Shown in pieces: positions 1 to 62,424 of a stretch of DNA of 62,424 nucleotides; position 1 is the first letter of the stretch; the number at the start of each line of letters is the position of its first letter. Under the pieces are notes generated by a model. The model was not told where the DNA came from. It searched no databases and worked only from the letters and a program-made list of their open reading frames with translations. The position numbers and the translations under genes were made by a program. The DNA comes from a virus, in IMG/VR virus record IMGVR_UViG_3300023210_000033, positions 1 to 62,424 of that record. One strand, written 5' to 3'.

Positions 1-1
1 T

Positions 2-2014
2 GCAATTGATGGCATCCCAACAGTAAATGACAAAGTAATTGGAACAAATGTTGACGATGCTGATGTTACAATGAATTATACCATTGGTGATATCATTGCA
101 TTAGTACCCGGAGGTTCTTCTTCCGTAAAGTCATTAAACACACTAACAGGAGATTTAAACTTAATTGGAGCCGGAGGCATTAGTATTAGTGCTTCCGGAA
201 CCGATATTACTATTACAGGTAGTGGTGGTGGAGGTATCCAAACTATTGAGGGAGCAACCGGACCTGATATTGATTTAGCAGGTAAGGGAGGTATTACAAT
301 AACTACAGTAGGGAACTTAATTAATATAGATGGTACAGGCATTGGAGGAGGAAATCCTTCTGAACCTGAGTTCGGTGTTCAGTTTAATCAAGGAGGTGTT
401 TTCAATGCAGGTGATTTTTTTAAGGTAGATGTATCTTCAAAAAGCAACCCTAACGTTAATATTGGTCAAGCATCAAGAATCAAAGGTCAGTTAAATATAT
501 TTGCAGGAGCCGGTGAAGGTGCATTTTATGGAGAGACAAGATATTATGATGCAGTTGGTTCAGGTGGATTTGCTGCTTGGGCATCTCCGGGTCAAATTGA
601 AAAACAAAGCTATGCAGTTGCGTTGCCGGAAAACGAACCTGCTCTTGGTCAAGTATTAGTTATTGACAAAGCACCGACTCTGTCATCTCCCTACACATCT
701 ATATGGAGTACAGTAGGAGGTAGTGCTGACGAGAAATTTAAAATTGATGCAGCAGATACTTCATCAGGTTTTTGGCTTGACAAAATAACTATGGGTTCCG
801 GTATAACTCAAACTGTATTAACCGACAAAGACGGAATTAAAACAATACAACTTAATGGAAGTAGTGTATCAACTGTAAATAGTATTAAAGTAGGTAGTTC
901 TACTGCCCAAGGTACATTTGGGTTTACAGGTTCAGGAGTTACAATGACTAATGGTGGTGCAGGTGACCCGGGAAAAATAATTGATTTCAATTACCAAGAC
1001 CCTTTAGTTAGTGGCACAAACATTAAAACTATAAATAGTCAATCTATTTTAGGAAGTGGAGATATTGTAGTTAGTGGTGGTGGTGGAACTGTCACATCAG
1101 TTGGAGGGACTGCTCCAATAGTAAGTTCAGGAGGAAATACTCCTTCGCTTAGTATGGCTAAGTCTACAAGATTAGTTGATGGATATTTAGGTTCAGGTGA
1201 TTTTGTTACTTTTGATAACAAACAAACTGCTTTAGTTAGTGGCACAAACATTAAAACAGTTAACGGAAATAGTATTCTCGGTAGTGGGAATTTAGCTATT
1301 ACTGCTACTGCAGCACCGGGAGGTACAAGTGCTCAGATTCAATATAATAACAATAGTGTATTAGATGGGAATGTAGGACTTACTTTAGATACAGGGACTG
1401 CAGGACTTACTAAGGTTCAAATTGGGTCATCTCTTAACCCAACCTTTAGATACGGAGTATTAAAGCTTACAGGAAACGGAAGTACAGAAGGTGGAAAAAT
1501 AGAACTTGAAACAGGAGCAAGTAAAGGCTCTCCGGAAACAATTATTCTTCAAGCACCTGATACAGGAGCAGCACAAGAAATTTCATTACCTGAAAGCTTA
1601 CCAACGGCAGACACGCAGGTGTTAGGTATTAAGTCTATTAATGGAACATCAGTTCAAACACAATGGGAAACACCAACAGGTGGTGGCTCGTTACCTTATA
1701 CAAGTTATGAAGCAATATTCTCATCGACAGGAGGAAGTGTCTCAGTAGTAGAAGCTAATAATACCACAGGTACAACTTTTACTTGGGTAGATTCCGGTAA
1801 TGAAATTGTAATAAGACCTACTGTAGCATTTGGAGACCAACCTGTTCTTGTATTGTTAAATGGGTATGGTGGTACTAAAGAATCTAAAGCTTTATGTTTT
1901 TTCGGAGGGTATCTTAAAGCTAACGGACAAGTTACAATTGATAAATTAGACCGAGATTTTAACTCAACCGTGGCAGACATTGTCCAAGGAAACTTTGAAC
2001 TTAGAGTATACTAA
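2..2014 (+). CDS. Tail fibre protein, 5' end cut by the window edge
   Basis: The frame is open from base 2 with no start before it, so the gene begins outside the window; the ATG at 71 is internal. The residues read from base 2 (DKVIGT, then IGDIIALVPGG) align with the N-terminus of the fibre gene at 60130 (DKVIGSD, IGDILGLVP), which supports a shared virion-anchoring domain. The rest is Gly/Ser/Thr-rich beta-type sequence. It has two copies of the fibre motif LVSGTNIKT(I/V)N..SILGSG (about bases 1003 and 1231). The C-terminus ends in a compact domain (ELRVY). Its stop overlaps the next ATG by one base (TAATG). It is probably an alternative allele of the 60130 gene and would decide receptor binding (inference). 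Confidence 0.8.
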   Translation, partial: AIDGIPTVNDKVIGTNVDDADVTMNYTIGDIIALVPGGSSSVKSLNTLTGDLNLIGAGGISISASGTDITITGSGGGGIQTIEGATGPDIDLAGKGGITITTVGNLINIDGTGIGGGNPSEPEFGVQFNQGGVFNAGDFFKVDVSSKSNPNVNIGQASRIKGQLNIFAGAGEGAFYGETRYYDAVGSGGFAAWASPGQIEKQSYAVALPENEPALGQVLVIDKAPTLSSPYTSIWSTVGGSADEKFKIDAADTSSGFWLDKITMGSGITQTVLTDKDGIKTIQLNGSSVSTVNSIKVGSSTAQGTFGFTGSGVTMTNGGAGDPGKIIDFNYQDPLVSGTNIKTINSQSILGSGDIVVSGGGGTVTSVGGTAPIVSSGGNTPSLSMAKSTRLVDGYLGSGDFVTFDNKQTALVSGTNIKTVNGNSILGSGNLAITATAAPGGTSAQIQYNNNSVLDGNVGLTLDTGTAGLTKVQIGSSLNPTFRYGVLKLTGNGSTEGGKIELETGASKGSPETIILQAPDTGAAQEISLPESLPTADTQVLGIKSINGTSVQTQWETPTGGGSLPYTSYEAIFSSTGGSVSVVEANNTTGTTFTWVDSGNEIVIRPTVAFGDQPVLVLLNGYGGTKESKALCFFGGYLKANGQVTIDKLDRDFNSTVADIVQGNFELRVY

Positions 2015-2241
2015 TGGATATTAGAAAAATTTCAATAGGTCCTGATTACAAATCAGGAGCAATGCATTATATTGTAGGGCAATCTGTTTTAAATGGTAGT
2101 TATACTATTCATTTAATTAAGTTTGTTTTAGAAAAAGAGAGTATATTAATTTATATTCAAAAAGAAGATGAGATTTTACTTTGGAAAGAGTTTACTTCAA
2201 CGATGCCCGTCTCTATTGAATATAATATAAACTTTATTTAA
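2014..2241 (+). CDS. Conserved small protein downstream of tail fibre (copy 1)
   Basis: 75 aa, not recognised. It is a close homologue of the 74-aa protein at 61322: both start MDIRKIS.GPDYKSGAMHY and end with a P(V/I)SIEYNINF motif, while the middle has diverged. It overlaps the fibre gene before it and the gene after it by one base each (TAATG), so it is translationally coupled to the fibre. A fibre chaperone or fibre-tip accessory role would fit the position, but nothing in the sequence proves it. Confidence 0.75.
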   Translation: MDIRKISIGPDYKSGAMHYIVGQSVLNGSYTIHLIKFVLEKESILIYIQKEDEILLWKEFTSTMPVSIEYNINFI

Positions 2242-2423
2242 TGACGGATAACGAAAGAAAAGAACTAATCGAAAAGGTCGAAGTTCTTAAAATGGAAAAA
2301 GATAAGGTTGATGATTGGATGGATTCAATGGCTATTGCTGATGAGATTCACAATATTGAAATGAAATTAAATGGAGTTAAACCAACTGATTCGCATATAG
2401 ATTGTATTGGTTGTGGCTCGTAA
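2241..2423 (+). CDS. Conserved small protein with C-terminal CIGCGS motif (copy 1)
   Basis: 60 aa, highly charged and probably helical in its first two thirds, ending in KPTDS.IDCIGCGS. The homologue at 61548 keeps this C-terminus almost unchanged although the N-terminal halves differ. The C-x-x-C pair could bind metal or be redox active (inference). It is coupled to the previous gene by a one-base overlap. Function unknown. Confidence 0.7.
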   Translation: MTDNERKELIEKVEVLKMEKDKVDDWMDSMAIADEIHNIEMKLNGVKPTDSHIDCIGCGS

Positions 2424-2431
2424 ATTAAATT

Positions 2432-2995
2432 ATGAAATCACCGTTTGCATTTATCGTAAAACCTTTAAAAGGTAAACGATATAACAACACAAAAGAAATA
2501 TCCGGATTGGATATTATCATAAGCACATCTGAAGAAGATTTTAAATTTTCTAATAGAGAAGCAGAAGTAGTTGAACTCCCCCTTGGATATAAAGGTCCGA
2601 TAAAGGTGGGAGATTTTTTGTTAGTACACCATAATGTTTTTAAGTTTTATAACGATATGTACGGAAAACAAAGAAGTGGTAAAAGCTACTTTAAAGATGA
2701 TTTGTTTTTTATAGAAGACGAACAGTTCTATGCGTACCATAACGGTACACAATGGAATGCAGTTGACAGATATTGTTTTGTGCAACCTGCACCCGTAGAG
2801 GATTCATATATTTACAAACCTTTAAGTGAAGAGCCTTTGGTTGGTATAATGAAGTATCCTAATGAGTATCTAAAATCCAAAGGGGTTGTAGAAGGGACAA
2901 AGGTTTGTTATAAACCAAATAGTGAATATGAGTTTACCGTAAGTGATGAAAAACTTTACAGAATGTTTGACCACCAAATAGTTATGTCAATATGA
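2432..2995 (+). CDS. Conserved hypothetical protein of the fibre cassette (copy 1)
   Basis: 187 aa, no recognised family. Homologue of 61739-62302: shared blocks include RRYNNTKE-like, STSEEDF.F.NREA, LLVHHNVFKFYND and LYRM.DHQI. The HHNVF..Y block and the many aromatic residues suggest a small folded beta protein, perhaps GroES-like or chaperone-like in shape, but this is a guess. It overlaps the following 2OG-oxygenase-like gene by four bases (ATGA). Confidence 0.7.
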   Translation: MKSPFAFIVKPLKGKRYNNTKEISGLDIIISTSEEDFKFSNREAEVVELPLGYKGPIKVGDFLLVHHNVFKFYNDMYGKQRSGKSYFKDDLFFIEDEQFYAYHNGTQWNAVDRYCFVQPAPVEDSYIYKPLSEEPLVGIMKYPNEYLKSKGVVEGTKVCYKPNSEYEFTVSDEKLYRMFDHQIVMSI

Positions 2996-3117
2996 ATATA
3001 GGAATATTTGAAGATGTAATACAAGGGGTAGATAAATATGTTGATGACATATTAAACGAAGGCTTTCAAGATATACAGATAGGAGAGGATTTATTTAAGA
3101 ATGTAAATGCAAGAGGT
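2991..3117 (+). repeat. Exact 127-bp repeat, internal copy
   Basis: Identical to 62298-62424. Sequence on the left of the copies differs from the next base (A at 2990, C at 62297). Confidence 0.95.
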
Positions 3118-3459
3118 ATTGACCAACTTGTTGTGTTTTTAAATGAACATTATCCTATGTATAAAGCAGATTTAAACTTTGTAAGAAGGTCACCCTTGAA
3201 TCAAGAAGAACCAAATTTCATTCATACAGATGATATGATGGGAGATTTAACTGCGATACTTTACTTAAACACAGAGCATCCTGAAACCGATGGGACTACT
3301 CTGTATTACAAAGGAGAGAAAATGTGTATCTTGAGGTCAAGATATAATAGGCTTGTTGTTTTTCCATCACACCTTTATCATTCAAGAAATATTTATGATA
3401 ATTTTGGTTATGCAAAAAAAGCAAGACTAATACAGGTTTGTTTTTTAAAAAAGAAATAA
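2992..3459 (+). CDS. 2OG-Fe(II) oxygenase-like protein
   Basis: 155 aa. The pattern fits the double-stranded beta-helix 2-oxoglutarate/Fe(II) dioxygenase superfamily: H78-x-D80 (FIHTDD), a distal histidine in FPSHLYHSR (H127 or H130) and a basic residue about 15 positions later (R145 in ARLIQVCFL) that could bind 2-oxoglutarate. Family members hydroxylate protein side chains, nucleobases or small molecules. The gene lies between the fibre cassette and a SET-domain gene, with overlapping stop/start codons on both sides, so a structural-protein side chain is a plausible target (inference). Its first 126 bases are repeated exactly at the right end of the window. Confidence 0.7.
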   Translation: MNIGIFEDVIQGVDKYVDDILNEGFQDIQIGEDLFKNVNARGIDQLVVFLNEHYPMYKADLNFVRRSPLNQEEPNFIHTDDMMGDLTAILYLNTEHPETDGTTLYYKGEKMCILRSRYNRLVVFPSHLYHSRNIYDNFGYAKKARLIQVCFLKKK

Positions 3460-3851
3460 TGACTGATTTTGAGTTGATGTTAAAAGAAGCTAATATAGAT
3501 TTAGAACTTTTAAATAAGTACATAGAGTCAGATGAGTTTATAAAAGAAGCAGGTCCCGTTGTGGATTTTGGTAATAAAAATTATGAGGTTAAAGACTCAA
3601 GCATTGAGGGTTTGGGGATTTTTACAACAAAAGATTTCAACAAAGGAGATGTTATTGGGTACGGAACTATGGATGGATGCAGAACTATAGCAGGTAGGTA
3701 TACTAATCATTCTAAATATCCTAACGCAAAGTTTTATTACTTTAAGGACAACAGTAACACTATTTTAATTGCAGAAGACAATATAAAAAAAGAACAAGAG
3801 ATTGTAGTTAATTACAGACACCATACATACAACAAACATTATTATGAGTAG
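3459..3851 (+). CDS. SET-domain protein (putative lysine methyltransferase)
   Basis: 130 aa from the ATG at 3459, which overlaps the previous stop by one base (TAATG); an in-frame ATG at 3438 would overlap much more. SET hallmarks: GLGIFTTKDFNKGDVIG (residues 51-67), the SAM-binding motif NHSKYPNA (83-90), and the terminal AEDNIKKEQEIVVNY (105-119), matching the usual NHs..PNa and dI..geEi..nY pattern. SET proteins transfer methyl groups from SAM to lysine. It is a minimal SET domain without pre-SET cysteines, and the last gene before the terminase genes. The substrate is unknown; a virion protein is one option. Confidence 0.75.
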   Translation: MTDFELMLKEANIDLELLNKYIESDEFIKEAGPVVDFGNKNYEVKDSSIEGLGIFTTKDFNKGDVIGYGTMDGCRTIAGRYTNHSKYPNAKFYYFKDNSNTILIAEDNIKKEQEIVVNYRHHTYNKHYYE

Positions 3852-4008
3852 AGAATGGGATTGGATGGATGAACTAAACGAAGATGTTCCTATAAAGAAA
3901 ACAAAACGTATTAGAAATGAAATCAAACGAAATAAAATTAAGAATAATAGAAGCAGGTCACAGAGCGGTGGAGCAGCTTATAAAGGTAGCGAAGGAAGCG
4001 ATTATTAA
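3844..4008 (+). CDS. Small basic/acidic protein overlapping SET and terminase-small genes
   Basis: 54 aa, starting MSREWDWMDELNEDVPIKK. The ATG at 3844 overlaps the SET stop by eight bases, and the 3' half overlaps the next gene in another frame. The Trp/Asp-rich N-terminus followed by a Lys/Arg-rich stretch looks like real coding rather than chance. The overlap of about 92 bases with the 93-aa gene is large, so it could still be spurious. Function unknown. Confidence 0.4.
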   Translation: MSREWDWMDELNEDVPIKKTKRIRNEIKRNKIKNNRSRSQSGGAAYKGSEGSDY

Positions 4009-4198
4009 ACACGACCCTGAAGATGATTTAGCTGCAGACAAATTAAAGAATGCTGCTGCAACAAAGAAGTTAGCAATCTTTGATGCTTTTGAGATACTGA
4101 ATAGAATAGAATCAGAAAGAGAAGCTATTGAGTTAGCTGAGAAAGGAATTAGTAAAACAGATACCAAACAAGGGTTTGCAGAAAGAAGGTCAAAATAA
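3917..4198 (+). CDS. Small terminase-like protein (by position)
   Basis: 93 aa, almost entirely helical and charged, with an Ala/Lys-rich centre and a Glu-rich C-terminal half. It lies directly upstream of, and overlaps, the large terminase gene. Position and helical character fit a small terminase subunit or DNA-packaging adaptor, but I see no clear helix-turn-helix. Confidence is higher that it is a gene than that this function is right. Confidence 0.6.
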   Translation: MKSNEIKLRIIEAGHRAVEQLIKVAKEAIIKHDPEDDLAADKLKNAAATKKLAIFDAFEILNRIESEREAIELAEKGISKTDTKQGFAERRSK

Positions 4199-6413
4199 AC
4201 TGTATAGAACATTAGAGGACTATATCCCTAAGAACGTACTTAGCAATAAAAACAAAGCTAAGTCGTGGGAGTATGGATATGACTCTAAGTATAATGTAGT
4301 TGTTATATCCAAGACAGGACAAGTGGGTTCTGTAATAAATATAAGTGGCTTAGCAATAGCGCTACCTAAAGAACCTAAAGAGTGTCTTCAAAGACACTCT
4401 AAAAAAGAACAACAATTTTGGGAAAGAACAGACTTACCTAAAGACTTAGATAGAATACAATCTATATTCCAATGGAATGAAATGTCATCTGATTTTAAAA
4501 ACAGATGGGTTGATTACATTGAGCGTGAGTTTGATTATAGGGAAGACGGTATGTTCTTTATGAACAACGGAAAGCCAACTTATATTACAGGCTCTCATTA
4601 TATGTATCTTCAATGGACAAGCATTGACGTAGGATACCCCGACTACAGGGAAGCAAACAGAATATTTTTTATTTATTGGGAGGCTTGTAAAGCTGATAAG
4701 AGAAGTTTCGGAATGACCTATCTAAAAATTAGGCGTTCAGGATTTTCATTTATGTCTTCAGCAGAATGTGTAAACACAGGTACTCTCGCTAAAGATGCAA
4801 GGGTAGGTATACTATCTAAGACAGGTAGTGATGCAAAGAAAATGTTTACAGATAAAGTAGTTCCTATAAATAACAGGTTACCTTTTTTCTTTAAACCTAT
4901 AATGGACGGTATGGACAGACCTAAAACTGAATTAGCTTTTAGAGTTCCTGCTTCTAAGATAACCAAGAAGAATATGTACGAGGTGGAGCAAGATGTTCTT
5001 GAAGGTCTTGATACAACTATTGATTGGAAAAACACAGATGACAACAGTTATGATGGTGAGAAACTATTATTGTTAGTGCACGATGAAAGTGGTAAATGGA
5101 TTAAGCCTAATAATATTTTAAATAATTGGCGTGTTACCAAAACCTGTTTGAGATTAGGTAGTAAGATTATAGGTAAATGTATGATGGGTTCTACTTCAAA
5201 TGCTCTTAGTAAGGGTGGTAGTAATTTCAAGAAACTATTTGAAGACTCAAGTGTAACATCTCGTAATGCAAACGGACAAACAAAAAGTGGGATGTATAAT
5301 CTTTTTATTCCTATGGAATGGAATATGGAAGGATTCATTGATAGATACGGGATGCCTGTATTCAGGAAAACAGATGAGCCTGTGTTAGGCGTTGATAATG
5401 AAATGATAGAGAATGGTGCTATAGACTATTGGGAAGCTGAGGTTGATTCATTAAAGAATGATGCTGATGCTTTGAATGAGTTCTATAGGCAATTCCCAAG
5501 AACAGAGTCTCACGCATTTAGAGATGAGAGCAAACAGTCCTTATTTAATCTAACCAAGATATATCAACAAGTTGATTTCAATGATACGTTGATATCAGAA
5601 CATCATATTACAAGAGGTTCTTTTAGTTGGTTAAATGGAATAAAAGATACCAAGGTAATTTTTAGCCCTAATAAAAGCGGAAGGTTCTTGGTTAGTTGGA
5701 CTCCTGAAAAGAATTTAACTAATAGAATTATAACTAAGAATGGAACTAAATATCCGGGTAACGAACACATAGGCTCGTTCGGATGTGATAGCTACGATAT
5801 AAGTGGTGTAGTTGGTGGCGGTGGTTCTAATGGAGCATTACACGGACTAACAAAGTTTAATATGGATAACGCTCCAAGTAACGAGTTTTTCTTAGAATAT
5901 ATTGCTCGACCACAAACGGCAGAGTTATTTTTCGAAGATGTATTAATGGCTTGTGTGTTCTATGGTATGCCTTTATTATGTGAGAATAATAAACCAAGGC
6001 TGCTATACCATTTTAAACACAGAGGATATAGAGGGTTTAGTATGAATAGACCTGATAAGACTTACAATAAATTATCAAAGACAGAACGTGAGTTGGGAGG
6101 GATACCCAATACAAGCGAATCAGTAAAACAAGCACACGCTTCTGCAATAGAATCTTACATAGAACAATATGTAGGAATGAACATAGATGAAGATTTAGAA
6201 GACATAGGAACGATGCCTTTTTCGAGGACCTTGGAGGATTGGGCAAAGTTCGATATAAGTAACAGAACAAAGTTTGATGCAAGTATATCGTCAGGTTTGG
6301 CTATAATGGCGTGTCAGAAACACCTATACCAACCTGAAAAAAAACAATCAAAAATAAACATTAACTTTGCAAGGTATAATAACAAGGGAACAATAAGCGA
6401 AATTATTCAATGA
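4176..6413 (+). CDS. terL: Terminase large subunit (DNA packaging ATPase/nuclease)
   Basis: 745 aa. This is the motor that packages DNA through the portal and cuts it. N-terminal ATPase: the Walker A position reads KIRRSGFSFMSSA (about residues 184-196), lacking the usual GK(S/T). Walker B is LLLLVHDESGKW (about 298-309), with D-E as expected. The C-terminal RNase H-like nuclease starts around FGCDSYDISGV (about 538-548), giving the first metal-binding Asp. The only start that keeps the full N-terminus is TTG at 4176, 23 bases inside the previous gene, because an in-frame stop lies at 4134. One copy of the 16-bp palindrome lies inside the gene (4382-4397), encoding CLQRH. The portal ATG overlaps the stop by four bases. 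Confidence 0.85.
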   Translation: MQKEGQNKLYRTLEDYIPKNVLSNKNKAKSWEYGYDSKYNVVVISKTGQVGSVINISGLAIALPKEPKECLQRHSKKEQQFWERTDLPKDLDRIQSIFQWNEMSSDFKNRWVDYIEREFDYREDGMFFMNNGKPTYITGSHYMYLQWTSIDVGYPDYREANRIFFIYWEACKADKRSFGMTYLKIRRSGFSFMSSAECVNTGTLAKDARVGILSKTGSDAKKMFTDKVVPINNRLPFFFKPIMDGMDRPKTELAFRVPASKITKKNMYEVEQDVLEGLDTTIDWKNTDDNSYDGEKLLLLVHDESGKWIKPNNILNNWRVTKTCLRLGSKIIGKCMMGSTSNALSKGGSNFKKLFEDSSVTSRNANGQTKSGMYNLFIPMEWNMEGFIDRYGMPVFRKTDEPVLGVDNEMIENGAIDYWEAEVDSLKNDADALNEFYRQFPRTESHAFRDESKQSLFNLTKIYQQVDFNDTLISEHHITRGSFSWLNGIKDTKVIFSPNKSGRFLVSWTPEKNLTNRIITKNGTKYPGNEHIGSFGCDSYDISGVVGGGGSNGALHGLTKFNMDNAPSNEFFLEYIARPQTAELFFEDVLMACVFYGMPLLCENNKPRLLYHFKHRGYRGFSMNRPDKTYNKLSKTERELGGIPNTSESVKQAHASAIESYIEQYVGMNIDEDLEDIGTMPFSRTLEDWAKFDISNRTKFDASISSGLAIMACQKHLYQPEKKQSKININFARYNNKGTISEIIQ
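4382..4397. repeat. 16-bp palindrome copy (TTCAAA centre)
   Basis: GTGTC-TTCAAA-GACAC within terL, encoding CLQRH. Confidence 0.9.
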
Positions 6414-8848
6414 AAGATGTTAAGGTAAACATAACATCGACAGGGTTTCCAAGTCAGTTTGTATCCGATGCTGAAAAAGCTACGGACGAATTTGGACTTC
6501 AGGTCGGACAGGCTATTCAATATGAATGGTTCAAGAAGGATGGAACTCAATGCAGATTCTATGACCAATGGAGAAACTTTCATAGGTTAAGACTCTACGC
6601 AAGAGGAGAGCAGCCTGTCGGTAAATATAAAAACGAGTTAGCAGTAGACGGAGATTTGTCTTATCTAAATTTAGATTGGACACCTGTACCTATCCTACCT
6701 AAGTTCGTAGACATTGTAGTTAATGGGATGTCTGATAGACTTTTTAAAGTCAAAGCATATGCGCAAGATGCTATGTCTCAATCTAAGAGAAGCAAGTATC
6801 AAGATATGATTGAAGGACAAATGGTAGCTAAACCTATTCTTGAAAAGATACAGGAAAAGACAGGCGCTAATCCATTCGTTGTAGACCCCGATAACTTACC
6901 TAAGGATGATGAAGAGTTGTCATTGTATATGCAGCTTAACTACAAACCTGCTATCGAGATAGCAGAAGAAGAGGCTATTAACACAATCCTTGAAGAAAAT
7001 CATTACATAGATTTAAGAAAAAGATATGACTACGACCTTGCTACTTTAGGTATTGCGGTTGGTAAGCACGAGTTTCTACAGGGAGCAGGTGTAAAGGTTT
7101 CATATGTAGACCCTGCTAATATTGTTTATAGCTATACAGAAGACCCTCACTTTAAAGATTGTTTTTATTGGGGAGAAGTAAAGACTGTTAATATAACAGA
7201 ACTAAAAAAGATTGACCCAAGTATTACTAACGAGCAAATGGAAGAAGTTGCCAAGAGTGGACAGAGTTGGTATGACTACTACAATGTTGCGCAGTATTAC
7301 GACAACGATATTTTCTACAGGGACACAGTAACATTAATGTATTTTAATTATAAGACCACAAAGAAGATGGTCTATAAGAAAAAGATTAATGAAGAAACAG
7401 GGGCAAAGAAAGTAATAGAAAAAGATGACCAATTCAATCCACCACAAGAGATGATGGATGAAGGTAACTTTGTTAAGATGTCTAAGACAATAGATGTTTG
7501 GTACGATGGAGTTATGGTTATGGGAACTAACTATCTTTTAAAGTGGGAGTTAGCAGAGAATATGGTAAGACCTAAGTCTTCCTCTCAACACGCTTTACCT
7601 AACTATGTTGCAGTAGCACCAAGAATGTATAAGGGCGCTATTGAGTCTTTAGTTAGAAGAATGATACCATTCGCTGATTTAATACAGATAACTCATTTAA
7701 AATTACAACAGGTTATAGCTAAGGTTGTACCTGATGGTGTCTTCATTGATGCGGATGGATTAAATGAAGTTGACCTTGGAACAGGAAACGCATACTCTCC
7801 TTCAGATGCTTTAAGATTATACTTCCAAACAGGTAGTGTAATCGGTAGAAGTTATACTCAGGACGGAGAATACAATAACGCAAAAGTTCCTATTACTCAG
7901 CTTACGTCAAATTCGGGTGCAGCAAAAACACAGATGCTTATTGGAAACTACAATCACTATCTTGATATGATTCGTTCTGTAACAGGATTGAATGAAGCAA
8001 GAGATGGTAGTAAGCCTGACCCTAACTCATTAGTTGGAGTTCAGAAATTAGCAGCACTAAATTCTAACACCGCAACGAGACATATTCTTGATGCGAGTTT
8101 GTATATGTTTAGAACTATAGCTGAAGGTCTTACCTATAGGATAGGTGATATATTAGAGTATGCAGACTTTAAAGATGATTTTGCAAATAAAATTGGTAAA
8201 TATAATGTTAGCATACTTAATGACATATCGGACTTGTATATCTACGACTTTGGTATATTCATTGAGGTTGCTCCGGACGAAGAAGAGAAGCAACAGTTAG
8301 AGCAAAATATTCAAATTGCTTTATCTAAAGGAGATATAAACCTTGAAGATGCTATTGATATACGTGAGATAAAAAATCTGAAACTTGCTAATCAACTTTT
8401 AAAACTTAAGCGTAAAGCTAAGCAAGAGAGAGAAGAGCAGATGGCAATGCAAAAACAAGCAATGCAACAACAGGCTCAAATGCAATCACAAGAAATGGCT
8501 GCACAAACTGCAATGCAAAAGCAACAACAAGAAATGCAAATGAAGATGCAAATTATTCAGGCGCAATCTCAAGCTGCTATTGCTAAGATGCAAAGTGAAG
8601 CTGAGTTGAAAGGTGTTCTTATGGATAAAGAGTTCCAAATGAATATGCAGTTAAGAGGATTGGATTCTCAAAATTTAATGCAAAGAGAGGATAAGAGAGA
8701 AACTGCAAAGTCTTCAAGAATTAGTCAGCAAAATACTGAACAAAGTAAACTGATTAATCAGAGAAAGAATAATCTCCCCTCTATAAATTTTGAATCCAAC
8801 GAAGATAGTTTAGATGGATTTGACCTTGCTGAGTTCGACCCAAGGTAA
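6410..8848 (+). CDS. Portal protein
   Basis: 812 aa. It forms the dodecameric ring at the packaging vertex. Position directly after TerL (ATGA overlap), length and content fit the portals of crAss-like and related podoviruses: an alpha/beta body with VSYVDPANIVYSYTEDP, a long helical region around 560-650, and a C-terminal Gln/Met-rich coiled coil (about 675-770, repeated Q-M-Q units) that would correspond to a barrel or clip extension. The tail end is acidic (DSLDGFDLAEFDPR). A typical TAnnTTTG promoter box follows in the 58-base gap before the scaffold gene. Confidence 0.8.
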   Translation: MKDVKVNITSTGFPSQFVSDAEKATDEFGLQVGQAIQYEWFKKDGTQCRFYDQWRNFHRLRLYARGEQPVGKYKNELAVDGDLSYLNLDWTPVPILPKFVDIVVNGMSDRLFKVKAYAQDAMSQSKRSKYQDMIEGQMVAKPILEKIQEKTGANPFVVDPDNLPKDDEELSLYMQLNYKPAIEIAEEEAINTILEENHYIDLRKRYDYDLATLGIAVGKHEFLQGAGVKVSYVDPANIVYSYTEDPHFKDCFYWGEVKTVNITELKKIDPSITNEQMEEVAKSGQSWYDYYNVAQYYDNDIFYRDTVTLMYFNYKTTKKMVYKKKINEETGAKKVIEKDDQFNPPQEMMDEGNFVKMSKTIDVWYDGVMVMGTNYLLKWELAENMVRPKSSSQHALPNYVAVAPRMYKGAIESLVRRMIPFADLIQITHLKLQQVIAKVVPDGVFIDADGLNEVDLGTGNAYSPSDALRLYFQTGSVIGRSYTQDGEYNNAKVPITQLTSNSGAAKTQMLIGNYNHYLDMIRSVTGLNEARDGSKPDPNSLVGVQKLAALNSNTATRHILDASLYMFRTIAEGLTYRIGDILEYADFKDDFANKIGKYNVSILNDISDLYIYDFGIFIEVAPDEEEKQQLEQNIQIALSKGDINLEDAIDIREIKNLKLANQLLKLKRKAKQEREEQMAMQKQAMQQQAQMQSQEMAAQTAMQKQQQEMQMKMQIIQAQSQAAIAKMQSEAELKGVLMDKEFQMNMQLRGLDSQNLMQREDKRETAKSSRISQQNTEQSKLINQRKNNLPSINFESNEDSLDGFDLAEFDPR

Positions 8849-8875
8849 CCGTCTAAAACTAAAATAATATTTGTA

Positions 8876-8883
8876 TAACTTTG
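8876..8883 (+). promoter_or_regulatory. Promoter -7 box TAACTTTG upstream of the capsid genes
   Basis: Matches the Bacteroidetes TAnnTTTG box in the gap between portal and scaffold genes, 23 bases before the ATG at 8907. No clear -33 TTG. It probably drives the scaffold and capsid genes. Confidence 0.5.
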
Positions 8884-8906
8884 TATAAAATTAAATCTAA
8901 TAAAAT

Positions 8907-10013
8907 ATGGACATTAAAGTAAGAGAAGTATCGGGCAACGAAGAGAAGTCAGTTCAAGAAGTTGAGCAAGAACTCTTAGATAAGCACGAGGAAAAACATA
9001 ATGAGGTTGTTTCTGAAAATGAAACTTCTGAACAAATAGAATTAGAGACAGAACAAAAGGAAGTTGTTAGTCAGGATGCTCCAATGGAGTTGAAAGAGGA
9101 AGACGTTCTTTCGTTTATTAAAAATAAATACGGTAGAGAAGTTGATTCTATGGAAGAATTAACTAAGGTTCGTGAAGACAGGGAAGAATTACCTGAGGAT
9201 GTAGCCGCCTACTTTAAATATAAAAAAGAAACAGGACGTGGGTTTGATGACTTTGCTAAGTTGCAAAGAGATTTAGATGATTCTAATCCTGATAAAATAT
9301 TAAGAGACTACTTAGTAGCTACAGAAAAAGGACTTGATTCTGAGGATATTGATGCGTTGATGGAAGATTATTCCTATGACGAAGATTTAGATGAAGAGAG
9401 AGTTGTAAAGAAAACTAAGTTATTAAAGAAAAAGGCTATTGCTAAAGCCAAAGATTATTTCGAATCTGAAAAAGAAAAATACAGAGTTCCTCTTGAGTCA
9501 AGTGGGAGCAATGTTTCTGCCGAAGATAAGAAAGCATTGGAGGATTATAGGCAGTATGTTCAACAGGCGAGTACCTACGAGGAGGAAGCTAAACGCAAAT
9601 CAGATTGGTTTGTTAAAAAGACTGACGAAGTTTTCGGAAGTGAATTCAAAGGTTTTGAGTTTACTGTAGATGGAGACAAGAAAGTTAACTTCAACCCCGG
9701 GGATAAGACTGAGATTCGTAAACAACACGAGACTCCACAGAACTTCATAAAGAAGTTTTTGAATGAGGATGGTTTAGTTGAGGATGCAGTTGGATACCAT
9801 AGAGCACTTTCCGTAGCGATGAACCCTGAAAAATTTGCTAAGTTCTTTTATGAGCAAGGCAAAGCAGAAGCAGTCGATGATGTTATGCGTAAGACTAAGA
9901 ACGTGAATATGTCTGAGCGTAGAACACCTGAGATTACTACAAAAGGGGGGACTCAATTCCGAGCAGTAAATCCCGATAGTGGAAAAGGGCTTAGAATTAA
10001 AAGTAGAAAATAA
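8907..10013 (+). CDS. Scaffold-like (capsid assembly) protein
   Basis: 368 aa, very acidic at the N-terminus (Glu-rich, residues 1-80) and Lys/Glu-rich coiled-coil throughout, ending in a basic tail (GLRIKSRK). It lies between portal and major capsid protein, the usual place of the scaffolding protein. A mixed-charge helical protein with a basic C-terminus that touches the capsid shell is typical of scaffolds. No protease motif was seen. The assignment rests on position and composition. Confidence 0.6.
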   Translation: MDIKVREVSGNEEKSVQEVEQELLDKHEEKHNEVVSENETSEQIELETEQKEVVSQDAPMELKEEDVLSFIKNKYGREVDSMEELTKVREDREELPEDVAAYFKYKKETGRGFDDFAKLQRDLDDSNPDKILRDYLVATEKGLDSEDIDALMEDYSYDEDLDEERVVKKTKLLKKKAIAKAKDYFESEKEKYRVPLESSGSNVSAEDKKALEDYRQYVQQASTYEEEAKRKSDWFVKKTDEVFGSEFKGFEFTVDGDKKVNFNPGDKTEIRKQHETPQNFIKKFLNEDGLVEDAVGYHRALSVAMNPEKFAKFFYEQGKAEAVDDVMRKTKNVNMSERRTPEITTKGGTQFRAVNPDSGKGLRIKSRK

Positions 10014-10039
10014 ATTATTAAAAACTAAAAATTACAAAA

Positions 10040-11473
10040 ATGGCAGGACAAGTTAACCCAACTCCGGGATTTGCATTGCAGCCGAGTGCTGAGCAAGTTC
10101 CTTTAGCGAGTAACTATATTACAAACTTTGATTTCTTAAATCAGTATCTACCTGATACTTATGAAAAAGAATTCGAAAGATATGGTAACCGCACAATCTC
10201 CTCATTCCTTAGAATGGTAGGAGCAGAAATGCCTTCTAACTCTGACCTTATCAAATGGGCTGAGCAAGGAAGACTACACACTAAATATGTAAACTGTTTA
10301 TCAGGTGGTGCAGCAGCAGACCTAACGGCTACAATCTCAGTAAATGATACATTAGTACCGGGTAGCGGTTCTATTGCTATTCGTATTGGACAAACCGTAA
10401 TGGTAACAGGTAACGCAGGTGGTGGCTCAAACAAAGCAATCGTAACAGATGTCGATACGGCAGCAGGTACTTTTGATGTAGCTTACTACGAAGCAGGTGG
10501 ACAAGCGTTTGGTCAACTTGAAGTATGTACTGTATTTATTTATGGTTCTGAATTCAAGAAAGGCACAAACGGAATGCAAGGTTCTTTAGAAGCTGATGAC
10601 GAGATTTTCGAAAACTCTCCAATCATCATCAAAGACAAGTATGCAGTATCAGGTTCTGATATGGCTCAAATCGGTTGGGTAGAAGTAACAACTGAGAATG
10701 GTGCATCAGGATACCTATGGTACTTGAAGTCTGAGCACGAAACAAGATTGCGTTTTGACGATTATCTTGAGACTGCAATGATTGAAGCAGTTCCTGCAGA
10801 AGCAGGTTCAGGTGCAGCAAGTGCTGCAGGTGATGTAGGTAACAAAGGTTCTGAAGGTATCTTCTATGTGGTAGCACAGAGAGGTAACGTTTGGGGCGGT
10901 GGTAACCCATCTTCTTTAACTGAGTTTGATTCAGTAGTTTCAAGGTTAGACAAGCAAGGTGCAATTGAAGAAAACGTAATCTTTGTAGACAGAGATTTCG
11001 GATTTGATATTGACGATATGTTGGCAGGATTGAACGGTTATAGTTCAACAGGTGCAGCTAACTTTGCTTCATTCGGATTGTTTGATAACGATAAGGATAT
11101 GGCATTGAACTTAGGATTCACAGGATTCCGTAGAGGTTACGATTTCTACAAGTCTGATTGGAAATATTTGAATGACCCAACAATGAGAGGTGGATTACCT
11201 ACAGGTGCAGGGTCAGGTAGAGTTAATGGACTTTTAGTTCCTGCAGGTTCTACTTCAGTATATGACCAAATTCTTGGTAAGAACGCTAAGAGACCTTTCC
11301 TACACGTACGTTACCGTGCTTCAGAAACTGAAGACAGACGTTACAAGACTTGGATTACAGGTTCAGCAGGTGGTGCACAAAATAGCGACCTTGATGCAAT
11401 GGAAGTACACTTCCTTTCAGAGAGAGCGGTATGTACATTAGGTGCAAACAACTTCTTCTTATTCGCAGAGTAA
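10040..11473 (+). CDS. Major capsid protein
   Basis: 477 aa. Expected HK97-fold shell protein. It follows the scaffold gene, has balanced composition with Ala/Gly-rich beta segments and is followed by a strong hairpin. The N-terminal block QYLPDTYEKEFERYGNRT followed by SSFLRMVGAEMP resembles the major capsid proteins of crAss-like phages as I know them. A domain rich in Gly/Ala/Val (about 95-180) could be an inserted surface domain. Codon use is biased to A/T and Gly GGT, as expected for a highly expressed gene. Confidence 0.8.
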   Translation: MAGQVNPTPGFALQPSAEQVPLASNYITNFDFLNQYLPDTYEKEFERYGNRTISSFLRMVGAEMPSNSDLIKWAEQGRLHTKYVNCLSGGAAADLTATISVNDTLVPGSGSIAIRIGQTVMVTGNAGGGSNKAIVTDVDTAAGTFDVAYYEAGGQAFGQLEVCTVFIYGSEFKKGTNGMQGSLEADDEIFENSPIIIKDKYAVSGSDMAQIGWVEVTTENGASGYLWYLKSEHETRLRFDDYLETAMIEAVPAEAGSGAASAAGDVGNKGSEGIFYVVAQRGNVWGGGNPSSLTEFDSVVSRLDKQGAIEENVIFVDRDFGFDIDDMLAGLNGYSSTGAANFASFGLFDNDKDMALNLGFTGFRRGYDFYKSDWKYLNDPTMRGGLPTGAGSGRVNGLLVPAGSTSVYDQILGKNAKRPFLHVRYRASETEDRRYKTWITGSAGGAQNSDLDAMEVHFLSERAVCTLGANNFFLFAE

Positions 11474-11485
11474 GCAGATTATAAT

Positions 11486-11517
11486 ATGGGAGGGTGTCTT
11501 CAAAGACACTCTCCCTT
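11486..11517 (+). terminator. Terminator hairpin after the capsid gene, built on a palindrome copy
   Basis: GGGAG and CTCCC flank the 16-bp palindrome (core 11494-11509), giving a long stem followed by TTTATT. It lies 14 bases after the capsid stop. Reading it as coding gives the spurious leader MGGCLQRHS. Confidence 0.7.
11494..11509. repeat. 16-bp palindrome copy (TTCAAA centre)
   Basis: Core of the terminator hairpin after the capsid gene. Confidence 0.9.
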
Positions 11518-11545
11518 TATTAATTCTAATTTTAAATTATATCAA

Positions 11546-12295
11546 ATGAAAAAAAGTAAAGTATTCATAGACAAGGTCTATAAACTAACAAGAGATGCAG
11601 CACCTCTTTCTTTTATGCTGCCAACACGTAACTCACGTAGATTCCCTTTAATGTATTTTGATGAAGACACAGGTATAAACCGAGTACTTCGTTATGCACG
11701 TAACCAAAAAAGCCCATTTGAAGATGAGCAAGATGGTAACGCTATATTAGAGCCAATCATTTTTGAGTATGGTCTGTTGAGAGTAGCAAAAGAAAATCAA
11801 GTATTACAAAGTTTCTTACACTACCATCCGTTAAATGGAAAAAAGTTTATCGAGGTAAATGAAGAAGCAGATGCACAGAAAGCTATTGAGAATTTAAACC
11901 TTGAAGTAGATGCCCTTATTGAGGCTAAAGGTTTATCTATTGAGATGCTTGAGAATGTAAGTAGGGTGATATTTGGAACAGACTCATCTAAGGTGTCTAC
12001 CGCAGAGTTAAAGCGTGATATCTTAGTGTTTGCTAAGAGAGACCCTAAAGTGTTCTTAGACGTGCTTGGAGACCCTATGCTGAAGCTACAGGGTAATGTT
12101 CAAGTGTTCTTCGACAAGAAGCTAATAGCATTTAGAAAAAATAAAAAAGAAGTATGGTTTAATACTTCATCAAATAAAAGTAGAATGCTTACAGTACCTT
12201 ACGGTGAAGACCCTATGTATATTGTATCTTCATACTTATCATCAGACGAGGGGATAGAGTCATTAAAGATGCTCGAGAACTTATCTGAAGCATAG
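11546..12295 (+). CDS. Conserved structural or assembly protein after the capsid gene
   Basis: 249 aa from the ATG at 11546; an upstream in-frame ATG at 11486 only reads through the terminator hairpin, so I reject it. It has an N-terminal MKKSKVFIDKVYKLTRDAAP block, a Leu/Glu-rich helical middle and a C-terminal region ending in acidic residues. Position between the major capsid protein and the connector genes suggests a capsid-associated (for example vertex or auxiliary) protein, as in crAss-like gene order. No catalytic motif seen. Confidence 0.65.
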   Translation: MKKSKVFIDKVYKLTRDAAPLSFMLPTRNSRRFPLMYFDEDTGINRVLRYARNQKSPFEDEQDGNAILEPIIFEYGLLRVAKENQVLQSFLHYHPLNGKKFIEVNEEADAQKAIENLNLEVDALIEAKGLSIEMLENVSRVIFGTDSSKVSTAELKRDILVFAKRDPKVFLDVLGDPMLKLQGNVQVFFDKKLIAFRKNKKEVWFNTSSNKSRMLTVPYGEDPMYIVSSYLSSDEGIESLKMLENLSEA

Positions 12296-12315
12296 CATTA
12301 ACGCTAACTAACCAA

Positions 12316-12350
12316 GGAGGGGGTCTTTTTTAAGACCCTCTTTTTTTTTA
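12316..12350 (+). terminator. Rho-independent terminator
   Basis: Stem GGGTCTT/TAAGACCC (12321-12338, extended by GAGG...CTC) followed by nine T. It closes the capsid block just before a new promoter. Confidence 0.85.
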
Positions 12351-12352
12351 CT

Positions 12353-12360
12353 TATCTTTG
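12353..12360 (+). promoter_or_regulatory. Promoter -7 box TATCTTTG for the connector/tail operon
   Basis: Exact TAnnTTTG match directly after the terminator and 15 bases before the ATG at 12375. Expected leader is only about ten bases. Confidence 0.65.
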
Positions 12361-12374
12361 TAAAAAAGTTTACG

Positions 12375-13364
12375 ATGATAAACTCAGTTAGAAATACAGT
12401 TCTGTCTGTACTTAATAAGAATAACTACGGTTATCTATCGCCATCAGATTTCAATTTATTTGCGAAACAGGCTCAGTTAGATATATTCGAAAATTACTTT
12501 TATGAGTACAATTATCAGATAAATAAAGAGAACGCTCGTCAATCAGGAACGGGTGAAGCAGACATACGTAAAGGTATAGAAGAGGTGTTAGATTACTTTT
12601 CTGTTACCGCAGGTCTATACACGCAAAGAGGAAATACATTTAGTCCTGTTGCATCTCCATTGGTGAATAATTTATATTCATTACCATCTCCTTCAACTAC
12701 AGGAAGTGATTACTATTTACTTAATAAAGTATTAATATATCAATCCATAATTGATGAGGGACAAACAACTGCAACAGTTGGTGGTCAAAATAAAATCATT
12801 GATACCAATGCAGATTTTACTATAGATGTAAGTGTTGGAGATATAGCAGCAGTTGAGAATGCAGGGGTTCAATACCTGACCATTCTGTCAGTTAATTCAC
12901 CAACGGAGATAACCGTTAGTGGAAACTTTATAAACGCAATTGGATTGTCCTATACTATTATAGCGGCTAATTCTAAAATGCAAGAGGCAGAAAAGGTTAC
13001 ACATAGTAAAATAACTATGCTAAACAACTCTATACTTACAAGTCCAACTATACAATATCCTGCATACACTCAGGAGAATGGATTGTTAAGCGCATATCCG
13101 AACACTTTAACATCTGTTGGTCAGGTGATGTCTCAGTATTTTAGATATCCTTTACCTCCACGATGGACGTACTTACAGTTAACCAATGGTGAACCTGTAT
13201 TTGACCAAAACCAACCTGACTTTCAAAACTTTGAATTACCTCAAGATGATGAGGTTAATTTGATTATTAAGATTTTGCAGTACGCAGGTATCTCTATTAG
13301 AGAGGGTGATGTTTATCAGTTTGCACAAGCAGAAGAAACACAAAACACACAAGAAGAGAACTAA
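12375..13364 (+). CDS. Head-tail connector or ring protein candidate
   Basis: 329 aa, not firmly recognised. The N-terminus is helical (FNLFAKQAQLDIFENYF); a central beta-rich part (about 130-205, with repeated I/V/T strands such as AVENAGVQYLTILSV) resembles an SH3-like or barrel domain. It is first in an operon with its own promoter, overlaps the next gene by one base (TAATG), and precedes the large tail-tube/stabilisation gene. Gene order fits a connector or ring protein beneath the portal in crAss-like phages. Confidence 0.6.
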   Translation: MINSVRNTVLSVLNKNNYGYLSPSDFNLFAKQAQLDIFENYFYEYNYQINKENARQSGTGEADIRKGIEEVLDYFSVTAGLYTQRGNTFSPVASPLVNNLYSLPSPSTTGSDYYLLNKVLIYQSIIDEGQTTATVGGQNKIIDTNADFTIDVSVGDIAAVENAGVQYLTILSVNSPTEITVSGNFINAIGLSYTIIAANSKMQEAEKVTHSKITMLNNSILTSPTIQYPAYTQENGLLSAYPNTLTSVGQVMSQYFRYPLPPRWTYLQLTNGEPVFDQNQPDFQNFELPQDDEVNLIIKILQYAGISIREGDVYQFAQAEETQNTQEEN

Positions 13365-14290
13365 TGGCATACATATCACAATATCAGTATTACGAAAACG
13401 CAGGTCAAAATCCTGAAAACGACAATTGGGGTTCATACCAATATGTTTCCTTGTTTGATATCGTCAATAATTTTATGTTGATGTACGCAGGTAACCATAG
13501 CCTTATAAACAACGAAGAAAGATTTAAGGTTTTATTTCACGCAAAGAGAGCAATACAAGAATTAAACTACGATGCGTTTAAAGAAATAAAAGTGTTAGAG
13601 TTAAATATAAACGAAACTCTCAGATACATTCTTCCTGATGACTATGTGAATTGGGTTAGAATATCTATGTACAAAGATGGTGTACTATATCCATTAACTG
13701 AGAACATTCAAACAATTACCTCATCAGCTTATCTTCAAGACCAAACAGGTAGAATATTATTTGATGTAAATGGTAATGTTTTAAAACCACAATTCTCTGA
13801 CATTGATTTTGATAGAATTAATGGGCAAAAGAAAAGTATTTATTTAGATGCAAACAACCCAAACTTTAATGGGATGCCGGGATACAATGTAGATGGTTCT
13901 TGGTATTTTGATTTTGAAGTAGGGGCAAGGTTTGGACTAAATACAGAAACGGCAAATGCTAATCCAACTTTCACAATAGACAAGAAAGCAGGAGTGATTA
14001 ACTTTAGTTCAAGTATACAGGATAATTTAATTATACTTGAATATGTATCAGATGGTATGGAAAATGGAAACGACTCAAAAGTTTCTGTAAATAAATTATT
14101 TGAAGATTATATCTATGCTGCTATTGAATATGCTATACTTAGTTCTAAACTAAATGTACAGGAATATATCATAGCAAGAACAAGAAAAAGAAAAGGAGCA
14201 CTTCTAAGAAACGCAAAAATAAGAATCAGTAATATCCATCCGGGTAGATTGTTAATGAATATGCGAGGTGCTGATAAGTGGATAAAGTAA
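13364..14290 (+). CDS. Connector/ring protein candidate
   Basis: 308 aa. The motif DYVNWVRISMYKDG (about 103-116) and an upstream helical block (FKVLFHAKRAIQELNYDAF) are features I associate with a conserved structural protein of crAss-like and other Bacteroidetes podoviruses, placed between connector and stabilisation genes. The C-terminus is helical and basic (ARTRKRKGALLRNAKIRIS). Start chosen by one-base overlap with the previous gene. Likely part of the head-tail interface ring stack (inference from order). Confidence 0.6.
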   Translation: MAYISQYQYYENAGQNPENDNWGSYQYVSLFDIVNNFMLMYAGNHSLINNEERFKVLFHAKRAIQELNYDAFKEIKVLELNINETLRYILPDDYVNWVRISMYKDGVLYPLTENIQTITSSAYLQDQTGRILFDVNGNVLKPQFSDIDFDRINGQKKSIYLDANNPNFNGMPGYNVDGSWYFDFEVGARFGLNTETANANPTFTIDKKAGVINFSSSIQDNLIILEYVSDGMENGNDSKVSVNKLFEDYIYAAIEYAILSSKLNVQEYIIARTRKRKGALLRNAKIRISNIHPGRLLMNMRGADKWIK

Positions 14291-14291
14291 T

Positions 14292-17200
14292 ATGGCAAAC
14301 GTAACAAGGAATTTCATTAAGGGTAAGATGAATAAAATGCTCGATGAGCGAATCGTTCCAAACGGTGAGTACATTGATGCCTTAAATATTCGTATGGGTT
14401 CATCTGAAGGTTCTGAAATAGGGACAGTAGAGAACTCAAAAGGAAATGAAAAACTATCTACATTAGAGTTTAATGGAAACCCTCTTAGTGGAGCAGCAAG
14501 ATGTATTGGTGCTTTTGAAGATGGTGCGGAGGAAACTGTATATTGGTTTGTTCACGACCCTCAATTTGAATATCCGGGAGCGCCATTGCAAATTGTAGAT
14601 ATGGTTGTGTCGCTTGACACCAAGACAAATATCTTAACATATCACCTCATAAGTGTAATGCAGCAGGTAGGTTTAGGGTTAGAGACAACTTTAAACTTTA
14701 GCTTTGATTATCTAATAACAGGTGTATCTAAAGTAGAAGACCTTCTTTATTTTACAGATGACTATAATCAACCAAGACAGATTAATGTTAGAAAAAATTA
14801 TGGTAACCCTGTAAATAATTTAGATGGTTTCTCAGCAGAGTCTATCCTTGTTATAAAGAAACCGCCAAGCAATGCGCCTTCAATAAAACCTTTGATTACT
14901 TCTTCTCAGGATAATTTCTTGGAAGATAGATTCATATGTTTTGCTTATAGATATAGATATGAGGATAAGGAATACTCAGCTACTTCTCAGTTTTCAAACC
15001 CTTCTTTTATACCAAATACGTTTAGATATAACGCTATTACTTCTTTGAATTCAGGTATGCTTAATAGCACAAATATGTGTGATGTTACGTATGACTCAGG
15101 AGGTCCTCTTGTAAAATCTATTGACTTGTTGTTCAAAGATATGAATAGCAGTACAATAAAGATTATAGAAAAACTTGACAAAGAAGATTTAGGTCTTGCA
15201 GATAATACAACATACACATACAGGTTTAATAATAGTAAAATATTTACTATACTTCCTGACTCTGAAATACTCAGACTATTTGATAACGTGCCTTTGAAAG
15301 CACAGGCTCAAACTTTGATGGGTAACAGACTTGTTTATGGTAATTATGTAGAGGGTAATGTTTTGTCAAGAAACAATGTGCCAACGAAACTTGAGTATAC
15401 ATTATCCTTAGAATCACAAGATATAGGATTAGTTGACCTTGAGTCAACACAAACAGACGGTAATTATAGTATTGATACTAATCAAATTATACCTGAGTCT
15501 GTATTAAATATAGACCTTACGGACTTAGATTTGGTTGCAGGTTCTGCAATATCTTTTCTTTTTAGATTTGAGCACGATAGTTTTTCAGGTCAAACACCTT
15601 TTCCAAGTCAGCAAACACAGGAAACAAATATTGACTTTACGTACATACTACCGGTAAACTTTAGTAGTGTATACGCTTTAGCAACTTCTGTAGATTTTTC
15701 AGAAAAAATTGGTGTTACAACTAACATTGAAAGTGTACCAACATCTTGTAATGGAACTACTTTTACAGATGCTTTTTATTGTTCTGTTCAAAATAGTTTA
15801 GATTCATTACTAAAAAGAGACGGAGGTATATCTGCAGTAGGTCAGCCTATTGAAATTATAACTTCACCGGGTTCAGACATATTGTCTTTACAGATTCCTG
15901 CAGTAGAATTTTTTGATGCGGTAACTCCAACACAAACAGTATACGAATATTACAAAATAACTCAAGCTGATTCTTCATTTCAAGAAATTGGAGACCCTTC
16001 AAGTTTGCATAGTAACAGAGGTTATGAAGTTGGTATGGTCTATATGGATGATTATAATCGTTCATCAACTACTTTAGTCAGCCCTAACAATACAATACAC
16101 GTACCTTGTGCTTTGTCAGACACAAAGAATGAGATTATAGTAACCATACCTGATACGCAGATTGCGCCTGAATGGGCTACAAGATATAAGTTTTGTATTA
16201 AGCCTGACAAAGAAGCATACGATGTTATCTATAGTAATTTTTTCTTTAGAGACCCAACGTCAGGAGCAGATTACTTTTTGTTAGAAGGACAAAATTCTCA
16301 GAAAATACAAGAGGGTGATGAGTTAATTGTAAAGTCAGATACTTCAGGCTCTGTTGATAGATGTACTTGGACAACTGTATTAGAGAAAAAAGGACAACAG
16401 AGAGATTTCTTAGAGCCACCTCCTATTGATTCTTCGGGTGTAGTTATAGAAAGTGTACCTGCAGGAACGTATATGAAGATTAGGGCTAACAACTTTAATA
16501 CAGATGTTGGTGATAATCCTGTGATTGATTACGGAGAGAAAAAAAGTAATGGTCGAAACTGTAGGGTTATAGATTATCCTGTTGATTATGAAGACCCTGA
16601 TAACCCGGGAACTTACATAGATTATATCGTACCTGCAGGGTCTCGTATAACAATTGATATACGAAGTAAGAGAGGACCAAGAAGAAACGTACCTAAAAAG
16701 GTTTGGGATGTTGATGCTACGTTTGTAGCTTCTCAAGAATACCAATCTTTTCAAGAGTGGTTTAATGGGGATAATATTGCAGGTTCATTAGAACAACAAG
16801 CAGATACTGAAGGAACAGGCGTTAATGGTCCTAACTACCAATCGGGAGACGGAAGCGATGTACGTAATCGTCCTTGTAATGTGGGTGATGTCTATATGCA
16901 ATTTTACAACGATGGTACAAGAACTTACCTTGGTGTAAAAAGCACAAAAGGGTATAGAGGTAAAAGAAAAAATGCATACTTAGATGTGCATATAGAAGTT
17001 ATTAGAGCAAATGGTTTAATTGTATTTGAATCAGACCCTCAAGATTCAGCACCTGATTTATGGTATGAGTCCTCAACTTCATATCCAATTTCTGCTATAG
17101 GAGAACACGAAGGAAATATTCAAAACCAAAGTGTTAGTAATGGTATACCTGCAATTATAAATACAGAATTCTTTAACTGTTATGCTTTTGGTAATGGTGT

Positions 17201-19106
17201 TGAAAGTTATAAAATAGAAGATGCTATTACAGGTAAGCCACTTGTTTTAGGTAACAGAGCATTGACCACAGATTCTAAATTATTTGATTTAGAAAGAAGA
17301 AGTTCAGATTTAACTTATAGTGGTGTTTATAATTCAGAGTCTAACATTAATAAACTAAATGAATTTAACGGAGGCTTGTTAAACTTTAAAGCATTAGAGC
17401 AATCGTTTGGACCTGCTATGAAAATAGTAGGGAGAAGGACTGATATACTTGTATTACAAGAAGATAGAATATCGTATGTATTAGCAGGTAAAAATTTACT
17501 TTCTGATGCAGCAGGTGGTAGTTCATTAACGTCTGTTCCTGAAGTATTAGGTACTCAGATTGCAAGAAGTGAAGAGTTTGGTATTAGTCACAACCCTGAG
17601 AGTTTTGCTATGTATGGTGCTGATAAGTATTTTACAGATGCTAAGCGTGGTGCAGTACTTAGACTTGTAGGAACTGCAGGTCAGAACGAACAATTAGAAG
17701 TTATATCTCAACAAGGCATGAGACCTTGGTTTAGAGATTTATTTAATAATTCTTTTAATACTCAAAAGTTAGGTGGATATGACCCTTATATGAATGAGTT
17801 TGTTCTTTCATCTAATACTAAAGAATTACCAACAGAAGTTATTTGTCTTGATTGTGGTGTAACCCAATCCTTAACTATTAACGATTCAACAAAAGGTGGA
17901 TATGATGTTTGCTTTAATCTTGGTGTGTTAGTTGGTAATGTTGATATTGACTATGGTATTAACAATGGTACTGCAACTATAACTGCAGAGTACAACTCAA
18001 ACACATACACTACAGGACAAACTACAGGAGATGGTACGTTAACATTTAACAAGGACATAGTAAATGAGGAAGAAGTTTCTTTAAATATTTCAGGACCAAT
18101 TGGAACTGATATAACATTTACAGTAAATTGTCCTGATGCTGACGATATAACAATCTATCTTGTACACATAGGCGGTACTGCTGATGCAGGTTTACAGATA
18201 ACGGATAAGTATAGATGGACTGACGGAACATTTATATCTCCATTACATTCAGAAACGGTGGTGTTTAACTCGGGTCAAGGAGCAATTGTTTCTTTATACG
18301 CACAAATCTTTGGTCAACAAGGAGGTGGTGTAATTCCGGCTAACTCTGCGGTTGTTAAGATAATGTCAGACAAGAATGTAAACAACGGTGATGACTATAA
18401 CTTTGACATAGCCTCAGATAAGTTCAAATATCTAAGAACAAATACACTTTATGGTAGTAATCCACAAGGTATTGCGGATTTATTATCGGTAGCAAATACT
18501 GCTAATCCAATTGATGTTCCTGTTAATGGAAACACATCATACTTTGCTGAATTCAATATGCCTTCAGTAGGAAATAAGTTATATTTGATTTGGGATTATA
18601 GAACGAGCACTCCAATGGAATTATGTTTTGGAGACTCACCTACTTCGGCTTGTTGTGATTGCGGTGATTTACCGGACTTAAAATATAAATTGATAGATTG
18701 TGATACAGGGTACATTTGGACTGTAGAGGATACGTTTGGAAGCCTTACAACAGGTAATACAGTACAATACAGAACAGGTGTTGGTCAAAATCAAGGTACT
18801 ACAATTTTCTGTGGTGAATTATTTGAGATAACAAACGATACTCCTAATGCAACTATACAATCAAGCGATACGGTTGATTGTGGTGATTACGAAAAGTGTG
18901 ATATATCTGATAGTGGTTGTTCATTATACACTTTGTTTACAACATCAGGAACAGGACAGAGTTACTCTTACATTGATTGTGATGGAAATGCAGCAGGTGG
19001 AAGTATTGGAGGAGCAAGTGGTGTAGACCAAGAAACAATATGTGCTCAAACAGGTACAGTAGACCCGGGATTAAATTCAATAAGTCAAGGTCAACCTTGT
19101 AGCTAA
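14292..19106 (+). CDS. Large tail stabilisation (tail-tube/muzzle-type) protein
   Basis: 1604 aa. The N-terminus (FIKGKMNKMLDERIVPNGEY, then DALNIRMGSSEGSEIGTVEN) matches, to my knowledge, the stabilisation or tubular tail proteins of crAss-like and related phages, which read out bound metadata-like beta-propeller repeats ahead of the fibres. The middle is beta-rich. The C-terminal 350 residues are Cys-rich (ICLDCGV, SACCDCGDL, SDSGCSLY, YIDCDGNAAGG, ICAQTG), including a Tyr-x-Asp-Cys-Asp-Gly repeat-type domain found in secreted or virion proteins of Bacteroidetes. It probably forms the short tail's lower part. Confidence 0.7.
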   Translation: MANVTRNFIKGKMNKMLDERIVPNGEYIDALNIRMGSSEGSEIGTVENSKGNEKLSTLEFNGNPLSGAARCIGAFEDGAEETVYWFVHDPQFEYPGAPLQIVDMVVSLDTKTNILTYHLISVMQQVGLGLETTLNFSFDYLITGVSKVEDLLYFTDDYNQPRQINVRKNYGNPVNNLDGFSAESILVIKKPPSNAPSIKPLITSSQDNFLEDRFICFAYRYRYEDKEYSATSQFSNPSFIPNTFRYNAITSLNSGMLNSTNMCDVTYDSGGPLVKSIDLLFKDMNSSTIKIIEKLDKEDLGLADNTTYTYRFNNSKIFTILPDSEILRLFDNVPLKAQAQTLMGNRLVYGNYVEGNVLSRNNVPTKLEYTLSLESQDIGLVDLESTQTDGNYSIDTNQIIPESVLNIDLTDLDLVAGSAISFLFRFEHDSFSGQTPFPSQQTQETNIDFTYILPVNFSSVYALATSVDFSEKIGVTTNIESVPTSCNGTTFTDAFYCSVQNSLDSLLKRDGGISAVGQPIEIITSPGSDILSLQIPAVEFFDAVTPTQTVYEYYKITQADSSFQEIGDPSSLHSNRGYEVGMVYMDDYNRSSTTLVSPNNTIHVPCALSDTKNEIIVTIPDTQIAPEWATRYKFCIKPDKEAYDVIYSNFFFRDPTSGADYFLLEGQNSQKIQEGDELIVKSDTSGSVDRCTWTTVLEKKGQQRDFLEPPPIDSSGVVIESVPAGTYMKIRANNFNTDVGDNPVIDYGEKKSNGRNCRVIDYPVDYEDPDNPGTYIDYIVPAGSRITIDIRSKRGPRRNVPKKVWDVDATFVASQEYQSFQEWFNGDNIAGSLEQQADTEGTGVNGPNYQSGDGSDVRNRPCNVGDVYMQFYNDGTRTYLGVKSTKGYRGKRKNAYLDVHIEVIRANGLIVFESDPQDSAPDLWYESSTSYPISAIGEHEGNIQNQSVSNGIPAIINTEFFNCYAFGNGVESYKIEDAITGKPLVLGNRALTTDSKLFDLERRSSDLTYSGVYNSESNINKLNEFNGGLLNFKALEQSFGPAMKIVGRRTDILVLQEDRISYVLAGKNLLSDAAGGSSLTSVPEVLGTQIARSEEFGISHNPESFAMYGADKYFTDAKRGAVLRLVGTAGQNEQLEVISQQGMRPWFRDLFNNSFNTQKLGGYDPYMNEFVLSSNTKELPTEVICLDCGVTQSLTINDSTKGGYDVCFNLGVLVGNVDIDYGINNGTATITAEYNSNTYTTGQTTGDGTLTFNKDIVNEEEVSLNISGPIGTDITFTVNCPDADDITIYLVHIGGTADAGLQITDKYRWTDGTFISPLHSETVVFNSGQGAIVSLYAQIFGQQGGGVIPANSAVVKIMSDKNVNNGDDYNFDIASDKFKYLRTNTLYGSNPQGIADLLSVANTANPIDVPVNGNTSYFAEFNMPSVGNKLYLIWDYRTSTPMELCFGDSPTSACCDCGDLPDLKYKLIDCDTGYIWTVEDTFGSLTTGNTVQYRTGVGQNQGTTIFCGELFEITNDTPNATIQSSDTVDCGDYEKCDISDSGCSLYTLFTTSGTGQSYSYIDCDGNAAGGSIGGASGVDQETICAQTGTVDPGLNSISQGQPCS

Positions 19107-19124
19107 AAATAAGAAAGTTAAATT

Positions 19125-20048
19125 ATGGCAATATTTTATTTAGACGGAACAACATTAACAAACTCATCAGCAGTATATGACGATGCAGATTTAACTACCT
19201 GCGCTGCAGATGGTTTTTATTCTGACGGAGTGGTGAGCAGAGAGCAGGTTAATTGCTCTTTACTTCCCGAACAGGTCTGTGTAACTTGTGCAGTACCTTG
19301 TGGAGAAACCATTTCAGGTAGTGGTAATCAAGGAATATACAAATTAGATTTGTTTACAGGAGATTCATCTAATGACGTGGGTGCTATAATAATAAAACTC
19401 GACCCATACGATGTCCCTGATGGAGTTAGAGCAACTTTCAACGGTGTAGTATACAACAAGGTTAGTTCACCTATAGACGGCTATCACGCCTCTCCTAACG
19501 CAGGTGCTTTTATTGTTGTTGGAAACACACAAGATGACTGCGGTCTTGTAGCAGGAGGCTTCTCAGGAAATCTTGTTGAAAAGGAATACGTGCAAGGGCA
19601 GGGGTTTGTAAGCACAGGTCAAAGTGTATTTGTTTCAATAGATGCAACTGATGTTTCTTTAACAACAAACCAAAGCCCCGGTGCGGTTGTAATGGTTATA
19701 CCAAAGCCATCACCCACACCTGCTATGATAAACATTGAATTTGTAGGTCCTTGTAGTGGAACAGGTTTTGGAGTAGAAGCTAATTGTCCTGTATTACTTA
19801 CAGGGTATCAATCATCTGACAAGCCTCAAATAAATTCAGATGGTGCTTGTAATGACCCTTTAGTAGTACAAATGTATAACGCACCTGTAACAGGAACAAG
19901 TGGCGTTCCGAATATACACGATTGGATTTTTATTGATGCTTACGGTTCACAGAGTCCTGCAGATGGGTTCTATCATATAGAAAACAATATTTGGATTGAA
20001 GTACAAAACGGAGTTGTAGTACAAAAAGGTCCGTGTGACCCAACTTAA
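19125..20048 (+). CDS. Cys-rich tail-associated protein
   Basis: 307 aa, not recognised. Fourteen or so cysteines, with an N-terminal ATTxxx-like segment containing VNCSLLPEQVCVTCAVPCGE, suggest disulfide bonds or metal binding outside the cell. The start MAIFYLDGTTLTNSSAVYDD resembles N-terminal adaptor segments of fibre-type proteins. It follows the stabilisation protein, whose C-terminus is also Cys-rich, and the two probably interact. Beta-rich with many Gly/Thr. Confidence 0.6.
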   Translation: MAIFYLDGTTLTNSSAVYDDADLTTCAADGFYSDGVVSREQVNCSLLPEQVCVTCAVPCGETISGSGNQGIYKLDLFTGDSSNDVGAIIIKLDPYDVPDGVRATFNGVVYNKVSSPIDGYHASPNAGAFIVVGNTQDDCGLVAGGFSGNLVEKEYVQGQGFVSTGQSVFVSIDATDVSLTTNQSPGAVVMVIPKPSPTPAMINIEFVGPCSGTGFGVEANCPVLLTGYQSSDKPQINSDGACNDPLVVQMYNAPVTGTSGVPNIHDWIFIDAYGSQSPADGFYHIENNIWIEVQNGVVVQKGPCDPT

Positions 20049-20059
20049 AAAAAAGAATT

Positions 20060-20887
20060 ATGGCAGACGATAGACCGGTAGCAGTTAAAGATAATTACAC
20101 ATTAAGTCACGACAATGGGGTGAAAGGATGGACTTCATTCTATTCTTATTTTCCTGACTATATGATAGGTATGAATAATTACTTCTATACATTTAACGGA
20201 GGTAACATTTACCGCCATAACACGAACGAGGTCAGAAACAACTACTATGGAGTGCAGTATTCAAGTCAGATTATTTCTGTATTTAATGATGAACCTTTAC
20301 AAAACAAGTTATTTAAAACGTTAAACATAGAAGGTGATGATAGTTGGGCTGCAACTGTAACTTCTGATATTCAAGATTCAGGATTTGTTCAAAGCAGTTG
20401 GTTTGAAAGAAAGGAACAATCATACTATGCGTTTATTAGAAATAGTGGAACAACTCCTGCCTCTATTGGAGAGTATGCATTACGTTCTTTAAATGGTATA
20501 AGTGATTCAATAAGTAACCTAACCATAGGTAACTCAACAACGTATGTGTTTTCACCATCAACTATAATTGGTTCTATCGTAAGTATAGGAGATTCTATCT
20601 ATTATGGACAACGTAATGGTGATGATGTTATTAATATTACTTGGGGTGGAAACATAACAGATATAAATGTAAACCCATTACAAGGGGCAAATAATATTGT
20701 CGCAGATGTAGTGGCAGGAGCAACTGCTCCTACCTCAGCTACAAACTTTATATTCTTTATAAAGAATGCAGTAGCAGAGTCACACGGTATTCTTGGACAC
20801 TATGCAGTATTTACAATAACAAACGGAAACACAAATGCCATTAACCTTTTTGCATTAGAGTCGGAGGTTATGAAAAGCTATCCTTAA
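20060..20887 (+). CDS. Tail-associated structural protein
   Basis: 275 aa, no certain family. Aromatic-rich beta protein: residues 20-70 contain GWTSFYSYFPDYMIGMNNYF and YTFNGGNIYRHN, a pattern seen in propeller-like portions of tail proteins in related phages, where it is sometimes fused to the stabilisation protein. Here it is a separate gene. Middle region ESYYAF and GSIVSIGDSIYYG look like further beta blades. Function in the virion is inferred from order. Confidence 0.6.
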   Translation: MADDRPVAVKDNYTLSHDNGVKGWTSFYSYFPDYMIGMNNYFYTFNGGNIYRHNTNEVRNNYYGVQYSSQIISVFNDEPLQNKLFKTLNIEGDDSWAATVTSDIQDSGFVQSSWFERKEQSYYAFIRNSGTTPASIGEYALRSLNGISDSISNLTIGNSTTYVFSPSTIIGSIVSIGDSIYYGQRNGDDVINITWGGNITDINVNPLQGANNIVADVVAGATAPTSATNFIFFIKNAVAESHGILGHYAVFTITNGNTNAINLFALESEVMKSYP

Positions 20888-20894
20888 AATTTAG

Positions 20895-20902
20895 TATCTT
20901 TG
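20895..20902 (+). promoter_or_regulatory. Promoter -7 box TATCTTTG upstream of the GNAT gene
   Basis: Exact TAnnTTTG match only seven bases before the ATG at 20909, so the transcript would be leaderless or nearly so. Confidence 0.5.
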
Positions 20903-20908
20903 TAGTGT

Positions 20909-21319
20909 ATGGAGTTTAATATTAGACCTCTCAATAGTAGTGATTACGATGATATTCTCTGCAAATGGTGGAAAGATTGGAAGTGGGATGCACCTCTAAG
21001 AGATTTTTTACCTGATAACGGGGAGGGTGGTATAATGATTTTAGATGGTGACGAACCTGTATGTGCAGGTTTTTTGTATACCACTAATTCAAATGTAGCT
21101 TGGGTCGATTGGATAGTGTCTTCAAGGACATATAGAAAAAAGCCTCATAGAAAAGAAGCTATTGTACTTTTAATTGATACTCTTACAAACATATGTAAGA
21201 ATAGTGGGGCAAAATACTCGTACGCTTTAATAAAGCATAAAGCATTAGCCGACACGTACTTATCCTTAGGATACACCAACGGAGATTCTTACACAACGGA
21301 GATGATAAAAAAACTATAA
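20909..21319 (+). CDS. GNAT-type N-acetyltransferase-like protein
   Basis: 136 aa. N-terminal IRPLNSSDYDDI, a central strand pair with VAWVDWIVSSRTYRKK, a helix (KEAIVLLIDTLTNICKNSG) and a final LGY...TTEMIKKL fit the small GNAT fold, which moves an acetyl group from acetyl-CoA to an amine. Similar small GNAT genes lie among tail and internal-virion genes in marine podoviruses. The acetyl-CoA loop (Q/R-x-x-G-x-G/A) is degenerate (RTYRKKPHR), so activity is unsure. A 15/16 near-copy of the palindrome lies at 21116-21131, encoding VSSRT. Confidence 0.6.
   Translation: MEFNIRPLNSSDYDDILCKWWKDWKWDAPLRDFLPDNGEGGIMILDGDEPVCAGFLYTTNSNVAWVDWIVSSRTYRKKPHRKEAIVLLIDTLTNICKNSGAKYSYALIKHKALADTYLSLGYTNGDSYTTEMIKKL
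21116..21131. repeat. Near-copy of the palindrome (15/16)
   Basis: GTGTC-TTCAAG-GACAT inside the GNAT gene, encoding VSSRT. Confidence 0.5.
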
Positions 21320-21320
21320 T

Positions 21321-22157
21321 ATGGGTGTAGCAACAGGAACGGCAATGTTGATTAGCGCAGGAGTTGGCTTAGCGGCAACAGGTGTTAGTGCAGGTATGTC
21401 TTTTGGACAGGCTAAGAAGCAGCGTAGAAAACAAATGGAGGCTGAAGCAGCCGCTAAAGAAAAAATGAACAAGGCTCGTAAGAAACTTGAAGTTAATTTT
21501 GCGGATGCTTTATCAATACAAAAAGAACCATACGAAAGACAGAGAGAAGCGCTTTTATCAGCAGGTTCTCAAGCATTAGAAGCCGGTGTTGAAAGCGAAA
21601 GAGGTGGCGCTGCTACCGCAGGTAGAGTACTTGCTGCTCAGAATGAAGGGCAAGGAAAAGTTCGTGATGCTATGAATACTGATATGCAGCAAATAGAGCA
21701 GTTCAAAGTAGAAGAAGATTCAAGGCTTAGAGATATTGGTGTTCAATTAGATTTAAGTGAAGTTGAAGGTGCACAAAAAGCCGCAGCAGTAGCAGAACAA
21801 AAAGCAAACATAGCTAATCAACAAGGAGTGCAAAGTACTTTGAGTTTTATAAAGCAAGGAGCAGCTATGTTACCACAAGACTTTTCAAATGTTAAGACCG
21901 TAACTCCTGAGAACAATACCGTGCCCCCTATTGGTAGTACAATAATGTCAACAGGAACTACTTTAAATCCTGCATTACAGACAGGTTTAAACCTACAAGC
22001 CCCAAATTTATTTGGTAATCAACCTACCGTTGGTTTTAAGGCTTTACAACAACAACCTCAATCACCATTTCAGTTAGACCCAAATCTATACCCAAACCTG
22101 TATAACCTTCAACAACAAGGAGTATATGGAACACCAAATCCGTTTAATATCACGTAA
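21321..22157 (+). CDS. Internal virion protein (small ejection protein)
   Basis: 278 aa. N-terminal hydrophobic Gly/Ala-rich helix (TAMLISAGVGLAATGVSAGM) followed by a basic stretch (KKQRRKQ) and a long Ala/Glu/Lys coiled coil, then a Pro/Gln-rich tail. This matches the layout of T7 gp14-type internal proteins that form a channel across the outer membrane during DNA ejection. First of three consecutive internal-protein candidates of increasing size. Confidence 0.65.
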   Translation: MGVATGTAMLISAGVGLAATGVSAGMSFGQAKKQRRKQMEAEAAAKEKMNKARKKLEVNFADALSIQKEPYERQREALLSAGSQALEAGVESERGGAATAGRVLAAQNEGQGKVRDAMNTDMQQIEQFKVEEDSRLRDIGVQLDLSEVEGAQKAAAVAEQKANIANQQGVQSTLSFIKQGAAMLPQDFSNVKTVTPENNTVPPIGSTIMSTGTTLNPALQTGLNLQAPNLFGNQPTVGFKALQQQPQSPFQLDPNLYPNLYNLQQQGVYGTPNPFNIT

Positions 22158-22160
22158 GCA

Positions 22161-24143
22161 ATGGCAGGAACATATTATAAATACGAACCTCGTGACCCTC
22201 AGACTGAATTAAATTGGGCTGAGATAGGTGAAAACTTTACTAATATCTTAGCTAAAGAGCGAGAGGTAAGGGCTGAAAGAATTAAAGACATTAACGCTTC
22301 TACTGATGCGTTTATGGCTAACATAGCAAATAAGCCACAGGGTGATTCCACATCTATTAGAGAGTGGGGATTAAAGTATGGTGAGACTGCAACTAAAACA
22401 TTACAAACACAAATTGCTGCATTAAAATCAGGAGACCTTAAGTTAAATGACTTTCTTGTAAACCGTCAAAACTTAGCAGACGGTACAGACCAAGCGTTTA
22501 GTTTGATGCAAGATTATCAAGATGTATACGCTAAGAAAATGGAGCGTATGAAATCTCAAAATCCTGATGCCTCATCTCAAGAATTAGAGATATGGCTTAT
22601 GGAAAACGCAGAAGGCTTTGCTGACTTTAATCGTAGTGAACTATACGTTAATCCTGAGAATGGAAAGGTAAGCGTTGCTTTTAAATACAAGAATCCTGAG
22701 ACAGGGGTTATGGAAATGTCAACAAACCCAAATGACCTTGTGGCAGTTAGTGCATTAAAAGGACAGTTAACAGGGGAGTTTGATAAGTATAACGTAGACA
22801 AAGCCACACAAGCGTGGGTAGATGGCGTAGGTGCTTGGGAGGTTGTTGCTAAAACACAGGATGGTAGTAGAACAAGAGCAGCACAAATACTTACAAGTGT
22901 TGACCCTATGCTTAAAAGAATAAGCAAAGAGGAAGCTGAAGCATTAGGCATAGACCCTAAGGCAGTAGAGGCTATTAATTACTACATAGAAGCGGAAGAC
23001 GATTACATTAGTGGTCAAATGAGTAATCTATTTAATATGACATCAGTACTAACAAATGGTATTGGTATGAAAAATGGACAGGCTTACACTTTTACTTTTG
23101 ATGAAGCGGAAGCTAAAAACAGTAAAGGAGAAATTATATTAATGGAGAGAACCGCTCAAGGTCCTCAACCTGTTTTTGATAAAGCAAGAAATCCATATGC
23201 TGATGAGCAAAAGGATGCGGTGTATGGCTATATGCGTAACGCAATACGTAATAAGATTGACAAAACTTCTGAGATTAAAACTTTTAATGAGTGGAACGAC
23301 AAGTCTCAAACAGATAAAAACAAAGGCGACAAACTTAAGAAGGATAAAAACATTATGAGTAATGTTTCTAAACTTTATTATGGAGATGAAAATGAAGTTG
23401 AAGAAGCTATTTCATTTATTAGAAGTGCGAACCCTAATATCGATGAGATTGACAGAGATGGTAATAGTGTTATTGTAACATTCCTTGACGGTACACCTTC
23501 AGAGACAATATCATTTACAGGTGCAGATAGTAAAACGTTAGGTCAAGAACAATGGGTAGGAGGAGCAGTTAACTTCTTCTTAAAAGGCAACGATAAAATT
23601 CAAGATGTAAATGCCGCAATAAAAGCAGGTGGTATTAACGCAAGTAAAACATTTAATAGTACTTCTACAGGATTCGGTGCAGGTGAAAGTACAAGTACAG
23701 AAGACCTTAGTGCTGCATATGATAGACTTGTGAGAGAAGACTCAGGTCTGAAACCAAATATGTTTGTAGCTGATGATGAAGCAAAAACAAAAGAAAACTT
23801 AACAGGAGTTGTGGCTAATCTACCGGGCTTAGGTGCATATACTGTAGATACTTCAGGCGCTTTTGACAATATTGACATCAAAGATGCTGAAGGCAAAGTA
23901 GTTAAGACTTTTGATTTAGATGCAGATGATGGATTTGACCCTGCTCAAGCTGCTAAATTTGTAGATGAATTATTAGCTTTATCTAAAGAGGCTCACTTAG
24001 GTGGAGCATCTGACCAAATCGCAACAATGTCTCTTACTGTAGGAGATAGAGCAGCGGTCACAAAAAATAGCAACAGGACAAGTGGTAGAAGAAATACTGC
24101 AGAGAAAAAAACTAATCCATCAGGGGTAGGCTCACAATATTAA
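22161..24143 (+). CDS. Internal virion protein (middle ejection protein)
   Basis: 660 aa, mainly charged helices, with no signal peptide or membrane segment. The N-terminal part (ELNWAEIGENFTNILAKERE) and an Asp/Asn/Lys-rich C-terminus look like the second ejection protein of podoviruses (T7 gp15 position). No catalytic motif recognised. It starts three bases after the previous stop and ends eleven bases before the 2907-aa gene, so the three are almost certainly co-expressed. Confidence 0.6.
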   Translation: MAGTYYKYEPRDPQTELNWAEIGENFTNILAKEREVRAERIKDINASTDAFMANIANKPQGDSTSIREWGLKYGETATKTLQTQIAALKSGDLKLNDFLVNRQNLADGTDQAFSLMQDYQDVYAKKMERMKSQNPDASSQELEIWLMENAEGFADFNRSELYVNPENGKVSVAFKYKNPETGVMEMSTNPNDLVAVSALKGQLTGEFDKYNVDKATQAWVDGVGAWEVVAKTQDGSRTRAAQILTSVDPMLKRISKEEAEALGIDPKAVEAINYYIEAEDDYISGQMSNLFNMTSVLTNGIGMKNGQAYTFTFDEAEAKNSKGEIILMERTAQGPQPVFDKARNPYADEQKDAVYGYMRNAIRNKIDKTSEIKTFNEWNDKSQTDKNKGDKLKKDKNIMSNVSKLYYGDENEVEEAISFIRSANPNIDEIDRDGNSVIVTFLDGTPSETISFTGADSKTLGQEQWVGGAVNFFLKGNDKIQDVNAAIKAGGINASKTFNSTSTGFGAGESTSTEDLSAAYDRLVREDSGLKPNMFVADDEAKTKENLTGVVANLPGLGAYTVDTSGAFDNIDIKDAEGKVVKTFDLDADDGFDPAQAAKFVDELLALSKEAHLGGASDQIATMSLTVGDRAAVTKNSNRTSGRRNTAEKKTNPSGVGSQY

Positions 24144-24154
24144 TAAAAAGTAAT

Positions 24155-27100
24155 ATGAACGAACAAGCTATACAAGACGCATATAAATTATTCGTTGAAA
24201 ATGGATATAGTAAATCAATAGATGAATTCAAAGTATTGATGAAGGGAAACAACAATGCACGTGAAGATATGTATAAGTTGTTTGTCAATCAAGGATACAG
24301 AAAATCTAAAGAAGACTTTGGTGTACTTATGGGAGTGTCTTCAAAGACACCACCTGTAAAAAAAAAAGACGATTCGGAATTACTTGGGGAAGATGGTTCT
24401 TCGGGTTCTGCAGAGATTAAGACCCTTCCAACTGACCGTGAAGAGTTAAAAGAACTACTCTCAAGAAAGCCTCCTGTTGTAGGACAAGATACAGGAGAAG
24501 ACTTTTACAGAAATCCTATGAAGAGCATAGGAATGTATCCTTCACAAGAGCAGGTAGATGGAGCAATTCAGCAACAGTTTGCTGACTTTCAAAAGACTGC
24601 TGAAGTTGCTGAACAGGATGCTCCTTTTTTAAGTAAGAGACAAGAAGAAGAAGAGGATGCTGCAAGAGTAGCAAATGAAACCCTTATAGTAGACAGAGAA
24701 GCAGCGCTAAAAACAGAAGACTTTCAAGCAGCATTAGCAGCAACAGATGCCAAGTCTATGGAGATGGACGAAGAAGATGCTATATCATACTTTACTAACC
24801 TGTATGGAAAATATGGGTTTGTATTTAGAGAGGTAGGAATGGGAGATGCTATGGAAGTTATAGCTACTGATGGTTCTACTAAAACCATAGACCTTCAAAC
24901 CATAATGTCTAACGACAAAGAAGCATCAGCATTAAGAAGTTTCGTAAAGGGTAATGCACACGCTGCGGCTGATGTTCCTGAAAACCAAGATGAAATAACA
25001 AATGCAGTAAGAGCAAACAACTTAAGAAAAACTCCACGCTTAAACGATGACGGAACTGAGTCTACAGTTAAATTTCAATCAGCAAATATAGATGGAAGAG
25101 AAGTAGTATACCCTACATTATTCCCCGATGCTGATGGTGATTTCTATGGTAGTGACCCAAGTTGGTGGAAAGAACTTGATGGTGTAGAAGCCTATGAAGA
25201 AGCAGTAAAAAGAGGAGAGGTTTTCTACTTTGATGACCCTGAAAAAGCTGCTGAGTTTTCTGAAGGAAGTTGGAAGAGTATAAACAGAGTAGACGGAGAA
25301 GCTAATAAGTTTTACAAAGACAGAGGTTTAGATTACGGTTCATACAAAAAGATGCACGACAGATATGAAGAAGTTATGTCTACCATTAGTGCTATCGAGG
25401 ATTCTCCTTATTACAAAAAAGATTTATCAGCAGAAGAACAAGAAAAGTTAGGGTATCTCTATGTCAATGGGAGAAAGAGAAGTGACCGTGAAGCAATATT
25501 AAAAGAGTTAAATGATGAGGCAGACGAATTAAGACCTCAAGTAAATCAAGATGAATTTCAAAGAGTCCGTGAAGACTTTGATTTAGTTCTTGATAAACAA
25601 TATAGAAAGCAATCTAAAATAGCTGCATACAAAGGACAAGAAGCTGATGCGATAATGGATGACGTTGACGTAAAATCTCTTCAGCAATTTGGTGTACCTG
25701 CTAAGGATATAACTAAGATTGTACCTAAGACTGATTTAGAAAAAGAATTAATCAGAGGAATAAACGAAGAGTACCAATCCGCTGCAAACAATCAAAAATT
25801 AGCTGCTGATGCTTATCAAGTTTCAAGAACTTGGCTTGATGCTAAGGTAGATAAACAAGCACGTGATGCTTACGTAGATGATTGGTCTTCCGTATCTAAT
25901 GCTTGGGAAGGTGGGTTAGCAAACGGGAAGGTTGGTAATATGATATTAGCCCTGTCGTTAGGCATTGAAGATGTTGATAGCGATTCAAGTACAGAAGAGG
26001 TAGCTTCAAAGATTATTGAGTATATGAAACAAGCACAGACGGGTAAAACCGGACGTACTCAAAGAAGATGGCACAATGCTCGAGGTTTTCAAGAAGCCTT
26101 TGATGTGTTTAAAGATAATCCTGCTGAATTAGCCTTAACCTTAGCGGCTCAGAGTATGAGTCAAATGTTACCATATGGATATAAGTTAATAATAGGTGGT
26201 ACTGCAGCAGGTGCAGGTACAGGAGCAGTATACGGTAGTGTTGTTCCCGGTGCAGGTACTGCAGCAGGTGCAGTAGGTGGAGCAGGTTATGGTTTCAGAA
26301 CAGGGTTCGCTTCTACAATGGTAGCTTTAGAGTATACCAATGCAGTAATGGATGCTGCACGTAAGAGGTACAATGTAATGAATCCTGAAGAGTTGGCGAT
26401 GGCTCTCCAAGATAAGGAAGTGTGGGACGAAGGTAGAGAGATAGGTTTAAAAAGAGGTTTAACTATTGGTGCGGTAGATTTCTTTGCAATGGGATTAGCA
26501 GGTCGTGTTTTTAAAACAGGATTATTAGCGAGTAGAACTGCAAGGGTAGCAGCGGTAGGTGCTGAACGAGTGGTGTTTGACCCTATTGCTGAAGGTGTTG
26601 GAGAAGCACTTGCTCAGGTAGTAGCAGGTCAAGAGTTAGACGGTAAAGAGATAGCGGCTGAAATGATTGGTGGTTTAGGTAACAACACACCTATGGCAGC
26701 CTATAATGTTTTTATGGATAACCAAGCAACGACTAAGTTAGATATAGCTAACACTATGATGTCGCTTGACGGATTCTCTACATTGAATTATAGTGATAAG
26801 CGAATTATGAATTTCGCTAACAATATGGAAACGTTAGGTCAGTTAACTCCTGAACAAAACCAACTGATACAAGAGAATATTGGTTTAAGAAGAGAAGCAA
26901 GAAGCCTAATGGGTATTGGTGGAAACAAAATCACAGATGCTCTAATGTCTCAGTCTTCTCCTGCAATAGAAGCAAGACTATCAAAGTTATTAGCAGCAAG
27001 AAATGAGTTAAGTTCTACTCCAAATAGGAAGCAAGTATTTTCTCAAAAGATAAAAGATATTAATACAGAGATATCAGATATTGTAACCAACAAAAAACTA

Positions 27101-30100
27101 AGACCTGATGAGCAGCAAGTATTACTTGCAGGTGAAGGGGTAATTGGTGTACAAGAACAACAGTCAGGTTCAGATATAAGAACAGGAGTTAAGAAGTATG
27201 CCATAAATGGTAAGACATTTACACGTGAGGCTTTCCTTGCAGAGTTAGAAAAATTAAATAACAAAAAATTACTTAAGTCTGCGATACAAGTAGACAATGA
27301 TGAAGAGGCTTTTGAAGAAGTAGATAAAAGAATTACTGCTGCTGAGAATGAAACGTCTAACAAGCCTGTTACTACACCTAAGAAGATAGTAATGAATGAT
27401 GAGGGTGTATTGGTTGAAGAACAAGTTGATATAGTTAATAACGAAAACACACAAGACAATGCCATTCAAGAGTCAAGCACAGAGAGCGTGGATGCACAAG
27501 AACAAACCCAAGATAGCGAGACGTTGGGAGAACGAGTACAAACTGAAGGACAGATTGCCGAAGAGGTTACATCCCAAGAGGAGGTAATAGCCGAAGAGGT
27601 TACACCTGAATTAGAGCAAGAGGTTAATGACCTTAAAAATATGCTTGAGCCTGACAGTAAAAAACAATTCCAACTTGATGATACCACTATTACTCCTGAG
27701 AGAAAAAAGAAATTAGAAAAGAGAGCGACAGAATTGATGGAAGAAATTCAACCTGAACTAAGTGAGAAATCATTTGTGGTTGAAGAGACCTCGGTTACTC
27801 CTACTCCTGTTGTTGTTACAGAGAACAAGGAACTTGAAAGTAAAGTTCCTAAGATGAAGGTCCAAGATTTGGAAGGTAAAAGAATCAATCTTGTTATGGC
27901 TGACCAATTAAAGGTAGATGAAAAAAGAATGGGTGGACCTTTCTTTCCATTACAAGAGGGAGTGTATGGTAAGCAAATAGCTTGGGCTTCTATTAGTGTT
28001 GATGCAGCAAGAGAGATTATAAAAGGTTCTATTGGTGCTGACTATGCTATCGTATACAATATGTCTCCTTCTGCGGTAGACTCAAACGTGGTGCTATTAG
28101 ATTCTCTTATTGAAAAAGTTGAAGAGTCAGAAAATAGTGAAGCCATCTTTGAAGCAATGATGGAAGACTTATCTAATAAAAAGTTTGGAGGTAAAACAGA
28201 TATAGTAAATGCAATCGCTCAAAGGTCTCAGTCTTTAGAAGAGTTTAAAGGATTGTTTATGGAGTTGGACGTAGATACTAAGGCTGCTATCTTCAAGGCA
28301 GTTCTTCCTTTAGCTAACGTTGAAGCAGGTACAAAGGTTGGTAAGTTGTTTGCTGCTGAAGGGGTGACACAAGAATCATTACGAGCGGAAAATGTAGAGC
28401 AGTTTGCATCTGATTTACCAATGGGTTCTATGACTATGGTTTTAAAAATCACAGACAAGAATGGTAACCCTATTACAAAAGAGAATATTGATGATGCTAT
28501 TGTAACTCAAGAGCAACAAAAAGCAGAAGGAATAAAAACACATAAAAACTACCCTGTTTATATTAGAGGTGAGGCAGTTGCTATGATGGAAAACACAGTT
28601 CCGTTTTGGTCTGTTAACAAGAATGCTTTAAGTACAATCAACGCTAAGGTAGATGGTATAGTTAAAAAGAAGGTAGCCGCTAAGATAGATAAGAAGACAG
28701 GAGAAGTTAAAGCAGAGGCAACAACAAGAAATACTACTGCAAGTGAAGCACGTAGCGCAGAGATGCGTAGAGCCTCAATGAAAGCAGGAACTAACTTTGA
28801 AGTAACAGAAGCTACCAAAACAAACTACGAAAGATTTATAACTAAACTTACAAAGTCTTTCCCTAACACAGAGGTAGTAACAAGTCAAGAAGCATTTGAT
28901 GAACTAACATCTGAACTCAATGCTCAGAAGTTAATGACTAAAAATCAAAAGGTTTATGGTGCAGTTTACAATGGTAAGCTATACTTGAATCCTGCCCTTG
29001 AAAACTATGACACACCGGTTCACGAGTTCGGTCACTTGTGGTTAAACACGGCTAAGGCTTTAACTCCTGAGACATACGAGAAAGGATTGTCACTTGTAAA
29101 AGGAACTCAGTATGAATCTGATGTAAGAAACAGTAAGTCATACAAGAAGGTTATAAAACAAATGATTGCTGATGGTGCTACAGAATCTGAGATTGAAGCA
29201 TACATTCTTGAAGAAGCCCTTGCTACTGCAATAGGAAACAAAGGTGCTTCATTTGCTACCGCTGCACAAAAGAAAAACTTTAAGGCTTGGTTGGAGCAGT
29301 TGTTTGATTTCGTAAAAAAACTAACAGGTATATCTAAGTTAAGTGCGGAGCAAATACAAGACCTGTCTCTTGATGAATTTACAGAGGCGGTAGTCGTAGA
29401 CCTTTTATCGGAGAACAAGGCTTTCAAAGAAGCTGAGAGTGCAGTACTATCCGATGCGCTACAACTTAGCTTAGCGCCTGACACCTCGCCTGATGCTATT
29501 GTTAGAATGGCAAGAGAGCAAGGCTTTACTGATGATGCGATACGAGTTGTATTAAAAGACAGGGGTTTAAGTGCAACAAGAATATCAGAAGCCATCAAGG
29601 TACAGAGAGACCTTATGACTACTATGCCAAAAGAGTTTGGTAATGTAGAGGGTGGTGCTACAGTTGGCTTAGAATTGTTTAATGAAATAAAAGATGGTGT
29701 TCAATCATTCTCTACAGAAGGACCGAGAGGAGGTAGAGGAACAACAAGAACTAAAACTTTTGGTGAGATTAGAGCCAAGGCTCAAGAGTTGTTAGTAGAA
29801 TCTCGTGTGTATAAAAGACAAGACTCTCAAATTCAAATGGAAATGAGAGTTGCTTTAGACAGACAACTTGGTATTAGAAACAATCCTCAGGTAACAAGAG
29901 AGATAGGCGCTATACGAAATGCATTAAAGCAAAGAAAAATAGGTAAGGATAATATTACTGAAGCACAAAGAAGACTTAGAAACTTTATAAGAAAGGCTCT
30001 TCCTGATTCTAAAAACTACAGAAGAAAAAGTATAAACAAGTTGTTGTCTATAATTAATTCAACAACACCTACTAACTTCCAAGGACAGGCAGTTAAAGTT

Positions 30101-32878
30101 CTTGAGAGTGTGCAAGAGCAAAGACAGATAATGAAGAATGAATTAGTTAAGAAGATGGCTAAGATGATTGCTTCTAAATCTAAGACCAAGCGTACTGCTT
30201 CAGGTAAAAGAAGAAGTGCAGGGTTAGATGCTATAGGTCAAGGATACTTTAAAGCTGCTGATAATATATTGAAGATGGTTTTAAAGAATGATTTAGAAGG
30301 TCTTCAACAAATGCAGTTAGCAATAAACGAAGAGCAGTACAATGAAATTGCCGCTAAGATAGAAGCAGGTGAGAAAGTAACAATGAGAGAGAGGGCTATC
30401 TATGACACACAGTTAGCCTTAGACACTTTCTCTGACGTTATGAATATGGAACTTGAGCAAGTGAATGAATTGTTTGCTGAGGTAAAGAACACAAGAAGAG
30501 AATCTCTTGCAAGATTAAACAACAGAAGAGAGGCAAGAAGAGCAGAGACCAATGCAATAAAGGAAGAGTTTGAATCTCAAATTCTAAATGACTTTGATGT
30601 TTTATTTGATGACAATGGTAACCCTTTAAGTGACATAGTTATAGAAACAAGGAGGGAAGCTATAATGTTGGCGTACAAAGAGAGTGGTTTCAAGGCAGGT
30701 CTTTCTGAATTCTTAAATCAGTTTATGGATAACTCTAAACTTAATGCTAATTCTATTAGTAGGTTTATGAGAAACACCGTAGGACATTTAGGAACTATGA
30801 CAAGAACTCTTGATAAATATTCTAACGGAATGTTTACTAAGATATTCTATGACCAACTAAACGAATTTGATGAGAACAATCTTCAAGGTGTACGAGAAAC
30901 TGAATCAAGAATGGATTCAATGGCTAACGACACTACAGGAAAGACTTGGAGCAAATGGAAATATTCTTTAGGAACTAACGTAGTTAAGTATGATTTCACA
31001 GATACTGAACACAACAATCAGTTTTCAAAAGGAATTGGAACAGACCAAGCTATGTACCTATACGCTCTATCGTTGAATGATGTTCAAAGAAAAAAATTAG
31101 AAGCGCAGAATGTAGACATAGAAAAGATTAAAAAACAAATAGGACCTGACAATCAAGCATTGGTTGAGCAGACTGTTGAATTTTTATCTAACGATTACTT
31201 TGAGCAAACAAACGCAGTTTATGTTCAAGCTAATGATGTGAACCTTGGATACGTAGAGAATTACTTTCCTGTTCAGACCATAAACAAAAGCGACATAACA
31301 TCAGAGATGATTGGCTCGGGTGAGTTTGGTAAAGTGTTTAGTGCAGAGTATGCTCCTGCATTAAAAGAACGTACCAATAAGAATCAAGATGTAAAAATTG
31401 GTTTATCATTTAGTGAGGTGATGGAAGAACACGTTAAGTCTATGGAAAAGTATAAGGCTTATGCGTTAGGTGTAAAACAAATGAATGAGATTCTTAAGAG
31501 TCAATCTATACAGAACGTATTAAACTCTACAGGTCTTAAGAATTTATTTAAAACTTCATTGAACTATGCAATCAATCCTGATTCAGGTCCTCGTGTTGAG
31601 AATGATATTGTTTCTAAATCACAAGGTGCGTTCACAGGTTTTGCATTGGCACTTAAGATTGTTCAGATACCTAAGCAGATGGCTTCTTTTATACAGGCAT
31701 TCGAACAATACTCTGCTACCAAAGAGAACAACAACATACCGGGATTAGACCTTGCTATGTTTATGTATGACTATGCAAAGGTGTTGGTAATGTTGAGAAC
31801 AAATCTCAAGGAAGCAAGAGAGGTGTCTGCTACATTTGATAATCGTATTAAGAAAGGATTAGAAGGAGATATCTTTGGTCTTGAATCAGGTAACAGAACG
31901 TTTAAGAAAATCAAGGCTCAACAAGGAAGATTAGGTAGAGCACAGAGAGCCTTAAATAAAACCTTAGGATTTACTACAGTAGCAGGTGATATCTTAGGGG
32001 TGCTTGGATATAAGGCTTTGTATAACAGAAACATTGCAAATGGTATGAGTAAAGCTGAAGCGTTGAGATTGTTCAATGACTTCAATGCAACTCAGCAAAC
32101 AAGAAGAGCAACGGAGAAGAGTCAGATGCAACAAAGCAGTAATGTTTTTGCAAGGTTCTTTACTATGTTCGGTAGTTCTCTATACTTAATGATGAACAAC
32201 GTAAGTCAATCAGGTATGTCTATAGGTGTAGATATTATGAATAAGAAAGTACCTAAGAAAGCAGACCTACGAAAGTTCGTATTAAACTATAGTGTAGCTA
32301 ACGTTTTGTTTACCGCTGCAGCATACTCACCGGCATTGCTCTTTGCTAAAACTGATTCAGAAAAAGACAGGGCATACAGAGCATTAAGAGATGCAGCCTT
32401 AGGGTTAAATCTTTTATATCAGATTCCGTTTATTGGAGCAGGGTTAGAGAGCCTTAGAGATACATTAGATGGTAAGAGAAGTATGGCAAGTGATGGTGTT
32501 AATCCATTCACAAGTGTGATAGGTAAGGTTCGTAAAGGGGTGAAGGAAGACGGTTTAGTTGTAGGAATGTTAAGACCATTGGCTGAGATTTTTGCAAGGT
32601 TTCAATTCGACACACCAATTGCACTTGTTAAATTATTGACAGGCAATGCGGATGCTATAGAAGGAGACTACTATGATTTGTTTGGTGTAAGTAAATCTTA
32701 TAGACCGGGATACGGAACTCAAACAAAGAAAAGTAATACAAAAAAAGGTGGAGGTGTTAAGAAGAGTAGTATCAAAAAGTATCAACCTGATTTGTATGAC
32801 AAGCTATACGGACCTAATAGTGCTACCGCTAAACAGAAAGCAAGAATTAAAAAGCTAAAAGAAAAGTATAAGCAATAG
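24155..32878 (+). CDS. Giant internal virion (ejection) protein with HEXXH metallopeptidase-like motif
   Basis: 2907 aa, the largest gene. The N-terminus has two tandem repeats of the form YKLFV.NGY.KS..(D/E)F..LM (residues 9-60). Around residues 300-390 is a common phage virion domain (REVVYPTLFPDADGDFYG then EVFYFDDPEKAAEFSEGSWK). A Gly/Ala zipper (about 678-715, GGTAAGAGTGAVYGS) could insert in a membrane. At about 1622-1628 lies HEFGHLW, a zincin-type HExxH motif preceded by TPV. Long charged coiled coils follow. It probably forms, with the two genes before it, the channel that carries DNA across the envelope; the HEXXH domain may cut periplasmic protein. Palindrome copies lie inside (24335) and at the stop (32878). 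Confidence 0.7.
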   Translation: MNEQAIQDAYKLFVENGYSKSIDEFKVLMKGNNNAREDMYKLFVNQGYRKSKEDFGVLMGVSSKTPPVKKKDDSELLGEDGSSGSAEIKTLPTDREELKELLSRKPPVVGQDTGEDFYRNPMKSIGMYPSQEQVDGAIQQQFADFQKTAEVAEQDAPFLSKRQEEEEDAARVANETLIVDREAALKTEDFQAALAATDAKSMEMDEEDAISYFTNLYGKYGFVFREVGMGDAMEVIATDGSTKTIDLQTIMSNDKEASALRSFVKGNAHAAADVPENQDEITNAVRANNLRKTPRLNDDGTESTVKFQSANIDGREVVYPTLFPDADGDFYGSDPSWWKELDGVEAYEEAVKRGEVFYFDDPEKAAEFSEGSWKSINRVDGEANKFYKDRGLDYGSYKKMHDRYEEVMSTISAIEDSPYYKKDLSAEEQEKLGYLYVNGRKRSDREAILKELNDEADELRPQVNQDEFQRVREDFDLVLDKQYRKQSKIAAYKGQEADAIMDDVDVKSLQQFGVPAKDITKIVPKTDLEKELIRGINEEYQSAANNQKLAADAYQVSRTWLDAKVDKQARDAYVDDWSSVSNAWEGGLANGKVGNMILALSLGIEDVDSDSSTEEVASKIIEYMKQAQTGKTGRTQRRWHNARGFQEAFDVFKDNPAELALTLAAQSMSQMLPYGYKLIIGGTAAGAGTGAVYGSVVPGAGTAAGAVGGAGYGFRTGFASTMVALEYTNAVMDAARKRYNVMNPEELAMALQDKEVWDEGREIGLKRGLTIGAVDFFAMGLAGRVFKTGLLASRTARVAAVGAERVVFDPIAEGVGEALAQVVAGQELDGKEIAAEMIGGLGNNTPMAAYNVFMDNQATTKLDIANTMMSLDGFSTLNYSDKRIMNFANNMETLGQLTPEQNQLIQENIGLRREARSLMGIGGNKITDALMSQSSPAIEARLSKLLAARNELSSTPNRKQVFSQKIKDINTEISDIVTNKKLRPDEQQVLLAGEGVIGVQEQQSGSDIRTGVKKYAINGKTFTREAFLAELEKLNNKKLLKSAIQVDNDEEAFEEVDKRITAAENETSNKPVTTPKKIVMNDEGVLVEEQVDIVNNENTQDNAIQESSTESVDAQEQTQDSETLGERVQTEGQIAEEVTSQEEVIAEEVTPELEQEVNDLKNMLEPDSKKQFQLDDTTITPERKKKLEKRATELMEEIQPELSEKSFVVEETSVTPTPVVVTENKELESKVPKMKVQDLEGKRINLVMADQLKVDEKRMGGPFFPLQEGVYGKQIAWASISVDAAREIIKGSIGADYAIVYNMSPSAVDSNVVLLDSLIEKVEESENSEAIFEAMMEDLSNKKFGGKTDIVNAIAQRSQSLEEFKGLFMELDVDTKAAIFKAVLPLANVEAGTKVGKLFAAEGVTQESLRAENVEQFASDLPMGSMTMVLKITDKNGNPITKENIDDAIVTQEQQKAEGIKTHKNYPVYIRGEAVAMMENTVPFWSVNKNALSTINAKVDGIVKKKVAAKIDKKTGEVKAEATTRNTTASEARSAEMRRASMKAGTNFEVTEATKTNYERFITKLTKSFPNTEVVTSQEAFDELTSELNAQKLMTKNQKVYGAVYNGKLYLNPALENYDTPVHEFGHLWLNTAKALTPETYEKGLSLVKGTQYESDVRNSKSYKKVIKQMIADGATESEIEAYILEEALATAIGNKGASFATAAQKKNFKAWLEQLFDFVKKLTGISKLSAEQIQDLSLDEFTEAVVVDLLSENKAFKEAESAVLSDALQLSLAPDTSPDAIVRMAREQGFTDDAIRVVLKDRGLSATRISEAIKVQRDLMTTMPKEFGNVEGGATVGLELFNEIKDGVQSFSTEGPRGGRGTTRTKTFGEIRAKAQELLVESRVYKRQDSQIQMEMRVALDRQLGIRNNPQVTREIGAIRNALKQRKIGKDNITEAQRRLRNFIRKALPDSKNYRRKSINKLLSIINSTTPTNFQGQAVKVLESVQEQRQIMKNELVKKMAKMIASKSKTKRTASGKRRSAGLDAIGQGYFKAADNILKMVLKNDLEGLQQMQLAINEEQYNEIAAKIEAGEKVTMRERAIYDTQLALDTFSDVMNMELEQVNELFAEVKNTRRESLARLNNRREARRAETNAIKEEFESQILNDFDVLFDDNGNPLSDIVIETRREAIMLAYKESGFKAGLSEFLNQFMDNSKLNANSISRFMRNTVGHLGTMTRTLDKYSNGMFTKIFYDQLNEFDENNLQGVRETESRMDSMANDTTGKTWSKWKYSLGTNVVKYDFTDTEHNNQFSKGIGTDQAMYLYALSLNDVQRKKLEAQNVDIEKIKKQIGPDNQALVEQTVEFLSNDYFEQTNAVYVQANDVNLGYVENYFPVQTINKSDITSEMIGSGEFGKVFSAEYAPALKERTNKNQDVKIGLSFSEVMEEHVKSMEKYKAYALGVKQMNEILKSQSIQNVLNSTGLKNLFKTSLNYAINPDSGPRVENDIVSKSQGAFTGFALALKIVQIPKQMASFIQAFEQYSATKENNNIPGLDLAMFMYDYAKVLVMLRTNLKEAREVSATFDNRIKKGLEGDIFGLESGNRTFKKIKAQQGRLGRAQRALNKTLGFTTVAGDILGVLGYKALYNRNIANGMSKAEALRLFNDFNATQQTRRATEKSQMQQSSNVFARFFTMFGSSLYLMMNNVSQSGMSIGVDIMNKKVPKKADLRKFVLNYSVANVLFTAAAYSPALLFAKTDSEKDRAYRALRDAALGLNLLYQIPFIGAGLESLRDTLDGKRSMASDGVNPFTSVIGKVRKGVKEDGLVVGMLRPLAEIFARFQFDTPIALVKLLTGNADAIEGDYYDLFGVSKSYRPGYGTQTKKSNTKKGGGVKKSSIKKYQPDLYDKLYGPNSATAKQKARIKKLKEKYKQ
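24335..24350. repeat. 16-bp palindrome copy (TTCAAA centre)
   Basis: Inside the 2907-aa gene, encoding VSSKTP. Confidence 0.9.
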
Positions 32879-32893
32879 TGTCTTCAAAGACAC
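32878..32893. repeat. 16-bp palindrome copy (TTCAAA centre)
   Basis: Begins on the stop codon of the 2907-aa gene, between converging gene blocks. Confidence 0.9.
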
Positions 32894-32976
32894 CACTTCA
32901 ATAACTTATAGAGTACATAGAAAGTCATAGCATTCACAATGAGTGCTATGACAAAACTTTTGTTTTTATTTTCCAT
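32884..32976 (-). CDS. Possible 30-aa single-span membrane protein
   Basis: Reads MENKNKSFVIALIVNAMTFY and ten more residues ending KWCL. It has a charged start, one hydrophobic span and a basic end. The ATG overlaps the end of the nuclease gene (33391-32966) by eleven bases, and the stop lies inside a palindrome copy. Size and hydrophobicity make it plausible, but it is too short for certainty. Confidence 0.35.
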   Translation of the reverse strand: MENKNKSFVIALIVNAMTFYVLYKLLKWCL

Positions 32977-33391
32977 ATGGTATAGACCTAAAATTATTTG
33001 TATCTGTATTCATTTCAAAGTAAATCATTAACTCTTGGTCGTTATATGAACCGGGGCGTGGTGCTCTACCTCCCCACTTTATAGTACCTGAAAGTGATGT
33101 AACACTTGAATATATTATCCCATCATCACAAGCCCATATCATTATAGGATTTAATCTTTTATCAGCTAACTTAACAAGTTTACGTGCTGCGACAGGTAGT
33201 GGGAAGGCATTAGATAATGAGCGCAATCTACCTTTAACTTCTACGAATGATACGAGAGTTCCCTCTCTATCATAAACCCTATAGTCTATATCGTTAGGGT
33301 CAAGTTTTTTAAACGAACCCTCAAACATTTTTACAAATGTACTTATAGCTTTGTGTTCTCGACTTAAATCCTTATCTGTTTCAAATCTCAT
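32966..33391 (-). CDS. PD-(D/E)XK nuclease-like protein
   Basis: 141 aa. The core D-I-D-YRVYDREGTLVSFVEVKGR (about residues 37-56) places an Asp before a strand pair ending in E-V-K, the PD-(D/E)XK active-site pattern; PVAARKLVKLADKR follows as the second helix. Members are small resolvases or endonucleases acting on DNA. It is the last gene of the leftward early operon and adjoins the phosphoesterase gene, so it likely serves replication or recombination. Confidence 0.6.
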   Translation of the reverse strand: MRFETDKDLSREHKAISTFVKMFEGSFKKLDPNDIDYRVYDREGTLVSFVEVKGRLRSLSNAFPLPVAARKLVKLADKRLNPIMIWACDDGIIYSSVTSLSGTIKWGGRAPRPGSYNDQELMIYFEMNTDTNNFRSIPYGK

Positions 33392-34108
33392 TTACAAATC
33401 CATTAGGCAGTTGATGGCGGTATGTCCACCAAGAACAACGCCACAACCTATTGCTTGTTTCTTAAAATTTTTAGCATACGCTGCTGCGTATGACTTTGCA
33501 TCTACTCCACAACCAACCTGCATCCCAAAGATTCTAAACTTCTTACCTACGTTCCACTCACAATAAGCCTGTGTGTGGATGTGACCTTGCACAGTAGACA
33601 TCATATCATTCTTAGATTTAGTACGAGCAGTTCCTCCTTCTCCGTGTACGTACTGAACGTTATCGTATACTATCTGCTCTACCCAATTCCAATCTGTACC
33701 AAGAACATCGTTGTAAGATTTAATCCAACGGCTTGGTATCTGAGAATCAAAAGCCTTACGCATTATAATTCTATCGTGATTTCCAATTGTAACGTCAGCC
33801 TTTGGAAAAGACTTAGCCCATTTCTTTACTACCTTTATTGCAATATCTAATTCATCGCTGCCTCCCATCCCATCAGGGTCGGTAGCATGAAATGAGGCGT
33901 AGTGATTATCAATTATATCTCCAATGAATATAACTTGATTACAATTATACTTAGCGTAAGTATCTATACAGAATTCTAAGTATCCATCTAACGTAAACGG
34001 AGCGTGAATATCTCCTATAACGAGTATCCTACGCTCCGCTTTGTTTATGTGTTCGTATGCTTTCCTTTTGTTTCCCTTAAGTCTTGGTCTGAAGTCATTA
34101 TATTTCAT
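33392..34108 (-). CDS. Calcineurin-like metallophosphoesterase
   Basis: 238 aa. All dimetal motifs are present: GDIH (33-36 region), GDIID, GNHD, and a C-terminal GHIH, with VHG between. Such phage enzymes act on nucleotides, RNA ends or DNA; the family includes T4 and lambda phosphatases and SbcD/Mre11-type nucleases. The short size and lack of a capping domain favour a phosphatase or phosphodiesterase. The 5' end overlaps the neighbouring 64-aa gene by eleven bases. Confidence 0.85.
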   Translation of the reverse strand: MKYNDFRPRLKGNKRKAYEHINKAERRILVIGDIHAPFTLDGYLEFCIDTYAKYNCNQVIFIGDIIDNHYASFHATDPDGMGGSDELDIAIKVVKKWAKSFPKADVTIGNHDRIIMRKAFDSQIPSRWIKSYNDVLGTDWNWVEQIVYDNVQYVHGEGGTARTKSKNDMMSTVQGHIHTQAYCEWNVGKKFRIFGMQVGCGVDAKSYAAAYAKNFKKQAIGCGVVLGGHTAINCLMDL

Positions 34109-34292
34109 CCTCTACAGAATTTTGAATCTCTGTTAGAAGAGATATCAAATTAGGTATTTCTTTTTTGAGAGGTTCAAACTCCCTATCAACCAAGCACTCA
34201 TAAATTATATTAGAAGAGTCAGCTATTGTATCCATTAAGAAGTTAATGTGATTAAGTCTTTCTTTGTCGTAAGCTGACGAGCGGTTTGGCAT
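34098..34292 (-). CDS. Small helical hypothetical protein
   Basis: 64 aa, helical and acidic toward the end (NSVEDEI). No family recognised. Overlaps the phosphoesterase start and is separated from the 78-aa gene before it by two bases, so it is part of the same operon. Confidence 0.55.
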   Translation of the reverse strand: MPNRSSAYDKERLNHINFLMDTIADSSNIIYECLVDREFEPLKKEIPNLISLLTEIQNSVEDEI

Positions 34293-34294
34293 TG

Positions 34295-34531
34295 TTATTC
34301 GCTATCGTGGGCGTGAAGAAGAGACGAGCCAAGTGTTGGATTTATTTTCTTGATGCATCTGTAAATCTTTCTCGAGTTTTTTTTAGTTAACTCTCTTAAA
34401 GATTTAGGTGATTCAATACCGAGATTGGTATACATCTCACAATCTATTTCCAACAGAGTATCAATCTTTTTCTTGTCGTTCCAAGTTTTATATTCTGTTA
34501 TTTTGTCTATGTCCTCAATGGTATAAGCCAT
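34295..34531 (-). CDS. Small hypothetical protein
   Basis: 78 aa, helical, with a basic middle (LRELTKKNSRKIYRCIKKI) that could bind nucleic acid. No recognised family. It overlaps the DnaA-like gene by 17 bases. Confidence 0.55.
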   Translation of the reverse strand: MAYTIEDIDKITEYKTWNDKKKIDTLLEIDCEMYTNLGIESPKSLRELTKKNSRKIYRCIKKINPTLGSSLLHAHDSE

Positions 34532-35054
34532 TATAAAAATGATTTAATTTAATTAGAACTTCTTTCTCTGTACCTTTGCGAGTGCGTTCAGCAACCATAT
34601 TGTACAAATCTTCAACCCTGTTTAGTACTTTATTACTCTCTCGTTGTTCTTTTTTTAGACAGGATAATTCCAAATGTAGTGATTTAATTTCTGACTTGCA
34701 AGAGAAAACTTCTTTTTTTAAATCTTCTTTGTTCATATCGTACACGGGATTGTAGTTGTTAAGGAACTCATCCATCACATTATCAAACTTTCTTTGAAAT
34801 ACTACATCTGTTTTTAAATACCAAGTTAGATTCTTAGCATAGTGTATGACCGTGGCGTGGTCTCTGTTCATATACCTGCCAATAGCGGAGCAGGTGTACC
34901 CTCTCTGCCTGAGCATATGAGAAAAAACCATTCGTCCATTAACGAATCTTCTTTCCCTGCACCGTGAGTTTATATCACATTCGAAATGATAGTTAACTAT
35001 CTTAGTTAAGGTCTCTACATCAAATGGAATTATTGTGTCTACTATATCTCTCAT
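34515..35054 (-). CDS. DnaA domain IV-like DNA-binding protein (1)
   Basis: 179 aa. Residues about 28-75 match the DnaA C-terminal helix-turn-helix: RRFVNGRMVFSHMLRQRGYT, then SAIGRYMNRDHATVIHYAK, where DHATVIH matches the DnaA-box-binding signature DHTTVLHA. There is no AAA+ domain. The C-terminal half is a coiled coil (KEDLKKEVFSCKSEIKSLHL). Known stand-alone relatives occur in Bacteroidetes phages. It could direct replication to DnaA-like boxes or compete with host DnaA; a second such protein is at 42089. Confidence 0.75.
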   Translation of the reverse strand: MRDIVDTIIPFDVETLTKIVNYHFECDINSRCRERRFVNGRMVFSHMLRQRGYTCSAIGRYMNRDHATVIHYAKNLTWYLKTDVVFQRKFDNVMDEFLNNYNPVYDMNKEDLKKEVFSCKSEIKSLHLELSCLKKEQRESNKVLNRVEDLYNMVAERTRKGTEKEVLIKLNHFYNGLYH

Positions 35055-35376
35055 AATAATATTGAATTGTATTTTTATTTAACATCGCATCTAAGTAAGT
35101 ATCGGAGTCTATCTCTTGAATATCTATCATCAAAGGTTTGTACCCTTCTTCATTAAGATAATCTATTACATAAAAGAGAGGGCGCTTCCCCTTCACTACA
35201 CCGTATAGAAACTGAGTCCAACTCCCATTCTTTGGAAGAAACTCTGACACTACTTCTATCTCGTAAAGTATCTGTGTCTTTTGAGTGATGTTAAATTCCG
35301 AAAAGGAATCCAAGAACCAATCATCTGTTTCGTATGCGGGTTTAAGTACCTCTGTAAACTTCTGTTTTGAATCCAT
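35020..35376 (-). CDS. Hypothetical protein
   Basis: 118 aa, no recognised family. Mixed alpha/beta with several aromatics (FLPKNGSWTQFLYGVVKGKR, YYERYSRHNNS). Overlaps both neighbours by about 35 bases, a tight operon arrangement. Confidence 0.6.
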   Translation of the reverse strand: MDSKQKFTEVLKPAYETDDWFLDSFSEFNITQKTQILYEIEVVSEFLPKNGSWTQFLYGVVKGKRPLFYVIDYLNEEGYKPLMIDIQEIDSDTYLDAMLNKNTIQYYYERYSRHNNSI

Positions 35377-35584
35377 ATTTTTCTAACTCTTTTAATCTAA
35401 ACTCTTGTAGTTTAGATAGTCTTCCCGTAGGTGTTTTAACCTCACTAAAGATTACATTAGAGTTGGGTGGTATGGCTATGATATCAGGTATCCCGTTCTT
35501 GTTTGTCTTGATTAACTTAAGAACGTAATACCCTTCTGCTTCAAGTTCCTTTATTCTTTTGCTTTGTATCTGTTGTTCTGTCAC
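35342..35584 (-). CDS. VRR-NUC domain endonuclease
   Basis: 80 aa, a complete minimal VRR-NUC (PD-(D/E)XK) domain: NKNGIPDIIAIPP (about 28-40), FSEVKTPTGRLSKLQ (about 46-60) with the E-V-K pair and the conserved GRLSKLQ helix, then LKELEKYGF. Family members are structure-specific nucleases, often next to an SNF2 helicase in phages, as here. It probably acts with the helicase that precedes it in transcription. Confidence 0.85.
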   Translation of the reverse strand: MTEQQIQSKRIKELEAEGYYVLKLIKTNKNGIPDIIAIPPNSNVIFSEVKTPTGRLSKLQEFRLKELEKYGFKTEVYRGT

Positions 35585-35598
35585 TTAGTTAGGTTTGG

Positions 35599-37080
35599 TC
35601 ATAAAGATAATAAATCTCTTTTAAAGTGGCTAAGTGTGTAGTCCTTCTTCTTACTGACCGCCTCGTAAATATCTTTTTCTATTCCTCCCTTGGTGAAAAT
35701 CCAATAGACATCTGACTCTAATCTATCCTTAGTTGTCATCCTATCTCTTGACTGCCAATAACTTGTAGCACTAAAGTCTATGTTATAATACACAAGTGCC
35801 TCAGCTTTTCGTAAGGATATACCCTCACGACCTGATACAATCTGTAAGGCTATAGACTGACGAGTGTCTTCAAAGACACTTAGTTCAGTACATAAAGAAT
35901 CTCCATAAACTTTTTTCAATGCATTAAGTTCTTCTTTAAACTTATAAAAGATTCCAATCTGCACATCGCCAAAGTTGTCGTGTATAAACTGAGCCTTACT
36001 TAGGTCAAGGATAGTTGACTTACCTGATTCAAACTTCACAGTACCGGAGTACATTTGGTGCAGCTTCATCATTAACTTCACAGGAGTGTCAGCTAATATA
36101 ACTTCTTCCTTGCCTTCAATGACTAAATCTTTTTTTAATTGAGCCGTAAGTTTGTATGTGATTGGCTCAGCATCTACCTCGAGTATGTGTTCACGTGTAT
36201 CAACTTTAAACCCTGCCTCTTTTTGTGAGTAGCTTAGCGTAAAAGGTTTCATCATATCCATTATAGATATCTTACCATCGTGATAATCATTTATGTATAG
36301 ACCATTTATTTTTCTTTGCTTAACATTCACATACTCTTTAGAGAACTTATAAAAGTTAGCGTAATCTGCAAAGGGATTTCCTTTTATTCCATACACTTGA
36401 TGATACATCTGACTATAAGATTCAGGTGTTGGTGTACCTGATAACAAAACAACATAAGGTTTTTGTTTCTTTATTATATCCTTCACCTGCTTGGCACGTT
36501 TACTTGGCTTAGGAAACGCTCCCATTCCGTGTGCTTCATCGCATATTACTATATCAAACTCTCCTTCAATCTTGTGTAATGATTCATAGTTTATCACGGT
36601 CAAGTCATAGTTGTGTCCAATCTTTATGTAGTCAGACTCTATGCTGCTGATTGCTTTCTTCTTTGTAATGAATAAAACATTCTTACAATTGAGCAGGTGA
36701 GCAATGCTTAAACTTGTTAAAGTCTTTCCTGTCCTCACCTCCATAGCAAGGTAGACAAAACCTTTTTGCATTAATAATATACTACTCTCTGTTGCTATTT
36801 TCTTTTGGTAATCTCTGAGTTTTATTTGTGGTTTTCTTTTTTCCATTAGGTTCTTATAAAATTCTACGCTATCATTTATAGACTTAGCTATACGTGGTTC
36901 TGTTGTATACTTCAGAACCTTTTTCATAAAGGCTTTCTTACCTCTTCCAACCTTAACTTCTTCAGTTAAGTTTACTATACCTGCTAACAACTTACATTGT
37001 CTAAGCATCATCTCTGCACTATATCCCGGGATAGGTTCTATTACGTTAGGGTCTCTGCTAATTCCTTTAATGGTATACAT
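35599..37080 (-). CDS. SNF2/DEAD-like superfamily 2 helicase
   Basis: 493 aa. Motif I MEVRTGKT (about 111-118), motif II ICDEAHGMG (about 176-184), motif III LLSGTPTPES (about 211-220), and a C-terminal motif V/VI region IVSGREGISLRKAEA and YWQSRDRM (about 411-448). The order and spacing fit a compact SNF2-like ATPase that moves along duplex DNA. It sits next to a VRR-NUC gene, a common phage pair. A palindrome copy (35864-35879) lies inside, encoding SVFEDT. The ATG lies 40 bases inside the previous gene. Confidence 0.85.
   Translation of the reverse strand: MYTIKGISRDPNVIEPIPGYSAEMMLRQCKLLAGIVNLTEEVKVGRGKKAFMKKVLKYTTEPRIAKSINDSVEFYKNLMEKRKPQIKLRDYQKKIATESSILLMQKGFVYLAMEVRTGKTLTSLSIAHLLNCKNVLFITKKKAISSIESDYIKIGHNYDLTVINYESLHKIEGEFDIVICDEAHGMGAFPKPSKRAKQVKDIIKKQKPYVVLLSGTPTPESYSQMYHQVYGIKGNPFADYANFYKFSKEYVNVKQRKINGLYINDYHDGKISIMDMMKPFTLSYSQKEAGFKVDTREHILEVDAEPITYKLTAQLKKDLVIEGKEEVILADTPVKLMMKLHQMYSGTVKFESGKSTILDLSKAQFIHDNFGDVQIGIFYKFKEELNALKKVYGDSLCTELSVFEDTRQSIALQIVSGREGISLRKAEALVYYNIDFSATSYWQSRDRMTTKDRLESDVYWIFTKGGIEKDIYEAVSKKKDYTLSHFKRDLLSL
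35864..35879. repeat. 16-bp palindrome copy (TTCAAA centre)
   Basis: Inside the helicase gene, encoding SVFEDT on the minus strand. Confidence 0.9.
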
Positions 37081-37274
37081 CTTTCGTATTCTTCTGTTGA
37101 TATAAAGTAATCTATCATAGACATTACTTCTGTTTTTTTTGGTACTCTTGATGGGTCGTGGGCAAAGTAACCAAAGTCTTGTATGATTACTTCACCTGCA
37201 TCCAACCCATTAATTAAAACTTCAAACGAATTACGCATTGATAGGTCTAATAGTTCTGCTTCCTCATCTGTCAT
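37041..37274 (-). CDS. Small acidic hypothetical protein
   Basis: 77 aa from the ATG at 37274, which overlaps the primase stop as ATGA; an upstream start at 37397 would lie fully in the primase gene. Residues MTDEEAELLDLSMRNSFEVL suggest a helical acidic start. Ends 40 bases inside the helicase gene. No family recognised. Confidence 0.6.
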   Translation of the reverse strand: MTDEEAELLDLSMRNSFEVLINGLDAGEVIIQDFGYFAHDPSRVPKKTEVMSMIDYFISTEEYERCIPLKELAETLT

Positions 37275-39688
37275 AATGATAGTGATGATTGAGTTTCTAA
37301 TTCGTGTTTGCTTCTCATCCTCATCCATCTTCCTTGTGGGTCTCTTCCCTCTTCCGGCTGAACACCTGTGGTATACAACGCATAAGCAACCAACCATTTA
37401 TAAAACCTCGTCCTTGATATAGTCATCTTAGCTTTCGGTCCGTAGTCAGGATACTCACTAATGAAATCTAAGTATAAGTCTTGCTTCAATAACTTTCTTC
37501 CAACCTCAAGGTTTGGATTCTTGTTATGACCTTCAACCAATCCACACCACTCAATAAAATCGTGAGATGATTCTGCAGATAGTTGTCTAATCTTTAGGTT
37601 AACAAACTTACTCGTAACCAACCCTGTCTTTAGATAGTTCTTTACACAAGCAACCATATAGTTATCGAACATACACCAATCATCATCATCCCAATCAGCA
37701 AAGAAATGTTTTCCAAACTCATCAAGCGGTGTATAGTTTTTGTTGTAGTGTTGGTGTAGTTCTATCTCCCATTTTCTACGAGCGAATGAATTACCACTAC
37801 CCTTTATTGCGTAGTTAGTTGTGATGGCAATCTTAGGAGATTTACTAAATGGTATCTTGATTGCATCTTTGTTTTTCTTTTCTAATGTCAACCCCTCGGT
37901 TACTACACTAAACAATCTTTCAAAATCAAAGTGCTTCTTCACATCATCAAAGCAAAGTATCTGCGTGTCTGCTGATACAGTTTGATATGGGAACGAACGT
38001 TCGAAAGCAAATGCCTTTCCATCTATCACGACTAACTTTTTCATTTGTGATAGTGCATTCATAAACAACCCCTTACCTGTACCTCCCTCAGGATTATCTG
38101 ATATAACCTCATCATTCAATATAACGGCAGGACAATAGCTTAAGTTTTTATATCCGTGCATCATAAAACCTATGGTAGATTCCATTGTCTTTACTCTGCT
38201 CTCCTCATCTGCACAAATCCTTGATATGAATTGCTGATACGTACAACCATCGTACTCACAGATGTTAAACTTTCTATCTATCACGTGGTCTTTCCAAACG
38301 TACCCACCTAAATCAAGGTAGTCTATTGGCTCTACTCCATCCAATGATATCTTTACTGCGCAGTTCTTATAGTATAGATAAGAAGTATCTTTAGTATCCT
38401 CTATGAAGTAGATGTCTATCGTTGCGAGAAGTGTCAGGAAATCCTCTTTAAAATACCTTACGTGGTCTGCGAAGTGATTGTAAATACTTAGGTCATCTAA
38501 ATCTATTAAGTGATTAAGTATGAAATCTTTTATCTCTTTCTCTGATGTGTGGTCTATAAGATTATTAGTAACCTTTACAAACACATAGTTCCTACTGCCT
38601 TCAGGACAAAATTTATAGAAGCCATTGTCCTCAAGAAATTGTTTGAATAGTATGTGTACTATCTTGATTGTACCCTTGTCTGACTTAGTCCAAAAAGAAA
38701 CCGTAGAGTTCTCTTGCTCAACCCTGTTGAGTACTGCCTCAGTTGTAGCACTATCTAACCCTGACTCCTCAAGTTGATAGCGCAATTCTTTTTTTGATAC
38801 ACCTCTTCTTAGTTTTGTTTTTACAGAGTTAATCCTTTCCTCATCCTCGTAGTACTTAGTTCCAAAGTTCTGTGTCTGAGCATAAGCTGAATCAATTGTT
38901 CTTGTAATCTCTGACTGCGGAAAGTCTTGAGTAGCATACTGATTAAGAACATAACCTGCAAGAGACTTATTAATTCCATAATCATTGAATGCCATTGCAA
39001 GTACGTAAGTATGTTGGTTACGCTGCCCCTCATTCATTGGATACTTTTTTGTCCACCACTTTACAAGTATCTCAACCACCTTGTTTTCATCGGTGATTGG
39101 AATACTCGGTGCATCTCTATGTGCATTTACCTCTACGTATTCCGGTTCATCTATCTTATCCCATACAGAAGAGTTCTCATTGATATAGATTAATGGGTCA
39201 TATGATTCGTAACACACACGTGATACATTACTACACATCTTATCGAAGTGTTCTGAATCAAAGTGTTTGTTCAATGCGTTGAAGAAGTTCTTATGATTGT
39301 CTACGTCAGCAGGTATCTTTACCAATGCTTTCAATCCATTACCTGATGGTGAGATGAATACAGAATAAACAAACTTATCTTTAGTTAACTTATCCTTGTC
39401 TTGTAATAATAGTTTTCTTTTTGTGTAGTCATCGAAGTCCAAACATATCAACCCACTATGATTAGTTAATGAGTTGTCTGTTCTCTTCGTGAACGTACCA
39501 CTAAAACATACTGCCGGTAGTAGTTTCTTTAGTTCGTTGCGCTCGTTCTTATCCTTTGAAGTACGTATGCGCTTGATTAAATCTTTCTGCGCTCCATTTT
39601 TTATTCTGTTGAGTACAACCCCAACCTCTCTGTGAAACGGTGCTTCTGTTTCTTTAATGTTTTTAAATATCGTGATGTCTGATGCCAT
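37271..39688 (-). CDS. Primase-helicase (BT4734/VirE-type AEP primase plus SF3 helicase)
   Basis: 805 aa replication protein. N-terminal BT4734/VirE-like primase-type region: SGLICLDFDDY (78-88) and FISPSGNGLKALVKIP (111-126). A PriCT-like helical link follows (EGQRNQHTYVLAMAFNDYGI, about 214-233). The C-terminal SF3/D5-type helicase has Walker A EGGTGKGLF (about 530-538), Walker B LCFDDV (about 577-582) and sensor ITTNYAIKGSG (about 622-632). It would prime and unwind phage DNA; no DNA polymerase gene is seen, so the host enzyme is likely recruited. Upstream lies an intergenic element also present before groEL. Confidence 0.85.
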   Translation of the reverse strand: MASDITIFKNIKETEAPFHREVGVVLNRIKNGAQKDLIKRIRTSKDKNERNELKKLLPAVCFSGTFTKRTDNSLTNHSGLICLDFDDYTKRKLLLQDKDKLTKDKFVYSVFISPSGNGLKALVKIPADVDNHKNFFNALNKHFDSEHFDKMCSNVSRVCYESYDPLIYINENSSVWDKIDEPEYVEVNAHRDAPSIPITDENKVVEILVKWWTKKYPMNEGQRNQHTYVLAMAFNDYGINKSLAGYVLNQYATQDFPQSEITRTIDSAYAQTQNFGTKYYEDEERINSVKTKLRRGVSKKELRYQLEESGLDSATTEAVLNRVEQENSTVSFWTKSDKGTIKIVHILFKQFLEDNGFYKFCPEGSRNYVFVKVTNNLIDHTSEKEIKDFILNHLIDLDDLSIYNHFADHVRYFKEDFLTLLATIDIYFIEDTKDTSYLYYKNCAVKISLDGVEPIDYLDLGGYVWKDHVIDRKFNICEYDGCTYQQFISRICADEESRVKTMESTIGFMMHGYKNLSYCPAVILNDEVISDNPEGGTGKGLFMNALSQMKKLVVIDGKAFAFERSFPYQTVSADTQILCFDDVKKHFDFERLFSVVTEGLTLEKKNKDAIKIPFSKSPKIAITTNYAIKGSGNSFARRKWEIELHQHYNKNYTPLDEFGKHFFADWDDDDWCMFDNYMVACVKNYLKTGLVTSKFVNLKIRQLSAESSHDFIEWCGLVEGHNKNPNLEVGRKLLKQDLYLDFISEYPDYGPKAKMTISRTRFYKWLVAYALYTTGVQPEEGRDPQGRWMRMRSKHELETQSSLSL

Positions 39689-39694
39689 TTCTAT

Positions 39695-39850
39695 GTCGAT
39701 TTAATGTTGATTTTAATTTTATAACTTACTGATAATCAGTAGTCGTGTCGTTTATGTCGTTTTTTTCTTCACCTAATAGGAAGAAAAAGAATAAGTATAC
39801 TATTTACTATAGTGTATATGGAACGAATAGACCCGACATTATTAAGGGCA
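39695..39850. promoter_or_regulatory. Intergenic control element A
   Basis: The 213-base gap before the primase gene holds no gene I trust. It contains GTCG repeats, an imperfect ACTGATAATCAGT inverted repeat (39730 area) and an AATAAGTAtaCTATtta block (39791 area). The same order recurs before groEL (49500-49640). Confidence 0.5.
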
Positions 39851-39882
39851 AAAAAAAGGAGTGTCTTCAAGGACACCCCTCT
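39850..39882 (-). terminator. Terminator of the leftward recombination operon, built on a palindrome copy
   Basis: On the minus strand GGGGTGTCC..GGACACTCC-like stem (core 39861-39876) is followed by eight T (39851-39858 as A on the plus strand). It lies just after the SSB-like gene. Confidence 0.75.
39861..39876. repeat. 16-bp palindrome copy (TTCAAG centre)
   Basis: Core of the terminator after the SSB-like gene. Confidence 0.9.
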
Positions 39883-39901
39883 CTTTGCTTCTTAATTGGT
39901 A

Positions 39902-40177
39902 TTAAAACGGTAGTCCTGTATCCTCAGCACTTGCTACCTGAGGCGCTGCCTCGGTATTAGCCGCCTTGTTAGGCTGCCACGTGTCTAATTCACAATACTC
40001 CTTACCACTTTTACCTTTCTTGATATCGATGTTGACCCATCCACCTTTAGCATTAGCCTTAAGGAATGCAACCGCATCTTCTACCTTGATTGATAATCTT
40101 CCGAGTACCCACTCAGGAGCATCGTCTCTTTTAGGTTTAAACATAAACCCATCTGCAAAAATTTTTTCTTCTGCCAT
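39902..40177 (-). CDS. ssDNA-binding (SSB-like) protein
   Basis: 91 aa. Small basic/aromatic beta core (FMFKPKRDDAPEWVLGRLSI, WVNIDIKKGKSGKEYCELDTWQ) followed by a Pro/Ala linker and the acidic tip EDTGLPF, which is like the SSB C-terminal tip (D-D-x-x-P-F) that recruits replication proteins. It lies beside exonuclease and annealing-protein genes. Not a canonical OB-fold SSB in sequence, so the role rests on the tip and the neighbours. Confidence 0.65.
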   Translation of the reverse strand: MAEEKIFADGFMFKPKRDDAPEWVLGRLSIKVEDAVAFLKANAKGGWVNIDIKKGKSGKEYCELDTWQPNKAANTEAAPQVASAEDTGLPF

Positions 40178-40179
40178 TG

Positions 40180-40329
40180 TTAATTGATTTTAATTGTTTG
40201 CTCCAATGTTTCTAATGTCGAAAGAATAACGTTATCCTTTTCGTAACGTGTGGTGCAGTCCATTGGAACTTCTAACCACATCACACGCCTTTTGGTTTTA
40301 ATATTAAACAACTTCTTAAAGTACTTCAT
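40180..40329 (-). CDS. Small hypothetical protein
   Basis: 49 aa from the ATG at 40329 (MKYFKKLFNIKTKRR), 14 bases inside the exonuclease gene; an earlier start at 40392 lies deeper in that gene. Basic N-terminus, then a beta-like stretch. No family recognised. Confidence 0.5.
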   Translation of the reverse strand: MKYFKKLFNIKTKRRVMWLEVPMDCTTRYEKDNVILSTLETLEQTIKIN

Positions 40330-41044
40330 TGATATAGTATGAGTTAATATCTTCTGTTGCCTCATCAGAAAAGAAAGACCTGTAAACTTCAATAGCTTTC
40401 TCTACCTTCTCTTCACCTCTTGCTACAAAATCTGCAGATGGTACAAACTTACCTAACATCCCTGTTGATTTATCAACCACTAAAAATATAAGAGGCTTGT
40501 TAAACAATTGCTGATAGATATAACATTGACTATCGTAGTTGTACTTCCTTGCACTCCACTTGAAATCTTTTATGTTCCCGGTAGTTTTAATATCAATGAG
40601 CATATCCGGATGAACGATGTCGGCTTTGCCTTTCCACATCTCTCCCTTTATCTCCTTGATGCTTGGTACTTCATACTCATTGTTAGTGTTGGCTATGAGT
40701 TCATACATATCTAAGTTGTTCATCATAGTTTTAACCAACCCTCTAAGTTCCTCGCCCTCTTTATTAAGTAGGGCAAACTCTACATCGTTGTCTTTAATAA
40801 ACTCTTTGTATGCTTTAGTTGTACGTGAAGATACATCAACAAACTCTACCTTCGCTGCCTTCTCAGGCTCAAGTATTAGTTGGTGAAAGTATCTACCCTT
40901 AGCAAAGTTTGCGTTGTCGGGTCTGCTCACACCAAACTCCTGTGGATTAGTGAGTAGTGTACCTATGTCTGAATTGGAAAGGTATTGTTTTCCAAATGCT
41001 CCGTAGTATTCTTTGTCGTCTCTTAACTTCTCTAATATATCCAT
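40316..41044 (-). CDS. RecE/PD-(D/E)XK-type exonuclease
   Basis: 242 aa. Resembles the exodeoxyribonuclease VIII C-terminal (PDDEXK) family: LSNSDIGTLLTNP (about 22-34), GRYFHQLILEP (about 50-60), then WKGKADIVHPDMLIDIKTTG (about 137-156), with Asp and Asp-Ile-Lys active-site residues, and YDSQCYIYQQLF. It digests DNA ends to single strands. The annealing-protein gene next to it (41044) overlaps it by one base, a standard phage recombination pair. Confidence 0.85.
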   Translation of the reverse strand: MDILEKLRDDKEYYGAFGKQYLSNSDIGTLLTNPQEFGVSRPDNANFAKGRYFHQLILEPEKAAKVEFVDVSSRTTKAYKEFIKDNDVEFALLNKEGEELRGLVKTMMNNLDMYELIANTNNEYEVPSIKEIKGEMWKGKADIVHPDMLIDIKTTGNIKDFKWSARKYNYDSQCYIYQQLFNKPLIFLVVDKSTGMLGKFVPSADFVARGEEKVEKAIEVYRSFFSDEATEDINSYYINEVL

Positions 41045-41694
41045 TACTTCTTAGCCGTTACAAGGTTAGTAATAGATGTCTTAACAGATGCTGATACAAC
41101 ATACTTCTTAGCTATCAAATCAGTTAGCTTTTTAACACCTTGTGACTTGTTATCTTTAACGTAGTTCATTACGTTATCCCAATTAGCATCACCTTTCTTT
41201 AGTTCAAGGCGGTCATTCGCAGCCGGGTTAGTTTTCGTTGGTGTCTTTGAAGACACTTTACTTGCTAACTCTTCTTGCTTAGCGACAACCTCATCTTGTG
41301 GTAAGTCCTCACCTGCATAGATATAAAGTCCAAGTCCGTGACGTGCGATTGCTTTAGTAAGACTACGTTGGATTGCCTTGTTAACTTCTACTGACGTTAG
41401 CTTATCCATTGCCAAAGACTTGTTACTATAGTTCATAATAGGAAGATACTCTATGTGTTCTTCACCTTCAATTGTAACTCCTGTCTTTACCCAAGCTGAC
41501 CTGTTGTCTGTGTGGTAAATCATTCCGTGTTCGTTTTCGTACACGGTGTACGTACTGTTAGGATAATTCTCTTTTACTTTTGACCAAGCCCAAGCCCAAG
41601 ACAAGTAAGTAAGTCCATTCTTTTTTTCTGTAAACTTGTTTACGTTGATTCCATTTAAGGTTTCAAATACTGATTTCTTTTTTGCGTTTGCCAT
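41044..41694 (-). CDS. Rad52/Sak-type ssDNA annealing protein (DUF1071-like)
   Basis: 216 aa. Diagnostic blocks of the DUF1071/Sak family: LTYLSWAWAWSKVKENYPN (28-46), VNKAIQRSLTKAIARHGLGL (about 105-124) and YIYAGEDLP (about 125-133). These proteins anneal complementary single strands during recombination. The C-terminal linker VSSKTPTKTNP contains a palindrome copy (41241-41256), and a basic C-terminal region follows. Partner of the exonuclease. Confidence 0.85.
   Translation of the reverse strand: MANAKKKSVFETLNGINVNKFTEKKNGLTYLSWAWAWSKVKENYPNSTYTVYENEHGMIYHTDNRSAWVKTGVTIEGEEHIEYLPIMNYSNKSLAMDKLTSVEVNKAIQRSLTKAIARHGLGLYIYAGEDLPQDEVVAKQEELASKVSSKTPTKTNPAANDRLELKKGDANWDNVMNYVKDNKSQGVKKLTDLIAKKYVVSASVKTSITNLVTAKK
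41241..41256. repeat. 16-bp palindrome copy (TTTGAA centre)
   Basis: Inside the annealing-protein gene, in a linker, encoding VSSKTP. Confidence 0.9.
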
Positions 41695-41699
41695 TTGAT

Positions 41700-42104
41700 T
41701 TAATTTAATTGATTTAATTTATTATTGATTATTGCATATCGCTTGAGGATTCTTTCTCTGCTTGACTTTAGAATTGAAAGTTGCTTCATAGAATTTCTCC
41801 CATTAACTTCTTTCTTTATTGACTGCTCAACTTTATCAAGTTTTGTACGATAGTTAGACAAAGATATAACATAAGCACCACACCTCCAACCTTTTTCTTT
41901 AAAAAGATTTATTTCCTCAGGAAGAACCGGCATATAAAAGTCACCGCCCTTCATTGTATTAAGTATGATTATCTCCTCTGTCTCATCGTCTTTAACTATC
42001 TTGATACCGAACACTATACGTGCCTTGTATCCATCACCATTGACTTCTACTGCGTAGTCATCTTCAGTTGCTTGAGTCCAAATATCTTCTAAGCTATAAT
42101 GCAT
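41700..42104 (-). CDS. Hypothetical protein
   Basis: 134 aa, no recognised family. The N-terminal half looks beta-rich (YKARIVFGIKIVKDDETEEI, YMPVLPEEINLFKEKGWRCG). The C-terminal half is a basic coiled coil (KLDKVEQSIKKEVNGRNSMK). Overlaps the DnaA-like gene upstream by 16 bases. Its place next to recombination genes suggests DNA metabolism. Confidence 0.6.
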   Translation of the reverse strand: MHYSLEDIWTQATEDDYAVEVNGDGYKARIVFGIKIVKDDETEEIIILNTMKGGDFYMPVLPEEINLFKEKGWRCGAYVISLSNYRTKLDKVEQSIKKEVNGRNSMKQLSILKSSRERILKRYAIINNKLNQLN

Positions 42105-42391
42105 TGTTGTATTTCTTTTACTACGTTAACATAGTCCTTATCTTTTTTAATCTTCTTCGTCACCATATCTATTCCGTGGATAATTGAAGAGTGATTAATA
42201 AGGTATCCTTTCTCTGCCATATATTCCTGTATGTACACGAGCCTCATCGGTCTAATGTAACAGGCATAATATAACAGGTGACGTGCATCCACTATGTCCC
42301 TTCGCTTTGACTTGGTAAACAGAGTGTCTTCATCTATAGAGAATAGTTCACAAACTTTCTCTACATAATTATTAAAAATCTTTGCTTTCAT
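42089..42391 (-). CDS. DnaA domain IV-like DNA-binding protein (2)
   Basis: 100 aa, almost only a DnaA C-terminal domain: SKRRDIVDARHLLYYAC (about 28-44), then MAEKGYLINHSSIIHGIDMV (about 59-78), matching RR..V.AR and the DHTTVLHA-type recognition helix with N-H-S-S replacing D-H-T-T. Distinct from the 179-aa protein at 34515. May bind DnaA-box-like sites in the phage or act on the host initiator (inference). Confidence 0.75.
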   Translation of the reverse strand: MKAKIFNNYVEKVCELFSIDEDTLFTKSKRRDIVDARHLLYYACYIRPMRLVYIQEYMAEKGYLINHSSIIHGIDMVTKKIKKDKDYVNVVKEIQQCIIA

Positions 42392-42551
42392 TTGATTCTG
42401 ATTGTGTTAAGTCCCCACTAAATATCTGTGAGAACGATTCGAATAATTCATTTAATACTTCCTTACTATCGAGTGTCTTTGAAGACACTACTTCTCCACC
42501 TCTCTCCCGAGACGTAGACTTTACTTTGCAGTAGTGATTTGATTGTTCCAT
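42372..42551 (-). CDS. Small hypothetical protein containing a palindrome copy
   Basis: 59 aa from the ATG at 42551, five bases after the previous stop; an alternative ATG at 42581 overlaps the previous gene. The palindrome (42473-42488) encodes VVSSKT. Acidic Ser-rich end. Function unknown. Confidence 0.5.
   Translation of the reverse strand: MEQSNHYCKVKSTSRERGGEVVSSKTLDSKEVLNELFESFSQIFSGDLTQSESNESKDF
42473..42488. repeat. 16-bp palindrome copy (TTTGAA centre)
   Basis: Inside the small gene 42372-42551, encoding VSSKT. Confidence 0.9.
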
Positions 42552-42555
42552 ACGA

Positions 42556-42867
42556 TTAAGTTTGAGTTGTTGTCCATTCATTGAATTTAGAAGAGTGACT
42601 TAGATTCTTAGAGTTATCTTCCGCTATGATTAGTAGCACAAGGTATCCACATAAATCAAAGAGCGTATCCTCTGTTGAGTCATTGATTCCTACGTTCTTT
42701 ATCCTCGCTAACTTGTCGTCTATCCTTGCACGTAAGCTATTAACCGCATTCCCGTGACTGAAGATGTTGATTGGTTCAAGCGCTGAGTTCCCGTAGTCAT
42801 CGTTCTTCTGTTGTAACATAGCACAGACCTTGTCTGTTATGTCCTTGATTCTTTCTTTGTTATCCAT
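42556..42867 (-). CDS. Nmad1/DUF1599-like protein (nucleotide-modification associated)
   Basis: 103 aa from the ATG at 42867, which overlaps the previous stop (AATGGATAA). The pattern QQKNDDYGNSALEP, then SLRARIDDKLARIKNV, then EDTLFDLCGYLVLLI matches the Nmad1/DUF1599 family of small helical proteins, which in my knowledge relate to MazG-type nucleotide pyrophosphatases. It may cleanse or remodel nucleotides during phage growth. Confidence 0.75.
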   Translation of the reverse strand: MDNKERIKDITDKVCAMLQQKNDDYGNSALEPINIFSHGNAVNSLRARIDDKLARIKNVGINDSTEDTLFDLCGYLVLLIIAEDNSKNLSHSSKFNEWTTTQT

Positions 42868-43213
42868 TGTAATAGTCATCAAAAATTAATTGTTCAATGT
42901 CTGAAAGTTTATCAGACCTCTTACCTCTCACACCTCCTATGTAACTCACTAAGTATTTACCGCTGCGTAACATCTGAATGTAATGACCTCCGGCATACCT
43001 GATTACATCTGTACAAGAAGAGATTAGTGCCGGTGGTTCACCTGCATAAAGGTTTTCAAAGTCATCCCTGACATACATTGTACCTGTCTCTTGCATCTCT
43101 TTGATTGTGAATTCTTCTACATCTAATAGTTGTTGTAGTCTCTGTATTTTCTTAACGTTGTTCGGCTCAAACATTTTCAGCCGTTGGATTTCTTCTATGA
43201 TATAATGTTTCAT
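42860..43213 (-). CDS. Hypothetical protein
   Basis: 117 aa, no recognised family. Helical N-terminus (KMFEPNNVKKIQRLQQLLDV), then a beta stretch (GGHYIQMLRSGKYLVSYIGG) and acidic end. Stop overlaps the Nmad1 start. Confidence 0.6.
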   Translation of the reverse strand: MKHYIIEEIQRLKMFEPNNVKKIQRLQQLLDVEEFTIKEMQETGTMYVRDDFENLYAGEPPALISSCTDVIRYAGGHYIQMLRSGKYLVSYIGGVRGKRSDKLSDIEQLIFDDYYNG

Positions 43214-43220
43214 AATTGAT

Positions 43221-43460
43221 TTAATTTATTTCAGCAACACTACACACGATAACGTCCCCCACTAATGGACGTTGGCTAATGTTACTTGCTTGTTGATTTT
43301 GTGGGAGATTGTTGAGCAGTCCTTCTTCGTTTACTACTAAGATTGTATTGCCTACGTAAACGAATTCTATGTAGCCCTGTACTAAGTCCTGCATTTTTTT
43401 TAATGTGGACACGTCTACATTTTGTATGACCTCTCCGGTAGATTTTAATAGTTTTGCCAT
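43221..43460 (-). CDS. Hypothetical protein
   Basis: 79 aa, beta-rich small protein (IQNVDVSTLKKMQDLVQGYI, YVGNTILVVNEEGLL), no motif. Related in style to small conserved phage proteins with a DUF3846-like layout (..Lp.N..A..l), here LLNNLPQNQQASN and RPLVGDVIVC; this likeness is tentative. Confidence 0.6.
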   Translation of the reverse strand: MAKLLKSTGEVIQNVDVSTLKKMQDLVQGYIEFVYVGNTILVVNEEGLLNNLPQNQQASNISQRPLVGDVIVCSVAEIN

Positions 43461-43474
43461 ATGATTTTATTTAA

Positions 43475-43521
43475 TTGATTTATACGAAAGTAATAAATTA
43501 TTTAGACACATCCTAATTTTA
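43475..43521 (-). promoter_or_regulatory. Promoter segment (copy 1 of a duplicated segment)
   Basis: Read leftward it runs from a TAAAATTAGG block to a weak -7 box TACTTTCG (43485-43492) and TATAAATC. A closely similar segment is at 45094-45141. It includes the last codons of the gene at 43502. Confidence 0.45.
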
Positions 43522-43747
43522 TGTCTGATATTTTCACGTACCAATATCCGTCCTTCAGTATCTTGTCCGTCCCTTTCCAAACATCCAACCCTGACTGCTG
43601 ACCTGTACTTTCTACGTGTGCTATCAACTGATGTAGTGCCATCTTTACTCCATCGTGTTCTGCTTTTGAATGGCTATCGTTTACCCATTCATCATCGCTG
43701 ATTATATCTTCTGCGATTCTTTTGATTCTTGATAATTCTATTTTCAT
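43502..43747 (-). CDS. Hypothetical protein
   Basis: 81 aa from the ATG at 43747, which overlaps the previous stop as ATGA; a longer reading from 43813 lies in another gene. Acidic N-terminal helix and a C-terminal WYVKISDIKLGCV. Its last codons are part of a duplicated 3'-end/promoter segment. Function unknown. Confidence 0.55.
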   Translation of the reverse strand: MKIELSRIKRIAEDIISDDEWVNDSHSKAEHDGVKMALHQLIAHVESTGQQSGLDVWKGTDKILKDGYWYVKISDIKLGCV

Positions 43748-43902
43748 AACATTTCTTTTTTTAATTTTTCTCTGTGGTCGCATAACAAATTCATAGTGAA
43801 TTGTCTTGACCAATTCTCATTGGCTATTGCTTCATTGACCTCAGTCATATTCATTTTACTAATTGATTCTTGAGTGTGTCTTACTCCTTGATTGTATCTC
43901 AT
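43744..43902 (-). CDS. Small hypothetical protein
   Basis: 52 aa, starting MRYNQGVRHTQESISKMNMT. It ends in ATGA overlap with the gene at 43747, which supports it as a real gene that the usual length cutoff misses. Polar helix, no motif. Confidence 0.55.
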   Translation of the reverse strand: MRYNQGVRHTQESISKMNMTEVNEAIANENWSRQFTMNLLCDHREKLKKEML

Positions 43903-43927
43903 CTTTATTTATTACAGATTAATAAAA

Positions 43928-43955
43928 GCAAGAGTGTCCTTGAAGACACCCTTGC
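43928..43955 (-). terminator. Terminator of the GAT-II/GGCT gene, built on a palindrome copy
   Basis: GCAAG and CTTGC flank the palindrome (43934-43949). On the minus strand it is followed by TTTTATT. Confidence 0.7.
43934..43949. repeat. 16-bp palindrome copy (CTTGAA centre)
   Basis: Core of the terminator after the GAT-II/GGCT gene. Confidence 0.9.
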
Positions 43956-43964
43956 ATTGTGGAT

Positions 43965-45041
43965 TTAGTCTTGAAATTTTAAGACCTCATCCTCTTTGAA
44001 CCAACCACCACAGGAGGAACAATAATAGTTTGAAAACCCATCGAACGTTACATCGTTGTAACAATCTACACAGGTAGGTGTGTCATTAGTTGGGAAGTGT
44101 TCGTCATCCCATCCTATATCTATCGCTTCGTGATTAATATCTTCATCAACATCTTCGACAATGCCTCTATCGAATAAGGTATTCTCGTATCGTGCTGACT
44201 GCTCATACGATTCAACAAATGGTTTGTTTGAATTACTTTCTTTTGGATTGAAGTAAATCCAACACGTTAAAGTCTTTCCGTTGTTCATCTTCACCGGTAT
44301 CTCTTCACGCTTGTACCATCTTGGATGACCCTCAAGCATATCTAAACTCTTGAACGTGGTATCGCTAACCTTAAACACATCAACCTTTACGTTATGTCCT
44401 AACCCTTTTTCTTTTAATAAGAAAGGAAGTCCATCAACAACCAAAGGATATTTGTCTTGAGTTTTACCTGCACCAATATGCTTTGATGAAGTTAGGTAAG
44501 AGTAGTAGTTACTGAAACCTTTCTTTAAAGTTCCATACACCGCAACCAAGTTGTCTTGAAGTACGTTGGCTTTTGAATACCAAATGCCATCACGATAAGT
44601 ATACAGGTTACGATTGTAGATTTGGAATGAACGAGTCCGGGTGTTGATGCTCACAAAACGTGAGTCATACTTTTCAAGTTCAGTCTTCCAAGTGTTACGT
44701 GCTACGTTACCAAGCGCCTTGGCAAGTACCTTACTATCACACTCGTCAGCAGTTCCAAGTCCCTTGATAGTTCCATTCTGCATTAGAAGTTCGTCATTCT
44801 TTACACCGCATCTGAATGGGTGAGTGTTGGACAGTCCAACCTTACCGACAGTTGCGTATCTGAAATGCGCAATGAATGGTCGCTTAGTTAATAGTTGTTT
44901 GTACTCGTTTGATTTGTGGTATGTTACCTCGAACGTGTCGAGCCATACAATTCCTAATCCGTGAGGATTAATTCTCGCTGAAGTCTTAGCGATTTCATTA
45001 GACATTACATTGTCTTTCTGCTTAATAATAATTACACACAT
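43965..45041 (-). CDS. GAT-II amidotransferase / GGCT / zinc-ribbon fusion protein
   Basis: 358 aa from the ATG at 45041, chosen because it gives MCVIIIK with Cys2, the class II (Ntn) glutamine amidotransferase nucleophile after Met removal; a longer reading to 45107 runs through a palindrome. Domain 1 (1-155): IAHFRYATVG (57-66), HPFRCG (74-79), MQNGTI (87-92), as in GAT-II. Domain 2 (165-255): gamma-glutamylcyclotransferase/AIG2-like, VYGTLKKG (168-175) and LDMLEGHPRWYKR (233-245); the usual Gly-Glu acid is V-D (220-221), so activity needs testing. Domain 3: zinc ribbon C324-x2-C327...C341-x2-C344. Near an amidoligase-like gene it suggests amide-bond chemistry on peptides. Confidence 0.8.
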   Translation of the reverse strand: MCVIIIKQKDNVMSNEIAKTSARINPHGLGIVWLDTFEVTYHKSNEYKQLLTKRPFIAHFRYATVGKVGLSNTHPFRCGVKNDELLMQNGTIKGLGTADECDSKVLAKALGNVARNTWKTELEKYDSRFVSINTRTRSFQIYNRNLYTYRDGIWYSKANVLQDNLVAVYGTLKKGFSNYYSYLTSSKHIGAGKTQDKYPLVVDGLPFLLKEKGLGHNVKVDVFKVSDTTFKSLDMLEGHPRWYKREEIPVKMNNGKTLTCWIYFNPKESNSNKPFVESYEQSARYENTLFDRGIVEDVDEDINHEAIDIGWDDEHFPTNDTPTCVDCYNDVTFDGFSNYYCSSCGGWFKEDEVLKFQD

Positions 45042-45061
45042 AGTGATTTGATTTGCGAGGG

Positions 45062-45077
45062 GTGTCTTTGAAGACAC
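45062..45077. repeat. 16-bp palindrome copy (TTTGAA centre)
   Basis: In the leader of the GAT-II/GGCT gene, between promoter and ATG, so transcribed. Confidence 0.9.
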
Positions 45078-45093
45078 CGACCTCTGATTTACA

Positions 45094-45141
45094 ATTGATT
45101 TATACAAAGGTAAGACTAAATTTAGACATAACCTAATTTTA
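45094..45141 (-). promoter_or_regulatory. Promoter segment with -7 box TACCTTTG (copy 2 of a duplicated segment)
   Basis: The -7 box is at 45105-45112, leading the GAT-II/GGCT gene. The segment is about 80% like 43475-43521, and on its upstream side can be read as IKLGYV-stop, the end of a gene paralogous to 43502. Confidence 0.55.
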
Positions 45142-45143
45142 TT

Positions 45144-45401
45144 TTACCTTTCTTCGTTTGATGCGTACTCATCTGCGTACTTACAGGCTTCGTTGTACGT
45201 GTTCCCTGCCTGTTCTTCTACGTAGTCAACAAACTTATTGAACCACATTACATTTTCTCTGAGTTGCCCTATTGCATCTTCAAGATTGTCTATACTTGCC
45301 TGACAAGAGTCATTGTCCGGATTCCATTCTTCGCTTTGTAGCATTTCGAAATCTGTGATTGCCATTTTAATTTTACTGATTACTGATGTTGAATTTTCCA
45401 T
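45144..45401 (-). CDS. Acidic hypothetical protein
   Basis: 85 aa, acidic helical protein (many Glu/Asp, CQASIDNLEDAIGQLRENVM), no motif. Part of the accessory module between the GAT-II/GGCT gene and the 178-aa gene. Confidence 0.55.
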   Translation of the reverse strand: MENSTSVISKIKMAITDFEMLQSEEWNPDNDSCQASIDNLEDAIGQLRENVMWFNKFVDYVEEQAGNTYNEACKYADEYASNEER

Positions 45402-45420
45402 TGTGATTGTATTTAATTGA

Positions 45421-45957
45421 TTAATAAATTTTGATTGTTCCTTCGTTTAATTTTTCTGCGTACTCGTTAGCCTTCTTGCGTGACCAAGTCATATATCTGT
45501 TTGGATTCTCGTCAAACAATTCCTCGCTGACATCATCCCAACAAGATTCAACAACCACATATCGCTCAGGATTCTCTTGGTTATCTATCAGTAACTTGTA
45601 CTCGCCATAGTTCATCGTCTCTTCGATTGTGTAGTACGTGTCACCCTCATTGAATGGATACGATTCGTACCATACCTCATCTAATAAATAGTTCTTGCTT
45701 TTGCATATGTATGCAATGAAATTATCCATATGCTTGTGGTCTGTAAACTCCTTGGTCAATGTCCAAAGACCTTTGCCTTTTCCGTAGCTTACCTGCCCTG
45801 TCTCAAATTGAATTGTTGCTTTCATACTCTGTCCTTTTAATTTGTTTAATAATTTTGTTAGTCTTCTGTCTGTGGTCTTGTCCCACATCCTTGCTTTGTC
45901 TGTTTCAACACCTCTAATGAGATGGTATAGTTCGTCTTTAGTGAAAGTGAATTCCAT
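45421..45957 (-). CDS. Hypothetical protein of the accessory module
   Basis: 178 aa, no recognised family. Helical N-terminus (FTKDELYHLIRGVETDKARM), then a beta-rich, aromatic, acidic part (VWYESYPFNEGDTYY, MNYGEYKLLIDNQ) and a C-terminal NRYMTWSRKKANEYAEKL helix. It sits within the amidoligase module, so it could be its substrate or partner, but the sequence does not tell. Confidence 0.6.
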   Translation of the reverse strand: MEFTFTKDELYHLIRGVETDKARMWDKTTDRRLTKLLNKLKGQSMKATIQFETGQVSYGKGKGLWTLTKEFTDHKHMDNFIAYICKSKNYLLDEVWYESYPFNEGDTYYTIEETMNYGEYKLLIDNQENPERYVVVESCWDDVSEELFDENPNRYMTWSRKKANEYAEKLNEGTIKIY

Positions 45958-45961
45958 AGTT

Positions 45962-46123
45962 CTATTTTGATTTTACTGCGGTTAACTTGTCTCGTTTTAT
46001 CCAAGGATATTCATTGATGTTATCATTGTAGATGCGGTCAATGGCTTCCCACTTGGAGTGAGCCGGGATAACTTTGATTAGCTTCCCGGCATACCTTACC
46101 TTGTAATAGTTCTTGCGCTCCAT
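45962..46123 (-). CDS. Small basic protein
   Basis: 53 aa, starting MERKNYYKVRYAGKLIKVIP. Basic, mixed strands and helix, spaced four bases from the 178-aa gene. Too short for a length-filtered search but reads well as a gene. Confidence 0.6.
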   Translation of the reverse strand: MERKNYYKVRYAGKLIKVIPAHSKWEAIDRIYNDNINEYPWIKRDKLTAVKSK

Positions 46124-46124
46124 A

Positions 46125-46337
46125 TTATTTCTTGAATAGTTCGTGGTAAAACAACACGCTTGACACGTACGTTAAGAACATAAGAAACAAGCACACGATT
46201 ACATAGTAAACGTTGCTGACTACTGACGAGTCAAGGTCTCCGTACATTGCGTACATTAGTCTTGCCGCACACGTGTAAACGAATAAGGCTACTGCTACTG
46301 ATAATAATTTTCCTGTGATTTTGATAATTGATTTCAT
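46125..46337 (-). CDS. Small two-span membrane protein
   Basis: 70 aa from the ATG at 46337; the longer reading to 46409 passes through a palindrome copy. Two hydrophobic spans: LLSVAVALFVYTCAARLMYA and VYYVIVCLFLMFLTYVSSVL. It would sit in the inner membrane. It lies between genes of the amidoligase module, so it may anchor or affect the cell envelope. Confidence 0.6.
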   Translation of the reverse strand: MKSIIKITGKLLSVAVALFVYTCAARLMYAMYGDLDSSVVSNVYYVIVCLFLMFLTYVSSVLFYHELFKK

Positions 46338-46344
46338 TTTATTA

Positions 46345-46380
46345 TGGTTTTGTGGAGTGTCCTTAAAGACACTCCGGTTA
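46345..46380. repeat. Extended 36-bp repeat unit with palindrome (46357-46372, CTTAAA centre)
   Basis: Differs at only a few central bases from 47778-47813; includes TGGTTTTGTGGA before and CTCCGGTT after the palindrome. Confidence 0.85.
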
Positions 46381-46390
46381 TTAATTAAGA

Positions 46391-46702
46391 TTATATTTTG
46401 TGCGCCCAAGAGCCATTCTTGTTAATGATTGTTTCTACATCTTCAACATCTGTCCATCGGATATTAACTGCGGTAACATCTTCAAAGGCTACCTTTTGAA
46501 ATTGAAATCCACAAGCATCTGCGATTATGTTCTTTACTCCAAAGTCAATTACTTCAACCCAATCAAGGTTATCTGTATCGAATCCCTCGGTCATATTAAA
46601 TGCTTCAGCATCTGTGGTGATTAGAATTTCATCTACTCTTTTGTTGTTTGCAAAAATTTCTTTGATGTTGTCCTGTCCAAAAATTAATTCGTTTGTATTC
46701 AT
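46391..46702 (-). CDS. Acidic hypothetical protein
   Basis: 103 aa, beta/alpha, acidic (DEILITTDAEAFNMTEGF, WTDVEDVETIINKNGSWAHK). No recognised family. It is flanked on both sides by palindrome hairpins (46357 and 46778), so it may be a single-gene unit. Confidence 0.55.
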   Translation of the reverse strand: MNTNELIFGQDNIKEIFANNKRVDEILITTDAEAFNMTEGFDTDNLDWVEVIDFGVKNIIADACGFQFQKVAFEDVTAVNIRWTDVEDVETIINKNGSWAHKI

Positions 46703-46777
46703 TTTAATTTGATTTTATTGTTCCTGTTTCATCCTTTTGGAATCATCAGCCGGAATACTCATTCCGATACAGGAGGA

Positions 46778-46793
46778 GTGTCCTCGAGGACAC
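46778..46793. repeat. 16-bp palindrome copy (CTCGAG centre, perfect palindrome)
   Basis: Between the amidoligase-like gene's stop and the 103-aa gene; with flanking GGA/TCC the stem is longer. Confidence 0.9.
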
Positions 46794-46809
46794 TCCCTGC
46801 GTTAGAGAA

Positions 46810-47769
46810 TCATCTCCATCCGTTTCTGCGTAGTTCGTTATCCCACAGACTCTGCTGAGAGCGGTTAGGGTCAACCCATCTCACAACCGCTCTGTTAATC
46901 TTTCCGGTCTTCAAGTACTTCTGAAAGCCTTTTGCGATTGTCATAATCTCGTTGACCTTTTCCATATCATTATTGTACATTGACTTTACTACAGGCAAAC
47001 ACTTCTTAAGCAAAGCGTTATGGCTTCCGTTTGGATTGTTAATGCTGAAATCCAAAACGATGTAAAATAACTCGTATCGTCTCCACATCTGCTTTACAGA
47101 TTGGAATCTTGACACAAGGCGAAATTCAACAACATTACCTTTGATTTGTACCGCTTGGTATCTTGTGCCTCTGAAACCTGCATCCATCTGTAGATTAGCG
47201 TAGCAGTAAGTGTTTGTCAATCTCTTGCGAAATAATGAGTAGATGATTCCAACATTCTTGCGCATTGCATTCGCTATCTCTTCACCGGTCATCCCCTCTA
47301 CACCGATTGTAGTGTGACCACCACATCTGTGGTTACTTGGGCTAAATGCATCGTCAATCACTTTCGTAGCATCAAACATCAAAGAGAAAATTTTGTTTCT
47401 CCAATGTCCGGCAGGTAGCAAAGGAATGATGTTGGTTACCGCTTCATATCCACAAGATGAATCTCTTTCGAATCCTGCGAATAATGGATAAGGCTTTGTA
47501 GCACTTCTGTTGATGTTGTTTTTCTCAACTTCAAAACCGATAGTAAACTTGCTCATAAAATCACCATTCAAAACGCTGATTAGATTCTTGCGGTCAACTT
47601 TTTTTAGCTGAGCGATATCTGTATTCTTAGCACCTTTGTGCAATTCCTTGAATCCTCTGTTTTGTGTCGAATGGTATCCGTTGATAACTCCTCTTTCACG
47701 TGTATTGTAGGCATCATCATTGTTGTAGATGTCTTTGTATTGGATTCCTAATTCTGCATTTGTAGTCAT
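46810..47769 (-). CDS. Amidoligase-like (GS-fold COOH-NH2 ligase) protein
   Basis: 319 aa from the ATG at 47769 (MTTNAELG); a GTG at 47805 lies in a palindrome and is rejected. The pattern matches the amidoligase_2 family of glutamine-synthetase-fold ligases: FTIGFEVE (75-82), a DSSCGYEAVT block (103-112), CGGHTTIGVE (139-148) and RYQAVQIKGNVVEFR (193-207), then a Trp-rich helix MWRRYELFYIVLDF. The paired acidic residues and EFR would bind ATP and metal; such enzymes join a carboxylate to an amine, as in peptide or polyamine links. In the same direction as the GAT-II/GGCT gene; together they would form and cut amide bonds. Confidence 0.75.
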   Translation of the reverse strand: MTTNAELGIQYKDIYNNDDAYNTRERGVINGYHSTQNRGFKELHKGAKNTDIAQLKKVDRKNLISVLNGDFMSKFTIGFEVEKNNINRSATKPYPLFAGFERDSSCGYEAVTNIIPLLPAGHWRNKIFSLMFDATKVIDDAFSPSNHRCGGHTTIGVEGMTGEEIANAMRKNVGIIYSLFRKRLTNTYCYANLQMDAGFRGTRYQAVQIKGNVVEFRLVSRFQSVKQMWRRYELFYIVLDFSINNPNGSHNALLKKCLPVVKSMYNNDMEKVNEIMTIAKGFQKYLKTGKINRAVVRWVDPNRSQQSLWDNELRRNGWR

Positions 47770-47777
47770 AATTCCTG

Positions 47778-47813
47778 TGGTTTTGTGGAGTGTCTTCAAG
47801 GACACTCCGGTTT
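47778..47813. repeat. Extended 36-bp repeat unit with palindrome (47790-47805, TTCAAG centre)
   Basis: Between the 215-aa gene and the amidoligase-like gene; partner of 46345-46380. Confidence 0.85.
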
Positions 47814-47826
47814 AGTTTGATTTAAT

Positions 47827-48474
47827 TTAGCTTAATTGTCCGTTAATCATTGCAAGTACTTCCTGCACTTGTGCTTGAGTGTTTCTTGTAAATACTTCAC
47901 CATTTGCATCGATTCTCCAAGCGACATTGTCACCATTTGGATTCTTAAACGATAGTGTAATAATTGTCTCAACTCGCTCTGTAGTATTCTCTACTGCTTC
48001 AGTAATTGCTTCCTGCTCTGCCTCGGCAATCTGTTCCTCTGTAGCATCTTCACTATGCTCTAACGAATCAAGGTCAATGCCTCTGCTGAATTCTAAAAGA
48101 CCGGCAATACTTCTCTGTGCATCATCGCCATTGGCATCACACATTTCGTTGAATGCATCTACAATTCTTTGGTCAAGGTTACCTGCCTTGATGACCTTGT
48201 AGAAGAATGATTTTTGCCATCCGAATACCTTTAGACCGAAATCTTTTTTGCTCCATTCGATTCCCTCTTCAGCAAATAACTCTTTCCCCTCTGTAGATTC
48301 AAAGAATGTCACCGCCTCGTTTACGAGTTTAGACATCTTCATTGTGTGACCGAATTTGCTCTTCTGAGCATTCTTAATTGAACGCTGAATGCGTTTGATG
48401 TCGGTTAAGTTTAATTGCGCTTTCACCTGTGGTAGGTTTAAGAAGGCTGTTTCGATTGATAATAAATTGCTCAT
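47827..48474 (-). CDS. Hypothetical protein, first gene of the leftward operon
   Basis: 215 aa. N-terminal half is basic and helical (LTDIKRIQRSIKNAQKSKFG, FGLKVFGWQKSFFYKVIKAG) and could bind DNA; a strongly acidic linker (about 120-165) follows; the C-terminus is a small beta domain (TLSFKNPNGDNVAWRIDANG). No family recognised. It is nearest the divergent control region and is probably expressed first from the promoter at 48556. Confidence 0.6.
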   Translation of the reverse strand: MSNLLSIETAFLNLPQVKAQLNLTDIKRIQRSIKNAQKSKFGHTMKMSKLVNEAVTFFESTEGKELFAEEGIEWSKKDFGLKVFGWQKSFFYKVIKAGNLDQRIVDAFNEMCDANGDDAQRSIAGLLEFSRGIDLDSLEHSEDATEEQIAEAEQEAITEAVENTTERVETIITLSFKNPNGDNVAWRIDANGEVFTRNTQAQVQEVLAMINGQLS

Positions 48475-48555
48475 AATTTGTAAATTTTAGTGTTAATTAA
48501 TTGATTTTCAGTTAGTTATCTAATTTTGGTGAGGTGTATATCTTTCCCCTCTGTG

Positions 48556-48563
48556 CAAATATA
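48556..48563 (-). promoter_or_regulatory. Leftward promoter -7 box TATATTTG
   Basis: TAnnTTTG match on the minus strand, with a possible -33 TTG (48582-48584) 18 bases away, close to the 19-base Bacteroidetes spacing. Leads the leftward operon from 48474. Confidence 0.6.
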
Positions 48564-48689
48564 GTCTAATTCTCGTTAATACAAAAGGATTAGGTCAAAA
48601 GTTTTTCTGTTCCCCAAGAAAAGTTTAGGTGAATTTATTTTCGTGCAGAGGCTAAGAGATGTCTCTGTGCATCTCGTACTTTTTGCAAA

Positions 48690-48705
48690 GTGTCTTTGAG
48701 GACAC
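48690..48705. repeat. 16-bp palindrome copy (TTTGAG centre)
   Basis: In the divergent control region, next to the GGAGC island. Confidence 0.9.
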
Positions 48706-48713
48706 AAACTTGA

Positions 48714-48830
48714 ACCGGAGCAGTTTTGGTTCGGGTTATGACCGGAGCAGGACGGGAGCAGGACGGGAGCGGAGCAGGATACGAGCGGAGCAATCGCATA
48801 ACGGGAGCGGAGCAGGAGCGGAGCAGGTGC
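48714..48830 (+). repeat. GGAGC-rich repeat island
   Basis: About ten GGAGC units in 110 bases, many as GGGAGC or CGGAGCAGG, in G-rich purine runs unlike the AT-rich surroundings. Irregular spacing of about 5 to 18 bases. Confidence 0.8.
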
Positions 48831-49008
48831 GCACTATGGACACAGGTACACAGGGCTAAAATAAAACGCCAAAAAATCCGGATGCGGTTATTTTTTTTTG
48901 ACCCCCACCCCTCAATTTTTTTTTCGGTTCTGTCAGCGGCTCGTCAGCGCAGCGCCCCATAGAACCTTTTGGTTCAATATGTCTGATAAATTTTTTGTAT
49001 CTTTGGGG

Positions 49009-49164
49009 ATGAGTTATATCGTAGAGATACATAACAGGGTGCGTGTAGGATTTGCATTAGGTTGGAGTTGGTACTCAATAGATGAGGAGTATGACTACGG
49101 AGAACTTATTTTATTTATAGGACTAATAAGTATAAACATAAAGTACACGTATGAAGAAGTTTAA
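49009..49164 (+). CDS. Small hydrophobic hypothetical protein
   Basis: 51 aa from the ATG at 49009 (MSYIVEIHNRVRVGFALGWS). In-frame alternatives lie at 48979 and 48898, but upstream sequence looks non-coding. A TATCTTTG box (48998-49005) lies within that extension and only four bases before 49009. A hydrophobic stretch GELILFIGLISINIKY suggests membrane association. Overlaps the next gene by 14 bases. Confidence 0.5.
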   Translation: MSYIVEIHNRVRVGFALGWSWYSIDEEYDYGELILFIGLISINIKYTYEEV

Positions 49165-49339
49165 AAGTATGGGAGGTCTGACCGTTAAGAATGGTCGCCT
49201 TATAAATGATAGACCTGTTGGAATTTCAGGTATCCAAGAAGCAGTAGAGATGAAGTCATCAATGAAGAAAATTCAGAAGGTGAATATGATTGCTGATGGA
49301 GTAGAATTGTCAGAAGGACGTAAAGGTTTCTTCAGATAG
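49151..49339 (+). CDS. Small basic hypothetical protein
   Basis: 62 aa, MKKFKSMGGLTVKNGRLIND and a basic, helical end (EGRKGFFR). No family recognised. Followed by a bidirectional terminator shared with the tRNA gene. Confidence 0.55.
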   Translation: MKKFKSMGGLTVKNGRLINDRPVGISGIQEAVEMKSSMKKIQKVNMIADGVELSEGRKGFFR

Positions 49340-49361
49340 TGTTGATTGATTGATAGTTGAT

Positions 49362-49397
49362 TTAGAGAGAGGGAGTGATTACCCTCTCTTTTTTTTG
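49362..49397. terminator. Bidirectional terminator
   Basis: AGAGAGGG / CCCTCTCT stem with an eight-base loop, followed by eight T on the plus strand. Serves the 62-aa gene, and lies just after the 3' end of the tRNA. Confidence 0.8.
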
Positions 49398-49471
49398 TAC
49401 CCCCTTCAGGACTCGAACCTGAAACCTACACATTAGAAGTGTGTTGCTCTATCCAATTGAGCTAAGAGGGC
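49398..49471 (-). tRNA. tRNA-Arg (anticodon UCU)
   Basis: 74-base cloverleaf on the minus strand: acceptor GCCCTCT with AGGGGGT, D arm GCTC/GAGC, anticodon stem ACACA/TGTGT with loop CTTCTAA, T arm CAGG-TTCGAGT-CCTG, discriminator A, CCA not encoded. It reads AGA/AGG codons; AGA is the main Arg codon of the phage, so it probably supports late translation. Confidence 0.9.
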
Positions 49472-49494
49472 AGATGTTATTGTATGTTGATAGT

Positions 49495-49640
49495 CTGTCG
49501 TTTGATGTCGGTTATTAATTTGTAACTAACTGATTATTAATAAGATGTCGATAATGTCGATTTTAAAGTAGAATTCCAATATATTTTTTATAATAAGTAA
49601 CCCTATAAATATGTAGTAGTATAGGAGAAGAGTTTGTTGA
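49495..49640. promoter_or_regulatory. Intergenic control element B
   Basis: Within the 284-base gap before groEL, otherwise without a gene. Shares order and sequence with element A: AATTTGTAACTAACTGATTATTA, GTCG pairs, then AATAAGTAaccCTATaaa. It also has an AT-rich run (49574-49590). Confidence 0.5.
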
Positions 49641-49729
49641 CATAAATATAATTTAGACGAGAGTTAAATAAGTATTATACATCACCCTTATTAGATGATA
49701 AATCTACAATTTATTCCTTAAAAGTTTAG

Positions 49730-49737
49730 TATCTTTG
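49730..49737 (+). promoter_or_regulatory. groEL promoter -7 box TATCTTTG
   Basis: Exact TAnnTTTG match, 19 bases before the groEL ATG. Confidence 0.65.
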
Positions 49738-49755
49738 TGATAAATCTAATTTAAT

Positions 49756-51360
49756 ATGAATGAAATAGGGTACTCACCAAAGAATTTAAAGTTTGACGAT
49801 GAAGGTCGTAACAAACTTATTACCGGAATTAGCACGATTGCTAAAGCAGTTAAGTCAACACTCGGTCCATCCGGACAGACTGTGCTAATAGAATCACCTC
49901 ATCACACTCACGGAATCACAGTTACTAAGGACGGAGTTACAGTCGCTAAGGCAGTAGACCTCTTAGACCCGACCGAGAACCTTGCGGTTCGGATGATGAA
50001 GGAATCGGCAGACAGAACTGCAGCATCTGCAGGAGACGGAACTACAACTGCTATAGTTTTAACTGAGGCTTTAGTAAAAGCAGGAATTGAAATGATAGGA
50101 GAAGATACCAATAAGACAGAAGTCTTGAGGGATATCGTAACTAAAACAAATGCAATCTGTGACAATCTAAAGAAGATGTCAAGGGCAGTTACTAAAAGTA
50201 AGTTAAAGGATGTGGCTACTATATCAGCTAACAACGACACAACCATTGGTAACATTATCTCGAAAGTATACAAGGACGTAGGCAAAAATGGCATCGTGAC
50301 TGTTGACCGTTCCCAAACTTCCGAAACATACTTCGAGACAACCAATGGGTTAAAAATAGATAGAGGTTATTCTTCTAACCTTTTTATCAATGACCAAAAG
50401 AAAGATGAGTGTGTCCTTGAAGACACTCTTGTAATGGTATCAGATGCAGAGATAAGTAATATACTACAGATTGAAAATATACTTAAACCTGTATTAGGAG
50501 ATAATAAGAAACTATTAATTATAGCACCGTGTTCGACTAATGTGATAAACACATTAGCTGCGAACGTAATGAAGAGGGGAATCAAAGTTTGTGCCATAAC
50601 CCCTCCTTCATTTGGATACAAGCAACACGAACTTATGCACGACATTGCAGTATCAGTTGGTGCAACATACTTTTCAGAAAAGACAGGAGATGACCTCAGC
50701 CTTATGACTATAGATGACTTAGGTAGTGCAGCTAAAGTTATAGTAGGAAAGAACTCAACGGTATTACTAAAAGAATCAAATGTAATTAGTGAAACCACAG
50801 AAGAGAGAGTTAATCAGTTATGGGATGCTCATAACAATGCAGTAAAGAAAGGTGATAAAGAATTTATCTTGTCAAGGATAGCTTCTCTTACAGGAGGGAT
50901 AGGAGTTATTTATGTAGGAGGTCAAACAGACTTAGAACAAAAAGAACTATACGATAGAGTAGACGATGCAGTATGCGCAGTACGCTCAGCACTTGAAGAA
51001 GGAATTCTTCCCGGTGGTGGATTGGCTCTTTACAAGGAAGCTACCTTCGTTGAAGATGCTAATGGTGGGGTTGCAGGAAAAATTTTAGCGAGAGCACTTC
51101 GTGCTCCTTTATTACAGATTTATGAAAACGCAGGTTTGAAGTTATCAGTAGATGAAGAACAAAAACTTATGTATGATGAAGGTACTGAAGGTATGAACGT
51201 TAAAACAGGAGAGTGGGGAGATATGTATAAGATGGGTGTTATTGACCCATTGAAAGTTACAAGGTCCGCATTACAGAATGCAGTATCAGTAGCAGTAACA
51301 ATTTTATCGACTAACGCTATTATAACAATGGCAAGAACATACGAGGAAAGCGGTGATTAA
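49756..51360 (+). CDS. groEL: Phage GroEL-type chaperonin
   Basis: 534 aa, close to the bacterial length of about 548 but without the GGM tail. Signatures present: TLGPSGQTV (35-43), TKDGVTVAK (57-65), AGDGTTTA (92-99), GGIGVIYVGG and RVDDAVCAVRSALEEGILPGGG (401-422), with D404 at the place of the ATPase Asp398. The place of Asp52 reads Glu (VLIES for VLDKS), a change that could alter ATP turnover. It folds proteins in a ring with GroES, probably large virion proteins here. A palindrome copy (50411-50426) lies inside, encoding CVLEDT. Confidence 0.95.
   Translation: MNEIGYSPKNLKFDDEGRNKLITGISTIAKAVKSTLGPSGQTVLIESPHHTHGITVTKDGVTVAKAVDLLDPTENLAVRMMKESADRTAASAGDGTTTAIVLTEALVKAGIEMIGEDTNKTEVLRDIVTKTNAICDNLKKMSRAVTKSKLKDVATISANNDTTIGNIISKVYKDVGKNGIVTVDRSQTSETYFETTNGLKIDRGYSSNLFINDQKKDECVLEDTLVMVSDAEISNILQIENILKPVLGDNKKLLIIAPCSTNVINTLAANVMKRGIKVCAITPPSFGYKQHELMHDIAVSVGATYFSEKTGDDLSLMTIDDLGSAAKVIVGKNSTVLLKESNVISETTEERVNQLWDAHNNAVKKGDKEFILSRIASLTGGIGVIYVGGQTDLEQKELYDRVDDAVCAVRSALEEGILPGGGLALYKEATFVEDANGGVAGKILARALRAPLLQIYENAGLKLSVDEEQKLMYDEGTEGMNVKTGEWGDMYKMGVIDPLKVTRSALQNAVSVAVTILSTNAIITMARTYEESGD
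50411..50426. repeat. 16-bp palindrome copy (CTTGAA centre)
   Basis: Inside groEL, encoding CVLEDT. Confidence 0.9.
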
Positions 51361-51430
51361 AAAAGAATGGCAATGGATGAGGGAGGACCATCCTTCATCT
51401 GTGGAGTCTCAAATAAAAAAAAGAAACACA

Positions 51431-51688
51431 ATGAAACCAATAGGTAAATATATTTTAATAAACCCAATTGATGAAGAGATGGAAACCAAGTCAGGTTTGT
51501 TGCTTTCAGCAGAAGACTCTAATCAGTTTAGATATAAAAAAGGAACGGTAGTTGTATCGGGAACAGATGTAATTAACATTACAGAAAAAGATACCATCTA
51601 CTATGACAGTCGTGCAGGTTACACTATGATGATAGGCTCTGAGTCTTATACAATCATCAAGGAAGCTGATGTCGTTGTTGTTTTATAA
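51431..51688 (+). CDS. groES: Phage GroES-type co-chaperonin
   Basis: 85 aa from the ATG at 51431 (MKPIGKYILINPIDEEMETK). It has the GroES pattern: KPIGKYILINP start, mobile-loop-like METKSGLLLS, then KKGTVVVSGT and an end AGYTMMIGSE... VVVL. It caps the chaperonin ring. An in-frame extension of 26 residues exists (GTG at 51353, inside groEL), but GroES proteins do not need it. The 3' end overlaps the convergent regulator gene by 32 bases. Confidence 0.85.
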   Translation: MKPIGKYILINPIDEEMETKSGLLLSAEDSNQFRYKKGTVVVSGTDVINITEKDTIYYDSRAGYTMMIGSESYTIIKEADVVVVL

Positions 51689-52097
51689 ACTTATTCATTT
51701 CTTTTATCATATTCCTATAGACCTTATCGGTGTAGGAAACATTCTTTAAAAACATCGGGTTGACAGAGGCACTTGTAGGTATCTCTTCGCCCGATAATTT
51801 TTTATACATAGTAAGTATCATTCTCTTTCCCTTGTATGATATCTCATACAAAGCCTTAGATTTTCCTGAGCGTTTTCTAAATACGCTTATCCAACCATCC
51901 TTTAGTAGTCTATCAAATCTATTAACGTCCCACGATAGTAGTTCATCAAACTCAGCAAACTTATCTTTGTCGAAATACTTCTCTGAGTATAAGAACAATA
52001 GGATGTCTAAGTCTGCAGTTCCTATTTTGTATTTGGCTTTAATAAAATATCTAACTACCCTCCAATATTTGAGATAGTCATAGTTCTGAATAGGCAT
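51657..52097 (-). CDS. Winged-helix DNA-binding protein
   Basis: 146 aa on the minus strand inside a rightward arm. Helices YKIGTADLDILLFLYSEKYF and KFAEFDELLSWDVNRFDRLL, followed by a wing (GWISVFRKRSGKSKALYEIS) and a long helix, fit a MarR-like winged helix. It could repress or switch late genes. It converges on groES by 32 bases and is driven by a promoter that faces the rightward promoter of the next gene at a distance of three bases. Confidence 0.7.
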   Translation of the reverse strand: MPIQNYDYLKYWRVVRYFIKAKYKIGTADLDILLFLYSEKYFDKDKFAEFDELLSWDVNRFDRLLKDGWISVFRKRSGKSKALYEISYKGKRMILTMYKKLSGEEIPTSASVNPMFLKNVSYTDKVYRNMIKEMNKFIKQQRHQLP

Positions 52098-52109
52098 AAA
52101 TTAAATTGT

Positions 52110-52117
52110 TATCTTTG
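52110..52117 (+). promoter_or_regulatory. Rightward promoter -7 box TATCTTTG
   Basis: Forms one arm of the inverted pair TATCTTTG-TAG-CAAAGATA. Drives the 74-aa gene at 52134. Confidence 0.6.
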
Positions 52118-52120
52118 TAG

Positions 52121-52128
52121 CAAAGATA
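52121..52128 (-). promoter_or_regulatory. Leftward promoter -7 box TATCTTTG
   Basis: Other arm of the same inverted pair, driving the winged-helix gene leftward. Start sites of the two promoters lie in each other's box. Confidence 0.6.
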
Positions 52129-52133
52129 TAAAA

Positions 52134-52358
52134 ATGGGAGACAAGGCTAAAACAGAAAAACCAAAGTACAAAGCAGGAGATGCTTTGAAGGGTATTGCAC
52201 TTGAATTAGATAAGTATACTTTTAAAACTTCAGATGTTACAAAGTGGACTAAACCTAATCCTATAACTACTACCCCATCAACAACGAGAACTCCTTCACA
52301 GTTAAAAGGATTGAACTCGTCTATGAGATTAAGAAGTACTCAAAGAAAAAAATCATAA
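52134..52358 (+). CDS. Small basic Thr-rich protein
   Basis: 74 aa, Lys-rich start, Pro/Thr-rich middle (TTTPSTTRTPSQLKG) and basic end. First of a run of small basic or Cys-containing proteins before the lysis genes. No family recognised. Confidence 0.55.
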   Translation: MGDKAKTEKPKYKAGDALKGIALELDKYTFKTSDVTKWTKPNPITTTPSTTRTPSQLKGLNSSMRLRSTQRKKS

Positions 52359-52362
52359 CGTT

Positions 52363-52491
52363 ATGAACAAAACAATCAAACCTTATTTTACAGGAGCGAA
52401 TAAATCTATGGGAGGTCAGCCTGAAAAAAGTGGACTACCATCTAATAAGCAAATTGCTAATAGTGTTTATTCTAAATGTGGTAAGAAGTAA
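52363..52491 (+). CDS. 42-aa hypothetical protein
   Basis: Reads MNKTIKPYFTGANKSMGGQP and ends YSKCGKK. Starts four bases after the previous stop and is in series with its neighbours. Unknown function. Confidence 0.55.
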   Translation: MNKTIKPYFTGANKSMGGQPEKSGLPSNKQIANSVYSKCGKK

Positions 52492-52506
52492 TAAATACAC
52501 TAAGAG

Positions 52507-52863
52507 ATGAGTTGTAAGGGATTATCAGGAAAGGCTTTGATGGATTGCAAGACAGGACAAAAAGCAACAGTAACTACTGCTTCAGTAAATAGGGTGAACA
52601 ATGACAAAGTGAAAAGAAGAAGCCACTCTACTATTGAAAGCAGTAATCGTATATCTAAAAAAACAGTAAAGGGAGAGAAGATAAAAAGAAAGTCGTACAC
52701 GTTACAGGATGACGGAAGTTTGAGGATAGCAAGGAATAGTTCTTCGAATCCAAAGGGGAGTATAAGAACTATCAAGAATCCTAATCGAGCAACAAGAATA
52801 TTTAATCGAGCAACAAAAAGACTTAATAATCAGCAAAACCTTTTTAATAAAAAAGCATTGTAA
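52507..52863 (+). CDS. Basic hypothetical protein
   Basis: 118 aa, strongly basic with Asn/Arg-rich C-terminus (NRATRIFNRATKRLNNQQNL). It could bind DNA or the capsid interior. It starts MSCKGLSGKALMDCKTGQK. No family recognised. Confidence 0.6.
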   Translation: MSCKGLSGKALMDCKTGQKATVTTASVNRVNNDKVKRRSHSTIESSNRISKKTVKGEKIKRKSYTLQDDGSLRIARNSSSNPKGSIRTIKNPNRATRIFNRATKRLNNQQNLFNKKAL

Positions 52864-52865
52864 CG

Positions 52866-53156
52866 GTGGCAGATAAAGCAAAGATGAAGTGTAATGTTGT
52901 TAAGAAAAGCGACAGAGCAGGTAAGAAAAAAATGGTTAAGGCGTGTTCGGGAGGTAAAGAAAAGTTAATTCATTTCGGTGCTTCAGGATATGGTCATAAT
53001 TATTCTGCTGCTGCACGTAAATCATTTAAGGCTCGTCATAAATGCAGCACCGCTACAAATAAATTATCTGCAAGATATTGGTCTTGTAAGAAATTATGGG
53101 CAGGTGCAGGAGGTTCTACTAAGAGTTCTCCATCAAGTAAAAGAGGAAAATATTAA
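52866..53156 (+). CDS. DUF5872-like Cys-containing basic protein
   Basis: 96 aa, from a GTG at 52866 or an ATG at 52884 (MKCNVV). The block AAARKSFKARHKCSTATNKLSARYWSCKKLW, given here by its ends (residues 48-78), resembles DUF5872-type small phage proteins with KSFKARH and SA.YW.....W. Preceding GKEKLIHFGASGYGH also fits. Function unknown; such genes lie among virion or late genes in many phages. Confidence 0.65.
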   Translation: MADKAKMKCNVVKKSDRAGKKKMVKACSGGKEKLIHFGASGYGHNYSAAARKSFKARHKCSTATNKLSARYWSCKKLWAGAGGSTKSSPSSKRGKY

Positions 53157-53160
53157 TTAT

Positions 53161-53168
53161 TATATTTG
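53161..53168 (+). promoter_or_regulatory. Promoter -7 box TATATTTG
   Basis: TAnnTTTG match five bases after the stop of the previous gene and 15 bases before the ATG at 53183. Confidence 0.5.
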
Positions 53169-53182
53169 TAAAAAATAAAACA

Positions 53183-53323
53183 ATGGGTAAATTATTTGTA
53201 AAGATAGGATTGTGGATGCAGTCCGTATGGTGTAAGTTTCAATGTGCGTGGAATGCATTAGTAGCCAAATGTATGTTTGGTGTGGAGTCTTGCCCAAACA
53301 AATTGTGTACTTGTAAAAAATAA
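53183..53323 (+). CDS. 46-aa Cys/Trp-rich small protein
   Basis: MGKLFVKIGLWMQSVWCKFQ... ending CTCKK, with six cysteines and an amphipathic start. Too short for length-filtered detection. It may be membrane-associated; unknown function. Confidence 0.55.
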   Translation: MGKLFVKIGLWMQSVWCKFQCAWNALVAKCMFGVESCPNKLCTCKK

Positions 53324-53328
53324 TTCAA

Positions 53329-53484
53329 ATGAAATCAAAAGGATTAGGAGATACTATTGAAAAAATTACAACGGCAACAGGAATCAAAACTGTAGTAGAT
53401 AAAGTTTCAAAAGCTACAGGTAAAGAGTGTGGTTGCTCAAAACGAAAGGACTCTTTGAACAGAGCCTTTCCTTATAAGAAATAA
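53329..53484 (+). CDS. 51-aa conserved small phage protein (KGLGDTIEKIT family)
   Basis: MKSKGLGDTIEKITTATGIK, then KECGCSKRKDSLNRAFPYKK. The layout (GLGDTIEKIT.ATGIK..V, then C-G-C and a final FPY-K) is one I know from many Bacteroidetes phages and prophages, usually just before holin and amidase genes. The two cysteines may bind metal. Function unknown. Confidence 0.65.
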   Translation: MKSKGLGDTIEKITTATGIKTVVDKVSKATGKECGCSKRKDSLNRAFPYKK

Positions 53485-53510
53485 GATGAGGTTAACCACA
53501 GTAAAAAACA

Positions 53511-53693
53511 ATGAGTAGTTGGATGGGAGATATGAAAATGTATTTACTTAATGTAAGTACTCTTGCGATATCAATGTCGCATATAGATATGATATTAAAA
53601 ATTACTCTTCTTGGGTTATCTGTGGGATACACCGCTCAACGTTGGTACTTGTTAGATAAGGAGAGAAGAAAAAATAATGAGAAAGATAAATAA
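53511..53693 (+). CDS. Small one-span membrane protein, holin candidate
   Basis: 60 aa: short N-terminus, a hydrophobic span (IDMILKITLLGLSVGYTAQR), then a basic tail (DKERRKNNEKDK). Directly before, and overlapping by 17 bases, the amidase gene, so a holin or pinholin-like role is likely. Confidence 0.55.
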   Translation: MSSWMGDMKMYLLNVSTLAISMSHIDMILKITLLGLSVGYTAQRWYLLDKERRKNNEKDK

Positions 53694-54090
53694 AATTATC
53701 ATTCATTGCTCAGCAACGAGAGAGGGTCAAGACGTAAGTATTGAAACTATAAGAGGATGGCACGTTGATGGTAGAGGGTGGTCAGACATTGGATACCATT
53801 ACATAATAACTTTGGATGGATTAGCGAAAGTAGGTAGACCAATTGAAAGGTCGGGCGCTCATACAAAGGGACACAATTCAGATTCAATCGGTATCTGTTA
53901 TATTGGAGGAGTTGACCAAGACGTTAATCCTAAAGATACACGAAACGAAATGCAAAAGATAAGTCTTATCAATTTGCTTACAACATTAAAATCTATTTAC
54001 GGAGACGATGTAACTATACATGGTCATAGAGAATTTTCAGCAAAGGCGTGTCCGAGTTTTGATGCCGCTGAAGAATACAAAGGCATATGA
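53677..54090 (+). CDS. N-acetylmuramoyl-L-alanine amidase (endolysin)
   Basis: 137 aa, Amidase_2 family, T7-lysozyme size. Zinc ligands: HCSAT (H11 area), and near the C-terminus HGHREFSAKACPSFD with the zinc Cys. Also GWSDIGYHYIITLDG (about 34-48) with the Tyr/His pair of the family. It cuts the bond between MurNAc and L-Ala in the wall. No signal peptide, so it needs a holin; two candidates flank it (53511 and 54087, the latter in ATGA overlap). Confidence 0.9.
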   Translation: MRKINKIIIHCSATREGQDVSIETIRGWHVDGRGWSDIGYHYIITLDGLAKVGRPIERSGAHTKGHNSDSIGICYIGGVDQDVNPKDTRNEMQKISLINLLTTLKSIYGDDVTIHGHREFSAKACPSFDAAEEYKGI

Positions 54091-54479
54091 AAAAAATAAT
54101 TGAATGGTTCGGTGGTAGTGTAGTTAAAGATTTAATGGGAGGTCTTGACAAACTCTTTACGTCAAAGGAAGAAAAAATTATAGCTGAGAATGCTATCAAA
54201 CAAATCCTTATTCAAAAACAATTAGAGTTGCAGAAAATGCAAACTGAAATCATAGTGACAGAAGCAAAAGGTAATTGGCTTCAAAGAAGTTGGAGACCTA
54301 TACTAATGTTAGCTTTTGGTTTCATTGTTATCTATGTAAAATTTATTGCACCATTATTTGATTTAAGAATTCCTGAGTTAGAAAATGAGTTTTGGAATTT
54401 ACTACAATTAGGTATCGGAGGTTATGTAATTGGTAGGACCGGAGAGAAGATGATGGACTCCTACACGAAAAAAAAGTAG
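54087..54479 (+). CDS. Holin (3TM/GTA-like holin family candidate)
   Basis: 130 aa. An amphipathic start, a long coiled coil (EKIIAENAIKQILIQKQLEL), WLQRSWRPILMLAFGFIVIY as the key holin block, and a second hydrophobic region (FWNLLQLGIGGYVIGRTG). The WLQ..WRP..ML motif is typical of the 3TM/GTA-like holins. It would open the inner membrane for the endolysin. Overlaps the amidase gene by ATGA. Confidence 0.75.
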   Translation: MKKIIEWFGGSVVKDLMGGLDKLFTSKEEKIIAENAIKQILIQKQLELQKMQTEIIVTEAKGNWLQRSWRPILMLAFGFIVIYVKFIAPLFDLRIPELENEFWNLLQLGIGGYVIGRTGEKMMDSYTKKK

Positions 54480-54493
54480 TCGCTTAAATTGTT

Positions 54494-54501
54494 TACCTTT
54501 G
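54494..54501 (+). promoter_or_regulatory. Promoter -7 box TACCTTTG for the fibre operon
   Basis: TAnnTTTG match 26 bases before the ATG at 54527, after the lysis genes. Confidence 0.55.
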
Positions 54502-54526
54502 TAGAATCAAAGGACATTAGAGCAAT

Positions 54527-55258
54527 ATGGCAAGAATAAGTACATACCCGATAGATGATGCGATATCCGGAGGAGACAAATGGATTGGCTCTGATGCGGC
54601 TTCTGCAAATGCAACAAAAAACTTTACCGTAAACAAGGTAGCTGCATTTATTAATGCAGGAAATCTTATTCAATCACAAAGTTTAAGATATGTATATCAA
54701 GATTGGCAGTTAGGTGATTCAAGATTAAATGGTAGCATTTCATTTGAACAACCTCAATCAACAGAGAGTGTTTTGATTTCTACAATAAGCACTTTGAAGT
54801 TTAGTAAGTATACTAAATTTTTAAAACAAGAAGTACCTAATTTTTATACAACCCCTTTAATTGGTACTACGGTACTATTAACACAAGCGGATGATATAAA
54901 TAATTGGGCAATCTGTAAGTGGGATAGTTCAACGCAAGATGCAAAAGAAACTGACTTCTATGACATTGGTTTATCTATCATCTCCTGCTCAGGTTATCTA
55001 AATAAGGACAAAGATTATTTAGTATCTTTGCTGCAGTATACAGATGGCGGTGGAAGCGGAGGAGATGCGAATTTTGTCTACGTACAAGGAGCGCCTTCAG
55101 CCGTATGGAATGTAACACATAACCTTGATAAGTTTTGTTCTGTTACAGTAACAGATACTGCAGGGACAGAGGTAATAGGAACTGTTGATTACATAAGTAG
55201 AAATGAAGTAAGGATAATATTTAGTGCACCTTTTTCGGGAGAAGCATTTTTTAATTAA
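54527..55258 (+). CDS. Short tail fibre / adaptor protein
   Basis: 243 aa. N-terminus MARISTYPIDDAISGGDKWI GSD-type resembles the starts of the 60130 fibre (MGKISTYSID...DKVIGSD) and the 5'-truncated fibre at 2, so it is a shared attachment domain. After a GGGSGG hinge comes a fibre-end domain VYVQGAPSAVWNVTHNLDK ... FSAPFSGEAFFN, a domain seen in many phage fibres that ends in a Phe-Phe/Tyr-Leu-Asn tip. First gene of the fibre operon. Confidence 0.7.
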   Translation: MARISTYPIDDAISGGDKWIGSDAASANATKNFTVNKVAAFINAGNLIQSQSLRYVYQDWQLGDSRLNGSISFEQPQSTESVLISTISTLKFSKYTKFLKQEVPNFYTTPLIGTTVLLTQADDINNWAICKWDSSTQDAKETDFYDIGLSIISCSGYLNKDKDYLVSLLQYTDGGGSGGDANFVYVQGAPSAVWNVTHNLDKFCSVTVTDTAGTEVIGTVDYISRNEVRIIFSAPFSGEAFFN

Positions 55259-55290
55259 ACAATAGAGTATAAACAAAAACAAAATAAGTT

Positions 55291-57147
55291 ATGGCAATTA
55301 GGTATTTAGACAACATTAACTTAGAGGAGAATCAGTTACTGAATGCCTCTTTGCAACAAGTTGCGACAGACCCTTCAGGGTTTGAAGGACAAATTATTTT
55401 CAACACAACATCAAAAACGTTTAAGTACTATAATGGTAGTGCGTTTATTGAGTTAGATGGAAGCGGAGACATCTCAGGTGTAACTGCAGGAACAGGTTTA
55501 TCAGGAGGTGGTACATCAGGTACTGTTACTCTTGCGGTAGACTATTTAGGTTCAGATAATATTATTTTATCTGCAACTGCGATGACTGCCAAAGTAGTGA
55601 ATACTGACATTATTATGTTAGTAGATGAGACTGATAGTAATGTTTACAAGACTGCATTATCAAATCTTCCATTTACAAATAACGCAGGTACAGTAACTTC
55701 TGTTGGAGCAGCTAACGGAACATTCATTAGTAGTTCAAGTGCAGACGTTACAACTACAGGTGATTTAACATATGACCTTAGTGCTACAGGAACTGCAAGT
55801 TCTTCTACTTACTTACGTGGTGATAATACTTGGGCTTCTGTTCCGGGTGGATATCAGAGTTGGGAATTAGGTGCTGATTCAGGAACTTCTAATAGCATTA
55901 TCAATAAAGACACGGTAAATATAAAAGGTGGTGTAGGTTTATCATCAAGTATTTCAACCGCTACAACAATATCTGATATAGTAATTGACTTAGATAATAC
56001 CGCAGTTTCTGCAGGTTCTTACACCTCAGCAAACATCACGGTTGATGGTCAAGGACGTATTACTGCCGCTGCAAATGGAGCATCAGGAACTATGTCTTCT
56101 TTCAGCGTAGCAGGTGATACCGGTACTGCACAGAGCATTACTAATGGTAATACATTAACTTTCGTTGGTGGTGAAGGTATTGATACCTCAGCAGCAGCAA
56201 CAGATAAAATAAACATTGTACTTGACCTTACGGAACTTCCTACAAGAAGTGCAACGATAGACCCTAAGGCAGATTATTTAATTGGATTATTTGATAAAGG
56301 AGCAGACCAAAACAAAACGCTTATTGGGACCCTTGGTCTTAGTATGTTCGCAGCACCATCTGCTGATTTAAGTATTGCTTCAAATAAACTTACTGACGTT
56401 ACTGACCCAACTGCGGCTCAGGATGCAGCAACTAAGAATTATGTAGATACAACATTCGCAGGTTCAGGAGCATTAATCTATCAAGGTGGATACGATGCAA
56501 CAACTGCAGCGCCATCAGTAGGTGTTAAGCAAGGTTGGACATATGCAGTAACTGTAGCAGGTACAGGAAACCCGGCAGGATTTTGGAGTCCTACATTAGA
56601 GGTTGGTGATTTAGTTATCGCTAATATTGATACTCCAAAAACTGCAGCGGATTGGACAGAGATTAACAAGAACATTGACGTTGCAACCGCAACAGTTCAA
56701 GGTATTGCTAACTTCCCAACTGCAGGTGGATTAAGTGTATCATCAGGTGCAGTAAGTCTTGCTAATACAGGAACTGCAGTAACAAACTTAGGTAGCGCAA
56801 GTGACTCTTTAAAGATAACTACTGATGCTAAAGGTAGAGTTACGGCAGCAAGTAAGCAGAGCATTCAGATTACAACTTCACAGATTACAAACTTCTGTGA
56901 TGATGTTGCGACTTGTATTAGTGATAGAAACTCTTTTGCAGGTAGTATTGGAGATGGGAAACTAACTTCAATAGCAGTAAAACATAATCTTAGTAGTCAA
57001 GATGTAATAGTGCAAGTTTATGACACAACAACATTTGATACAATTAATGTTCAAGTTGTTAGAACAAGTGCTTCTGAGGTTACTATTTCAACAACTAAAC
57101 CACTTGGTCTTAATGCAGCAAGAGTGCTTGTAAGCAAAATAGGGTAA
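55291..57147 (+). CDS. Tail fibre protein
   Basis: 618 aa. N-terminus MAIRYLDNINLEENQLLNAS then a fibre start domain EGQIIFNTTSKTFKYYNGSA, then repeated beta units (GTGLSGGGTSGTVTL, GTFISSSSADVTTTGDLTY). A central carbohydrate/attachment part around GSGALIYQGGYDATTAAPSV (about 390-440) and the C-terminal domain LTSIAVKHNLSSQDVIVQVY (about 553-572) that ends LNAARVLVSKIG. Probably a trimeric side fibre. Confidence 0.75.
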   Translation: MAIRYLDNINLEENQLLNASLQQVATDPSGFEGQIIFNTTSKTFKYYNGSAFIELDGSGDISGVTAGTGLSGGGTSGTVTLAVDYLGSDNIILSATAMTAKVVNTDIIMLVDETDSNVYKTALSNLPFTNNAGTVTSVGAANGTFISSSSADVTTTGDLTYDLSATGTASSSTYLRGDNTWASVPGGYQSWELGADSGTSNSIINKDTVNIKGGVGLSSSISTATTISDIVIDLDNTAVSAGSYTSANITVDGQGRITAAANGASGTMSSFSVAGDTGTAQSITNGNTLTFVGGEGIDTSAAATDKINIVLDLTELPTRSATIDPKADYLIGLFDKGADQNKTLIGTLGLSMFAAPSADLSIASNKLTDVTDPTAAQDAATKNYVDTTFAGSGALIYQGGYDATTAAPSVGVKQGWTYAVTVAGTGNPAGFWSPTLEVGDLVIANIDTPKTAADWTEINKNIDVATATVQGIANFPTAGGLSVSSGAVSLANTGTAVTNLGSASDSLKITTDAKGRVTAASKQSIQITTSQITNFCDDVATCISDRNSFAGSIGDGKLTSIAVKHNLSSQDVIVQVYDTTTFDTINVQVVRTSASEVTISTTKPLGLNAARVLVSKIG

Positions 57148-57163
57148 AAACTAAAACACATAT

Positions 57164-59845
57164 ATGTCAATTAGATTCAAAGATAGTATTGAGATTGACG
57201 GTACTGTAACGGTAGGTGGACAAGGGTTGGGGGCTAACGCCTTCAACTCCACCACTATACCAACTAATAACAATCAAATAACCAATGGAGCAGGGTACAT
57301 TACTCTTGCTCAAGTACCGGGAGAATCTGATACTTTAGCTACAGTTACAGGTAGAGGTGCTACAACAAGTAGTGCCCTTACTTTAAATGGTAACGTAACA
57401 TTAGGTAGTCAGGCTGATTTAATATTTAAAGACTTATCAGGAACTTTCCCAACAACGGGTAAAGGTTTTGATTGGACTTTAAATAATGATGGCGCAAGAA
57501 TCTATGCAATGCAACCATCAAGCGATTCAATTGATTTTGTTTTTAAGCTAAGGGATAATGCAACTCTAAATGATAGATTTGTATTTTGGGTGGATGACTA
57601 CACAGGTGTTAATGGAGATAGATATCCTCTTGTTATTAGAGGTGGTACTCAGTTTGATTTAGTAGATTCATCTTTATATACCAATGGTACTGTAAGGCTT
57701 TCTAACACAGGTGCTTTAACAAATGTTACAAACACCAATTGGGATAACGCTTACAACAATCAGATTACAAAACTTGCCGTAACAGGTAACGCAACCAAGA
57801 CCTTAACTGCTACTCAACAAGATGGTGGTACGTTAACTGCATCTTGGACAGACAACTCTGCTTCGGTAAGCAATAACAAAATTACATTATCTGCAGGTTC
57901 AGGTATGAGTGGTGGAGGAGACTTCACACTAAACCAAGCGGTAGATAAAACTATTACACTTACCAACAACGATAAAGGTTCTTCTCAGGATATATTTAAA
58001 AACGTAACTGATGGTGTAAGCACTATTACTGCAAGTAGTAATAATGATACTTTAACTTTATTAGGTTGTAAAGGAACAAATGTAACTGTTAACGAAAAGG
58101 AAAGAACAATTGAATTTTGTGTTGATAGACAAACTTTGTCTGTAGTAAATGAAGAACTTACTATAAGCGATGGAAACACAGTAACCCTACCAACAAACAC
58201 CGGACCACAAGGACCTAAAGGAGACACAGGAGACACCGGTGCAGCCGGTGCTAAAGGTGACACAGGTGCTGCAGGAGCAAGAGGATTAACAGGACCGGAA
58301 GGACCTCAGGGAGACCAAGGAGACCAAGGGGTAAAAGGAGACACCGGAAGCCAAGGTGCTAAAGGAGACACGGGAAGCCAAGGGATTCAAGGAGTTAAGG
58401 GAGACACCGGTGCTGCAGGAGCAAGAGGTGCTGCAGGTACTGATGGTAAAAATGGAACTGACGGAGCGAAGGGTGACACAGGTGACCAAGGTGTAAAAGG
58501 TGACACAGGTGCTCAAGGTCCTATCGGTTTAACAGGACCGGAAGGACCGCAAGGGGATATTGGTAAAACCGGTGCTGCAGGTGCTAAGGGTGATACCGGT
58601 GCTGCAGGTGCTAAGGGTGATACCGGTGCAGTTGGACCTGAAGGACCACAGGGCGCTAAGGGTGACACAGGTGGTCAAGGTATCCAAGGACCTAAAGGTG
58701 ACACAGGTGGTCAAGGTATCCAAGGACCTAAAGGAGATACAGGAGCAGCAGGTGCAAAGGGAGATACAGGAGCAGCCGGTGCGAAGGGTGATACAGGAGC
58801 AGCCGGTGCTAAAGGTGACACAGGTGCACGAGGACCTCAAGGGGATATTGGTGACACAGGTGCGCAAGGAAAACAAGGAGACATTGGATTGACAGGACCT
58901 GCCGGAGCAAGAGGAGCCGCAGGTACAAACGGAACAGATGGAGCAAAAGGCGATACAGGACCTCAAGGAGCAAAAGGCGACACAGGCGCAGTTGGAGGCG
59001 TAGGACCTGAAGGTCCTGCCGGAGCAAAAGGCGATACAGGTGCTAAAGGCGATACAGGTGCGCAAGGACCTATTGGATTAACAGGACCTGCAGGAGCGAA
59101 AGGAAGTACAGGTGCTGCCGGAACAAACGGAAAAGATGGTGCGCAAGGACCTGAAGGACCTGAAGGACCAAAGGGTAGCACAGGATTAACAGGACCGACA
59201 GGACCGCAAGGACCTGCCGGAGCAAAAGGTGCTGCAGGAACAAATGGTTCTGATGGAGCAACCGGACCTGAAGGACCTGAAGGACCGAAAGGAAGCACGG
59301 GTAGTACAGGTGGAGTAGGTCCTCAAGGACCTGCAGGAGCGAAAGGAGATACCGGTGCAGCAGGAGCAGCAGGTACTGATGGTAAACCCGGAGCAACAGG
59401 AGCGCAAGGTCCTGCCGGAGCGAAAGGAGATATCGGTTCAACAGGACCTCAAGGTCCTGCAGGTGCAAAGGGTAACACAGGAGCAGCAGGAACAAACGGA
59501 ACGAACGGAAAGGACGGAGCGACAGGAGCGACAGGACCACAAGGACCTGCCGGTGCTAAAGGTAATACAGGTAGTACAGGACCTGCCGGAGCAACCGGAC
59601 CGCAAGGTGCTCAGGGAGCAACAGGCTCGAGAGGAGCAACCGGAGCAACCGGACCTAAAGGAGACACAGGACCACAAGGACCTGCAGGAACTGATGGTGG
59701 TGGAGATGTTTATCTAAATGGAAAATCAACAACTATTAAAAGTCAAAGTTTTTGGACCGAAGGAAAGACACAATACTTACAGATTACTTTTGAAGATGGA
59801 AGCACAACTTGTATCCTTTTGACAAACTGTGAATTTGGTCGATAG
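57164..59845 (+). CDS. Collagen-like tail fibre protein
   Basis: 893 aa. N-terminal fibre domain (1-346) with a start [20 protein letters not shown], then Gly-X-Y from 347 to 844, about 166 triplets with no break that I can see, then a C-terminal cap (845-893, [20 protein letters not shown]). Common triplets are [24 protein letters not shown]; Lys is nearly always in the Y place, Pro mainly in X. It would form a long collagen triple-helix shaft. The repeated DNA makes length change by slippage or recombination likely. Confidence 0.9.
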
Positions 59846-59853
59846 AAATTTCA

Positions 59854-59861
59854 TATCTTTG
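59854..59861 (+). promoter_or_regulatory. Promoter -7 box TATCTTTG
   Basis: Exact TAnnTTTG match after the collagen-like gene and 26 bases before the ATG at 59887, with a TTG at 59835-59837 as a possible -33 element. Confidence 0.6.
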
Positions 59862-59886
59862 TAACTAATAATTAAATAAAAATCAA

Positions 59887-60126
59887 ATGGCAAAATTAAG
59901 TAAGAAAGAATTAGAGTCTATTCAAAAATTAATGAATGACTTTAATCAAGTTAAAATGCAACTCGGAGATACTGTTATTACACAACACAGTTTGATGAGC
60001 AATGTAGAAGAGTTAAAGGTTGCTTATGCAAAAGAAGAGCAGAAGCTAATTAAAAAATACGGAGAAAACTCTGTAGTTAATGTCCAAACAGGAGAGATAA
60101 CAGAGAAGACCCCGGATAAAAAATAA
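59887..60126 (+). CDS. Small coiled-coil protein
   Basis: 79 aa, MAKLSKKELESIQKLMNDFN, one long charged helix, then a short polar tail (GEITEKTPDKK). Similar small proteins are common in flavophages near fibre genes. It may be a chaperone or trimerisation helper for fibres. Starts new transcription unit. Confidence 0.6.
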   Translation: MAKLSKKELESIQKLMNDFNQVKMQLGDTVITQHSLMSNVEELKVAYAKEEQKLIKKYGENSVVNVQTGEITEKTPDKK

Positions 60127-60129
60127 ACA

Positions 60130-61320
60130 ATGGGAAAGATAAGTACTTATTCAATTGACACTTTACCAACTAATGATGATAAGGTAATAGGTTCAGACAA
60201 CGAGAATTCACAAATAACTAAAAATTATCTTATTGGTGATATTCTTGGTCTTGTTCCCACACCCGGTCTTCAAGAGGTTTTAGATATACAGAATAGTGCT
60301 ACCCAAAATATATCTTTAAAAGGAAATGTAGTTGCTGAACAAATATCGTCAGGGGTTGCTTTCGTTTCAAATGGTACTTCTTTATTTAAGGGATTAAATA
60401 CTTTTGACGAAAAATCAACCTTTAACAAAGAAGTTGATTTAAAAGATACGGTTACCGTTGGTGGTAATGTTTTAGATGCCAACGGTAATCAAGGGGTAAT
60501 CGGGCAGGTTCTAAGAGCCACAGGCTCACAAACCGTAGAGTGGGATTACCCACCTATGGGACCTGCCGATTTACAATTAGTTTTAGATACAGGAAACCAA
60601 GCTACACAAGACCTTACATTGGATGGGGTACTAACAACTCAGTTGTTACAAGTTAATGACTTATCGAATTTTTTTGGTGAGGTAACCTTTAGTAATAGTG
60701 TAAGAGCAGAGGGTTCTTTTAATTTACAGGCTCAATTAATTGATAGCCTTGGAACACAGGGTACTGCAGGTCAAGTATTATCTTCAACAGGTTCAGCCAT
60801 AAAGTGGGTAAACCAAACCGCAAGATATAGAGAACAATATGTCTCATCAAAAATATTTCAAACAAACAAAGAACAAGAGCCTACAGGACAAGGAACTAAA
60901 TCAATGGTAATGTTTGGTGAAGGTGGTGATTTTGATGGAGGTCAAATAACTCCTGATGGATTAATAATGCTCAAGCCCGAGCAATCGTACTTCTTTGAAT
61001 TTACATTATCTACAGTAACAGATGTAGATATGCCGGGTAGTGCCGTAATGTTTTTTAGAGTTGTGGATGAACTTAATGGACTACAGGTAGGTCCTACAAG
61101 AGTTGAATACATTCCAAGAGATAAGGAGTTTAATCAAATTGAACTTTCTTTTCCTTACACCACAAACTCAGATGAAGGTGTTTTAAGTTTACAAATGATG
61201 AGAAGTGAACAAGGAAAGAATGACGGTAAACTTGCAGCTATAAATGTAGATGGTGGTCAATGGCAATTAGTTCCTTCAGCATCTATTCAAATTTGGTTGT
61301 TAGCTACAGAACAGTTTTAA
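60130..61320 (+). CDS. Tail fibre protein (full-length homologue of the 5'-truncated fibre)
   Basis: 396 aa. N-terminal anchor MGKISTYSIDTLPTNDDKVI GSD-type (also at 54527 and the fibre at 2). Central repeats of the form LQEVLDIQNSATQNISLKG / LQLVLDTGNQATQDLTLDG, then QVLRATGSQTVEWDYPP / QVLSSTGSAIKWVNQ units, which are fibre repeats. C-terminal tip (about 260-396) looks like a jelly-roll (FFEFTLSTVTDVDMPGSAVM). Compared with the 2-2014 gene the tip differs, fitting receptor exchange. Confidence 0.75.
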   Translation: MGKISTYSIDTLPTNDDKVIGSDNENSQITKNYLIGDILGLVPTPGLQEVLDIQNSATQNISLKGNVVAEQISSGVAFVSNGTSLFKGLNTFDEKSTFNKEVDLKDTVTVGGNVLDANGNQGVIGQVLRATGSQTVEWDYPPMGPADLQLVLDTGNQATQDLTLDGVLTTQLLQVNDLSNFFGEVTFSNSVRAEGSFNLQAQLIDSLGTQGTAGQVLSSTGSAIKWVNQTARYREQYVSSKIFQTNKEQEPTGQGTKSMVMFGEGGDFDGGQITPDGLIMLKPEQSYFFEFTLSTVTDVDMPGSAVMFFRVVDELNGLQVGPTRVEYIPRDKEFNQIELSFPYTTNSDEGVLSLQMMRSEQGKNDGKLAAINVDGGQWQLVPSASIQIWLLATEQF

Positions 61321-61321
61321 A

Positions 61322-61546
61322 ATGGATATAAGAAAAATCTCAGTCGGACCTGATTACAAATCAGGAGCAATGCATTATATTGTTGGTCAAGATATATTAG
61401 GAGGAAACTATAAGATACACCTAATACAATTTGATGATGAGTCCCAATCTATAAAGATATGGATTGAGCAAGGTGATGAGATTTTATTGTGGAAGGAATT
61501 CACAGAGATGATGCCCATATCTATAGAATACAATATAAACTTTTAG
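61322..61546 (+). CDS. Conserved small protein downstream of tail fibre (copy 2)
   Basis: 74 aa, homologue of 2014-2241 (see there). Starts MDIRKISVGPDYKSGAMHYI, ends ISIEYNINF. It starts one base after the fibre stop. The pair shows the same gene order after both fibre genes. Confidence 0.75.
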   Translation: MDIRKISVGPDYKSGAMHYIVGQDILGGNYKIHLIQFDDESQSIKIWIEQGDEILLWKEFTEMMPISIEYNINF

Positions 61547-61547
61547 T

Positions 61548-61730
61548 ATGACGTTTGAAGAGCGTAAAGATTTTGAAAATAGAATCAAAGTCTTAAAAGA
61601 AAATAAATCTAATACAGATGATTTCATAGAGCAAATGGAAATTGCTGATGAGATACATAATATTGAAATGAAATTAAACGGAGTCAAACCAACGGATTCA
61701 GCTATTGATTGCATAGGTTGTGGCTCATAA
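61548..61730 (+). CDS. Conserved small protein with C-terminal CIGCGS motif (copy 2)
   Basis: 60 aa, homologue of 2241-2423; the last 22 residues are nearly identical, the first half differs. Function unknown. Confidence 0.7.
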   Translation: MTFEERKDFENRIKVLKENKSNTDDFIEQMEIADEIHNIEMKLNGVKPTDSAIDCIGCGS

Positions 61731-61738
61731 AATAAAAT

Positions 61739-62302
61739 ATGAGGTCTCCATTCTTTTTTATAGTGACCCCAAAAGACGACAGGCGTTACAATAATACCAA
61801 AGAAGTCGCAGGGGTTGAACTAATAACAAGTACTTCTGAAGAGGATTTTCGATTTGCAAATCGAGAAGCCATAGTAAAAGACACTCCATTAGGATATAAT
61901 GGTCCTGTTAAAAAAGGTGATACACTTCTTGTACACCACAATGTTTTTAAATTTTATAATGATGTTAAAGGTCGCAGGAGAAGCGGAAGAAGTTTCTTTA
62001 AGGATGACTTATTCTTTATAGAACCTGACCAATTCTTTTTATACCACGATGGTGCGCAATGGAATACATATGATAGGTATTGTTTCATTAAACCTATAAA
62101 GGTTGAAGAGTCATATCTCTATAAAAACGTTAAGGAAGAACCCTTGATTGGAATAGTTAAGTATCCAAATGATTACTTAGTTAGTAAGGGTGTAAACAAA
62201 GGAGATAAGGTTTGTTTCCAACCTGATAGTGAATATGAGTTTGAGGTAGACGGAGAGAAACTTTATAGAATGTATGACCATCAGATAACAGTTAAGCTAT
62301 GA
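61739..62302 (+). CDS. Conserved hypothetical protein of the fibre cassette (copy 2)
   Basis: 187 aa, same length as its homologue 2432-2995, with shared RRYNNTKE-like, SEEDFRFANREA, LLVHHNVFKFYND and LYRMYDHQI blocks. It overlaps the following ATG by four bases. Confidence 0.7.
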   Translation: MRSPFFFIVTPKDDRRYNNTKEVAGVELITSTSEEDFRFANREAIVKDTPLGYNGPVKKGDTLLVHHNVFKFYNDVKGRRRSGRSFFKDDLFFIEPDQFFLYHDGAQWNTYDRYCFIKPIKVEESYLYKNVKEEPLIGIVKYPNDYLVSKGVNKGDKVCFQPDSEYEFEVDGEKLYRMYDHQITVKL

Positions 62303-62424
62303 ATATAGGAATATTTGAAGATGTAATACAAGGGGTAGATAAATATGTTGATGACATATTAAACGAAGGCTTTCAAGATATACAGATAGGAGAGGATTTA
62401 TTTAAGAATGTAAATGCAAGAGGT
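62298..62424 (+). repeat. Exact 127-bp repeat, terminal copy
   Basis: Ends at the last base of the window. The length of 127 equals a usual maximum assembly k-mer, so it marks a closing overlap. Confidence 0.95.
62299..62424 (+). CDS. 2OG-Fe(II) oxygenase-like protein, 5' part only (cut by the window end)
   Basis: The first 42 codons, identical in DNA to 2992-3117. It is most likely the same gene as 2992-3459, seen again because the sequence closes on itself. Confidence 0.75.
   Translation, partial: MNIGIFEDVIQGVDKYVDDILNEGFQDIQIGEDLFKNVNARG

Follow-up and report, generated by a model that had tools for sequence, protein, structure and literature searches.

The phage analysed here carries, in condensed two-protein form, a known viral enzyme set predicted to form and cleave gamma-glutamyl (glutamate side-chain) amide bonds. 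We examined IMGVR_UViG_3300023210_000033 from position 1 to 62,424 (62,424 nt), referred to as the window, in which the module pieces lie at 43,928 to 48,474. The set consists of a ligase and a fusion protein, both of which look genuine and are conserved, and our analysis suggests that it probably remodels the host cell wall. Phage amidoligase modules have been predicted since 2009 and recur in many phages, and the published passages surveyed contain no test of the individual enzymes. Comprising two conserved proteins, neither with a predicted membrane span, the pair is a minimal form of the module that lends itself to expression and assay.

46810..47769, minus strand: amidoligase of the glutamine synthetase (GS) fold, divergent and Amidoligase_2-like, 319 aa from ATG, assigned from conserved residues, an AF2 model and profile comparison
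43965..45041, minus strand: one 358-aa chain from ATG joining a class-II glutamine amidotransferase domain (GAT-II; residues 1-160), a GGACT-type gamma-glutamylamine cyclotransferase (163-285) and a putative C4 zinc ribbon (324-345), assigned from motifs, Pfam, conservation and structure comparison

The ligase represents a divergent family that standard annotation leaves as 'hypothetical'. A Pfam scan of the 319-aa protein returned no family, a PDB sequence search with the ligase profile found nothing, and a viral scan with the single sequence found no relative, although an alignment query did recover relatives. Amidoligase_2 (PF12224) was matched at E 0.1 by 0 of 78 family members, the few weak Pfam matches being to unrelated families; the sequence-only reading, which had called the protein an amidoligase, therefore saw something that a plain Pfam scan misses. 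All motifs which that reading named in the two proteins are present where it placed them, in the ligase GFEVEK (78-83), ERDSSCGYE (101-109), CGGH (149-152) and RY...VVEFR (203-217). E80, E82, D103, E109, H152, E215 and R217 are invariant among 78 near-complete sequences (77 of 80 candidates plus the window; L056, L082 and L088 omitted). These acidic, His and ExR positions are candidate site residues, which presumably correspond to the metal ligands of GS.

Profile comparison by hhalign aligned the ligase family with six annotated phage amidoligases (probability 90.9, E 1.2e-6, 146 columns), the GxExE block falling outside the aligned part. The six-sequence profile excludes a row found through a window-type ligase, inclusion of which gives an inflated E of 7e-12, and a control comparison of the ligase with the fusion family gave probability 0.2 and E 0.34. 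The AF2 model has a pLDDT of 94.6. In a Foldseek search of the PDB, the best 50 of 183 matches were all GS, GmaS or YbdK chains, with E <= 0.001 in 1 of the 183 and TM-scores near 0.3. VIA returned Z scores of 7.5-8.4, including gamma-glutamylcysteine synthetase (best Z 8.4, 172 aligned, rmsd 3.6), Z near 8 being a level that the tool itself calls common, and many BFVD matches carry the name amidoligase. The remote profile match, the GS-type Foldseek matches and the conserved residues support the 319-aa protein as a remote homologue of annotated amidoligases with the GS fold, and ATP-dependent amide formation is its predicted activity.

The fusion protein carries MC at residues 1-2, HFRYATVG, NGT, VYGTLKKG, LEGHP and CxxC...CxxC at 324/327/341/344. 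Pfam assigns GGACT (PF06094) at E 5e-23 and GATase_4 at E 1.7e-4, the latter scoring 21.1 bits, slightly under the cut-off of 23. Across 76 near-complete sequences (75 of 78 candidates plus the window; L016, L051 and L141 omitted), H59, R61, N89, G90, D102, Y169-L172, E237 and the four ribbon cysteines are invariant. In a less filtered set, C2 is Cys in 105/105 filled rows, E237 is kept in 103/104, and the ribbon cysteines are kept in 101/102 (C324), 101/101 (C327), 100/102 (C341) and 99/100 (C344); R61, N89, G90 and D102 are unchanged in all filled rows. The CxxC pairs provide the two knuckles of a putative C4 zinc ribbon. The GAT-II domain shows an Ntn fold with Cys2, Arg, Asn-Gly and Asp, and the cyclotransferase domain the fold, YGTLxxG motif and catalytic Glu of GGACT/GGCT enzymes. 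The three-part architecture proposed in the sequence-only reading (GAT-II, GGCT/AIG2-like and C4 ribbon on one chain) is thus upheld by Pfam, structure matches and conserved residues. That reading had made its case depend on folds and active sites: GS, Ntn and GGCT folds are seen in the models, and the active-site acidic and Cys residues are kept in homologues.

Structure comparison of the two catalytic domains also bears on what the chain might do. The nearest solved structures to the cyclotransferase domain are mouse and human GGACT (Z 18.1-18.6, 1vkb 18.6; rmsd 1.9-2.1; 121-123 aligned; 29-31% identity). GGACT acts on gamma-glutamyl-epsilon-lysine, and it is conceivable, if improbable, that, as proposed in the sequence-only reading, the ligase places glutamate or peptides on amines of host or phage proteins as isopeptides that the fused eraser trims; fold similarity, however, does not give specificity. 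The GAT-II model resembles EgtC (Z 11.7-11.9), E. coli GlmS (Z 11.4-11.6) and the glutaminase domain of PurF. R61 and D102 are presumably glutamine-binding positions, as in GlmS. Their conservation, with the likeness to GlmS and PurF, would suit a glutamine-dependent amidation similar in function to MurT/GatD or LtsA/AsnB, in which ammonia from GAT-II lets the ligase amidate cell-wall peptide carboxylates while GGACT removes unwanted gamma-glutamyl amines. We regard this as unlikely, though the strongest of the alternatives considered; the ligase and GAT-II sit on separate chains with no sign of an ammonia channel.

The two genes form a conserved pair. A window-type ligase is present within the fetched DNA of 93 of 107 distinct fusion-family sequences (window counted), on the same strand as the fusion gene in 93/93 loci and upstream of it in 92/93. 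Among the 14 loci without one, 11 have less than 2 kb upstream and C75C1 has a canonical ligase instead; the ligase was not found at L155 (2.7 kb upstream) or L014 (3.6 kb upstream, GAT-II only). Divergent GroEL genes lie upstream of the pair in 76/76 loci where GroEL was found and an exonuclease gene downstream in 65/65, a fixed setting for which 'accessory block', the earlier description, is too weak. The gene for a 215-aa protein is on the same strand and upstream of the ligase in 86/86 loci where it was found (within 300 bp in 79); this neighbour has no convincing family and one phage relative. The 93 loci form one largely syntenic clade, within which pairing is not independent evidence. 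Candidate lists were pre-filtered for coverage, strand and near-duplicates, and the sets lean to close relatives because the relative searches kept the best 80 of 226 and the best 80 of at least 202. The pairing also occurs in a second, unrelated phage group, and HMM searches do not link the ligases of the two groups.

47827..48474, minus strand: 215-aa protein, upstream of the ligase
46391..46702, minus strand: 103-aa acidic protein
46125..46337, minus strand: 70-aa basic protein (pI 9.0), two-span by hydropathy
45962..46123, minus strand: 53-aa basic protein
45421..45957, minus strand: 178-aa moderately acidic protein (pI 5.1)
45144..45401, minus strand: 85-aa acidic protein
47790..47805: 16-bp palindrome, 20 bp ahead of the ligase start codon
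46778..46793: 16-bp palindrome, between the ligase gene and the 103-aa gene
46357..46372: 16-bp palindrome, directly ahead of the 70-aa membrane-protein gene
45062..45077: 16-bp palindrome, 20 bp ahead of the fusion-gene start codon

The genes between the enzymes are less regular than the pair itself. The sequence-only reading had asked whether the neighbourhood is conserved, which holds for the ligase and the fusion gene but not for the partners it proposed. Families of the two-span membrane protein (20/93 loci by clustering, 5/93 by direct search) and of the acidic 178-aa protein (25/93 and 19/93, respectively) occur too rarely for regular components of the module; the former is basic and two-span by hydropathy only, and the latter is indeed acidic, if moderately. 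The 85-aa family is found in 7/93 loci and the 103-aa family in 4/93, and the 103-aa protein probably stands outside the module. The commonest small gene, encoding the 53-aa protein, reaches 53/93, leaving no always-present substrate candidate between the genes, which counts further against protein tagging. The 16-bp palindrome has 15 copies, often just ahead of the ligase and fusion genes.

Matches of the terminase to 87 phage records, including phages of Flavobacterium, Cellulophaga, Tenacibaculum and Maribacter, and a contig binned as Cytophagales with one full-length fusion gene make a Bacteroidota host likely. A cellular origin of the fusion was considered and rejected: 11 of 395 Bacteroidota genomes matched, over the whole length on the Cytophagales-binned contig alone and over one domain in the other ten. 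Among plasmid records, 16 matched the fusion and none over 80% of the query.

We lean, with modest confidence, towards a two-polypeptide, condensed amidoligase/GAT-II/GGCT module that acts on gamma-glutamyl amides, likely those of host cell-wall peptides or precursors, and infer its reactions, substrate and benefit as follows. The GS-fold ligase would consume ATP in activating a carboxylate, for which the gamma-carboxylate of glutamate or of a glutamyl peptide is the likeliest candidate, and would couple it to an amine, yielding an amide or isopeptide. The GAT-II domain, with Cys2 as nucleophile, would hydrolyse glutamine or gamma-glutamyl-X to glutamate and ammonia or an amine; the GGACT domain, with Glu237 as acid/base, would release the amine and 5-oxoproline; and the zinc ribbon would most likely bind a partner or position the substrate. 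During infection, the module could rewrite amide bonds in host cell-wall peptides or in their precursors, so that cross-links or receptors are blocked or lysis is prepared. An exported SLT-like (transglycosylase-like) gene lies between the ligase and fusion genes in 13/93 loci, which fits the cell-wall reading; the match in one representative, at 20.9 bits, falls short of the 21.3-bit cut-off, and the window has no such gene between the enzymes. Counting against this reading, GGACT chemistry works only on glutamyl residues whose alpha-amino group is free, and in D-Glu within a stem peptide it is not. A more specific form, which we consider quite unlikely, is a reversible switch over wall cross-linking: the ligase would cap an amine, such as the free amine of diaminopimelate, with gamma-glutamate, one polypeptide would uncap it by hydrolysis (GAT-II) and cyclisation (GGACT), and the genome-wide palindrome would co-regulate both.

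The cell-wall module proposed here follows a logic known from cellular metabolic pathways, in which EgtA/EgtC, BtrJ/BtrG and PuuA/PuuD first add and then remove a gamma-glutamyl group; those pairs likewise couple a ligase to a gamma-glutamyl-removing enzyme but use other gene sets. Operons joining amidoligases with GAT-II and GGCT domains were reportedly described by Iyer and colleagues in 2009, with peptide or amide modification predicted. Profiles, predicted structures and the pairing in two unrelated phage groups bear out the link to such gene groups drawn in the earlier reading. Separate nearby genes for an amidoligase and GGCT and/or GAT-II occur in the phages Bacillus 055SW001, Arthrobacter Salgado, Geobacillus GR1 and Vibrio 1.293. 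In Salgado the amidoligase adjoins a GAT-domain gene, as glutamine-dependent amidation would have it, whereas in GR1 and 055SW001 it accompanies a GGCT gene, and the DNA fetched carries no GAT-II annotation. A Planctomycetes phage that is reported to have growth effects carries genes for an amidoligase, a glutamine amidotransferase, a glutathione synthase and GGCT (PMC10945688). The published account places them in the nitrogen or redox metabolism of small molecules, as an auxiliary metabolic unit recycling gamma-glutamyl amides or glutathione-like compounds; its passages surveyed contain no test of each enzyme separately. For the window we hold this to be the least probable reading, a ligase with two cleaving domains being odd for scavenging.

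Against 50,697 phage records the fusion protein gave 150 matches, and among the best 40 both domains were covered only in Podoviridae sp. ctfjg026 (MW202828) and C75C1 (OQ984151). The former is a member of the clade of the window phage (terminase 77%, GroEL 60%, fusion protein 47%, ligase 40%), but its ligase is extended at the N-terminus by some 240 residues that match nothing in Pfam. In C75C1 the fusion (43% identity) likewise follows an amidoligase on the same strand, although the ligase there, unlike that of the window, is a canonical Amidoligase_2 (E 3.5e-30). In the C75C1-like group the CxxC ribbon is absent from 13/13 loci, one of them cut, and the ribbon-less fusion lies downstream of a canonical amidoligase in 11/13; these loci include repeats, with about eight distinct ones as judged by score, and one seed of the search profile was C75C1 itself. 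The literature passages searched, in which Iyer 2009 and Hardies 2013 appear through citing papers, do not describe a single GAT-II/GGACT/zinc-ribbon chain, and the fusion may be new to the literature. The closest published counterpart is the podovirus 'peptidoglycan modification module' of the phiEco32, LUZ24 and RIO-1/PSA-HP1 type (Iyer 2009, Hardies 2013; PMC5498523, PMC11945000, PMC10580990, as excerpted), whose genes, according to a paper citing Hardies, vary in domain organization and number, and for whose separate-gene form these accounts predict peptidoglycan as the target. Like it, the window groups amidoligase, GAT-II and GGCT among early, replication-side genes of a podovirus-like genome. 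Unlike it, the window has one amidoligase, too divergent for Pfam, and carries GAT-II and GGCT on one chain with a zinc ribbon. A Pfam scan of 20 window proteins gave no match to an ATP-grasp or further COOH-NH2 ligase. The module of the window is a condensed variant of this published module rather than a new system.

The 62,424-base window, an IMG/VR virus record, carries terminase, portal, GroEL/GroES, helicase and exonuclease genes, and the gene run of interest occupies 43,965-48,474 on the minus strand. Checked against the sequence, the 319-aa and 358-aa proteins lie where the sequence-only reading had placed them, with the motifs it listed.

43965-45041, minus strand: 358-aa fusion of a class-II glutamine amidotransferase (GAT-II), a gamma-glutamylamine cyclotransferase (GGACT) and a C4 zinc ribbon
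46810-47769, minus strand: 319-aa ligase
47827-48474, minus strand: 215-aa protein
49397-49471, minus strand: tRNA-Arg (TCT), the sole tRNA gene noted, adjoining groEL
49756-51688, plus strand: phage GroEL and GroES genes, divergent from the module
53677-54090, plus strand: Amidase_2-type endolysin candidate
33392-34108, minus strand: calcineurin-like phosphoesterase
2992-3459, plus strand: 2OG-Fe(II) oxygenase-like protein (weak, sub-cut-off match)

A Pfam search with the ligase gave no match, Amidoligase_2 was absent from the Pfam results of all 78 ligase-family members (E 0.1), and PDB sequences searched with the family profile returned no match. When the family profile was aligned with that of six phage proteins carrying an amidoligase annotation, the probability was 90.9 and E 1.2e-6 over 146 columns; the fusion family, set against these six as a control, gave 0.2 and 0.34. 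The D-S...E, C/G-x-H and RY...EFR blocks fall in register between the two sets. The conserved residues would correspond to the metal ligands of glutamine synthetase (GS). An E of 7e-12 from a seven-row comparison was not relied on because the seventh row, the second ligase-like gene of relative locus L093, was found via the window-type family and itself has no Pfam match. The AlphaFold model of the ligase (mean pLDDT 94.6) matched glutamine synthetases, gamma-glutamylmethylamide synthetases or YbdK in all 50 of the 50 Foldseek PDB rows listed, with modest scores (E ≤ 0.001 in 1 of 183 matches, TM-scores near 0.3). Every one of the 50 rows listed by VIA is GS-type, with Z of 7.5-8.4; they include gamma-glutamylcysteine synthetase and the YbdK pair. 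Against viral models, the top four matches were close unnamed relatives, followed by many proteins named amidoligase. The profile and structure matches together uphold the proposed assignment to the GS-fold amidoligases. In MW202828 (Podoviridae sp. ctfjg026, same clade) the ligase has an N-terminal extension of ~240 residues (14275-14997 of locus L002) with no Pfam match.

The predicted single-chain architecture of the fusion protein was likewise borne out. The cyclotransferase, of GGACT type, occupies residues 163-285, with a Pfam E of 5e-23 and Z of 18.1-18.6 against GGACT crystal structures from mouse and human. The GAT-II domain spans residues 1-160, with a Pfam match below cut-off, Z of 11.7-11.9 for EgtC and 11.4-11.6 for GlmS of E. 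coli, and C2, H59, R61, N89, G90 and D102 invariant in every filled position of a 107-row alignment. The C4 ribbon ends the chain, and the model (mean pLDDT 85.9, pTM 0.67) has a low-confidence linker at 287-319. Among relatives, L095 (9791-10912) has the order GAT-II, ribbon, GGACT, and L093, L014 and L015 carry GAT-II with Cys pairs and without GGACT; in L093 (3965-6120) this gene accompanies the second, weaker ligase-like gene.

We compared 107 distinct fusion-family sequences from the window, MW202828, phage C75C1 (OQ984151), one genome contig and viral-contig scans (two of these keeping the best 80 of 226 and the best 80 of 202 relatives). The fetched DNA of 93 contains a window-type ligase, on the same strand as the fusion in 93/93 and upstream in 92/93, with a median open-frame gap of ~1.8 kb. 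Eleven of the other 14 have < 2 kb of upstream DNA, and two such loci (L140, L172) have the ligase at the other end of the same contig (L065, L074). C75C1 has a canonical ligase instead, and no ligase was seen in 2.7 kb upstream in L155 or 3.6 kb in L014. Because these phages are largely syntenic, pairing across the 93 loci is one lineage's habit. The C75C1-like group is an independent test: in 11 of 13 loci its fusion, 43% identical to that of the window, sits downstream of a canonical amidoligase, and in the remaining two the DNA before it extends for 1.2-1.5 kb. None of the 13 is matched by the window-type ligase profile, and an organism tally does not place C75C1 with the 87 records that match the window terminase. 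Fold and pairing make up for the lower profile score obtained without the seventh row, and our confidence in the main reading is unchanged.

The 215-aa protein, which has no known family and is possibly a regulator, is present in 80/81 loci that have 1.8 kb or more of upstream DNA; wherever present it is encoded upstream of the pair on their strand (86/86), ≤ 300 bp from the ligase in 79. GroEL occurs in 59/60 loci that have 5 kb or more, and wherever found it lies upstream on the opposite strand (76/76), and the exonuclease, where present, is downstream (65/65). Between the two enzymes lie a 53-aa family (53/93 loci by small-gene clustering, 48 by direct search with the window protein), a 178-aa family (25/93 and 19) and a two-span membrane family (20/93 and 5). 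An exported-looking SLT (transglycosylase)-like family sits inside the module in 13/93 loci by clustering (L103 4318-4836 and 12 others), a weak assignment from one representative (20.9 bits against a cut-off of 21.3) and visible ES...GxLQIxP motifs.

The window also holds 15 copies of GTGTCNNNNNNGACAC, ten between 39.8 and 50.5 kb; near-matches on both strands number 35 against 2.3 expected from shuffles.

16-bp palindrome GTGTCYTYRARGACAC, 16 bp each: 4382, 11494, 24335, 32878, 35864, 39861, 41241, 42473, 43934, 45062, 46357, 46778, 47790, 48690, 50411

Loci L004-L175, with overlapping ones counted, carry ~0.42 copies per kb, often just before start codons. Across the 93 loci it lies ≤ 120 bp upstream of 56/89 ligase and 54/93 fusion genes, starting 35-39 bp before the start codon in 50 of those 54; it occurs in 213 of 4,600 random 130-bp stretches. 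At least two copies are found in 76/92 loci and none in the fetched DNA of some relatives (for example L012, L093, L114). The palindrome probably serves these genes as a common operator or as a leader hairpin, with a stoperator-like site as the alternative.

Ligases of the GS fold use ATP to activate a carboxylate. Cleavage of glutamine or of gamma-glutamyl compounds is the reaction of GAT-II enzymes, and GGACT forms 5-oxoproline by cyclising a gamma-glutamyl group whose alpha-amino end is free. What all three have in common is the gamma-glutamyl amide bond. The ligase would add a glutamyl group on which the GGACT domain acts, more probably than on the wall's own D-Glu, since the D-glutamate amino group is blocked inside the stem peptide. 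Cell-wall peptides would be the most likely target, favoured by the SLT-like insert and by the published interpretation of the separate-gene module.

In the literature examined the amidoligase gene set is already described, with function predicted and not tested enzyme by enzyme, and phage-level growth effects are reported for a phage carrying such a set (PMC10945688). Geobacillus GR1 and Bacillus 055SW001 phages encode amidoligase and the related gamma-glutamyl cyclotransferase (GGCT) as separate nearby genes. Arthrobacter Salgado phage has separate nearby amidoligase and GAT genes, and Vibrio 1.293 phage has separate nearby GGCT, Ntn hydrolase, COOH-NH2 ligase, amidoligase and ATP-grasp genes. 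As far as the literature examined shows, three features are new: GAT-II and GGACT in a single chain, the occurrence of this form across a large phage clade, and the divergent family of ligases.

Follow-up and report, generated by a model that had tools for sequence, protein, structure and literature searches.

A conserved non-coding module beside a variable repeat island at the divergent junction of a Bacteroidota-type phage: a candidate replication-control region

Results

The DNA analyzed here, referred to as the window, comprises 62,424 nt (positions 1 to 62,424 of IMG/VR record IMGVR_UViG_3300023210_000033) and belongs to a Bacteroidota-type phage with genes for TerL, a P22-like portal, a collagen-like fibre and a GroEL-like cpn60. 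For replication, it carries a BT4734/PriCT-type primase (37271-39688, minus strand), a Sak-like annealing protein, and a pair of small proteins with a DnaA_C domain, of 179 and 100 aa; the larger of the two, a phage DnaA-domain-IV protein, is encoded at 34515-35054. Replication functions are encoded by the leftward genes (~33-48.5 kb), and cpn60 and structural functions by the rightward ones. The divergent layout assumed in the original prediction was found: the gene of a 215-aa protein (47827-48474, minus strand) lies to the left of the divergent region and the rightward arm starts at 49151 on the plus strand, with cpn60 (49756-51360, plus strand, Pfam PF00118) serving as synteny anchor. A fusion of GGACT with a glutamine amidotransferase (43965-45107) and a 331-aa protein that is amidoligase-like by eye (46810-47805) may form a small peptide-modification set (43965-47805).

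The nearest annotated record is MW202828.1 'Podoviridae sp. ctfjg026' (TerL 77%, primase 71%, cpn60 60%), followed in likeness by the Flavobacterium phages elemo (TerL 47%) and by Cellulophaga Pachyviridae and Pervagoviridae (TerL 36-38%). A blastn search of the region against named phages returned only tRNA and chance matches, the sequences being too divergent. Collecting relatives of cpn60 and of the adjacent 215-aa protein yielded 106 loci, and more came from a pattern scan.

Promoter-like boxes were predicted from sequence on both sides of the divergent region. A leftward -7 box of the Bacteroidota type, TATATTTG, is located at 48556-48563 on the minus strand and would serve the early arm; a CAAATATA-like box is present at the same place in most of the relatives L002-L027. 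On the right, the -7 box TATCTTTG is located at 48998-49005 on the plus strand, and relatives have the same kind of box after the conserved module described below. An inverted repeat, GAGATG-N8-CATCTC, is found at 48656-48675, where some relatives have other pairing-capable sequences. A second one, GAACC...GGTTC (48712-48732), forms the left edge of the repeat island; it was also found in L126 and L128 and is otherwise lineage-specific.

A copy of a 16-bp genome-wide palindrome, GTGTC-N6-GACAC, is located at 48690-48705, confirming that the island has such a neighbor, and in most relatives a copy lies 190-245 nt from the leftward ATG. There are 11-17 copies per genome, those of the window being found at 4382, 11494, 21116, 24335, 32878, 35864, 39861, 41241, 42473, 43934, 45062, 46357, 46778, 47790, 48690 and 50411. 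The core is lineage-specific (14 of 14 copies in MW202828 read GTGTCGTTAACGACAC), a TTCAA/TTGAA asymmetry mostly tracks the direction of transcription, and the flanks often lengthen the stem. There are hints that the palindrome is an RNA hairpin or a global operator.

The original prediction was centered on a GC-rich island with about ten GGAGC units in 110 bases. Ten plus-strand copies are indeed present within 108 bases (48717-48824), which is the densest GGAGC cluster of the window; at most three per 110 nt were reached in 60 Markov genomes, and at most five in 5000 Markov sequences of the island's own composition. Some copies are spaced at 11-nt steps. The GC-richest 100 nt of the window, with 67% at 48742 compared to ~36-38% over most of the genome, also lie here. 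The poly-T tracts next to the island (48892-48899 and 48916-48924) and the inverted repeats behind the proposed GAACC hairpin (48712-48732, 48926-48966 and 48962-48975) were likewise found. Cumulative GC skew, which had been proposed as a check for an origin, does reach a local minimum at 48-49 kb; however, this is not independent evidence for an origin, because the skew follows gene direction. Averaged over relatives, the skew changed sign inside the leftward gene and not at the island. A second GC-rich, GGAGC-containing stretch (58000-60000) falls into the gene of a collagen-like Gly-X-Y repeat protein (57164-59845).

At the site of the island, all 75 distinct relatives with enough DNA were more repetitive than shuffled sequences, 66 of them more than twofold over expectation, and in 69 of the 75 the site is G-rich on the same strand. 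Calle_1 and phi38:1 have G-rich repeats on the same side of the module as well. The repeated hexamer varies from phage to phage, with GGAGCA, AGGCAG, GGAACG, AACGGC, GCTGTA, TAGGTA and GGCGGC among others. L024 and L025 are identical except for one 6-nt island unit, while L009 and L012 share 90% of the module and only 56% of the island (shuffled baseline 38%), and L012 has no G-rich repeat. Since the unit varies, single units are gained or lost and the whole island can be replaced, evolution by slippage and replacement is indicated, in which the exact unit is not needed. Judged from these comparisons, the GGAGC sequence itself means little. The absence of the island from relatives with unchanged gene order, named beforehand as an observation that would speak against the prediction, applies to GGAGC and not to the region, as the adjoining module was universal in the relatives compared.

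This module is a non-coding element of 135 nt (48863-48996, plus strand; nhmmer profile, E 1.9e-15 in the window) located directly to the right of the island. It begins with box A, AAAACGCCAAAAAATCC (48863-48879, plus strand), for which the consensus across members is AAAA(A/C)GCCAAAAAATC, and continues with box B, GACCCCCACCCC (48900-48911, plus strand). Across members, an A/T tract comes after box B, then TTTCGG, an inverted repeat rich in GC and finally TATAACCCAAACACTA...TATCTAATAA; in the window, the tail consists of an A/T tract, a GC inverted repeat and TCTGATAA. The module is nearly free of indels, and 59 members could be aligned over 138 nt almost without any. In MW202828, L039 and L066, box B has a G-run in place of the C-run, while L003, L004 and L028 have lost it.

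The nhmmer profile detected one module in each of 119 loci, and a profile search yielded 80 distinct members. At cpn60 loci with at least 1.5 kb of upstream sequence the module was always present, 650-1400 nt before cpn60 (70 matches). Among the long contigs, 41 of 42 carry it, as a single copy per genome; one has a second copy, explained by the overlap of its two ends at this point, and another (G005) has an end fragment only. In every relative with enough DNA it sits between the divergent early and late promoters. Modules were also found at the divergent junctions of Flavobacterium phage elemoB (E ~1e-4) and of the Cellulophaga phages Calle_1 and phi38:1 (E ~3e-6), with weak matches in phi13:2 and phi19:3 (Baltivirus; E ~0.1), and in each case the module is oriented toward the TerL/structural arm. 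Searching reversed sequences as a control gave a single match only (E 3). In Gundel_1, neither the profile nor pairwise local alignment revealed a module.

The distance between the module and the next promoter box was also compared, all promoters in this comparison being predicted ones. It amounts to ~12 nt in the group of the window and to ~100-170 nt in Calle and elemo, and it is not kept in phi13:2 either. The constant spacing to the promoter that would be expected of a promoter-bound activator or operator site was thus not observed, and because of the varying distance the module is not simply part of the promoter. RNAalifold detected 0 pairs in the 59 aligned modules; as there is no consensus RNA fold, the module is not a structured RNA.

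The prediction had also proposed iteron-like binding sites for replication initiation. Within the GGAGC island this idea was not borne out, whereas a better candidate for iterons with an unwinding element was found ~700 nt to the right. Four DnaA-box-like iterons, with TGTCG at 49496, 49506, 49546 and 49555 around a TAACTAACTGATTATTAATA core (49496-49565, plus strand), form the densest TGTCG cluster of the window upstream of cpn60. The iteron unit TGTCGAT(T/A) is one base away from the TTATCCACA box, and TGTCGATAA differs by one base from the DnaA box TGTGGATAA. Next to the array, the nearest-neighbor scan located the least stable 100 bp of the 62-kb window (49579-49678), a candidate DNA unwinding element; in 5 of 6 genomes, an AT-rich tract near cpn60 ranked first or second among the least stable windows. 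In the zone before cpn60, 62 loci together contain 266 TGTCG/CGACA copies where 29.7 +/- 5.4 were expected, a comparison that overstates the number of separate events as related sequences are not independent. Iteron distances (9, 11, 21, 41, 51, 62 and 71) are phased to a 10.3-bp turn with a coherence of 0.82. Strict iteron pairs are present in 32 of the 62 loci, which makes this part less widespread than the module; beyond the AT-rich tract, inverted copies are found in many relatives. The longest phased array was seen in L078: ~140-200 nt ahead of cpn60, seven inverted copies of the CGACA/TGACA type follow one another at exact 10-nt steps.

A second set of iterons, TAACT core and AT-rich tract (39694-39840, plus strand) is located just upstream of the primase gene, and MW202828 has a similar cluster ahead of its own primase (53.55 kb). 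This suggests that the primase and the cpn60-side tract share control. The 179-aa phage DnaA-domain-IV protein retains the DnaA signature RDHATV.

For the neighboring 215-aa protein, a structural model with pLDDT 82 was obtained. Comparison of its fold with VIA-align gave weak matches to the KorB DNA-binding domain (Z 5.6 over 100 residues), P1 ParB (Z 4.0 and 3.9) and Noc (3.8), so that a ParB/KorB-like HTH is possible, as is binding of the modeled protein to the palindrome or the module. Searches of solved structures and of Pfam returned nothing convincing, neither a sequence match nor a database family, and no prophage or host copy of the gene was confirmed among 84,980 genomes. An HTH-like motif of the protein, GWQKSFFYK, is altered in MW202828, a phage whose palindrome core is different as well.

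Discussion

We assign a probability of roughly 45% to the reading that the stretch from 48.5 to 49.7 kb is a phage replication-control region that separates the early arm (replication) from the divergent late arm (chaperonin/structural), and, jointly with this, that the island is a replaceable, slippage-prone and usually G-rich repeat spacer outside the module and not a binding array. The idea of a candidate origin or main switch is thereby retained as a special cis-control site, possibly an origin and possibly tied to the DnaA-like proteins, with the module and the phased iterons as its parts, and given up for GGAGC as its working part. Likewise, the GGAGC cluster lies where it was placed, but the unit of interest extends to ~49.68 kb and the island is not its conserved part.

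According to this reading, a nucleoprotein complex would assemble on the 135-nt module (48863-48996) and the strands would open at the weakest duplex, beside the phased DnaA-box-like iterons (49496-49678). Replication would be started by the module complex, the DnaA-domain-IV protein (34515-35054) may read the iterons, and the 215-aa protein may take part. The reading builds on the conservation, spacing, single copy and position of the module, the turnover of the island, the phasing of the iterons and the weakness of the duplex, all of which are directly established. As far as sequence comparison can tell, the module probably helps to start genome replication (or packaging). Several observations argue against replication. 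Only 32 of 62 loci have the iteron set in its strict form, and the window contains it twice, so the iterons might function as operator or promoter elements. The module itself has neither an AT-rich opening site of its own nor a known initiator box. In addition, the predicted physical ends of the distant relative Gundel_1 are located at the divergent junction and favor packaging there.

The region might instead be a switch between early and late transcription, at which module and repeats bind regulators, such as the KorB/ParB-like 215-aa protein, that control both divergent promoters. Promoter-like boxes on both sides, an adjoining gene for a putative DNA-binding protein, the genome-wide palindrome copies and the iteron sets upstream of cpn60 and primase would all fit such a switch. 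We nevertheless consider it doubtful, given that elemo, Calle and phi13:2 do not preserve the distance from module to promoter box and that the KorB/ParB fold matches are weak.

Alternatively, the module could be a packaging start or physical-end site (pac, cos or the border of a DTR) that is cut by terminase, with the neighboring repeats being tolerated. For Tenacibaculum phage Gundel_1 (Pachyviridae), 322-bp terminal repeats, predicted by PhageTerm and not experimentally verified, are located exactly at the divergent junction (PMC8776804). This phage has a related TerL and its terminal repeat region shares the location, but differs in lacking a module detectable by profile or local alignment. 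Consistent with packaging, there is one module per genome, invariably oriented toward the structural/TerL arm; the ends of ~6 of 34 long contigs fall within 1 kb of it where ~1 would be expected (worked out by hand from the positions), and two of these begin at nearly the same module column (~102-105). However, end points are scattered, most contigs cross the module unbroken, and several contigs close by exact 127-nt assembler overlaps inside repeats; we regard a packaging site as rather unlikely. Inferring physical ends from contig ends was set aside for the same scatter and overlaps and for one fold-back chimera (L008/G005), leaving packaging as a weak alternative. At its left end, L008 (IMGVR_UViG_3300028025_001987) turns back on itself at the G-rich repeat and continues as an inverted copy of the flanking gene, probably a chimera of assembly or amplification.

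A role of the GGAGC units as iterons of a replication initiator is very improbable, and they were rejected as a conserved iteron: ten copies far above chance, some at 11-nt steps, would suit such a role, but the unit differs in each relative, can be missing even from close ones and changes by slippage, as the pairs L024/L025 and L009/L012 illustrate. An iteron origin would be expected to keep one conserved unit in multiple copies among relatives, which the island does not do. The suggestion that the island or the module is a structured RNA, prompted by the hairpin-forming GAACC repeats, has next to nothing in its favor and was rejected as well, since the island folds in an ordinary manner (z -0.84 and +0.87 by strand; DNA fold z -0.24), no covarying or consensus pair was detected in 59 modules and Rfam matched tRNA only.

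In comparison with known systems, the array at 49.5 kb resembles iteron origins of plasmids and phages and oriC-like DnaA-box origins: short direct repeats in helical phase, conserved in relatives, stand beside an AT-rich weak duplex, repeats also lie upstream of a replication gene (primase), and phage proteins with a DnaA DNA-binding domain are encoded. It differs in that the array is located at 49.5 kb and not in the GGAGC island, and in its unit, which deviates by one base from the TTATCCACA box. To our knowledge, the known iteron origins have no counterpart of the conserved module. The junction of Elemovirus and Callevirus (Pervagoviridae) has the same module at the same map position with the same orientation toward the TerL arm, whereas neither a GGAGC array nor a TGTCG iteron array was noticed there and module identity is low outside boxes A and B.

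In the papers searched, among them literature on crAss-like, Cellulophaga and Elemovirus phages, no described origin or packaging site was found for these abundant aquatic Bacteroidota phages. Conceivably, and at slightly less than even odds in our estimate, the module represents an undescribed origin or packaging signal common to two or more named taxa among the Bacteroidota podoviruses (Elemovirus and Pervagoviridae, possibly also Pachyviridae) and very many environmental relatives, paired with a repeat that is renewed in each phage and whose function, if any, would rest on spacing or strand composition, independent of the repeat sequence. The locus illustrates clearly how a repeat can turn over beside a frozen cis-element. 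As cultured phages carry the module (elemo, host Flavobacterium sp. BAL314; phi38:1 and Calle, both on Cellulophaga), its role can be tested at the bench, and it provides a DNA marker by which such genomes can be oriented and recognized in metagenomes.
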